A stretch of 31,672 bases of DNA. It comes from a virus. This document shows positions 1 to 31,672 of the stretch, one piece after another. The position numbers and the translations under genes were made by a program. Every line of letters begins with the position of its first letter. Positions within the stretch are counted from its first letter, which is position 1. The notes beneath the pieces were generated by a model that did not search any database, was not told the DNA's origin, and saw nothing but the letters and a program-made list of their open reading frames with translations. The DNA is taken from IMG/VR virus record IMGVR_UViG_3300035670_013259, positions 1-31,672 of that record; one strand, 5' to 3'.

Positions 1-65
1 TCAATTGGCAGAGCAGCGGACTTTTAATCCGCGGGTTGTGGGTTCGAGTCCCACGGGGCCCACCA
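1..65 (+). tRNA. tRNA-Lys (UUU), 3' part only
   Basis: The 3' portion of a tRNA gene, from the D loop to an encoded CCA end. The anticodon arm GCGGA/TCCGC encloses the loop CTTTTAA, so the anticodon is TTT (23-25) and the tRNA reads lysine codons. The T arm is GTGGG-TTCGAGT-CCCAC, then an acceptor strand GGGGCCC, A and CCA. The 5' acceptor strand and the start of the D arm lie left of the window. The overlap with the integrase 3' end on the other strand marks this as the integration site. Confidence 0.93.
1..65. other. Phage attachment site (attL or attP) within the tRNA-Lys 3' end
   Basis: The tRNA 3' half coincides with the 3' end of a tyrosine integrase gene. Such integrases often recombine within tRNA genes, with the common core running from the anticodon loop to the 3' end, so that the tRNA is rebuilt on integration. 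The core cannot be delimited because the second att copy is outside the window. Whether this is attL of a prophage or attP of a free genome also depends on the missing left flank. Confidence 0.7.
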
Positions 66-1242
66 CTTCTGACCTCGCCACACTCGGGTATCGGCCAATG
101 CGGATTGAACCGTCATGGGGCAAACATGGGGCAGCGAAGGCGAGCGCGCCGGTCACGTCGTCGTTGTTCTGCGGCTCCAGATGCGCGTACCGCATCGTCG
201 TGGTGATCGACTTGTGGCCCATCAGGTATTGCAGCCGCGCGAGCGAGACCCGACCCGACTGCAGCAGCCACGACGCGTAGGTGTGCCGCAGGTCATGGAT
301 CGTCGGTGGGTCGGTCACCTCGGCGTTCTTGACAGCGCCGCGGAACACGTCATCCCAATTGGAGCGTCGCACCACCTCGCCGGTCTCGATGCGGAACACC
401 AGACCGGAGCGGCATTTCTTGCGGTCGCGGTGCGTCAGGCCGCATGTGTCGGCCGGAGGGAACGCTTTCAGCATCCACTCCAATTCCTCGCACAGCCATT
501 GCGGGATCGGCACGACGCGCTGCATCTTGCCTTTCGGGTACGCCTTGACGTCACCGACCGTCTCGTCGAACGTCTCAGCCACGGCCACCAGCCGCCGCCC
601 GAGGTCGAGCCGGTGCAGGTGCAGCCCGGACGCCTCTCCGATGCGCAGGCCCGTGAACACGAGGAACTGGGCGAGGATCCGGTCGCGCCTGGTCTCGAGC
701 TGCGCGGCGATCGCGTTGAACTCGTCGACCGTCAGGTAGCGGTCCTTGGCCGGCGGCGCCGGCGGGAGCTTGATCCGCCACGCGGGGTTCGTCGGCAGTA
801 CCTCTGCGTCCACGGCAGCCGACAGCGACGCCGACAGGAGGTGGACGCACTTCTGGATCGTCGAGTTCGCTAGGGGCTTGCGCTCGTCGCTGCCTCGCCG
901 TAGTTCCGCGATCCATTCGTAGATGTCGTGCCGGGTGATCTGCCCGATCGGGACCGGATCCCATTTCGGCACGAGGTGATAGTTCAGTCGCGACTCGTCG
1001 CGGACCTTTGTGCCCGGCTCGACCGTGCGGGACTCCCACCACGTCTTACGCCACGTCCCCCACGTCTGCTTGTGCGCATCAGGATTCTTCCGCAGCGACC
1101 GGCGCGCCGCTTCCTCTTTCACGCTCGCTGCACGCACCGCGGCCGACTTGTGTGTGAACGTGCCAGCCGAGCGTCGCTTCCCGAACGCATCCCGGTACAC
1201 GCCCCGATATCGGCCCGACTGCACACGCTCAGCCCACCCCAT
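1..1242 (-). CDS. int: Tyrosine-type site-specific integrase
   Basis: A 413-residue tyrosine recombinase that would catalyse integration at the tRNA-Lys gene and, with the excisionase, excision. The N-terminal part (about 1-60) resembles an arm-type binding domain, a SAM-like core-binding domain follows (about 65-160), and the catalytic domain covers about 165-360. Catalytic residues visible are Arg200 (TGLRIGEA), probably Lys239, His316 and Arg319 (HDLRH), His343 (MGHKS) and the nucleophile Tyr352 (MRYAHL). The ATG at 1242 is chosen because it overlaps the stop of the ImmA-like gene (TGATG) and fits the family's N terminus; the frame stays open further upstream. The last 20 or so residues and the stop codon are encoded by the antisense strand of the tRNA, so they depend on the sequence at the att junction. 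Confidence 0.95.
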   Translation of the reverse strand: MGWAERVQSGRYRGVYRDAFGKRRSAGTFTHKSAAVRAASVKEEAARRSLRKNPDAHKQTWGTWRKTWWESRTVEPGTKVRDESRLNYHLVPKWDPVPIGQITRHDIYEWIAELRRGSDERKPLANSTIQKCVHLLSASLSAAVDAEVLPTNPAWRIKLPPAPPAKDRYLTVDEFNAIAAQLETRRDRILAQFLVFTGLRIGEASGLHLHRLDLGRRLVAVAETFDETVGDVKAYPKGKMQRVVPIPQWLCEELEWMLKAFPPADTCGLTHRDRKKCRSGLVFRIETGEVVRRSNWDDVFRGAVKNAEVTDPPTIHDLRHTYASWLLQSGRVSLARLQYLMGHKSITTTMRYAHLEPQNNDDVTGALAFAAPCLPHDGSIRIGRYPSVARSEVVGPVGLEPTTRGLKVRCSAN

Positions 1243-1697
1243 CAGGCCACCGCCATGTCCTCTAGGTCTGCCATGACAGCAGCGACCGCGGCTCGCTCGG
1301 CTGGATGCTTCATGGCGTCCCATCGGATCCGGATCAGGTAGGCCGGGACGTGCAGGGCGTCCGCTATGTCGTGTGGGTCTCGCGACCATCGCAGGGCATC
1401 ACAAAGGGCATCGATCGGGATCAGTATGCGAGCGGTTGCTTCCTCGACAGCCCGTTCCTCTTCGGCCTGGTGGCATGCGAACACCGGACCACGGTCCATG
1501 TGGAGTAGTTCATGCTGCAGCACCTTGTTGCGCTCACGTTGCCGAAGTCGGGTGCTGATCCAGATCGTGCGGGTGTCGTGATCGCAGAAGCCGCGGATCC
1601 GGCCGGGAAGGTCCGCGAACTCGATTGTGATGTCAGGACGGGCCGCGACATCTGCCCAAGGGTTCACGAGCGAGAGGCTACGAGCGACCGGAGACAT
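1242..1697 (-). CDS. ImmA/IrrE-type metallopeptidase
   Basis: A 151-residue protein with the zincin motif HELLH (residues 62-66) and a downstream acidic helix (EEERAVEEATARI) that could provide the third zinc ligand, as in the ImmA/IrrE (DUF955) family. ImmA of ICEBs1 cleaves its cognate phage-like repressor after DNA damage or quorum signals. This gene directly follows the repressor gene (TGA then ATG with no gap) and overlaps the integrase start, the same order as immR-immA-int in ICEBs1. It probably inactivates the neighbouring repressor, acting in the cytoplasm. The substrate is inferred from context only. Confidence 0.85.
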   Translation of the reverse strand: MSPVARSLSLVNPWADVAARPDITIEFADLPGRIRGFCDHDTRTIWISTRLRQRERNKVLQHELLHMDRGPVFACHQAEEERAVEEATARILIPIDALCDALRWSRDPHDIADALHVPAYLIRIRWDAMKHPAERAAVAAVMADLEDMAVA

Positions 1698-2039
1698 TCA
1701 GTCGTCCGTGTGCTCGTCGTCGAACTGCTCAGGATCGCCTGCGTCGGCCGCTAGAACATAGTCGGAGCGGCTCCGGGCAATAGCGTCCCGCACCAACGCG
1801 TCCGGACTGATGCGCAGGACTTCACAGAGCGCGCCGAGCGTTGCGACGTCGATGTCGCGTTCCGCTTTGAGGTACCGGCGCAGGGATGCATATGGAACGT
1901 CCGACAGTCTCGCGAGCTGCTCGACTGTCAGACCGAGTGCCGCACGCTCGGCTTGTAGCCGGGCGGCGACGGCAGCGTTGAGCCCTTGGCTCGGTGGTTC
2001 CACTGGTGTCATGCCAACGAATGTACCCACATGGAGCAT
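1698..2039 (-). CDS. XRE-family phage repressor
   Basis: A 113-residue protein with an N-terminal helix-turn-helix of the XRE/Cro-CI type (region LTVEQLARLSDVPYASLRRY) and an acidic C-terminal tail (DDEHTDD). It lacks a LexA-like peptidase domain, which fits control by the ImmA-like protease encoded next to it. The ATG at 2039 is chosen because AGGGG lies 9 bases upstream; a TTG one codon earlier and an ATG at 2012 are alternatives. It is divergent from a Cro-like gene across a region with a palindromic operator candidate, so it most likely represses the rightward early operon and perhaps its own. Confidence 0.85.
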   Translation of the reverse strand: MLHVGTFVGMTPVEPPSQGLNAAVAARLQAERAALGLTVEQLARLSDVPYASLRRYLKAERDIDVATLGALCEVLRISPDALVRDAIARSRSDYVLAADAGDPEQFDDEHTDD

Positions 2040-2040
2040 C
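2031..2040. promoter_or_regulatory. Half-operator over the repressor start
   Basis: The 10-mer ATGGAGCATC is identical to the right half of the palindrome at 2109-2124 (copy at 2117-2126). Here it covers the repressor start codon on the minus strand. Aligned over 16 bases the two sites match at 11 positions, so this could be a weaker operator for autoregulation. No binding data. Confidence 0.45.
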
Positions 2041-2054
2041 AACTGTCACCCCTA

Positions 2055-2069
2055 GAACAGAAAATGTTC
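2055..2069. promoter_or_regulatory. Inverted repeat GAACA-N5-TGTTC in the divergent control region
   Basis: GAACAGAAAATGTTC has 5-base arms and lies midway between the two divergent genes. The same TGTTCCG heptamer recurs at 2065-2071 and 2088-2094. It could be a second regulator site, for instance for the Cro-like protein. The spacing does not match a LexA box of the GAAC-N4-GTTC kind. Confidence 0.35.
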
Positions 2070-2079
2070 CGATTGGTGC

Positions 2080-2108
2080 TTGACAGGTGTTCCGTTCAGG
2101 GTATCTAC
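2080..2108 (+). promoter_or_regulatory. Rightward early promoter
   Basis: A perfect TTGACA (-35) at 2080-2085 is followed, at a spacing of 16-17, by TATCTA/ATCTAC (about 2102-2108) as a weak -10. Transcription would start around 2115-2117, at the ATG of the Cro-like gene, giving a leaderless message. The palindrome at 2109-2124 sits on the start point, well placed for repression. Confidence 0.6.
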
Positions 2109-2124
2109 TGCTCCATATGGAGCA
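2109..2124. promoter_or_regulatory. Perfect 16-bp palindrome, probable repressor operator
   Basis: TGCTCCATATGGAGCA is its own reverse complement. It spans the predicted transcription start and the first codons of the Cro-like gene. A half copy lies over the divergent repressor start. A dimeric HTH repressor bound here would block initiation of both transcription and any leaderless translation. Confidence 0.65.
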
Positions 2125-2344
2125 TCTGACGAAAGCGGGTGAGGTCGCCCGCACAGTCTCGGGCCAGATCGCTGAATCGGGGATCACTGTGGTGCGGCTG
2201 TGCGAAAAGACCGGCATCCCGCGCACAACCATGATCCGCAGGCTTTCCGGCCAGTCGCCGTTCAACCTGAACGAACTGGACCGCATCGCCGCTGCACTCC
2301 GCGTCGACGTTGATTCGTTGCTCACCGACCGGGTGGCGTCATGA
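2117..2344 (+). CDS. Cro-like HTH regulator, first gene of the early operon
   Basis: A 75-residue XRE-type helix-turn-helix protein (core TVVRLCEKTGIPRTTMIRRL, residues 24-43). Its position divergent from the repressor suggests a Cro role in the lysis-lysogeny switch. The ATG at 2117 is preferred: no Shine-Dalgarno precedes it and the predicted promoter would start the mRNA at about this base. A GTG at 2087 in frame lies inside the promoter and is less likely. The 3' end overlaps the next gene by ATGA. Confidence 0.8.
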   Translation: MEHLTKAGEVARTVSGQIAESGITVVRLCEKTGIPRTTMIRRLSGQSPFNLNELDRIAAALRVDVDSLLTDRVAS

Positions 2345-2538
2345 ACGCCCCCGCTATGGCGATCGCGGACCGGGTTTGGTTCGACACGGCGCAGGCAGCG
2401 GTCTACTCGGGCTGGTCCCGCAAGACCGTTGTGCGGGCCCTGCAGTCGGGCGAGCTCCGTGGCAAGCAGCACGGGCGCGGGGGTCGCTGGCGCATCCACC
2501 GTGACTGGCTCGACGAGTGGATCGGTGGCGACGCATGA
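2341..2538 (+). CDS. xis: Excisionase-family DNA-binding protein
   Basis: A 65-residue protein with the MerR-like winged helix of the excisionase/AlpA (HTH_17) family: DTAQAAVYSGWSRKTVVRAL, then a basic wing (GKQHGRGGRWRI) and a WLDEW helix. Such proteins bend DNA at att sites to direct the integrase toward excision and may also regulate transcription. Being second in the operon under the repressor, it would be made only on induction. It overlaps its neighbours by ATGA on both sides. Confidence 0.82.
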   Translation: MNAPAMAIADRVWFDTAQAAVYSGWSRKTVVRALQSGELRGKQHGRGGRWRIHRDWLDEWIGGDA

Positions 2539-2699
2539 ACCGCCCACTCGAAGACGTCGTCGTGTGGTTCCTGCGAGTGACTGTGGTGGGGCTGATGCTC
2601 CTCGGGCATCTCGCGTTGTCGCAGCCGTCAAAGGACACGGTCAACAGCCGGTTCACGCCGACCGTCGTGCTTGATTCGTCGCAGGTGGTGCAGCGATGA
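2535..2699 (+). CDS. Small single-span membrane protein
   Basis: A 54-residue protein with one hydrophobic segment near residues 7-28 (VVVWFLRVTVVGLMLLGHLA) and a polar C-terminal part. The ATG at 2535 overlaps the stop of the excisionase gene (ATGA) and its own stop overlaps the next start. No family recognised. A small early membrane protein could act in superinfection exclusion, but nothing in the sequence shows this. Confidence 0.6.
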   Translation: MNRPLEDVVVWFLRVTVVGLMLLGHLALSQPSKDTVNSRFTPTVVLDSSQVVQR

Positions 2700-3052
2700 C
2701 TGCTCCCCCACCCAAACTCGCCGCGTACCTGCGGACCCGGCCCGGCCGTTGCCAGGACTGCTGCTGGCACATCGCCACGCAGGGTCACGCTCTCGACTGC
2801 CCTCAGGTTCAAGCATCCGGCGGCGACGCTGCGATGGTCGACCGCGTCCTCGACGCGTTCATTGAGCGTCGTGTCCCGTTCTCGATGAACGACATACGGC
2901 CGCGGCTGCGCCACATCGGGAATCGCAACGTGATCGGTGCGCGAGTCCGGGCAGCGAAGCAGGCCGGCCGGATCCGTGAGACCGGTGACCGTGTCGCGTC
3001 TACCGATCCGGGCACCCACGGCCACGAGATCAAGGTCTGGTGTGCCGCATGA
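2696..3052 (+). CDS. Hypothetical protein with Cys/His cluster and possible winged helix
   Basis: A 118-residue protein. The N-terminal part holds a cysteine/histidine cluster (CQDCCWH followed by a Cys further on) that could bind zinc. The middle and C-terminal part (VDRVLDAFIERRVPFSMNDI through VIGARVRAAKQAGRI) has the look of a winged helix with a helix and a wing. This suggests nucleic-acid binding, but no family is recognised. It is translationally coupled to both neighbours. Confidence 0.65.
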   Translation: MTAPPPKLAAYLRTRPGRCQDCCWHIATQGHALDCPQVQASGGDAAMVDRVLDAFIERRVPFSMNDIRPRLRHIGNRNVIGARVRAAKQAGRIRETGDRVASTDPGTHGHEIKVWCAA

Positions 3053-3294
3053 GGGCACCCGATCCGCAGGCATGCGCCATGACCGCCGTGGCCCTCATGA
3101 CGGCGGTCAGCAACGGCGACCTGACGACACCGAAGGCCCTCATCGCCGATCTGGACCGGGCGGAGCTGCGGTGCGTGATCTGGGCGCTCCTGGGCTCGTC
3201 GAAGTACTTCCTGCAGTACATCGAAGCCGACCTCGGTCCGGATGAGTTCGCCGCTGCGTGGCAGCGCGCCGCGGCGGAGATCGCCACCCCATAG
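3049..3294 (+). CDS. Hypothetical early phage protein
   Basis: An 81-residue, mostly helical soluble protein. The ATG at 3049 overlaps the upstream stop (ATGA); this start is preferred over one three codons upstream. No motif is recognised. It is the last gene of the first coupled early block; a GC-rich hairpin follows the stop. Confidence 0.6.
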   Translation: MRAPDPQACAMTAVALMTAVSNGDLTTPKALIADLDRAELRCVIWALLGSSKYFLQYIEADLGPDEFAAAWQRAAAEIATP

Positions 3295-3298
3295 ACGT

Positions 3299-3339
3299 CC
3301 CGGCGCGGCGAAGGACCCGAGATCAGACGTCGCGCCGGG
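3299..3339 (+). terminator. GC-rich stem-loop between early blocks
   Basis: CCCGGCGCGGCG (3299-3310) can pair with CGTCGCGCCGGG (3328-3339) over 12 positions with one G-U pair and a 17-base loop. There is no T run, so it is not a classical intrinsic terminator. It may attenuate transcription or protect an mRNA end. It is followed by the sequence CACCAACAACA and a strong AGGAGG, as is the hairpin at 4573. Confidence 0.4.
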
Positions 3340-3365
3340 CGCACCAACAACACCCAGGAGGACAA

Positions 3366-3746
3366 GTGAGTAAGGAAACCGAGCCGGTGATCCGGCCGTT
3401 CGCGGACTGGCTCCGCGAGCAGTCGACCGGCAGCACCCACGAGGAACTCGGCGAGGCTCTGCACGACCTCATCGCCAAGGTCCAGGACACCGGCAAGAAG
3501 GGCTCCCTGACGCTGACCATCACGGTTGGCACCCTCAAGAACGACGCGGCCGTCCTGGTCGTCGAGGACCGGATCAAGCTCAAGCTTCCCGAACACGACC
3601 GCAAGGCGTCGCTGTTCTACCCGGACAAGCACGGCAACCTCACCCGCCGGGACCCGCGCCAGCTCGAGTTCGAGTCGCTGCGTGAGGTTCCGGCGCCGGA
3701 GGGCGTCGACCTTGAGACCGGCGAGATCCGCGAGGTTGCCGAATGA
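3366..3746 (+). CDS. Conserved phage protein upstream of DUF2303 gene
   Basis: A 126-residue acidic/basic mixed protein with a beta-rich centre (GSLTLTITVGTLKNDAAVLV). The GTG at 3366 is chosen for the AGGAGG at 3356-3361. Proteins of this type often precede DUF2303 genes in phages, and the pair overlaps by ATGA here. Its function is unknown; the position beside the recombination module suggests a role in DNA metabolism, which is only inference. Confidence 0.7.
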   Translation: MSKETEPVIRPFADWLREQSTGSTHEELGEALHDLIAKVQDTGKKGSLTLTITVGTLKNDAAVLVVEDRIKLKLPEHDRKASLFYPDKHGNLTRRDPRQLEFESLREVPAPEGVDLETGEIREVAE

Positions 3747-4561
3747 GCGGCGCAACGGAGGCATCGACGATCGGTGCGCTCGCGCTGGCATCGGCTGTCC
3801 CGTCACCGATCGAGCCCGGCAAGGTCTACTCGGTCATCGTTCCCGCGGGCGCCGAGCAGGTCGATATTGACCTGACGGGTTCGGAGTTCGTCGAGCGGCC
3901 CTCGCGTGCCCGCGGGAAGGTCGCTGTCCACTCGGCCGAGTCCCTGATCGCGTTCCTCGGCAAGCACGGCCTGCCCGAGTCCGAAGTCTGGGCCGACCGG
4001 ATCAATCACCGGATCGTGGCAGTCGTCAACGCCGGCCAAGGAAGCGACGGTGCGCCCGGCTGGGGCGACCACCTCGCGGTGTTCAACGTCCAACTCACGA
4101 CGGCCTGGCAGGCGTGGATCCGCCACGACGGGAAGTGGCTCGGGCAGACCGAGTTCGCTGAACACATCGAGGATCGGCTGCTCGACATCGTGAAGCCGAC
4201 CGGCGCCGAAATGCTGGAGATCGCGCAGTCGTTCCACGCATCGACCGGCGCCAAGTTCGAATCCTCGCACCGGCTGTCCAGCGGCGAGGGGCAACTCGAG
4301 TACCGCGAGACGATCGAGGCAACCGCCGGCAAGGCCGGCCGGCTCACGATCCCGTCGCACATCGAGCTCGGACTGAAGCCGTTCGAAGGCGCGCCGGCGT
4401 ACAAGGTGACCGCCCGATTCCGCTACCGCATCAACGGCGGCTCGCTGCGCCTCGCCTACGCGCTGGAGCGTCCGGACGAGGTCATCAACGAGGCGTTCGA
4501 CGCCGTCGTGTCCAAGGTCCAGGAGGCCGTCACGCAGCCGGTGTTCTTCGGAGCGCCCTGA
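3743..4561 (+). CDS. DUF2303 family (YfdQ-like) phage protein
   Basis: A 272-residue protein matching the DUF2303/YfdQ family in length and features: a central part with HRIVAVVNAG and WGDHLAVFNVQLTTAWQAW, a segment on targeting an epitope-like FAEHIED, and a C-terminal beta-rich part (APAYKVTARFRYRINGGSLRLAYAL). The family is common in temperate phages near recombination genes, but its function is not known. It is coupled to the upstream gene by ATGA and followed by a perfect 11-bp hairpin. Confidence 0.85.
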   Translation: MSGATEASTIGALALASAVPSPIEPGKVYSVIVPAGAEQVDIDLTGSEFVERPSRARGKVAVHSAESLIAFLGKHGLPESEVWADRINHRIVAVVNAGQGSDGAPGWGDHLAVFNVQLTTAWQAWIRHDGKWLGQTEFAEHIEDRLLDIVKPTGAEMLEIAQSFHASTGAKFESSHRLSSGEGQLEYRETIEATAGKAGRLTIPSHIELGLKPFEGAPAYKVTARFRYRINGGSLRLAYALERPDEVINEAFDAVVSKVQEAVTQPVFFGAP

Positions 4562-4572
4562 CCCAAAGAGGC

Positions 4573-4607
4573 GGGGCCCGGTCATCCCTTCACAGCGACC
4601 GGGCCCC
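4573..4607 (+). terminator. Perfect 11-bp GC-rich hairpin after the DUF2303 gene
   Basis: GGGGCCCGGTC (4573-4583) and GACCGGGCCCC (4597-4607) pair perfectly with a 13-base loop. No T run follows, so termination by the intrinsic mechanism is doubtful; partial termination or mRNA end protection is possible. CACCAACAACA and AGGAG follow, the same order as at 3299-3361. Confidence 0.45.
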
Positions 4608-4629
4608 ACACCAACAACAAGGAGATTCT

Positions 4630-4848
4630 ATGTCCACCTCTGAACAGCAGCTCGTCGCCGCGCTCATCCTGATCGTGGGCGGCATCGTGTTCGTCCTCGT
4701 GGTTCACGACTTGGCTGAGCGCTCGAGCTATCGGGCCCGGGCCCGTCGCCTGTCGCCGCTGGCTCGTCGTCGCCTGAATATGCGGCTGGCGCGCGAGGTC
4801 GACGAGATCGATGGCGAGATCAACGACGCGCTTGGCGGTGTGCGGTGA
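4630..4848 (+). CDS. Small single-span membrane protein
   Basis: A 72-residue protein with a strong N-terminal membrane segment (about residues 8-26, LVAALILIVGGIVFVLVVH) and a basic then acidic cytoplasmic tail (RARRLSPLARRRLNMRLAREVDEIDGEI). AGGAG lies 8 bases before the ATG. The stop shares a base with the next start (TGATG). No known function; possibly membrane anchoring of a replication or exclusion factor. Confidence 0.7.
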   Translation: MSTSEQQLVAALILIVGGIVFVLVVHDLAERSSYRARARRLSPLARRRLNMRLAREVDEIDGEINDALGGVR

Positions 4849-5012
4849 TGTGCGGGCACGTCGTCAAGACGGCGAACCATGAGTGGGTCTGCATCCGGCC
4901 CGCCCATGACTGGGCCAGCGAATCTGCGCCGCGGGTGGCGAAACATCGCGCCCGTGGTGGCAGTCCGGCCAAGCCCGACCGCCACGTCTACGTGAACCGG
5001 GCCGTCGCATGA
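4848..5012 (+). CDS. Hypothetical 54-residue protein
   Basis: A short basic protein beginning MCGHVVKTANHEWVCIRP. The Cys/His-rich beginning (CGH...HEWVC...H) hints at a small metal-binding unit. It is supported mainly by context: its start overlaps the upstream stop by TGATG and its stop overlaps the next start by ATGA, so it fills the space between two genes exactly. Confidence 0.6.
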   Translation: MCGHVVKTANHEWVCIRPAHDWASESAPRVAKHRARGGSPAKPDRHVYVNRAVA

Positions 5013-5386
5013 GCGACCGTCACGAGAAGTGGGTCCGCGTCGAACCGGGCACGGTGATCCCGGCAGGGCAGCCGTACCGCGTGGAGTGGGTCGGACCGAA
5101 TGGTCCTGGCGCTCAGGAAATGGTCAACGGCGAACAGTTCAACATCCCAAACAACGATTCAGAGTGGTTCATCGACTCGTCGTGGAAGCCGCCGCTCGTG
5201 CTGCCCACCGAACCGACGTGGGGCATCGTGTTTGAGCAGTTCGTGACAGAGCCACGTTTGGGCAAGTGGTGTCTCTACAGCAAGCGGTTCGTCTCAACGC
5301 AGCGCGTCGATATTGGGGTCAACCACGTCGACGACTTTATCCCGCTCACCGATGAGCAGGTCGCACGGATCGAGGCTGCGCGATGA
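5009..5386 (+). CDS. Hypothetical early phage protein
   Basis: A 125-residue beta-rich protein (RVEPGTVIPAGQPYRVEWVG; VNGEQFNIPNNDSEWFID). The N-terminal phrase about a value obtained from GQPYRVE resembles small phage accessory proteins, but no family can be named. It is coupled by ATGA to both neighbours. Confidence 0.65.
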   Translation: MSDRHEKWVRVEPGTVIPAGQPYRVEWVGPNGPGAQEMVNGEQFNIPNNDSEWFIDSSWKPPLVLPTEPTWGIVFEQFVTEPRLGKWCLYSKRFVSTQRVDIGVNHVDDFIPLTDEQVARIEAAR

Positions 5387-5532
5387 GCGCCGCGATCGTG
5401 GTGTTCGTCGTCCTCGTCCTGGCCGGGCTGGCGTGCGTCGCTGACGACACCCGGCGGCGGGCGGAGCGCTACACACTCACCCCGGCCGGCGTCGAGCTCG
5501 CTGACCGTCTCGCACGCGAGGTCGAGAAGTGA
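5383..5532 (+). CDS. Small membrane or exported protein
   Basis: A 49-residue protein with a hydrophobic N-terminal segment (AIVVFVVLVLAGLACV) followed by a charged helix ending LADRLAREVEK. It could be a single-span membrane peptide. The ATG overlaps the upstream stop (ATGA) and the stop overlaps the GTG of the nuclease gene (GTGA). The C-terminal helix resembles that of the 72-residue membrane protein at 4630 (RLAREVDE), so the two may be related. Confidence 0.6.
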   Translation: MSAAIVVFVVLVLAGLACVADDTRRRAERYTLTPAGVELADRLAREVEK

Positions 5533-6353
5533 GCCGCCGCGGGATCCCGGCCGGTGTCTACGACGACCTGGACGAGGCGAAGTATCACCGCGACGCACGG
5601 TCGCTGTCATCGACGGGCGTGAAACGGCTACTGGTCTCCCCGCTGCAGTTCAAATGGGAGCGAGAGAACCCGAAGGTCAAGGACCCGCTGGAGTTCGGCA
5701 ACGTCGTCCACGCTCTCGCGCTCGGCAAGGGCACCGCGTATGAGGTGCTCAAGTTCGAGAACCGGATGACCAACGCCTACAAGGACGCCGCCAAAGAGGC
5801 ACGCACGGCTGGCGTGATCCCGATCCTCCGCAAGGAGTACGCCAAAGCCGAAGCCATCGCCAAGCGGCTCCACGAGCACCCCGTCGCTGGGCCGCTCCTG
5901 CTCGGCGGGCGTTCGGAGGTTTCGGCGTTCGCGTGGGACAAGGTCACCCGAGTCATGCGACGCGCACGCGCCGACAAGCTCCACGACAACGGTCTCCTGG
6001 TCGACCTCAAGACCACCGCCGCGTCAGCCGAACCGACCCGCTGGGCGGTCGGCAAGACCGTCGAGGCCTACGACTACGACGTGTCCGCCGCCTACTACGA
6101 GGACACGTTCCGCCTCGCCGGCGTCGAGATCCGCGGCTTCGTCCACATCTTCGTGGAGAAAGACCCGCCACACCTCATCAGCGTCGTCGAAGTCGACCCC
6201 GACGACATCGACCGCACCCGCCCCGACATCGCACGAGCACTCGAAGTGTTCCGCGACTGCACCAAGTCCGGCATCTGGCCCGACTGGACCGACCACCACC
6301 AACCCATCACGCCCGTCCGGCTGCCCGGCTGGAAACACAAGGAGATCGCATGA
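5529..6353 (+). CDS. RecE-like PD-(D/E)XK exonuclease
   Basis: A 274-residue nuclease of the DUF3799/RecE-like group. The N-terminal YHRDARSLSSTGVKRLLVSP and EFGNVVHALALG motifs are typical. The active-site part includes RARADKL and LLVDLKTT, providing the Asp and the D-x-K of the PD-(D/E)XK fold. Such proteins digest one strand of a double-stranded end to make single strands for annealing. It directly precedes recT (ATGA), the usual phage pairing. The GTG start at 5529 is set by the GTGA overlap. Confidence 0.88.
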   Translation: MSRRGIPAGVYDDLDEAKYHRDARSLSSTGVKRLLVSPLQFKWERENPKVKDPLEFGNVVHALALGKGTAYEVLKFENRMTNAYKDAAKEARTAGVIPILRKEYAKAEAIAKRLHEHPVAGPLLLGGRSEVSAFAWDKVTRVMRRARADKLHDNGLLVDLKTTAASAEPTRWAVGKTVEAYDYDVSAAYYEDTFRLAGVEIRGFVHIFVEKDPPHLISVVEVDPDDIDRTRPDIARALEVFRDCTKSGIWPDWTDHHQPITPVRLPGWKHKEIA

Positions 6354-7132
6354 CCGAGAACACGCCCGCAACGCAGCAGCCATCCACAGCCGTCACGCTG
6401 CCCTCGGAGGACAAGCCCACCATCGCCGGCCTGATCAAGCAGCTTGAGCCGGAGATCGCGCGGGCCCTGCCCCGCGGCCTCGACGCGGACCGGGTCGCAC
6501 GCCTCGCGCTGACCGTGGTCCGACAGAACGCCCAACTCGCCGCCTGCACCCCGCAGTCATTCGCCGGCGCCCTGCTCACCGCCGCGGCGCTCGGCCTCGA
6601 GCCCGGCGTCAACGGTGAGGCGTACCTCGTGCCCTACAAGAACAAGCACACCCGCGGTGTCGAGTGCCAACTGATCATCGGCTACCAGGGCATGGCCAAG
6701 CTGTTCTTCCAGCACCCACTGGCCAGCGACCTCGACGCCCAAGCGGTCTACGAGAAGGACGAGTTCGACTTCGCCTACGGCACCGGCGCGTTCCTGACCC
6801 ACCGGCCGTCTGCTGCAGCCGACCGGGGCGACGTCATCTACTACTACGCGATCGCGCGCCTTTCGACCGGAGCGTCCAAGTTCGTCGTCCTCACACCCGA
6901 GGAGGTCAAGGAACTGCGCCGCGGAAAGGTCGGGCCGTCCGGCGATATCCCCGACCCGCAGCGGTGGATGGAGAAGAAGACGTGCGTCCGGCAGCTCGTG
7001 AAGCTGCTCCCACGCTCCGCGTCTCTGTCCGCGGCGCTCGCGGCCGACGAACAGCTCGGTTCCGGGCTGCGGCGCGCCCAGGTCGCGGAATCTCTGAACT
7101 CCAATCCGGTCACCGGGGAGATCGAAGGATGA
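6350..7132 (+). CDS. recT: RecT-family single-strand annealing protein
   Basis: A 260-residue protein with clear RecT family features: ALLTAAALGLEPGVNGEAYL, then a YKNK-type basic turn and ECQLIIGYQGMAKLFF, and later VLTPEEVKELR and WMEKKTCVRQLVKLLP. It anneals complementary single strands during phage recombination or replication. It forms an operon with the RecE-like nuclease through the ATGA overlap. Confidence 0.95.
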   Translation: MTENTPATQQPSTAVTLPSEDKPTIAGLIKQLEPEIARALPRGLDADRVARLALTVVRQNAQLAACTPQSFAGALLTAAALGLEPGVNGEAYLVPYKNKHTRGVECQLIIGYQGMAKLFFQHPLASDLDAQAVYEKDEFDFAYGTGAFLTHRPSAAADRGDVIYYYAIARLSTGASKFVVLTPEEVKELRRGKVGPSGDIPDPQRWMEKKTCVRQLVKLLPRSASLSAALAADEQLGSGLRRAQVAESLNSNPVTGEIEG

Positions 7133-7314
7133 CCGGGCCGCTTGGCGTCTGGGTTGTCTACGACGGCCTCTTCGAGAACGCCGCCGCCGTGCGGGTGTTC
7201 CGTTCCGAGATCGCCGCCCTGAGGTACGCGCTCGGCAACACCATGAAGGTCCTTTTCGTGAAGTGGGGCGACAGCCTGGACGAAGCCGACACGGCGAGCT
7301 TGGAGTCGTCCTGA
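7129..7314 (+). CDS. Hypothetical 61-residue protein
   Basis: A small mixed alpha/beta protein (GVWVVYDGLFENAAAVRVF; EIAALRYALGNTMKVLFVKWG). The pattern of strand, helix and a later acidic tail recurs in small actinophage early proteins, without known function. It overlaps recT by ATGA and the next gene by TGATG. Confidence 0.65.
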   Translation: MTGPLGVWVVYDGLFENAAAVRVFRSEIAALRYALGNTMKVLFVKWGDSLDEADTASLESS

Positions 7315-7529
7315 TGAGCTGGGTAGGGACGTGCGCGTGCGGGAAGCGGATGTACCGCTCCCGCAAGGAAGCCAAACAGGTCGCTCGCAACGACTTCCCG
7401 AACGACCACCTATCGGCCTACAGGTGCCCCACATCAGGGACCTACCACATCGGCCACCTGCCGGCCGTCGTCCGTGAAGGGATCGCAGACCGGTCGAACG
7501 TCCGCAGCAACCGCAGGAGGGCCTGGTGA
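7314..7529 (+). CDS. Small conserved phage protein with CxC and YRCP motif
   Basis: A 71-residue basic protein: CACGKRMYRSRKEAKQVARN followed by SAYRCPTSGTYHIGHLP. The CxC pair, the later Cys and two His residues suggest a zinc ribbon. Similar small proteins with a YRCP...WHIGHLP ending occur in many actinobacterial genomes and phages; their role is unknown. The ATG at 7314 is set by the TGATG overlap. Confidence 0.72.
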   Translation: MSWVGTCACGKRMYRSRKEAKQVARNDFPNDHLSAYRCPTSGTYHIGHLPAVVREGIADRSNVRSNRRRAW

Positions 7530-7717
7530 GCGCCTGGGCGCGGGGATTCCTCGCCGCTCTGCCGTGGGTCGGGATCGCGTTCGCGCACTCGCTGGCCCAG
7601 AAAGCCCGCGCTGACGTCCACCGGCAGTGGGCTAATGCTGTCACCGCTGCACTTGAGGAACACCTACGGGAAGCGCGCCGTGCTCGACGCGAGTTCGAAC
7701 GGCTGGCCCGGCGATGA
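7526..7717 (+). CDS. Small membrane-associated protein
   Basis: A 63-residue protein with a moderately hydrophobic N-terminal part (WARGFLAALPWVGIAFAHSL) and a strongly basic/acidic helix (EEHLREARRARREFERLARR) likely to form a coiled coil. The GTG start overlaps the upstream stop (GTGA). Function unknown. Confidence 0.6.
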   Translation: MSAWARGFLAALPWVGIAFAHSLAQKARADVHRQWANAVTAALEEHLREARRARREFERLARR

Positions 7718-7887
7718 CGGCCCCGCTCGAGCATGCGCTCAAGGTCACGCGCGACAACACGCCACCAGTCGCGTTCCGAGCCACCTGTGCCTGCGGGATG
7801 CGTTCCGCGCTCGGCACCCGGCAAGCAGCCCAACTCGCCTGCCGTCGCCACGAGTGGGAGCACCACCTCCACGAGCCGGCCGCATGA
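7714..7887 (+). CDS. Hypothetical 57-residue protein
   Basis: A short protein with FRATCACGMRSALGTR near the centre and a His-rich C terminus (RRHEWEHHLHE). The CxC and His residues could bind zinc. The CACG motif also occurs in the protein at 7314. It fits exactly between neighbours, overlapping both by ATGA. Confidence 0.6.
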   Translation: MTAPLEHALKVTRDNTPPVAFRATCACGMRSALGTRQAAQLACRRHEWEHHLHEPAA

Positions 7888-8519
7888 GCCGCCTGATGTC
7901 GGTGGCGTTCACCGAGCAGGCCGTTATCGAGCGCCGGAAGACCGTCACCCGCCGCAAGGGATGGCAGTTCCTCAAGCCCGGTGAACGCCTCACACTCTGC
8001 CGCAAGGTGCAAGGGCGTCGGAGCTCTGACGGGACGGTCGAGCCGCTCGTGAGGCTGGCTGAGGTCGAAGTAGTCAGCGTCACCCGCGAGTCCCTGCGGC
8101 GCCTCTACGACTGGGAGAACGACCCGATCTACGCCACGCGTGAAATCGCGGCCGAGGGCTTCCTGGGTATGGGGCCTGCGCTGTTCGTCCACACGTACTT
8201 CGTCGAGGCCCAGGACATGAGTGTCGACGACTTCGTGACGCGGATTGAGTGGCGCTACCTCGACACCTACACGAGGCCGTCCACCGACACGGTGCGGCTG
8301 CCCGAAGGTGGCTCCAGGATCACGGTCAAGCGGTGCTGCGACGCCTGCGGCCGCGAGCTCGGTGACGCGACTGAGGCCGAGTTGGACGCCGCCGTCACCG
8401 GTCGGCTGCTTCCGTCTGTCCTCGACGAGTGCGGGAGGCACGCACCAGACGCCGTCTGCACGGCCAAGGATTGCGGCCGGCCGCAGTCAGAGCACGAGTA
8501 CGGGGTGTTCTGCCCATGA
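7884..8519 (+). CDS. ASCH-like domain protein with C-terminal zinc-binding part
   Basis: A 211-residue protein. The N-terminal half (SVAFTEQAVIERRKTVTRR, then KPGERLTLCRK and RLAEVEVVSVTRESLRRL) has the layout of ASCH-fold proteins, where a [K/R]T.TRR segment lines the ligand groove. The C-terminal part has CCDACGRELG and later Cys pairs, suggesting a zinc ribbon. ASCH proteins bind RNA or modified nucleobases; some are amidohydrolases for N4-acetylcytidine. The assignment is from pattern only. Confidence 0.7.
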   Translation: MSRLMSVAFTEQAVIERRKTVTRRKGWQFLKPGERLTLCRKVQGRRSSDGTVEPLVRLAEVEVVSVTRESLRRLYDWENDPIYATREIAAEGFLGMGPALFVHTYFVEAQDMSVDDFVTRIEWRYLDTYTRPSTDTVRLPEGGSRITVKRCCDACGRELGDATEAELDAAVTGRLLPSVLDECGRHAPDAVCTAKDCGRPQSEHEYGVFCP

Positions 8520-8872
8520 ACTCTGACGAGTTGACTGGCGGGCGGTGGGTGCGGAGCGGTGGCGTGACGCGCTTCGTGCCTGACGATCCGGCTGCGTGGG
8601 CGATCAAGCGTCAGGCTCCGCTCGTCGAGGACCACACCGCCGACGAGGTCGCGGAGATGCTGATCGGCGTCCTGCAAGGCCTTCTGAGCTCGCTCGACTC
8701 GATACCGATCCGCAGCCACCACTCGTGCCCCGACTGCGGATGCCTCCTACGCGTCCCGCACGAGCTGTGCCCGGCTTGCGCCATCGGCTGGTGCCGCCAG
8801 CAAGAGGTCCGGGCGTCCTGGCACGCCGCAACCGTCCACTACCGCCCACACGAGGAAGGCGCCGCAGCATGA
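8516..8872 (+). CDS. Zinc-ribbon protein
   Basis: A 118-residue protein with a C-terminal double CxxC: CPDCGCLL and CPACAIGWC (residues about 66-92). The N-terminal part (GGRWVRSGGVTRFVPDD) is a short beta segment common in phage zinc-ribbon proteins, followed by a helix. Probably nucleic-acid binding or structural. The ATG at 8516 overlaps the ASCH gene stop and its stop overlaps the next start. Confidence 0.68.
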   Translation: MNSDELTGGRWVRSGGVTRFVPDDPAAWAIKRQAPLVEDHTADEVAEMLIGVLQGLLSSLDSIPIRSHHSCPDCGCLLRVPHELCPACAIGWCRQQEVRASWHAATVHYRPHEEGAAA

Positions 8873-9261
8873 CGTGGCTCAAGGTCGACGACAAGCTCCA
8901 CGACCACAGGAAGGCCCGCAAGGCTGGCACAGCAGCGATGGGGCTCTGGGTCCTCGCCGGCTCATGGTGCGCCGCGAATCCCACCGATGGGTTCGTGCCC
9001 GAGGCGATCGTCGTCCGCTGGAGCACTAAAGCGATGGCCGGACGGCTCGTGGACGCGCAGCTCTGGCACCCGGCCGAACAGGACGGCGAGGCCGGGTGGC
9101 AGTTCCATGACTGGCACGAGTACCAGCCCTCAGCCGCCGACGTTGCCCGCAACAGGGAGAAGAAGGGACATGCCGGCTCCGAAGGCAACCATCGTCGCTG
9201 GCATGTCCGTCGCGGGATCGTCAGCGATGAGTGCGACTGGTGTTTGGGAGTCGCATCGTGA
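8869..9261 (+). CDS. Phage replication-module protein (short DnaD/HTH-type N-terminal domain)
   Basis: A 130-residue protein that begins MTWLKVDDKLHDHRKARKAG, then AMGLWVLAGSWCAANPTDGF and WHEYQPSAADV. This winged-helix-like domain is found at the start of replication-module proteins of many actinophages, which are often longer. The C-terminal part ends in a Cys/His segment (CDWCLG). An overlapping frame after the stop encodes a Pro-Asp-Thr-Arg repeat, which in relatives can be a C-terminal tail, so this gene may be shortened. The exact role in replication is inferred from context. Confidence 0.65.
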   Translation: MTWLKVDDKLHDHRKARKAGTAAMGLWVLAGSWCAANPTDGFVPEAIVVRWSTKAMAGRLVDAQLWHPAEQDGEAGWQFHDWHEYQPSAADVARNREKKGHAGSEGNHRRWHVRRGIVSDECDWCLGVAS

Positions 9262-9440
9262 TCGCAGAAACGTCGCACCGTGCGACAGGTGTGCGAATCG
9301 GGTCCGAATCCTCCCGACCCGACCCGACCCGACCCGACCCGACCCGATATCTAGTACTTGCGTTTTCTTGTCTGTTCAATCCATCAAGTCCAAATCGTTC
9401 AGTAAGTGATGGGCCGCGTCGATTGGCATTGACGTGTTGA
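9258..9440 (+). CDS. Doubtful 60-residue frame over the CCCGA repeat
   Basis: The GTG at 9258 overlaps the upstream stop (GTGA) and the frame runs to 9440. The product contains RPDPTRPDPTR from the pentamer repeat and has no recognisable domain. It could be the displaced tail of the preceding protein, a small gene or no gene at all. The context of tight overlaps argues slightly for it, the low-complexity content against. Confidence 0.25.
   Translation: MIAETSHRATGVRIGSESSRPDPTRPDPTRYLVLAFSCLFNPSSPNRSVSDGPRRLALTC
9313..9347. repeat. Seven tandem CCCGA pentamers
   Basis: Seven exact CCCGA units in a row (35 bp), followed by a relatively AT-rich stretch (about 9348-9410). Because the unit is 5 bp, unit loss or gain changes any reading frame across it. 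An iteron-like or unwinding role at an origin is possible because it follows the replication-module gene, but slippage of a coding repeat is also possible. Confidence 0.9.
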
Positions 9441-9826
9441 GCCGCAACGAAGCCGAACGTCTCGCACAGGCCATCTCGTGCCTACGGCCCGAGTGGCCAG
9501 TCGCATCCCTGCTGACCTTCATCGGAAAGCGGAAGAACCGACCACTGCTCGACCTGACCATCGAACTCGCCTGGGTCGCACAGCTCGAGGACACCAAATC
9601 GCCAGCACGCATCGACGAAGCCGGCCCGTGGAAAGCGGCAGTGCGTGGCGCCGAACCCGTGAACACGTCCGCTGTCCTCGGTTCCATCGACTTCGAAGCT
9701 GACTGCGCCGAATGTCTGAAACCACGCGAGCACCTGTGGCACGGCGGCACCGGAACCATCCACGACCACGAGTTCGCCGCCAGACGAGACAACCAGCCCA
9801 CACCACGACAGGAGACCCGCGCATGA
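9434..9826 (+). CDS. Conserved phage protein of the replication region
   Basis: A protein of about 130 residues: an N-terminal helix (SRNEAERLAQAISCL), PVASLLTFI, then DLTIELAWVAQLEDTKSPARI and a GPWKAAV motif. This ILDxGPW-like layout is seen in small actinophage proteins next to replication genes. The C-terminal part has CAECLKPREHLWHGG, a possible zinc site. The start is uncertain: GTG 9434 or TTG 9437, both without a clear ribosome binding site. Confidence 0.65.
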   Translation: MLSRNEAERLAQAISCLRPEWPVASLLTFIGKRKNRPLLDLTIELAWVAQLEDTKSPARIDEAGPWKAAVRGAEPVNTSAVLGSIDFEADCAECLKPREHLWHGGTGTIHDHEFAARRDNQPTPRQETRA

Positions 9827-9856
9827 GCCACACAACATCCGCGACGGAGCAGACCA

Positions 9857-10009
9857 ATGGCTGAACAACTCGCAGTAGCGAACACCGCGTATGACAAATG
9901 GCTGGAACGCATTGACGACAAGCGGCCAGACGCTCTCCTGACCTATATGGCGTTCCTTGGCGGGTTTCAGGCAGGGCACGACGCCGCGACGGAGGTTGAG
10001 GACCGATGA
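9857..10009 (+). CDS. Small hypothetical protein ending in ATEVEDR
   Basis: A 50-residue helical protein (MAEQLAVANTAYDKWLERID). Its last codons lie in a 35-bp sequence repeated at 10548-10582. Just upstream, a 13-residue frame (9823-9864) starts by ATGA overlap and contains the related ATE triplet followed by this gene's ATG; it may be a leader or a gene remnant. The stop overlaps the next start by ATGA. Confidence 0.55.
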   Translation: MAEQLAVANTAYDKWLERIDDKRPDALLTYMAFLGGFQAGHDAATEVEDR

Positions 10010-10011
10010 GC
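9977..10011. repeat. Junction repeat A, copy 1
   Basis: A 35-bp sequence, from CACGACGCCGCGACGGAGG to the start codon region ending GATGAGC, identical to 10548-10582. It encodes the last residues HDAATEVEDR of one gene, contains a GGAGG ribosome binding site, and includes the ATG of the next gene, so it is a movable translation start junction. Confidence 0.95.
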
Positions 10012-10440
10012 CAGAAGCCGCAAATCGCACGACAAACCGCCCGCAAACGGCTGGCATTACGACTGCTTTACGCCGACCGTCTCCGTCTGGCCCGAATCGT
10101 TGGCGCTGACACGTGGCAGCACGCCGTCATGGCTTTGACTGGCACCGAATGGGGAAGCGACTACGGCCCACCCTTCGCCAAGACTTTGCGTTACCAGTGG
10201 GCTGACACCGAACGGGTTTTCGCCAACGAAAACGACGGCATGGAGTTGTGGTTCGGCTACACCGACAAGTGGGAATGGCACATCGGCAACAACGAAGTGC
10301 GGATGTTGACCAAGTGGCTGATCTGGGATTGGTGGATCAAAGCCCGTTGGTTGGGTCTGCGTCGCCCGGTCTACTACTGGGCGCTCCACTCCGTTGTTTC
10401 CAAGTGGCGCAAGCAGGGCCCTGATCGGGAGGAAGCATGA
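10006..10440 (+). CDS. Hypothetical Trp/Arg-rich phage protein
   Basis: A 144-residue protein rich in Trp, Tyr and Arg: ARKRLALRLLYADRLRLARI, then WEWHIGNNEVRMLTKWLIWDWW and RPVYYWALHSVVSKWRKQ. The C-terminal part resembles a membrane-edge amphipathic helix pair rather than a true transmembrane segment. No family is recognised. It starts within junction repeat A and is followed by repeat B. Confidence 0.62.
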   Translation: MSQKPQIARQTARKRLALRLLYADRLRLARIVGADTWQHAVMALTGTEWGSDYGPPFAKTLRYQWADTERVFANENDGMELWFGYTDKWEWHIGNNEVRMLTKWLIWDWWIKARWLGLRRPVYYWALHSVVSKWRKQGPDREEA

Positions 10441-10479
10441 CCGCCAACATCCCCGACAGCGCGGTCGAGGCAGCAGCGG
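10437..10479. repeat. Junction repeat B, copy 1
   Basis: A 43-bp sequence encoding MTANIPDSAVEAAA plus one base, identical to 10870-10912. It forms the start of two otherwise different short genes. The peptide resembles the N terminus (IPDxAVEAAA) of a widespread family of small phage proteins. Confidence 0.95.
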
Positions 10480-10580
10480 GAGCGGTAGCCGAAGCCCTAT
10501 ACGGAACCGAGTTGGGCGGGTTGAAGAGTTGGGCACACGCCGACTGCCACGACGCCGCGACGGAGGTTGAGGACCGATGA
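10437..10580 (+). CDS. Short protein of the IPD-AVEAAA type, flanked by repeats B and A
   Basis: A 47-residue protein beginning MTANIPDSAVEAAAGAVAEA and ending HDAATEVEDR. The first 14 residues are repeated at 10870 and the last 10 are repeated from 10009. It looks like a shortened or recombined member of a small actinophage family whose longer members begin IPDEAVEAAA. Function unknown. Overlaps both neighbours by ATGA. Confidence 0.55.
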   Translation: MTANIPDSAVEAAAGAVAEALYGTELGGLKSWAHADCHDAATEVEDR

Positions 10581-10582
10581 GC
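10548..10582. repeat. Junction repeat A, copy 2
   Basis: Identical to 9977-10011 over 35 bp. It carries the end of the upstream small gene, GGAGG and the ATG of the DUF3850 gene. Confidence 0.95.
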
Positions 10583-10873
10583 ACGCACATCCTGAAAACG
10601 AATCAGGTCTACTGGGACGCTGTCCGAGAAGGCCGTAAGACATTTGAGGCACGCCGGAACGACCGTGGGTTCCAGACCGGCGACCGACTCGTACTGCTAC
10701 CTGAGGGCTGGTGCGAATGCGGCAAGCGTGACTGCTCGGCCAACTACGGCAAACCGGACCCGATGACGCGCCTCGTCACCTACGTGTTCTCCGGTGACCC
10801 GAGTCTGCGCGACAACGGCGGAATCGTCCCCGGCTATGTCGTACTCGGGCTGAAAGACGAGGCAGGCGCATGA
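10577..10873 (+). CDS. DUF3850 (ASCH superfamily) protein
   Basis: A 98-residue protein matching DUF3850: HILKTNQVYWDAVREGRKTF, EARRNDRGFQTGDRLVL, and a C-terminal VPGYVVLGL strand. These are ASCH-like small proteins thought to bind RNA or a nucleotide, common in phages, with no settled function. An insert with CECGKRDC may bind a metal. Its start lies in junction repeat A; GGAGG is 10 bases upstream of the ATG. Confidence 0.85.
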   Translation: MSTHILKTNQVYWDAVREGRKTFEARRNDRGFQTGDRLVLLPEGWCECGKRDCSANYGKPDPMTRLVTYVFSGDPSLRDNGGIVPGYVVLGLKDEAGA

Positions 10874-10912
10874 CCGCCAACATCCCCGACAGCGCGGTCG
10901 AGGCAGCAGCGG
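10870..10912. repeat. Junction repeat B, copy 2
   Basis: Identical to 10437-10479 over 43 bp, again starting at an ATG that overlaps the stop of the gene before it. Confidence 0.95.
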
Positions 10913-10962
10913 ACGCATGGAAATCCGCGCTCCGCATCGTCAGGGGTGACAGTGATGCGTGA
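10870..10962 (+). CDS. 30-residue remnant of the IPD-AVEAAA family
   Basis: A short frame that begins with the same 14 residues as the protein at 10437 and then diverges (DAWKSALRIVRGDSDA). Its length and its shared beginning suggest a truncated duplicate. It may still be translated, since its start overlaps the DUF3850 stop. Confidence 0.4.
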   Translation: MTANIPDSAVEAAADAWKSALRIVRGDSDA

Positions 10963-11038
10963 TCTATTCATGGCTGTCATGGCCGCCCTGTGGATCACGG
11001 GCATGTGGTGGATGTTGGAAACGGGGTTGCAGCGATGA
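10955..11038 (+). CDS. 27-residue membrane peptide
   Basis: MRDLFMAVMAALWITGMWWM followed by a short polar end (LETGLQR). It is a single hydrophobic span with a purine-rich AGGGG about 7-11 bases upstream. It overlaps the stop of the 30-residue frame and, by ATGA, the start of the next gene, which supports translation. Such small phage peptides may act in the membrane, but no role is shown. Confidence 0.5.
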   Translation: MRDLFMAVMAALWITGMWWMLETGLQR

Positions 11039-11631
11039 GCCGCGCCGACATTCTCGCCAAGGTCACCGACGTGCTGCGGGACTACGGGTGGATGCAAGAC
11101 GACCACATTGAGGCACTAGCCGCCGTCATCGCGGACGCACTCGCGCCCCACATGGCAGCGGCGTGGGACGAAGGGTTCGAGCAAGAACGGAAACGGAGCC
11201 TTCTCATGACGCCAGAGCGTCTGACGGAGATTCAGGGATGGTTCACCGAATGGGACGGGCCGGTCGCACGCAGTCTGGTGGCCGAACTCGTCACAGCCCT
11301 TCATGAAACTCAGCGGCGATTGAGGACAACGACGGTTGAGCGTGATGCAGCCGTGAAGTTTGAGCGCCTTGCTCAAGCCGACGCGCTACGGCAGGCAGCA
11401 GATGAGTTCGGCTCTCTAGTTCGAGATGCTGACGACGAAAACAACCCAGAGAACCACGTCCGCCTTTGGCTCCGTGACCGCGCTGACAAGTACGACCGGA
11501 CGGAGGCCGACATGACCATCCAAGAGTTCCAAGCCGGATGCGCCCACAACTTCGTGAATCTGTCCTCGTTCGGTGACCCGTATCGCAGATGCCAGAACTG
11601 CGGACTCGTTGAAGACCGGACGGAGGCGTGA
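11035..11631 (+). CDS. Coiled-coil phage protein with C-terminal zinc-ribbon segment
   Basis: A 198-residue protein. The N-terminal part is helical (ILAKVTDVLRDYGWMQDDHI), the middle (MTPERLTEIQGWFTEW; AELVTALHETQRRLRTTTVE) resembles the ERLAEI...LLxELxRLR family of small actinophage proteins, and the last 40 residues hold CAHNF...RRCQNCG, a zinc-ribbon-like part. An internal ATG at 11512 with GGAGG 6 bases before it could start a separate 39-residue product. The sequence GACCGGACGGAGGC occurs before that ATG and again at the gene's 3' end, so the gene may be a fusion of two small units. Confidence 0.62.
   Translation: MSRADILAKVTDVLRDYGWMQDDHIEALAAVIADALAPHMAAAWDEGFEQERKRSLLMTPERLTEIQGWFTEWDGPVARSLVAELVTALHETQRRLRTTTVERDAAVKFERLAQADALRQAADEFGSLVRDADDENNPENHVRLWLRDRADKYDRTEADMTIQEFQAGCAHNFVNLSSFGDPYRRCQNCGLVEDRTEA
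11494..11507. repeat. Short junction repeat with ribosome binding site, copy 1
   Basis: GACCGGACGGAGGC occurs here and at 11614-11627. Both copies carry GGAGG shortly before a possible start codon and encode the tail DRTEA. They resemble the ACGGAGG of junction repeat A, so the same kind of end-and-start junction may be involved. Confidence 0.8.
11614..11627. repeat. Short junction repeat with ribosome binding site, copy 2
   Basis: Second copy of the 14-bp sequence, next to the stop of the 198-residue gene and the GTG of the following gene. Confidence 0.8.
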
Positions 11632-12098
11632 CCGTGGACGAAACCAGACTGGCCGAGATAGAGCGTTCGTGGGAGGACTGGAAGCCGCTCCACCAAAAGG
11701 CGCTACATGACGGATTCATGGAGGCGAAGAGGGACATCCCCGAACTGATCGCCGCGCTTCGGGAAGCGTGGGCCGACCATCAGGCCGACGTTGATCTTCT
11801 GAACGCACAGTTTGAGCGAGTGGTCGCAGAGCGCATCGAGGCCCGGGACGAGCGTGACCGGCTGGCCGAGGAAAGCGACCTCTACAAGTTGGAACTCGAT
11901 GCCGCCGATGCTGTGATCGAACGCGTGAAGGCGCTGGCCGACGAGTGGGCAGATGACTACCCCGGCGCCTGTGCTGCCTGCAACCGAACACCTGACGAAT
12001 GGTGGCGGGAACTCCGCGCCGCCCTGGCCGACCCCGAACCCGGTGAGCGGCGGGACATCCACTGCTGCGAAAGCTGCCGACGTCAGGAGCGCGAATGA
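11628..12098 (+). CDS. Coiled-coil protein with C-terminal Cys residues
   Basis: A 156-residue acidic protein. TRLAEIERSWEDWKPLHQKA and DIPELIAALREAW fit the common actinophage layout of a TPERLAEI start followed by a DVPxLLAE helix and a long coiled coil (LNAQFERVVAERIEARDERD). The C-terminal part has CAACN and CCESCRR, perhaps a zinc site. The GTG at 11628 overlaps the upstream stop (GTGA); a GTG at 11634 is possible. It shares its helical layout with the gene before it. Function unknown. Confidence 0.65.
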   Translation: MTVDETRLAEIERSWEDWKPLHQKALHDGFMEAKRDIPELIAALREAWADHQADVDLLNAQFERVVAERIEARDERDRLAEESDLYKLELDAADAVIERVKALADEWADDYPGACAACNRTPDEWWRELRAALADPEPGERRDIHCCESCRRQERE

Positions 12099-12745
12099 CC
12101 CCGAAGGCCATCGACCGGGACCAGCCCGGCACCCTCCAGGACTACGTGGACGCCCTCACCAAAATCACCACCCACGAGGAACGCTTCACCGTCCGCGTCA
12201 CCAACAGCGACGGCACCTCAACCTGGGTCACCCAACGCCACCACACCCGCAGCCTCCCCCTCATCCACCAGCTCGAGGCCGCGATCTACACCACCACCGC
12301 AGAATCCGGAGCACGCGCCGGCTTCGAATCCAAACCCTCCGCACGCCTCGACGCCCTCGACACACTCACCCGAATCGAGGCCGGCACCCTCGACTGGCTG
12401 AAGCGGCTCGACCTCAAGTCCCCCGTCACACTCACACCATCCGGCCCGATCTTCGACCTCTGCCAAGCCGTACAACGAGCCGCAGCCAACGCCGGCGCAC
12501 CCATGCTCCGAGACGTCCGCTCCTGGTGGATCACCGCCCGAACCACCACCGGATGGGACTCACCCGCCTGGCGCCCACGCGCAACCTGCCCACTCTGCGC
12601 CAAGAAAGGCGGACTCCGGATCCGGCTCGACGCCCAAACCGCACACTGCAACGAATGCGGCGAAGTGTGGGACCACACCACCATCGGCCTACTCGCCGAC
12701 CACATCCGAGCCGAAAACGACACGCCCGAAGCAGAAGTAGGTTGA
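12095..12745 (+). CDS. Conserved phage protein with C-terminal zinc ribbon
   Basis: A 216-residue protein. The N-terminal half is helical (DYVDALTKITTHEERF; LPLIHQLEAAIY), followed by a part with ARLDALDTLTRIEAGTLDWL. Near residues 165-190 lies a zinc ribbon (CPLCAKKG...CNECG) and a further helix. Proteins with this layout are frequent in actinophages upstream of the packaging genes, with unknown role; DNA binding is a reasonable guess. Codon use is markedly C-rich compared with the genes after 13.7 kb. Confidence 0.7.
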   Translation: MTPKAIDRDQPGTLQDYVDALTKITTHEERFTVRVTNSDGTSTWVTQRHHTRSLPLIHQLEAAIYTTTAESGARAGFESKPSARLDALDTLTRIEAGTLDWLKRLDLKSPVTLTPSGPIFDLCQAVQRAAANAGAPMLRDVRSWWITARTTTGWDSPAWRPRATCPLCAKKGGLRIRLDAQTAHCNECGEVWDHTTIGLLADHIRAENDTPEAEVG

Positions 12746-12749
12746 CCGC

Positions 12750-13097
12750 ATGACCGAGAAGTCAGCAGCTCTCGTCGAGCTTGAAGCAGCCGCAGCCATC
12801 CACGGCTTCACCGTCCGCACCAGGGGCGACGGACGGCACGCGGCGGCGAAGTGCCAGGACTGCTGGCACATCTCCGAGAACGGCGGGGCAATCACTAGGC
12901 CCACCTACAAGGGAAACCTGCAAAAAGTCACCGTCGCCATTCAAGATCACGTCCACACCGAATGGACCGGGACGTTCCAAGAGTGCAAAGCCGAGGCCGG
13001 GCGTCGATCCCGAAACTCCCGAGAAGTCCTGCTCGCCGACCTTCTCCCCGACACGCCAATCGAACCTGTCATTGAATCCGAGGACGACTCGGCATAG
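12750..13097 (+). CDS. Hypothetical protein with CxxCWH motif
   Basis: A 115-residue protein. LVELEAAAAIHGFTVRTRGD forms a helix-strand start and AAKCQDCWHISENGG a possible metal site resembling the CQDCCWH of the protein at 2696. The C-terminal part is acidic (PIEPVIESEDDS). It is not overlapped with the previous gene (4-base gap). Function unknown. Confidence 0.6.
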   Translation: MTEKSAALVELEAAAAIHGFTVRTRGDGRHAAAKCQDCWHISENGGAITRPTYKGNLQKVTVAIQDHVHTEWTGTFQECKAEAGRRSRNSREVLLADLLPDTPIEPVIESEDDSA

Positions 13098-13143
13098 CAT
13101 TCACTCGTCGGGTGAAGTGTGCCCCGACCCACGCAGCAGCCGC

Positions 13144-13149
13144 TAACCT
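13144..13149 (+). promoter_or_regulatory. Possible -10 box for a leaderless lipoprotein mRNA
   Basis: TAACCT fits the actinobacterial TANNNT -10 pattern and lies 7 bases before the ATG of the lipoprotein gene, which has no ribosome binding site. This is the geometry of a leaderless transcript. No clear -35 is visible. A single short match, so only a suggestion. Confidence 0.4.
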
Positions 13150-13156
13150 GCCAGCC

Positions 13157-13402
13157 ATGCGACAAGTACTCGCCTCGCTCGCCCTCCTCGCCGGCTGCTC
13201 ATCAACACCCACCTCGACAGACCCAGACGTCGACTGGGACAAGTTCGCGCCCACCGTCAAGCAACGCATCGACACCGAAGCCAAAGCCAAGGACTGCGAA
13301 GCCCTGCAGACCGAATTCGACAGCGCCGAACTCAACCACCACGCAGACCTCATGGGCTACGTCGACGCCAAGATGAACGCCGCCGGCTGCTACGGCGGAT
13401 AG
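13157..13402 (+). CDS. Small lipoprotein, possible lysogenic conversion gene
   Basis: An 81-residue protein with a short signal peptide (MRQVLASLALLAGC) and a lipobox LAGC, so it would be acylated at Cys14 and anchored outside the membrane. The mature part is polar with two further Cys residues (KDCEA and AAGCYGG), perhaps a disulfide. The ATG at 13157 is chosen because it starts the signal peptide; a GTG at 13112 would bury it. Prophage lipoproteins often block superinfection by related phages or alter the host surface. A leaderless promoter may serve it separately from the lytic genes. No family recognised. Confidence 0.72.
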   Translation: MRQVLASLALLAGCSSTPTSTDPDVDWDKFAPTVKQRIDTEAKAKDCEALQTEFDSAELNHHADLMGYVDAKMNAAGCYGG

Positions 13403-13422
13403 CCCCCTCGAAGGAGGTGGCC

Positions 13423-13701
13423 GTGAACATCTACGGCACCTCCCACCAGCAGAAGCGCGACGCCCTCAAACCAACCGTCGACGCAGGCAACGGCATCTGC
13501 GCCGAAACAATCTGCCTCGAAGAACGCGACGGCCGCACACGCTGGATCAAACCCGGCACCCAATGGCACCTCGCCCACGACCCAACAGACCCCAGCCGAA
13601 CCACCTACCTCGGCCCAGCCCACGCCCGCTGCAACACCAGCGAAGGCGCAACCCGAGGCAACAGAGCAAGAAACAAACAAGAACGACGCTGGACCCTCTG
13701 A
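13423..13701 (+). CDS. HNH endonuclease
   Basis: A 92-residue HNH nuclease. Visible are QWHLAHDP (first His pair), LGPAHARCN (the N-H part with a His and Asn/Cys) and two Cys residues earlier (CAETIC) for zinc. HNH proteins next to the terminase genes assist DNA packaging in several HK97-like phages. The GTG at 13423 is chosen because AAGGAGG (13411-13417) lies 5 bases upstream; the GTG at 13417 overlaps this site. Confidence 0.85.
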   Translation: MNIYGTSHQQKRDALKPTVDAGNGICAETICLEERDGRTRWIKPGTQWHLAHDPTDPSRTTYLGPAHARCNTSEGATRGNRARNKQERRWTL

Positions 13702-13712
13702 AATTTTTTCAG
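13698..13712. other. AT-rich inverted repeat at the early/packaging boundary
   Basis: CTGAAATTTTTTCAG has 6-base arms (CTGAAA/TTTCAG) and contains a run of six T. It overlaps the HNH stop codon. It is striking in this GC-rich genome and sits where gene style changes. It could weakly terminate transcription or be a regulator site. About 45 bases of non-coding sequence follow before the next gene. Confidence 0.4.
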
Positions 13713-13759
13713 AACCACCACCCGGCCAGACCCCGGCCTCTTGCAGAATCCCCCTCCGA

Positions 13760-15094
13760 GTGAACGGCGGTGTTTGTTCAGTGAACGCGACGCCTGGCTC
13801 TCTGGAGGATCTGCAGGTCCCGATCGCTGATCTTGAGCACTTTGGCGGGAATCCTCGGCGTGGCAATGTCGCTGTGATCGTGGAGTCGCTGCGGGTGAAC
13901 GGTCAGTACCGTCCGGTCGTTGTGAATCGCCGGACGATGGAGGTCCTGGCGGGTAATCACACGTTGCGTGCTGCGCGTGAGCTCGGGTGGGAGACGATCG
14001 CTGCGACGTTCGTTGACGTTGACGATGCGACGGCGAAGCGGATTGTCCTGATCGACAATCGCGCCAATGATGTCGCCGGGTATGACGACGAGGCGCTGCT
14101 AGAGCTGCTGCAGTCGGTTGATGGCCTGGCGGGTACGGGTTTCACGGACGATGATCTTGCGGAGCTGCTGGCGGCGTGCACGAAGGTTCCGCCGACTCAC
14201 AGCGACCCGGACTCGGTGCCGGATCCGCCGGCCAAGGCCATCTCTGTCGTGGGTGATGTGTGGCTACTCGGGCCGCACCGGCTGGCGTGCGGGGATTCGA
14301 CGGACGTTGCTGTGTGGGATCGCCTCCTGGGTGATGACCGGCCGGTTGGCGTTTGGACGGATCCGCCTTATGGCGTCAACTACGTGGGCGGCACGAAGGA
14401 CGCGTTGACCATCAAGAACGACGGCCACGACATCGTGGCGTTGGAGTCGTTGCTGCGGTTGGCGTTCTCGGCGGCGTTGGAGAAGGTTGCGCCTGGCGCG
14501 GTGTTCTACGTTGCGGCGCCTGCTGGTCCTCAGACGCTCGCGTTCGGGAAGGTCCTCACTGATCTGAAGCTATGGCGTCAGACGTTGGTGTGGGTCAAGA
14601 ACACGTTCGTGCTCGGCCGGTCGGACTACCACTACCAGCACGAGATGATCTATGCCGGCGAGGCTGAGGCTGAGGCGGCTGCCGGCGAGGGCGACGAAGT
14701 GGTCGAGGTTGTCGACCATGACGCGCTCTACTACGGGTTCGCTGCTGGGGGGGGGCGTCGAGGTCGGGGATCGGCCGGTTGGTACGGACCGAACAACGCC
14801 AGCACGGTTCTCGAGTTCCCGAAGCCCGCCGCGAACAAGGTTCATCCGACGATGAAACCCGTCGACCTGATTGTGGCGTGCCTGGAGAACTCGACACCGA
14901 ATGGCGGCATCGTTGCCGATCCGTTCGGCGGCTCGGGCTCGACGCTCATCGCATGCCACATGGCTGGTCGGGTCGGCCGGCTGATCGAGCTGGATCCACG
15001 CTACGTCGACGTGATCTGCCGCCGCTATCAGGAGGTCACCGGGATCGTGCCGGTGCTCGAAGCGACGGGTAAGTCCCGTGACTTCACAGTCTGA
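13760..15094 (+). CDS. ParB-like domain fused to a DNA methyltransferase
   Basis: A 444-residue protein. Residues about 18-140 form a ParB/Srx-like domain (IADLEHFGGNPRRG, LAGNHTLRAARELGW, VLIDNRAND). The second part is an amino-methyltransferase of the beta class: catalytic DPPY at 201-204, then HPTMKPVDL and the SAM-binding DPFGGSGST at 387-395. It should methylate adenine-N6 or cytosine-N4 in host or phage DNA. An acidic insert (about 301-321) and a run GGG (330-332) encoded by a G9 tract (14747-14755) interrupt it. GTG at 13760 is used; a GTG at 13781 is possible, and neither has a clear ribosome binding site. Confidence 0.9.
   Translation: MNGGVCSVNATPGSLEDLQVPIADLEHFGGNPRRGNVAVIVESLRVNGQYRPVVVNRRTMEVLAGNHTLRAARELGWETIAATFVDVDDATAKRIVLIDNRANDVAGYDDEALLELLQSVDGLAGTGFTDDDLAELLAACTKVPPTHSDPDSVPDPPAKAISVVGDVWLLGPHRLACGDSTDVAVWDRLLGDDRPVGVWTDPPYGVNYVGGTKDALTIKNDGHDIVALESLLRLAFSAALEKVAPGAVFYVAAPAGPQTLAFGKVLTDLKLWRQTLVWVKNTFVLGRSDYHYQHEMIYAGEAEAEAAAGEGDEVVEVVDHDALYYGFAAGGGRRGRGSAGWYGPNNASTVLEFPKPAANKVHPTMKPVDLIVACLENSTPNGGIVADPFGGSGSTLIACHMAGRVGRLIELDPRYVDVICRRYQEVTGIVPVLEATGKSRDFTV
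14747..14755 (+). repeat. Homopolymeric G9 tract within the methyltransferase gene
   Basis: Nine G in a row in frame as three glycine codons. Loss or gain of one base would frameshift the gene before the SAM-binding motif; one shifted frame stops at 14855 and the other reads on to about 15072. Such tracts are classical phase-variation switches in methyltransferase genes, though here this is only inferred. Confidence 0.95.
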
Positions 15095-15500
15095 GGAGCG
15101 ACGGGCGAAGGCTCTCGAGCTCCACCTGGCTGGTGTTTCCTACGCCGAGATCGCCAAGGCTGTCGGGTATGCGTCGAAGTCTGGCGCCCACAAGGCGGTG
15201 CAAGAGGCGCTTGCTGCAGCCCGGCCAGAGCCGGGCGTACCGGCTTCGCTTCCAGAATCGCAGCTGGCGCGGCTCGACGCGATGCTGAAGGGCCTTTGGC
15301 CGGCAGCACGTCGCGGGGACGTGCACGCCGTGGATCGTGTCCTGAAGATCGAGGCTGAGCGGCGCGAGATTGAGGCGCGGATGGCGCTCGCCGCAACTGT
15401 CAGCGGGCCGGCTCCAGCGAAGAAGGAGACCCCACTCGATGAGCTCAGGGACCGGCGGGCGCGGCGCAACTCCGGCGCCAAGCCTGCGCGTCGCGCCTAA
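15078..15500 (+). CDS. Small terminase subunit
   Basis: A 140-residue protein whose N-terminal half is a helix-turn-helix (RRAKALELHLAGVSYAEIAK, VGYASKSGAHKAVQEAL) as in phage small terminases, followed by helical LARLDAMLKGLWPAARRGDV and a basic C terminus. It would recognise phage DNA for packaging. GTG at 15078 overlaps the methyltransferase end by 17 bases. Its 3' end overlaps the large terminase start by about 60 bases in another frame. Confidence 0.82.
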   Translation: MTSQSEERRAKALELHLAGVSYAEIAKAVGYASKSGAHKAVQEALAAARPEPGVPASLPESQLARLDAMLKGLWPAARRGDVHAVDRVLKIEAERREIEARMALAATVSGPAPAKKETPLDELRDRRARRNSGAKPARRA

Positions 15501-16896
15501 GGCCGCACGGTCTGACCACGAGGACGCCTGCTTCCTCGCCGATGGGTACGGGCTGACACCCGACGACTGGCAGTCCGACGTGCTCTCCGACTGGATGGGC
15601 CGGACCCGTGCCGGCAAGTGGGCCGCTGGCGTGTGTGGCCTCTCTGTGGCGCGGCAGAACGGCAAGAACGCGTGCATCGAGATCCGCGAACTTTTCGGGA
15701 TGATCGAGCTCGGCGAGAAGTTCCTGCACACCGCCCACCAGGTCAAGACGGCCCGCAAGGCGTTCAAGCGTCTGCAGCACTTCTTCGGTGAAGACGTCAA
15801 CGACCCGCACGCGAAGTTCCCAGAGCTGAACGCGCTCGTCACAGAACTGCGGAAGACGAACGGGCAAGAGGCGATCGTCCTCTCGAACGGCGCATCGATC
15901 GAGTTCGTGGCCCGTTCACGCGGCTCAGCGCGCGGATACACGGTCGACGTGCTCGTGCTTGACGAGGCTCAGGAACTCAACGACGAGCAGCTCGAGGCGC
16001 TCAAGCCAACGATCTCGGCCGCGCCGACACGGAACCCACAAACGATCTACACCGGCACACCACCGAACCCTGAAAAGGGTCAACTCGGGCTGGTGTTTCG
16101 ACGGGTGCGTGCCCGAGCGAAAGCGAAGCGGCCACGCATCGCCTTCACCGACTACGGCGTCCCTGACGGTCCCATGCCGGACGTGGACGACAAGGCAGTT
16201 TGGCGGCAAACGAACCCAGCCACGGTTGTCGGGCGGCTGCTGATGTCAGCGATCGAGGACGAACGCGCCGACATGAGCGATGACGGTTTCGCTCGGGAGC
16301 GGTGCGGATGGTGGGGAGACCCCGACGACTCGAACGGCACGGGCGTGTTCTCACCGGGCAAGTGGGCAAAGCTCGCGGCCGACCGTGAAGAGGCGCCCAT
16401 CCCGGCATCGCTGGGGATCGCTGCCGACGTCGATCAGGTGTGGCTTTCCCTCGGGGCAGCATCCACAGACGAGACCCCGCACCTTGGGTCAGTGCTCAGG
16501 GTCCGTGCCGACGAACAGCTCGAGCACTTCGTCGCCGAAGTTGCGCGCATCCAGTCCGAAAACAACTACCTGCCCGTCGCGATCGATGCGAAGGGCCCCG
16601 CCGGCTACCTGATTGAGTACCTCGAGGAAGCCGGCGTAACCCTGTCGCTTGGCGGCTTGGACGACCTTGTCCAAGCATCGGCCGGCCTTCACCGGGCTGT
16701 GGAGGACGGCACAGTCGAGCATGGCGACTACGACGCGCTCAATGCTGCGGCCGCGGCCGCAGGGTGGCGCAACATCGGCGACCGTCGCGTATTCGCTCGA
16801 CGGTTCGGCGAGATCTCCATGTTGGAGGCCGTCGCGTGGGCACTGTGGGTGACCAAGCGTGAACCCACCTACGACATCGAGGACTCGTACCTGTGA
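15439..16896 (+). CDS. Large terminase subunit
   Basis: A 485-residue packaging ATPase/nuclease (Terminase_1 type). An adenine-binding WQ (residues 44-45), a Walker A variant LSVARQNGKN (68-77) and Walker B VLVLDEAQ (171-178) are visible. The C-terminal nuclease part carries acidic residues in IAADVDQVWLSLGA and VAIDAKGPAGYL. The ATG at 15439 has AAGGAG 10 bases upstream and overlaps the small terminase gene, as is common. It translocates DNA into the prohead and cuts it. Confidence 0.95.
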   Translation: MSSGTGGRGATPAPSLRVAPKAARSDHEDACFLADGYGLTPDDWQSDVLSDWMGRTRAGKWAAGVCGLSVARQNGKNACIEIRELFGMIELGEKFLHTAHQVKTARKAFKRLQHFFGEDVNDPHAKFPELNALVTELRKTNGQEAIVLSNGASIEFVARSRGSARGYTVDVLVLDEAQELNDEQLEALKPTISAAPTRNPQTIYTGTPPNPEKGQLGLVFRRVRARAKAKRPRIAFTDYGVPDGPMPDVDDKAVWRQTNPATVVGRLLMSAIEDERADMSDDGFARERCGWWGDPDDSNGTGVFSPGKWAKLAADREEAPIPASLGIAADVDQVWLSLGAASTDETPHLGSVLRVRADEQLEHFVAEVARIQSENNYLPVAIDAKGPAGYLIEYLEEAGVTLSLGGLDDLVQASAGLHRAVEDGTVEHGDYDALNAAAAAAGWRNIGDRRVFARRFGEISMLEAVAWALWVTKREPTYDIEDSYL

Positions 16897-16916
16897 ACCC
16901 GACCCGGAGGTCACCC

Positions 16917-17066
16917 ATGCGTGCAGTCACCCGCGCTATCGTGCAGGCTCAGGGCGTTGCCGGTGTCGTGTCTATCGCGGCCGGCGCGTACCTCCTGGCG
17001 GGTCTCGGTGTCGCGCTCCTGCTGGCCGGTGTTGCGCTTCTGGTCGGCGCTTGGAGCAGCCGATGA
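16917..17066 (+). CDS. Small membrane protein between terminase and portal
   Basis: A 49-residue very hydrophobic protein (VVSIAAGAYLLAGLGVALLL, then AGVALLVGAWS), likely two short membrane spans or one long one. GGAGG (16906-16910) lies 6 bases before the ATG and the stop overlaps the portal start (ATGA), so it is likely real. Small membrane genes occur at this point in several actinophage genomes without a known role. Confidence 0.68.
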   Translation: MRAVTRAIVQAQGVAGVVSIAAGAYLLAGLGVALLLAGVALLVGAWSSR

Positions 17067-18589
17067 CGTGGCCCTTTGCCCGCCGGTCCGTTGACCACGA
17101 CGCGCTCCTGGCCACGAGAACTGGCCTGCGCTCCAATGCCAACGGCCGCGTCACACGCAACGACGCGCTCCGCCATTCCGCGGTGTGGGCGTGCCTGCGG
17201 CTACGCGCTGACCTCATGTCGACGATGCCCGTTGACGTGTTCCGCCGCGTTGACGGTGTGCAGGTCGAGCAGACCAAGCCACCCGTGATCGTGGCGCCGG
17301 GTGCCCCGCTCGCGGCCGGACAGGCCCCGATGTCGTGGACCGAATGGTTCTACGCCACGCAGATCGATCTCGACTCGGTCGGCAACACGTTCGGCATCAT
17401 CACGGCGCGCGACGGCCAAGGGCGACCATCCCAGATGGAGCTCGTCGAAGCGTCGACCGTGACCGTGATCGGCAAGGGCGCGCAGATCACCAAGTACCGG
17501 ATCGGTCAGGTCGAGTACGAGCCACAGGACGTCTGGCACGAGCGTCAGTTCGTTGCCTCCGGCGTGCCACTCGGTTTGTCCCCGATCGCCTACGCGGCGA
17601 TGACCCTGAATGTCGGGATCTCGGCGCGTGAGTTCGCCGCTGCGTGGTTCTCAAACTCCGCAGTCCCCAGCGGTCACTTGAAGAACTCCGAGCGTGTCCT
17701 GAACAAGGCCGAAGCTGCCAGCACCAAGGCGAACTTCAAGGCCTCCGTCGCCGCCGGCGACGTGTGGGTATCGGGCCGCGACTGGGAGTTCGAGATGCTC
17801 GCGGCCAAGGCCAGCGAGTCACAGTTCCTCGAGTCCTACGGCGCGACCATCCTGGACATCTGCCGATTCCTGGGCGTCCCCGGCGACATGATCGACGCCG
17901 AAGTCGCCAGCGGTTCGATCACGTATGCGAACGTGACACAGCGCAACCTGCAGCTGCTGATCATGAACATCGGTCCGGCCATCTACCGCCGCGAGGACGC
18001 GATCTCGCGTGGCCTGCTCGCCGCCCCCAGGTACATCAAGCTCAACCCATCGGCGCTCCTACGCATGGACGTGAAGTCCCGCTACGACGCCCACAAGGTT
18101 GCCATCGATTCGAGGATCTACCCGCCGTCACGGGCGCTGGATCTGGAGAACATGGCGCCGCTGACGCCGGAGGAAGAGGCCGAGTTCGCTCGCCTGTTTC
18201 CAGTCAAAGCGCAGACGCCAGCAGCGCAGACGCTGAAGTCGCAGCCGATTGAGCAGAACTTCCGGATCGAGATGCCTGCTGTCGATCTGCCTGACGTCCG
18301 CATGGAGGTCCACACCCCCGACGTTGTCGTCGAAGCGCCTGACGTCCGTGTCGACAACCATGTCCACGTGCCGCGCCAGGCCGCGCCAGAGGTTCGAATC
18401 GAGCCTGCTGCCGTGTCAGCGCCGAACGTTCACGTCGACGTTCACGTGCCGGAACAGCAGCCGCCCGACGTCCGAGTCGACGTGAACAACGACGTGAAGC
18501 CCGCCGAGGTTGTCCTTCCGAAGCGACGCCGCAAGGTCATCCACGACACGCAGGGGCGTGTCACTGAAACTATCGAGGAGGACATGTGA
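17063..18589 (+). CDS. HK97-family portal protein with extended C-terminal repeat tail
   Basis: A 508-residue portal: VTRNDALRHSAVWACLRLRA, DLMSTMPVDVF, FYATQIDLDSVGNTFGII, GLSPIAYAAMTLNVGISARE, and LGVPGDMIDAEVASGSITYA near the clip/stem part. It forms the dodecameric DNA gate of the head. The last hundred residues form an unusual tail of valine/aspartate repeats (PDVRMEV, PDVVVEA, PDVRVDN, PEVRIEP, PNVHVDV, PDVRVDV), then a basic end (KRRRKVIHD). ATG at 17063 overlaps the upstream stop. Confidence 0.94.
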   Translation: MTWPFARRSVDHDALLATRTGLRSNANGRVTRNDALRHSAVWACLRLRADLMSTMPVDVFRRVDGVQVEQTKPPVIVAPGAPLAAGQAPMSWTEWFYATQIDLDSVGNTFGIITARDGQGRPSQMELVEASTVTVIGKGAQITKYRIGQVEYEPQDVWHERQFVASGVPLGLSPIAYAAMTLNVGISAREFAAAWFSNSAVPSGHLKNSERVLNKAEAASTKANFKASVAAGDVWVSGRDWEFEMLAAKASESQFLESYGATILDICRFLGVPGDMIDAEVASGSITYANVTQRNLQLLIMNIGPAIYRREDAISRGLLAAPRYIKLNPSALLRMDVKSRYDAHKVAIDSRIYPPSRALDLENMAPLTPEEEAEFARLFPVKAQTPAAQTLKSQPIEQNFRIEMPAVDLPDVRMEVHTPDVVVEAPDVRVDNHVHVPRQAAPEVRIEPAAVSAPNVHVDVHVPEQQPPDVRVDVNNDVKPAEVVLPKRRRKVIHDTQGRVTETIEEDM

Positions 18590-19026
18590 GCAAGTCCAAT
18601 ACGTTCGAGAACGAGCTGCTGCTGCACATCTTCAACAACAGCGACATCGCGAACATCGGCGACGCCGCGGGGCTTCAGAACAGTGCTGCCGCCGGCTCCC
18701 TCTACTTGTCGCTGCACACGGCCGATCCCGGCGAGGCGGGCACTGCGACCACGAACGAGATCTCCTACACGGGTTACGCCCGTCAGGCGGTGGCCCGCTC
18801 GTCCGCGGGCTTCACCGTTTCGGGCAACTCGGTCACGTTGACGAACAACGTCGACTTTCCCGAGATGACTGGCGGCACTGGCGGCACCGTGACGCACTTC
18901 GCGGTCGTCAAGGAAGTCTCAGGCGCATCGGTGATCCTGTACTCAGGCACAACCGACCCGGACATTCTGATCTCCACCGGCGTGACCCCTCGGCTCAAGC
19001 AAGCCACCAGCATCACTGAGGACTGA
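18586..19026 (+). CDS. Phage structural protein of the LHTADPGEAG type
   Basis: A 146-residue beta-rich protein with SLYLSLHTADPGEAG, ISYTGYARQAVARSSAGFTV and MTGGTGGTVTHFAVV, a layout known from small virion proteins of phages of many hosts, usually found among structural genes. The exact role is not settled; a head or tail decoration protein is possible. GTG overlaps the portal stop (GTGA). Confidence 0.68.
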   Translation: MSKSNTFENELLLHIFNNSDIANIGDAAGLQNSAAAGSLYLSLHTADPGEAGTATTNEISYTGYARQAVARSSAGFTVSGNSVTLTNNVDFPEMTGGTGGTVTHFAVVKEVSGASVILYSGTTDPDILISTGVTPRLKQATSITED

Positions 19027-19031
19027 TCCTC

Positions 19032-20447
19032 GTGGCGTTCGGGAACATCTCGACGCTTTACCTGCCAATCGCAGCGAACGCAGGTTCGTCTCAGTGGGGC
19101 ACAGACGTCCGAAAGCTGCTCGACGCCGCTGACGGAACAAGCGATAGCACTACTACAACGAACCACGGCACGGGCGGGCAGGTCACCCGGACGGCAGACC
19201 CGTACTCAGCGTCGTCAACTGACGGCACCGAGGCGAACTTTGGGTGGGCGGTCACACCGTCAGACATGAACTCCGTTGCGGGTGCACGCCGGTTCTACCC
19301 TGCCGGTAACCATGTCGCGACCGTGCGGCTCGGCCACAACGGAGCGCTTGCCGCCAACGCCACGTTGACCATGTTCGCCTACCGTGTCGGAAACGCCGCT
19401 GGCGGGCGGGCACGGACCCTTCTCGGTTCCGCGACGAGTGCGTCCATCCAACTTCCAGCCGCGTCGGGTCAGGCCACATTCACGGTCACCCTGGCCCTAG
19501 GCGAAGTGATCTTTGAGGTCGACGAAACGATCCAATACTCGTTCGAGATCGCCGCTCCGGGCGTCGCGATCACGGGCAAGATTGTCACGCTCTTTACCGG
19601 AACAACGTCAAGCGTTGTGGGCCGGGTGGACACCCCGACACTCAAGGTCTTGGCCGACACGACCGGCACAAGCAACGACAGCGTAGGAACGGCTAGCGGT
19701 GTCGTAGGCAAGGTTCTGAACACGACCGGCACAAGCAACGACAGCGTAGGAACGGCTAGCGGAGCCCTCGGTGCACAGGCCGCGCTTGCTGGCGCGGCAT
19801 CGGGCAGCGGTGCGGCTTCCGGCGTTCTCAACGCTACGGCTGGGCTATCGGGAACGGCTGGCGGTGTGGCCGACGCCTTGGCTGTTGTCGGCGCATCTGC
19901 GGGTCTCGTTGGCTCGGCCAACGGTGCGGGCAGTTCCTCCGGCGTTCTGGGTGCGACTGCGGGGCTAGTCGGGCTCTCCGGCGGCGGCTCTGAGGCTTCG
20001 GGATCCTTGTCCGCATTCGCGGCCATGTCCGGTTCTTCAGCCGGGACGTGCATCGTCCTTGGCCAGCCAAGCTCGCTATCGGGAACGACCGGCTCAGCCT
20101 CGGGAACCGGAGCAGGGCTCGGCGTCATGGGTGCCGTCGTGGGCACAGTCGGGACAGTGAACATTGGCGGTGACGCGCCCTCTGACTACTCCCCGAACGA
20201 TGAAGCAAGGTCGATCACGGGCGAGGTCCTGCACCACGAGACCGGCGCACCGATCGAAGCTGCGACCGTCCGACTCATCCGGGACAGTGACGGCCTGCTC
20301 TGCGCCACCGGAAGCACAGGACCGGGGGGCTTGTACACCTTCCTGCGCGGGTCAACGGACCCGAACACTTACCACGTCACAGCTGACTACGACGACGCCG
20401 GGACACAAGTCCACGGGATCAGCGACCGAGGTCTCGTGCCGTCATGA
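19032..20447 (+). CDS. Repeat-rich structural protein (possible head fibre or decoration protein)
   Basis: A 471-residue protein. Residues 1-205 look like a beta-sandwich domain (ISTLYLPIAANAGSSQWG; NHVATVRLGHNGALAANATL). Residues about 209-375 are low-complexity Gly/Ala/Ser repeats of about 21 residues, with periodic TASG, AASG and GLSG turns. The C-terminal 80 residues are a carboxypeptidase-regulatory/Ig-like unit (SITGEVLHHETGAPIEAATV). Such architecture suggests a flexible surface fibre exposing a terminal domain. It sits between portal and protease, an unusual place. The GTG at 19032 lies 6 bases after the upstream stop. Confidence 0.7.
   Translation: MAFGNISTLYLPIAANAGSSQWGTDVRKLLDAADGTSDSTTTTNHGTGGQVTRTADPYSASSTDGTEANFGWAVTPSDMNSVAGARRFYPAGNHVATVRLGHNGALAANATLTMFAYRVGNAAGGRARTLLGSATSASIQLPAASGQATFTVTLALGEVIFEVDETIQYSFEIAAPGVAITGKIVTLFTGTTSSVVGRVDTPTLKVLADTTGTSNDSVGTASGVVGKVLNTTGTSNDSVGTASGALGAQAALAGAASGSGAASGVLNATAGLSGTAGGVADALAVVGASAGLVGSANGAGSSSGVLGATAGLVGLSGGGSEASGSLSAFAAMSGSSAGTCIVLGQPSSLSGTTGSASGTGAGLGVMGAVVGTVGTVNIGGDAPSDYSPNDEARSITGEVLHHETGAPIEAATVRLIRDSDGLLCATGSTGPGGLYTFLRGSTDPNTYHVTADYDDAGTQVHGISDRGLVPS
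19657..19762. repeat. 43-bp direct repeat within the repeat-rich gene (period 63 bp)
   Basis: The sequence at 19657-19699 recurs exactly at 19720-19762. It encodes TTGTSNDSVGTASG, so the period is 21 residues. The exact identity of the DNA points to a recent duplication in a gene region able to change length. Confidence 0.95.
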
Positions 20448-20635
20448 GTGCCGATGTGTTCGTCCTTCCGTCGCCAACACCGACGCTGTACGCCTTCCCT
20501 TCCCAACTCCACCCCTCACCCCCGGCGTCTACAGGCGGCGCACCAGGGCGGGACTTCCGCCCGTACCAGCCATTCCCTTTCGAACCAGTCAGACCGGATG
20601 ACGAGATCCGTCTCGCGGTCCTCGGAGCCATCTGA
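20444..20635 (+). CDS. Small proline-rich hypothetical protein
   Basis: A 63-residue protein rich in Pro and Phe (FVLPSPTPTLYAFPSQLHPS, FRPYQPFPFEPVRPDDEIRL). ATG overlaps the stop of the repeat-rich gene (ATGA). It could be a short structural or attachment peptide belonging to that gene's module. No family recognised. Confidence 0.55.
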   Translation: MSADVFVLPSPTPTLYAFPSQLHPSPPASTGGAPGRDFRPYQPFPFEPVRPDDEIRLAVLGAI

Positions 20636-20648
20636 TGAAGGAGCGACC

Positions 20649-21314
20649 ATGACCGCTGACCTGCGCGCCCAGCGCTCGGCCCATTACCGTGCTGCGGCCG
20701 ATCGTCCGTCGCAGCGGCGCAACGCCCCCGAGGGCACGTCATTCGCCGTGCGTGCCTCGATGCGCGACTTCGAGTTGCGTGAGACCGGCGGCGACTCCGG
20801 CGCTCTGACGTTCGTCGGGTATGCCTCGGTCACCGAGACCGGCTACGAGATGTACGACATGTTCGGCCCGTACACAGAGGTTGTCGCCGCGGATGCGTTC
20901 GACGAGACCCTGAACCGCGCGGACCTGGACGTGCCGTTCGTCATCGCGCACGACCAGACGCGCCGAATCGCGCGCACGACCAATGAGACGCTGAACCTCT
21001 CGGTCGACGAACACGGCCTGCGTGTGGAGGCGACCCTCGATCCGTCCGACGTGGACGTCGCGTACATCGTCCCGAAACTGCGCGCTGGCCTGATCGACGA
21101 GATGTCGTTCGCGTTCCGCATCGAAAAGGGCCGGTGGTCCCCGGACTACACCGAGTTCCGCATCGACAAGGTTGACATCCATCGTGGCGACGTCGCGATT
21201 GTCGGCTACGGAGCCAACCCCCACACAGACGGCGGCATGCGCACCGAAACGCCAGCCGCCGCCCCCAAGTCCCGCATCAGCGTCCCCAGTGACCTGATGC
21301 GCGCCCGCATCTGA
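20649..21314 (+). CDS. HK97-family prohead protease
   Basis: A 221-residue serine protease. Residues 46-175 are the protease domain (GALTFVGYASVTETGYEMYD, VPFVIAHDQTRRIARTTNET, AGLIDEMSFAFRI), with the His of IAHD and the Ser of MSF as likely catalytic residues. It processes the delta domain of the capsid precursor during head maturation. GAAGGAG lies 5 bases before the ATG at 20649, supporting this start. It is directly upstream of the capsid gene. Confidence 0.93.
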   Translation: MTADLRAQRSAHYRAAADRPSQRRNAPEGTSFAVRASMRDFELRETGGDSGALTFVGYASVTETGYEMYDMFGPYTEVVAADAFDETLNRADLDVPFVIAHDQTRRIARTTNETLNLSVDEHGLRVEATLDPSDVDVAYIVPKLRAGLIDEMSFAFRIEKGRWSPDYTEFRIDKVDIHRGDVAIVGYGANPHTDGGMRTETPAAAPKSRISVPSDLMRARI

Positions 21315-21424
21315 CGGGCACCCTTTCGTCGCGCAACACCGCGACCGCGTCTGCGAGCTCCTGCTCCTGGGCCTGGTTCGAACGCCTGACGGCCATCGAA
21401 ACCAACCCAGAAAGGAACCGCATC

Positions 21425-22816
21425 ATGACGATTGCACAGTTGATCGCCAAGAAGCGCGCCGAGATCGCAGCGAAGCTCTCGGAACGCAACGGTCTCTCGG
21501 CCGAACTGCGTGAGCAGTACGAAGCCGACGAGCAGAACGAGGAACGCCTCGCCGAACTGCGCACGCAGATCAGCGCCCTCGACACCGTCATCGACGGACT
21601 CAAGGAGTCCGCCGCCACCCTCGAGGCCGAGCGTGCCGCAGACGAGGCAGCCGACGAGCTGAGCCGCCAGGTCCAGCCCGGCGCGCAGTCACCGTCCGAG
21701 CACCGGGCGCCCGTGGTCGTGACGAGCGAGGAGCGGACCTACCGCAAGGACCTCGACAAGCGCGGCACGAAGTTCGCCACCGACGTGATGTCTGCGTTCC
21801 GCGGCGACTTCAAGGCAGCGGAGCGTCTCTCCCGCCACATGGACGAGGAACGCGTCGAGCGTGGTGTCGACCAGTTCGACACCCGCGCTGTCGGCACCGG
21901 CGCCTTCACCGGCATCGTCGTCCCGCAGTACCTCGTCGACGACTTCGCGGGACTGCCCCGCGCCGACCGGCCGCTGGCTGACGCGATGCGTCGACACGAC
22001 CTGCCGGAACAGGGCATGACGGTCAACATCGGCAAGCTCACGACCGGCACGTCCGCGGCTGAGCAGTCGGCAGAGAACGCGGCCGTCTCCGAGACCGACG
22101 CCGACGACACCCTGCTGACGTTCAACGTCCTGACCAGCGCCGGTTCGCAGACCGTCTCGCGTCAGGCGTCCGAGCGTGGCGCCGGTGTCGAGGACACGAT
22201 CATCGAGGACCTGATCTCCGCGCAGCGGAGCAACCTCGACTCGCTGCTCCTCAACCGGGCGTCGACCGGTCTGACAAACGTGGCCACGGCCATCGCGTAC
22301 ACCGACGCGAGCCCGACCGCAGCCGAGCTGTACCCAAAGCTGCTGCAGGGCCCCGCGCAGGTCGAGGCCGCGATGCTCAACGCCCACCCGGGCGACGTCA
22401 TCGCCGTCATGCACTCGCGGCGCTGGTACTGGCTCCAGAGCCAGCTGTCGTCGACGTGGCCACTGTTCGGTCAGCCTGGTGTTCCGGCGCAGTTGTCCGG
22501 CGTGGACTACGGCGAGCGCTACGGCAACGGGTTCCGCGGCATCCTGCCGTCCGGCGTCCCGGTCATCGTGGACAACAACATCGCCACCAACCTCGGTGCG
22601 GGCACCAACGAGGACGAGATCTACTTCGTCTCTCAGACCGAGTCCCACCTGTGGGAGGACCCGGACGCCCCGGTGCTCATTCGCGCCGAGCAGCCGAAGG
22701 CGAAGAACCTGGGCATCGACCTCGTGGTCTACGCCTACTTCGCCTACGGGTTCACGCGTGTGACCCACGCCCAGAAGATCAACGGCACCGGCCTCGTGAC
22801 GCCGGCGTTCGCCTGA
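21425..22816 (+). CDS. HK97-fold major capsid protein
   Basis: A 463-residue capsid precursor. Residues 1-100 are a charged coiled coil (delta/scaffold domain: IAKKRAEIAAKLSERNGLSA), removed by the protease. The mature shell part has TGAFTGIVVPQYLVDDFAGL, SRQASERGAGVEDTIIEDLI, VEAAMLNAHPGDVIAVMHSR and RGILPSGVPVIVD, typical of HK97. AGAAAGGA precedes the ATG at 21425. The 110-base gap from the protease gene holds no other feature I can support. Confidence 0.95.
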   Translation: MTIAQLIAKKRAEIAAKLSERNGLSAELREQYEADEQNEERLAELRTQISALDTVIDGLKESAATLEAERAADEAADELSRQVQPGAQSPSEHRAPVVVTSEERTYRKDLDKRGTKFATDVMSAFRGDFKAAERLSRHMDEERVERGVDQFDTRAVGTGAFTGIVVPQYLVDDFAGLPRADRPLADAMRRHDLPEQGMTVNIGKLTTGTSAAEQSAENAAVSETDADDTLLTFNVLTSAGSQTVSRQASERGAGVEDTIIEDLISAQRSNLDSLLLNRASTGLTNVATAIAYTDASPTAAELYPKLLQGPAQVEAAMLNAHPGDVIAVMHSRRWYWLQSQLSSTWPLFGQPGVPAQLSGVDYGERYGNGFRGILPSGVPVIVDNNIATNLGAGTNEDEIYFVSQTESHLWEDPDAPVLIRAEQPKAKNLGIDLVVYAYFAYGFTRVTHAQKINGTGLVTPAFA

Positions 22817-22831
22817 TCGACGCCTGAGCAA

Positions 22832-22870
22832 CCCCTCGGCCCGTGACGTAACCCGTTGCGGGCCGAGGGG
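22832..22870 (+). terminator. Perfect 12-bp hairpin after the capsid gene
   Basis: CCCCTCGGCCCG (22832-22843) and CGGGCCGAGGGG (22859-22870) pair perfectly with a 15-base loop. It lies between capsid and connector genes, where phages often lower downstream expression or stabilise the capsid mRNA. No T run is present, so the mode is uncertain. Confidence 0.5.
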
Positions 22871-22911
22871 ACTCCACAGCCCTCGAAACATCCAGAGTGA
22901 AGGAGGCCGTC

Positions 22912-23166
22912 ATGGCCGCAGCGAAGAAAGCACCCGAGGCCAACGTCGAATCGCCGGACGCCGAGACCAAGGTCGAGGCTGCCGCGAAGCCCGCGCTGGG
23001 CACCGCTCCCGAGCGTCGTGCGGACTACATCCGTGCGCTCGAGGAGGAACTCGACCACGTGACCCGCGTCGGCAAGAGCGACCGCGCCAAGGCGGTCCAG
23101 GCCGAGCTCAAGCGGGTCAAGTCAGCGCCGGTGGGCCGCAAGGCTGCCGAGTCCGACAAGGCCTGA
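22912..23166 (+). CDS. Small Lys/Ala-rich protein between capsid and connector
   Basis: An 84-residue charged protein: a disordered start (AAAKKAPEANVESPDAETKV), then a helix (ADYIRALEEELDHVTRVGKS) and a basic end. AAGGAGG (22900-22906) 5 bases upstream fixes ATG 22912. Similar short helical proteins occur after the capsid gene in HK97-like actinophages; a head-joining role is possible. Confidence 0.7.
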   Translation: MAAAKKAPEANVESPDAETKVEAAAKPALGTAPERRADYIRALEEELDHVTRVGKSDRAKAVQAELKRVKSAPVGRKAAESDKA

Positions 23167-23169
23167 TTC

Positions 23170-23760
23170 GTGCCGGACTACTTCACGCTCCCTGAGCTTC
23201 GGGCACTTCCCGACGTCTCGAACGAGACGAAGTATCCCAACGCGCGCTGTGAAGCCGCGGCGGCGAAGTTCGTCGACATCATCGAGCGTGAAGTAGGCAC
23301 GTCGTTCATCACCCGGACAATCACAGGTGAACGGCACAACGGCGGCGGTTCAGCCATCGTCCTTAAGCGCCCATTTGCTCGCTCGATCACATCTGCGACC
23401 GAGAACGGGGCAGCCGTCACCGACGAGCTAGTCGTCGAGGACGGTGTCCTCTACCGGCTCTCCGGCGGCTACCCGGTCCCGTGGCGTTCAGGAATCCTGA
23501 ACGTGTCCGTGACCTACACCTCGGGCTACTCATCCACGCCGCCAGCAGACATCAAAGAGCAGGCCCTGCAGGCCACACGCCTGCACCTGATGGCCACAGC
23601 GGCGACGAACTGGGCCAACTCTCGACAGACGTCGATGTCGAACGAGCAGGGCGTCATTGGGTTCGTAGTCGCCGGCCCTGACCGGCCGACCGGCTACCCG
23701 GAACTGGACGCGGTGATCAACGGCTGGAAGGCCAAGCTCGACGTGTTCGGGTTCGCCTGA
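23170..23760 (+). CDS. Head-tail connector (HK97 gp6-like adaptor)
   Basis: A 196-residue protein that fits the phage head-tail adaptor layout: an N-terminal helical part (LPELRALPDVSNETKYPNAR, KFVDIIEREVG), a beta part (IVLKRPFARSITSATENGAA) and C-terminal helices (IKEQALQATRLHLMATAATN). It should sit below the portal ring. GTG at 23170 follows the previous stop by 3 bases. Confidence 0.78.
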   Translation: MPDYFTLPELRALPDVSNETKYPNARCEAAAAKFVDIIEREVGTSFITRTITGERHNGGGSAIVLKRPFARSITSATENGAAVTDELVVEDGVLYRLSGGYPVPWRSGILNVSVTYTSGYSSTPPADIKEQALQATRLHLMATAATNWANSRQTSMSNEQGVIGFVVAGPDRPTGYPELDAVINGWKAKLDVFGFA

Positions 23761-24224
23761 TGGCTGGCTCCATCCTCGTCGCTGTCCGCAAGGGAATCAT
23801 TGCGGGCTTGACGGCGGACGTGAAGCCCGCCCTCGACGTCGGTGGCCACGACGTCAACATCGCCTATCAGTGGAAACTCGACGACTCGGTGCGCGAGTGG
23901 GTGTACACCAACAAGGGCGTCGCCAGTCGCACGCCGGCCGGTCTGCGCGCCGGCCGCAACTTCCGCGATGAGGTTGGACGGTTCGTGCTGACGGCGCTCG
24001 TCGCTGGTCCTGACTTCTCGGCCGAAGAGGCCGCAGAGCGGTGCATGGTGATCGCCTCCGCTGTCGAGACGTGGGTCTCGGACCGCAAGAACAACGAACT
24101 TGGCATCACGGGCCTGCAGACCCTCACTGTCGACGGCGATCTTCTGCTCGACGAGATGTTCCTCGACACCGGGCACCTGGCCATCGCCGAGATTCCCATC
24201 AAGTTCACGGCACGACTGACCTAG
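23760..24224 (+). CDS. Head-tail joining or tail terminator protein
   Basis: A 154-residue protein (VAVRKGIIAGLTADVKPALD; YTNKGVASRTPAGLRAGRNF; EVGRFVLTALVAG). Position after the connector and before the tail tube gene, together with its length, suggests a neck or tail-terminator role as in other siphoviruses. The ATG shares a base with the upstream stop (TGATG). Confidence 0.65.
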   Translation: MAGSILVAVRKGIIAGLTADVKPALDVGGHDVNIAYQWKLDDSVREWVYTNKGVASRTPAGLRAGRNFRDEVGRFVLTALVAGPDFSAEEAAERCMVIASAVETWVSDRKNNELGITGLQTLTVDGDLLLDEMFLDTGHLAIAEIPIKFTARLT

Positions 24225-24232
24225 GAGACCTC

Positions 24233-24475
24233 ATGCCGAAGATCAAGTACGACGGTCCGTTCGACGAGATCGAGATTCCGTCGCTCGGCCTCATCGTCAA
24301 GAAGGGCGATTCGTTCGAGGTCGCCGACGAAGACGTGATCACGTTCGCCGACCAGGCGGAGTGTTTCGCTCCGCACGACAAAGCGGCCAAGGAGATCGTC
24401 AAAGCGAAGGCCCTCGAGGCCGAACTCGCTGCCGAGTCCGCAAACGAAACCACCGACGAAGTCCAGGAGGACTGA
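24233..24475 (+). CDS. Small head-tail region protein
   Basis: An 80-residue protein with a beta-type start (KIKYDGPFDEIEIPSLGLIV, KKGDSFEVADEDVITFADQA) and an acidic helical tail. AGGAG lies 7 bases before the ATG. It resembles small proteins located ahead of the tail tube gene in actinophages. A role in tail joining is inferred from position. Confidence 0.68.
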   Translation: MPKIKYDGPFDEIEIPSLGLIVKKGDSFEVADEDVITFADQAECFAPHDKAAKEIVKAKALEAELAAESANETTDEVQED

Positions 24476-24478
24476 TCA

Positions 24479-25459
24479 ATGGGCGCGATGGATCACCAGT
24501 GTGGGTTCTTCGACGAATCCACCTACGGCACCAGTGGCACGCCGACGCGGTTCTTCGAGTACGACTCTGAGTCGATCAGCGAGGTCGAGGGTCGCACCGA
24601 AGGCGACCCGCTGCGTGTGGGCTCGGGCTTCATCCGTTCGGATCGCTCGACGCCGTACTTCGCCGGCGCTTCCGGTGATCTGGAGATGGCTGTCTTGACG
24701 AAGGGCTTCGGGTTCTTCCTGAAGCACATGATGGGCGCTGTCGCGACGACTGGACCGGCTGAGACGACGGTCTACACGCACACCGGCACCGAAGGCAACC
24801 TGCTCGGCAAGTCGCTCACCATGCAGCTCAACCGGCCGTTCCACCCGACCGGCACGAATCAGCCGTTCCTGTACAAGGGCGGCAAGATCACCGACTGGGA
24901 GCTTTCCAACTCGGTCGACGAGAACCTGATGCTGAAGCTCGGGCTGGACTTCCAGCAGGTCGACACTGTTACTGCGCTGGCGACCGCTTCGTACCCGGCG
25001 ACGATGGACAACTTCACGTGGGCAGGCGGCGTCGTTGAGATCGGCGGATCGAGCTACGACATCACCGAGTTCGCCCTGAAGGTCGACAACGGCCTGAAGA
25101 CCGACCGTCGTCAGATTCGCGGCAACACCGACAAGAAGGAACCGACGTCGTCGCGGCGCAAGGCTGAATTCGCGATCAAGGCTGACTTCGATTCCATGAC
25201 GCAGCGCAACCGCGCACACGCGACCACACGCGCCGCGACTCTGGCGCAGATCGTCGCGACCTGGACTGGGCCGACGTTGCTCGGCTCGACGATCTACCCG
25301 ACGTTCCAGGTCACGATTCCGGCTGCGCGCTTCGACGAATGGAAGGGTGCGACCGAAGGCACCGAGGCGATCGAGCAGGAGCTGAAGGGCGAGGTTCGCT
25401 TCGACGGCAGCGCTTCGCCCGTGACCGTGGTCTACAAGTCGGCGGACACCACGCCGTAG
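24479..25459 (+). CDS. Major tail (tube) protein
   Basis: A 326-residue beta-rich protein typical of siphovirus tail tube subunits: GFFDESTYGTSGTPTRFFEY, PYFAGASGDLEMAVLTKGFG, MLKLGLDFQQVDTVTALATA and C-terminal FQVTIPAARFDEWKGATEG. It forms the rigid tube around the tape measure. AGGAGG (24467-24472) lies 6 bases before the ATG at 24479. It follows the joining genes and precedes the chaperone genes, the standard order. Confidence 0.85.
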   Translation: MGAMDHQCGFFDESTYGTSGTPTRFFEYDSESISEVEGRTEGDPLRVGSGFIRSDRSTPYFAGASGDLEMAVLTKGFGFFLKHMMGAVATTGPAETTVYTHTGTEGNLLGKSLTMQLNRPFHPTGTNQPFLYKGGKITDWELSNSVDENLMLKLGLDFQQVDTVTALATASYPATMDNFTWAGGVVEIGGSSYDITEFALKVDNGLKTDRRQIRGNTDKKEPTSSRRKAEFAIKADFDSMTQRNRAHATTRAATLAQIVATWTGPTLLGSTIYPTFQVTIPAARFDEWKGATEGTEAIEQELKGEVRFDGSASPVTVVYKSADTTP

Positions 25460-25461
25460 TC

Positions 25462-25944
25462 ATGGCACGCACCCGGACGACCCGTGTCAAGACTGGCGTC
25501 ATCGCGGTCGACGGGCTGACCGAACTCAACCGCGAGCTACGCAACCTTGGGCCGGAGTTCAAGGGCGAACTTCGAAGGACGAACAAGTCGGTCGCCGACT
25601 TCGTCGCCGAGGACGCATCGGCAGCGGCGTTCAGTCTGGGTGGCACCGCGGCGAAGGTTGCACCGTCGATCAAGTCAACGGCCGGAGCGCTGTCTGCCGG
25701 CGTGGCGTTCGGTGGCGCCGCACATCCGGAGGCTGGCGGTGCTGAGTTCGGCGCGAACCGTAACCGGATCCGGCAGCGCAGCAGCGGCTCCTACGTCGGG
25801 TACCGCCAATTCAAGGATTGGCGTGGCAGCGGCCCGACCGCAGGCTACTTCGTCTATCCGACAATCCGCCGCAACGCCGATCGCATCGAAACCGAGTACG
25901 GCGAGGCCGTCGATCATCTACTGAAGAAGGCGAATCTGGCATGA
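25462..25944 (+). CDS. HK97 gp10-like tail component
   Basis: A 160-residue protein with TELNRELRNLGPEFKGELRR and SVADFVAEDASAAAFSLGGT, then AVGYRQ-like SYVGYRQFKDWRGSGPTAGY and C-terminal helices. This fits the gp10-like minor tail/neck family, usually before the tube gene; here it comes after it. The ATG follows the upstream stop by 2 bases and its stop overlaps the chaperone start. Confidence 0.6.
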   Translation: MARTRTTRVKTGVIAVDGLTELNRELRNLGPEFKGELRRTNKSVADFVAEDASAAAFSLGGTAAKVAPSIKSTAGALSAGVAFGGAAHPEAGGAEFGANRNRIRQRSSGSYVGYRQFKDWRGSGPTAGYFVYPTIRRNADRIETEYGEAVDHLLKKANLA

Positions 25945-26312
25945 GCATGGATGGACGACCGAGCGTTCAACGCAAGCACACGCGAGCGAGCGAGGCGAAG
26001 CGGGACGAACGCATGGACCTGGGCGTCGCGATCAATGTCGACGGGACCGAGTACGTCGTCCGCGAGGGCGACCTGACGGCCTTGGACACGATGGCGCTGC
26101 GGCGCGAGACCGGCATGTCTTTCGTGGACGTGATGATGGCCTTCGCCAAGCACCCCGACATTGACCTGGTCGCGACGCTCGTCTGGCTGGCGCGCCGGAT
26201 CAACGGCGAGCGGGTTCTGCCCTATGAGGCAGTCGCCACCCAGATCAACTACGACTCGACCATCGAACTGGTCAGCGACGAACCGGGCCCGGAGACAGAC
26301 CCGGAAGCCTGA
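25941..26312 (+). CDS. Tail assembly chaperone G
   Basis: A 123-residue protein (MDLGVAINVDGTEYVVREGD, LDTMALRRETGMSFVDVMMA, IDLVATLVWLARRINGERVL), the usual content of the first tail assembly chaperone before the tape measure. Near the end, the slippery heptamer G_GGC_CCG (26285-26291) lies in phase for a -1 shift into a second open frame. The zero-frame product ends at 26312. Confidence 0.85.
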   Translation: MSMDGRPSVQRKHTRASEAKRDERMDLGVAINVDGTEYVVREGDLTALDTMALRRETGMSFVDVMMAFAKHPDIDLVATLVWLARRINGERVLPYEAVATQINYDSTIELVSDEPGPETDPEA

Positions 26313-26458
26313 GGCGGGCGCTTCTCAAGAGGCTGCCCGCCTTGACCCAGTTCTACGGCCTGCGCCCGGCTGACTTCGACGAGATGTCCCTGCGCGAGGT
26401 CTCTGAGTACGTCGTCCAGATGGAGCAGGCGTTGGCTGACCAAGACGTGAGGAGGTGA
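25941..26458 (+). CDS. Tail assembly chaperone GT, predicted -1 frameshift product
   Basis: A shift at G_GGC_CCG (26285-26291) would join residues 1-117 of G to 55 residues from the -1 frame, making a 172-residue protein. The added part contains LLKRLPALTQFYGLRPADFD and SEYVVQMEQALADQ, typical of the T extension that contacts the tape measure. The -1 frame has no own ribosome binding site in this stretch and no stop between the heptamer and 26458. Frameshifted G/GT pairs are near universal in siphoviruses, so this is a strong prediction. Confidence 0.8.
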
Positions 26459-26464
26459 CCAACG

Positions 26465-28159
26465 GTGGCCGGTAGGCGGATCGTTATTGAGTTCCTCGGC
26501 AAGGACGTTTCGGCCGGGTCAGCTGCTGCGGCGGTCGAGAAGAAGTTCGGCACCCTTGGCGCGTCGCTGGACAAGATCGGGCAGCGCGCCGGCCTTGCTC
26601 TGGGTGCTGGTCTGGCTGCAGCGTCTGCTGCCGCGGTGAAGTTCGGCCAGGAAGCATCGGACCTCGCCGAGACCCAGTCGAAGGCCACCCAGGTGTTCGG
26701 TCAGGAATCGGTGAGCGCGCTGGACAAGTTTGCGGCTTCGGCGGCGAAGAACATGGGTCAGTCGAAGCAGCAGGCACTCGACGCCGCCAGCACATTCGCG
26801 GTGTTCGGTAAGTCCGCCGGGCTCGCTGGGAACGACCTGGTCAAGTTCTCGACAGACTTCACGGGCTTGGCGTCCGATCTCGCGTCCTTCCACAACACAT
26901 CCCCGCAGGAGGCAATCGACGCGATCGGCGCGGCCCTGCGAGGCGAAGCCGAACCGATGCGTCGCTACGGCGTGCTGCTCGACGATGCGTCGATGCGTCA
27001 GGAGGCGCTGAAGCTCGGACTGATCAAGACGACGAAGGATGCGTTGACGCCGCAGCAGAAGGTCCTTGCTGCTCAGGCGCTGATCTACAAGCAGACCTCG
27101 GACGCTCAGGGCGACTTCGCTCGCACGGGCGACGGGTTGGCGAACAAGCAGCGCAAGGCAACGGCGAACATGGCCAACCTGCGGACCGAGATCGGCGCAC
27201 GCGTGGTCCCGATCCTGCTGAAGTTGACCGACGCGGGACTCAAGGCCACCGACTGGGTGAGCAAGCATCAGCGGCTTACCGGCATCCTCGTTGTCAGCGT
27301 CGCTGGCTTGGCCGCGACTCTGTACGCGGTCTCACTGGCCATGCGCGCAGCGACCGCCGCCGCAGCGATCTGGAAAGCGGCAGTGATCATCGCACGGAAC
27401 GTCCAGCTGGCGTGGAATCTCGCCATGATGGCCAATCCGATCGGGCTTGTCGTGATCGCGATTGCGGCGTTCGTGGCCGCGCTGGTCTTTGCCTACAAGC
27501 ACAGCGAGACCTTCCGCGCGATCGTCGACAAGGCGTTCCGTGCTGTGAAGTCTGCAGCCGAATTCGCGTTCAACTGGATCAGGGACAACTGGAAGCTCCT
27601 GCTGGCGATCATCACCGGGCCGATCGGCCTGGCGGTCTCCGCGATCGCGAAGAACTGGGACGCGATCAAGTCTGGCGCTGCTACTGCTGTCACCTGGATC
27701 ACGACGAAGTGGAACGGCCTTCTGTCCTTCTTTAAGGCGTTGCCGGGCAAGATGGGCAACCTCTTCGGTGGCATGTGGGACGGCATCAAGAACGCTTTTC
27801 GGTCTGCGCTGAACTGGGTTATCGACCGCTGGAACGCGCTGTCGTTCACGGTGCCTAGCGTGAAGGTCGGCAAGAAGACCTTCGGTGGCCAGAGGATCGG
27901 CACACCGAACATTCCACGGCTGGCCTTCGGCGGCATCGTCAGCGCTCGCCCTGGCGGGATCCTGGCGAACATCGGTGAAGGTGGCCACGACGAAGCGGTG
28001 ACTCCGCTGTCTGGACCGAACGCGCCGTGGTGGATCAAGCAGGGGCCGAACGGCGACGACCGACCGATTCAGGTCCAGGTGTTCCTTGACGGCAAGCAGA
28101 TTCAGACGTCGCTTCAGCGACTGAAGCGCGAATCGGGCATGGCGCTGGGCCTGTCGTGA
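26465..28159 (+). CDS. Tape measure protein
   Basis: A 564-residue protein. The N-terminal part is helical and Ala-rich (SAAAAVEKKFGTLGASLDKI), with the conserved AAKNMGQSKQQALDAASTFA and ALRGEAEPMRRYGVLLDDAS typical of phage tape measures. Hydrophobic segments lie at about 275-300 and 315-345, and a C-terminal part has LAFGGIVSARPGG and HDEAVTPL. Length sets tail length; at 564 residues the tail is expected to be short. GTG at 26465 has GAGGAGG 9 bases upstream. Confidence 0.95.
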   Translation: MAGRRIVIEFLGKDVSAGSAAAAVEKKFGTLGASLDKIGQRAGLALGAGLAAASAAAVKFGQEASDLAETQSKATQVFGQESVSALDKFAASAAKNMGQSKQQALDAASTFAVFGKSAGLAGNDLVKFSTDFTGLASDLASFHNTSPQEAIDAIGAALRGEAEPMRRYGVLLDDASMRQEALKLGLIKTTKDALTPQQKVLAAQALIYKQTSDAQGDFARTGDGLANKQRKATANMANLRTEIGARVVPILLKLTDAGLKATDWVSKHQRLTGILVVSVAGLAATLYAVSLAMRAATAAAAIWKAAVIIARNVQLAWNLAMMANPIGLVVIAIAAFVAALVFAYKHSETFRAIVDKAFRAVKSAAEFAFNWIRDNWKLLLAIITGPIGLAVSAIAKNWDAIKSGAATAVTWITTKWNGLLSFFKALPGKMGNLFGGMWDGIKNAFRSALNWVIDRWNALSFTVPSVKVGKKTFGGQRIGTPNIPRLAFGGIVSARPGGILANIGEGGHDEAVTPLSGPNAPWWIKQGPNGDDRPIQVQVFLDGKQIQTSLQRLKRESGMALGLS

Positions 28160-30021
28160 CGACGTCGAACTACATGCCCGACGTTCAGGTCGAGATCGCG
28201 TTCGGTTCGACCTGGTCGACGCCGGCAGCATCGCGAGTCTGGACCGACGTCTCCGCCTACGTCGAGCTGGATCAGACCATCGTCATCAACTACGGGCGCA
28301 GCGACGAGTCGAGTGTTCCCGAGCCGAATCGCGTGACGCTGACGCTCGAGAATTCAGACGGCCGATTCACAGCAGAGCTCCCGTCCGGCGCGTACTACCC
28401 AGACGTCAAGATCGGCGTTCCTATTCGCGTCACAGCGACACCAGTCGGGCAGGCTGCGTCTGTTCGCTTCGTCGGCTTCGTAGAGGAGTGGCCGCTGGAG
28501 TGGGATGGCGGCACGACGACGTCGTGGGTCAAGATCGTCGCCTATTCGCGCATGGCGCGCATCGGGGCGTCGACCCCGCTGCGGGGCAATGTGAAGGAGC
28601 AGTACTTAGAGGCGTCGAACGTGACAGCGTATTGGCCTCTCGACGATCCACAGGGCTCTCTGACGGCTGCACCGCTGTACGGAACGACGACCCTGACGAC
28701 GTCTAGCATCGCTTCCCAATTCACCGGGGTAACGCTGCGACTGCCTGGCGACCCTTCTGTCACAGGGCTGAGCTCTGGATACAACTACGGCATGACGTCG
28801 CCGGACGCTTCATTCAGCCTGAGCCAAGCAGGCGGCGACATCGTCGGCGAATGCTTCGTCAGCAATCACGGCGGCAGCGTGGCCGAGTCGGTCTGGCTGT
28901 TCGGATTCACGACGTCAGCAGGCTATCTGGTCGTATTCGCCGAAGCCGACAACGTTCCGATGAAGTACGGAAGCGGGGCGACGAATTCCAGCACGAAACC
29001 GCTGGGCGTCGACCCGACGCACGTCGCCGTCGTTCTGAGTCGTTCGGGCGGAAACAACACAGCAAGCCTCTACATAAACGGCGCTCTAGTGCATTCCGTC
29101 ACAGCGGCTGAGACATCGCTAACGGCGACAAGGCTTTTCCTTTCAGCGTCGCGCGAGTCGTCGGCGTCGAGAGATTCTGACGTCGTTATCTCACACCTAA
29201 TGCTCTCGCGGGATACCGCTGGCATTGCTGAGCGCGCGCGTGCGGGGCTGACTGGATTCGCAGGCGAGTCGGCAGGCGCGCGAATTACGCGCCTGGCTCG
29301 CTGGGCTGGCATCGGAGCTACCGAAGTCAGCGTCGATAGCGGCAAGACGGTCGGCGCGCTCGACACAAACGGGGTTCCTGCTGTTGAGGCGATGCGCGCA
29401 GTCGCTTCGGCAGACGGCGGCATCCTGTTCGACGCCGCTGACGGAACGCTGACCTTCAGATCGTCCGCGAGCCGCTATCACAGCGCGGCAGCAGCGCTCA
29501 CGCTAAGCGCTGCGCTCCACCAGATCGAGAAGGACTTCGCACCGAAGCTGGATCGCTCGACCCTGGTGAACGAAGCTCTAGTGACGTCACCGGGCGGCAC
29601 AGCATCGGCTCGCGACGGGGCAAGCATCGCAGCTTACGGCTATGCACGATCGACACCTAGCGTTCCGTCAGGCACCCTGGCAGACGCCGCGGCGCTCGCC
29701 GCGTGGATCGTCTCGCTTTACGGGGAACCTGCTGCGCGCGTTCCGCGTCTTACGTTCGATCTACTCACCTTGTCGGCAGCGGATCAGACCGACGCTTTCA
29801 CGCTCGCGATCGGCTCGCTGGTCGGCGTCACGGGCCTGCCGTCGCAGGCGGCGTCGGCGTCGTTCGACTTCTTCGTTGAGGGCTACACAGAAACGATCGG
29901 GCCTGAGTCGTATTGGTTCGCGCTGAACGTCTCGCCATCGTTCGATCTCTACGACGACACCTGGATTCTTGGCGACGCGACCTACGGCGTTCTCGACTCG
30001 ACGACAAAGCCGGGGTACTGA
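28156..30021 (+). CDS. Minor tail protein with an inserted LamG-like domain
   Basis: A 621-residue baseplate-type protein. Residues 1-130 (VQVEIAFGSTWSTPAASRVW, IVINYGRSDESSVPEPNRVT) resemble the start of distal tail proteins, residues about 150-350 a LamG/concanavalin-like sandwich (NVTAYWPLDDPQGSLTAAPL, VVLSRSGGNNTASLYINGAL), and residues 370-600 the tail-hub part. It likely combines distal tail and hub functions and may bind sugars. GTG overlaps the tape measure stop (GTGA). Confidence 0.82.
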   Translation: MTTSNYMPDVQVEIAFGSTWSTPAASRVWTDVSAYVELDQTIVINYGRSDESSVPEPNRVTLTLENSDGRFTAELPSGAYYPDVKIGVPIRVTATPVGQAASVRFVGFVEEWPLEWDGGTTTSWVKIVAYSRMARIGASTPLRGNVKEQYLEASNVTAYWPLDDPQGSLTAAPLYGTTTLTTSSIASQFTGVTLRLPGDPSVTGLSSGYNYGMTSPDASFSLSQAGGDIVGECFVSNHGGSVAESVWLFGFTTSAGYLVVFAEADNVPMKYGSGATNSSTKPLGVDPTHVAVVLSRSGGNNTASLYINGALVHSVTAAETSLTATRLFLSASRESSASRDSDVVISHLMLSRDTAGIAERARAGLTGFAGESAGARITRLARWAGIGATEVSVDSGKTVGALDTNGVPAVEAMRAVASADGGILFDAADGTLTFRSSASRYHSAAAALTLSAALHQIEKDFAPKLDRSTLVNEALVTSPGGTASARDGASIAAYGYARSTPSVPSGTLADAAALAAWIVSLYGEPAARVPRLTFDLLTLSAADQTDAFTLAIGSLVGVTGLPSQAASASFDFFVEGYTETIGPESYWFALNVSPSFDLYDDTWILGDATYGVLDSTTKPGY

Positions 30022-30024
30022 GCA

Positions 30025-30501
30025 ATGGTCCTGTACACGACGCCGCACATCTGGCTCCCGTCCGAACCTGTCACTGCTGCGCTGCTGAACGCTGAGCTCC
30101 GCGACCCTCTGACCGGTGCGCAGGCTGCCTGGACGTCATGGGCTCCGACGATCGCAAACTGGACGCTTGGCAACGGAACGATCTCGGGCGCCTACTTCCG
30201 CACCGGTAAGACGTTCCACTACAGATTCAAGTTCACGTTCGGTTCCACCACAACGCCCGCGGGCACGCTTCTGTTCACGGTTCCCCTAACTCCGAACGCA
30301 TCGAACAATCACCCGATCGGGCGCGCGACGATCAACGATTCCGGGGCGGCGTTCCATCCTGCCCTCGGCCTCAACAGCAACGGCACGCACATCTACTTCA
30401 TCGCGGATGGGGGCACGCAGATCGTGAACGCTACGAACCCGATGACGTGGGCGACCGGCGACACGCTTTCGTTCTCAGGAGCATTCGAGTCGGTGTACTG
30501 A
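30025..30501 (+). CDS. Tail tip protein, tandem paralogue 1
   Basis: A 158-residue protein starting YTTPHIWLPSEPVTAALLNA, with GAQAAWTSWAPTIANWTLGN and the phrase GKTFHYRFKFTFGSTT. It is clearly related to the next two proteins (shared N-terminal TTP..W pattern, RDPLTGAQAAW, NGT(I/V)(S/T)G, GKT(V/F)H). The group is probably a receptor-binding or tail fibre module. Confidence 0.75.
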   Translation: MVLYTTPHIWLPSEPVTAALLNAELRDPLTGAQAAWTSWAPTIANWTLGNGTISGAYFRTGKTFHYRFKFTFGSTTTPAGTLLFTVPLTPNASNNHPIGRATINDSGAAFHPALGLNSNGTHIYFIADGGTQIVNATNPMTWATGDTLSFSGAFESVY

Positions 30502-30502
30502 G

Positions 30503-30982
30503 ATGAGCCTGAACACGACCCCGGCGACCTGGACAGCAGCGACGGTGCCCACCGCTGCAACCTTCAACACCGAGGTTCGTGACGCCTTCGTCGGCATTCA
30601 AGCGGCCTGGGAGTCGTACACGCCTGCGATCAGCGGCTGGACACTTTCCAACGGCACCGTCACCGGCAAGTTCATCAGGGTCGGCAAGACCGTTCACGCT
30701 CGCGGCAGGTACACAGTTGGATCAAGCGACACCAAGGCCGGCGAACTGCTCGTGTCTCTGCCGGTCGCGGCGAGGGCCACGTACACCGACCCTTGGCCGC
30801 TGGGGGCTTGCTCGATGACTGACGTCTCTGCGTCGGCGTCGCACCAGTGGTCGGTGATAGCGCGATCGACGACGACGATCGCCGCGCGTGGCTCTGCCGG
30901 AAAGATCACGTCTGCGACTGCGCCGTTCACCTGGGCCACGGGCGACCTGTTCTTCTGGACCGTCACCTACGAGGCGGCATAG
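30503..30982 (+). CDS. Tail tip protein, tandem paralogue 2
   Basis: A 159-residue paralogue: TTPATWTAATVPTAATFNTE, GIQAAWESYTPAISGWTLSN, then VGKTVHARGRYTVGSSDTKA. Similarity to the first and third copies is strongest over residues 1-70 and at the end (ATGD...TYEAA). The start is 2 bases after the upstream stop. Likely tail surface protein. Confidence 0.75.
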   Translation: MSLNTTPATWTAATVPTAATFNTEVRDAFVGIQAAWESYTPAISGWTLSNGTVTGKFIRVGKTVHARGRYTVGSSDTKAGELLVSLPVAARATYTDPWPLGACSMTDVSASASHQWSVIARSTTTIAARGSAGKITSATAPFTWATGDLFFWTVTYEAA

Positions 30983-30984
30983 CA

Positions 30985-31488
30985 ATGGGCATCAGCTACA
31001 CGCCGCGCACCTGGACTGCGAACGAGCACGTCTTGGCGCAGTTCTTGAACAACGAAATCGGCGCGCCGCTCACCGGGATGCAATCAAGCTGGCAGTCGTT
31101 CCCGGTCGAAGTTGACGGCTGGCTCCGATACGACGGGACTGTCACCGGGGCGTTCATGCAAGTCGGCAAAACGGTTCATGCGCGCACGACGTACATCGTC
31201 GGCTCCGACGACTTTGCCTCACCGATCGCCGCTGCCAAGTTCACGATGCCGCTGCGTCCGCACGCCGATTACGCGCTCGGGGGCACCCTGCGCTACGCGC
31301 CGGTCGGTAGCGCGCTTATCGGCGACGCATCGGCGTCGTTGGGGAAATGCCTGTCCTGCTGCATCTATGGGGGCGACGTAATCAAACTGCGCGACGAAGG
31401 CAACGCGGAAACAGCGATCGCGGGGACCCCCTGGACGTGGGAGGCGGGAGACTACATGCTGCTCGCCTACACCTACGAGGCGGCGTGA
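30985..31488 (+). CDS. Tail tip protein, tandem paralogue 3
   Basis: A 167-residue paralogue: ISYTPRTWTANEHVLAQFLN, GMQSSWQSF, YDGTVTGAFMQVGKTVHARTTY and a C-terminal WTWEAGDYMLLAYTYEAA. It has a cluster of Cys residues (KCLSCCIYGG) missing from the other two, which may mark a different folded tip. Same operon as the others. Function inferred from position. Confidence 0.75.
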   Translation: MGISYTPRTWTANEHVLAQFLNNEIGAPLTGMQSSWQSFPVEVDGWLRYDGTVTGAFMQVGKTVHARTTYIVGSDDFASPIAAAKFTMPLRPHADYALGGTLRYAPVGSALIGDASASLGKCLSCCIYGGDVIKLRDEGNAETAIAGTPWTWEAGDYMLLAYTYEAA

Positions 31489-31489
31489 C

Positions 31490-31672
31490 GTGGAGATTCA
31501 CGTTCCGCTCAACGGCGGTCCTCACAACCTGACGCCGCTTGCTGTAGAGGATCACGCACCGACGAACAGGCGTGAGTCTGAGACGCGGCCGCGAGTGACA
31601 GAGCTCGAAGCTCTGAGAGCTGCCGTCGACAGGCTGACCCTCCGGATCGAAGCGCTGGAGGCGAACCGGTGA
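31490..31672 (+). CDS. Short coiled-coil protein at the end of the tail module
   Basis: A 60-residue protein (MEIHVPLNGGPHNLTPLAVE, then a leucine-heptad helix VTELEALRAAVDRLTLRIEA). The GTG at 31490 follows the upstream stop by one base. It may trimerise as part of the tail fibre or precede the lysis genes. The window ends at its stop codon. Confidence 0.6.
   Translation: MEIHVPLNGGPHNLTPLAVEDHAPTNRRESETRPRVTELEALRAAVDRLTLRIEALEANR

Follow-up and report, generated by a model that had tools for sequence, protein, structure and literature searches.

T4-type mobile regulatory cassettes (PeSL) are repeated elements between genes that carry a promoter and a stem-loop, and they have been proposed to mediate the shuffling of modules. 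It has long been asked how phages can take up single genes while keeping their operons intact, and most mosaic borders are too worn to separate homologous from illegitimate exchange. In lambdoid phages, short conserved boundary sequences have been proposed as sites of homologous module exchange (Susskind and Botstein 1978; Clark et al. 2001, cited in PMC3029335). In the mycobacteriophages of cluster I, genes 67 and 68 of Island3 have the same 60 bp at their ends, a sequence present once in Brujita (gene 66), which the authors read as recombination between sequences of about 50 bp and describe as the first such event in mycobacteriophages (PMC3029335). When the sequences of Island3 67 and 68 were re-read here, the gene ends were found to share about 60 bp with a few differences, and Brujita to hold one recombinant copy. 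In LRRHood, 29-bp direct repeats flank a 1.35-kb insertion (PMC3029335). The start-associated sequences of cluster K are 13 bp long, occur in 11–19 copies, are mostly intergenic and contain a Shine-Dalgarno sequence; their authors suggest that they are possible recombination targets (PMC3203893).

Here we describe a phage in which two unrelated small genes each stand between the same two perfect repeats. The array is most likely the trace of genes added at shared joints. Gene addition of this type has already been described for a few phages, but both joints are rarely seen intact. What is new in this case is that the repeats are perfect at both ends of the exchanged gene, and it is a clean example rather than a new kind.

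The phage and its source record

The window, i.e. the whole stretch of DNA that was analysed, corresponds to a single IMG/VR virus record in full (31,672 bp). The phage is unclassified, and its host is probably an actinobacterium, judging from terminase and Pfam matches. The large terminase is backed by tblastn matches to annotated phage terminases; the best of these, to Rhodococcus phage Sleepyhead, has 47% identity over most of the protein, and the search for near relatives through this protein (TerL) gave none that is close. From reading the open reading frames (orfs), we take others to be integrase, portal, major capsid and tape-measure genes, a ParB-like/methyltransferase gene and small early genes. 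Genes for RecT and a nuclease are present (Table 1). Profiles of defence systems gave a single, weak match (LmuB, E 0.0065), on the gene at 11634. At 9313–9347, downstream of a gene end, the pentamer CCCGA stands in tandem in about seven units.

Table 1. Features of the window that are discussed in the text
Feature	Position	Strand	Remarks
Phage-type integrase-like orf	1–1389	minus	the sole one noticed; recognised by reading
PDDEXK-like nuclease (DUF3799)	5529–6353	+	probable RecT partner; Pfam PF12684, 2e-23
RecT single-strand annealing protein	6350–7132	+	Pfam PF03837, 2e-37
CCGCGACGGAG, 11 bp of A	9839–9849	+	inside a 13-codon mini-orf just ahead of the up1 start
up1, small orf, 50 aa	9857–10009	+	ends in repeat A (...AFLGGFQAGHDAATEVEDR)
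Repeat A, copy 1	9977–10011	+	upstream orf end HDAATEVEDR, GGAGG, overlap CGATGA, first codons of orf144
orf144 (P), 144 aa	10006–10440	+	first cassette gene
Repeat B, copy 1	10435–10479	+	overlap GC ATGA closing orf144, then the first 14 codons (MTANIPDSAVEAAA) of the 47-aa orf
X, 47-aa orf	10437–10580	+	B + 68 bp + A
Repeat A, copy 2	10548–10582	+	likewise, where the 47-aa orf ends and the DUF3850 gene starts
DUF3850/ASCH-fold gene (Q)	10577–10873	+	second cassette gene; PF12961, 1.9e-15; phrog_986 (annotated RNA-binding protein)
Repeat B, copy 2	10868–10912	+	DUF3850 gene end and first 14 codons of the 30-aa orf
30-aa orf	10870–10962	+	starts with B copy 2; overlaps a 27-aa putative membrane peptide orf
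Junction repeat C, copy 1 (GACCGGACGGAGGC)	11494–11507	+	gene end (..DRTEA..)
Junction repeat C, copy 2 (GACCGGACGGAGGC)	11614–11627	+	next gene's end (..DRTEA, stop)

Two unrelated genes between identical joints

A preliminary description of this DNA had reported a repeat A of 35 bp at 9977 and 10548, holding a gene end, GGAGG and the next ATG, in the order A-gene-B-A-gene-B with a second repeat, B. All of this agrees with our results. The copies of A are identical at 35/35 positions with sharp edges, and consist of ten codons from the very end of the upstream gene, a Shine-Dalgarno sequence and the next ATGAGC. Both upstream orfs read HDAATEVEDR and the stop in one and the same frame, GGAGG lies inside the repeat, and the repeat continues past the overlapping ATG to the second codon of the downstream gene. 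For B the description gave 43 bp at 10437 and 10870, which is right when counted from the ATG; the true start lies 2 bp earlier, and the copies are identical at 45/45 positions, again with sharp edges. B opens at the stop/start overlap GCATGA and spans 14 codons of the following orf, both in the 47-aa and in the 30-aa orf; the description calls it the start of a short gene. The full order is A-gene-B-x-A-gene-B, where x is a stretch of 68 bp between B and the second A that finishes the 47-aa orf begun by B and closed by A.

Repeats of this length are far beyond chance. In 30 third-order Markov sequences of the length of the window the longest repeat was 15–18 bp, and B is the longest and A the third-longest exact direct repeat of the window. 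The other long one is a 43-bp direct repeat in a putative tail gene (19657–19762; copies at 19657 and 19720, with starts 63 bp apart), which encodes a DTTGTSNDSVGTASG-like repeat. Outside this phage, a comparison set of 0.69 Mb of fetched related or comparable phage and prophage loci, some of them overlapping, held only one exact repeat of at least 35 bp with copies at least 100 bp apart. This is a perfect 77-bp direct repeat in locus L050 (G709:C122:12000-29902; 5716–5792 and 7425–7501), between genes in a region that precedes a TerL homologue. Read along the coding strand, it contains a GACCGCTTCGGCGGTC hairpin and a T run, then GAGGAAAGGAAG just ahead of two unrelated orf starts, and it looks like a cassette of terminator and ribosome-binding site that has been duplicated at gene borders.

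What lies between the joints is unrelated. Comparisons of P with Q, of x with up1, and of x with the second tail of the array all gave scores like those of shuffled sequences. P and Q differ from codon 3 through the penultimate codon, which means that the difference between them is one of whole genes. The locus thus has short identical sequences at gene borders between otherwise unrelated neighbours, which is how boundary sequences are recognised. The two A...B units follow each other in direct order, as would be expected if one A-gene-B-x unit had been duplicated in tandem and one copy of the gene had later been replaced or lost by illegitimate recombination, leaving joints that are passive leftovers and were never exchange sites. 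For most phage mosaics, too, the favoured origin is illegitimate exchange near gene ends (PMC3029335). Still, we find such a history unlikely: no leftover of P was detected in Q or of Q in P, the x flank is unlike the sequence that follows B copy 2, and the replaced stretch begins and ends within a few bases of the two joints, so that two lucky breakpoints would be required.

Each of the two repeats has two copies only in 31.7 kb, and the whole window holds no further copy of A even when up to 3 mismatches are allowed. The copies are identical at silent positions too. Folding of A and B as RNA gave z-scores of −0.33 to +1.54, i.e. no structure or stem-loop beyond that of shuffled sequences. 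These results bear on whether the small orfs could be paralogues with ends under selection, or the repeats regulatory elements for translation initiation such as the start-associated sequences of cluster K, whose phages carry 11–19 copies of a 13-bp repeat. Both A and B are indeed located at translation starts, and A has a Shine-Dalgarno sequence. An explanation of this kind is nevertheless improbable given the low copy number, the identity at silent positions and the lack of RNA structure; many other starts in the window are without A or B, and the 8-mer GACGGAGG is not enriched (see below). By the rule of three, the 80 identical bases of A and B together limit the divergence between copies to less than about 3.7% per site; the event that gave A-P-B-x-A-Q-B should therefore be recent.

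Perfect, short repeats in an IMG/VR record that probably comes from a short-read assembly also raise the question of a chimera. If strain variants A-P-B and A-Q-B were present in the same metagenome, two alleles of one slot would yield exactly such a graph, and the assembler may have strung them together at the 35- and 45-bp repeats. Reads and the final k-mer of current assemblers normally bridge repeats of 35–45 bp, and we regard a chimera as very improbable. Even in that case the alleles A-P-B and A-Q-B would both be real, and this would be the exchange itself.

Proposed origin of the array

Our preferred reading, to which we give a probability of roughly 0.6, is that the array is the scar of a recent module addition in a small-gene operon, in which both occupants of one A-B slot were put in tandem. 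The unrelated genes P and Q would have come to fill the same slot, with joint A upstream (the coded end of a small gene, a ribosome-binding site and a start codon) and joint B downstream (a stop/start overlap and the opening of the next small gene). Either two variants of the phage recombined or an unequal exchange took place, and this would then have set both versions in tandem as A-P-B-x-A-Q-B; this order of events we infer from the arrangement. Since the joints carry a Shine-Dalgarno sequence or a stop with an overlapping start, a gene swapped between A and B would be translated immediately and coupled to its neighbours.

A and B themselves would have been the recombination sites. At 35 and 45 bp they are longer than the minimal pairing lengths given for Red-beta (23–27) and RecA (31–34) (PMC3945230). 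As the phage encodes RecT and a nuclease, help from RecT in the exchange is plausible, and RecA or illegitimate recombination instead of RecT could leave an equal trace. A stronger form of the model, where A and B are a standing joint pair used repeatedly in the phage lineage and RecT docks any small ATGAGC...GCA-TGA gene together with its translation signals, seems to us unlikely. As both borders are still perfect and carry translation signals, the homologous-joint model is directly testable at this locus.

Weaker related sites at nearby gene joints

The preliminary description also mentioned ACGGAG sites near 9840, 11500 and 11620 as falling at gene joints. Sites are indeed found there, at 9839, 11494 and 11614, but they are weaker. 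The two copies of GACCGGACGGAGGC form a 14-bp pair at two consecutive gene ends, read in one frame, while 0.06 such pairs within 150 bp are expected per genome under the null. This pair is distinct from the 11-bp CCGCGACGGAG match to A but has the same core. The 8-mer GACGGAGG occurs 5 times in the window against 3.0 expected and was dropped as a motif in its own right. Much of the likeness between the ACGGAG-type sites is a Shine-Dalgarno sequence spelled by Thr-Glu codons near gene ends.

Two further orfs in this part of the genome are worth describing. The 13-codon mini-orf at 9823–9864, MSHTTSATEQTNG, opens with ATGAGCCA as orf144 does and contains 11 bp of repeat A; it could be a collapsed, empty slot. 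The orf at 11035–11514 consists of two stretches, each resembling a small gene in its own right; an internal ATGACGCCAGAG start follows ..EQERKRSLL, and the orf is a possible in-frame gene fusion.

Relatives of the array and its genes

No relative that shares A, B or the array region, or that has a single-gene or swapped version of it, was found in any collection searched, from which very near records may have been withheld. The exact cores of A and B had no match in IMG/VR, degenerate B had none in IMG/VR and the GTDB genomes, and the array region had none by blastn against phages and plasmids. The early regions that were fetched from TerL relatives are without P, Q, up1 and X; tblastn with X and up1 gave nothing credible, and no P was found in 396 genomes taken from the G001 phylum.

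P itself is a real family, with homologues in Microbacterium phage SM23 and in five IMG/VR contigs at about 37–53% over the matched parts. Around the P homologue SM23 is related to phage FuzzBuster, and a small upstream orf (ending AFMGGWLARRHRE..) is conserved in both; this ending recalls the AFLGGFQAGHDA.. of the present phage. The similarity ends at the stop/start joint of the small orf, after which the body of the P homologue in SM23 is swapped for an unrelated one in FuzzBuster. It resumes within the 3' part of the gene, placing the right-hand joint inside the gene and not at its end, which counts against the proposed origin of the array. A distant phage, G398, shares P, the DUF3799 nuclease and one more early gene with this phage. 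In its genome one end-of-gene joint (TTCCGGCTGACACRACAGGAG...ATG) recurs in three diverged copies, at the ends of P and of two genes just downstream. TTCCGGCTGACACRACAGGAG closes both P and a gene two places further along, a version shorter by 3 bases closes the next gene, and 40 kb contain no further copies of this joint. Repeated or exchanged end-and-start joints near P therefore occur in other phages.

In L035, the P homologue is immediately followed by a DUF3850 gene, in which (3335–4090) the DUF3850 domain is fused to extra N- and C-terminal parts. This adjacency warns that something else may link P and Q, which may be old neighbours rather than rivals for one slot. The idea of the preliminary description, that accessory genes were brought together through short homologous joints with translation signals in them, stands as the best reading, with indirect support from SM23/FuzzBuster, G398 and Island3. 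To judge from L035, P may not be wholly independent of Q.

Comparison with known systems

Together with G398, SM23/FuzzBuster and Island3, the array suggests that end-and-start joints are a recurrent exchange point in the small-gene operons of these and related phages. As in Island3 67/68, the 3' end of an extra small gene is a repeat of the preceding gene's 3' end, with overlapping stop and start in the repeat, and RecT and a nuclease are encoded here as exonuclease and RecT are in Island3 and Brujita. Island3 has a single repeat, imperfect and about 60 bp long, which lies only at the gene end, whereas here perfect repeats lie at both an end joint (A) and a start joint (B), with two different genes between them. 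LRRHood similarly has extra genes bounded by a short direct repeat at a gene end, a repeat that is single in its relatives; however, it has one repeat family and four genes, and no A-gene-B unit that occurs twice. Like the lambdoid boundary sequences, A and B are short sequences at gene borders, but the lambdoid boundaries were seen by comparing phages and these are repeated within one genome.

The start-associated sequences of cluster K are also located at translation starts, and A shares with them a Shine-Dalgarno sequence, but their hallmark is many copies of GGGATAGGAGCCC 3–7 bp before starts. A and B are without that 13-mer, are longer, have two copies each and are mostly coding. Unlike the PeSL of T4-type phages, they are coding rather than intergenic and have no stem-loop beyond that of shuffled sequences. 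The hallmark of integrons is an array of palindromic attC sites with an integron integrase beside it. On inspection neither A nor B is a palindromic attC site; a single integrase-like orf, of the phage type, was noticed when the orfs of this genome were read.
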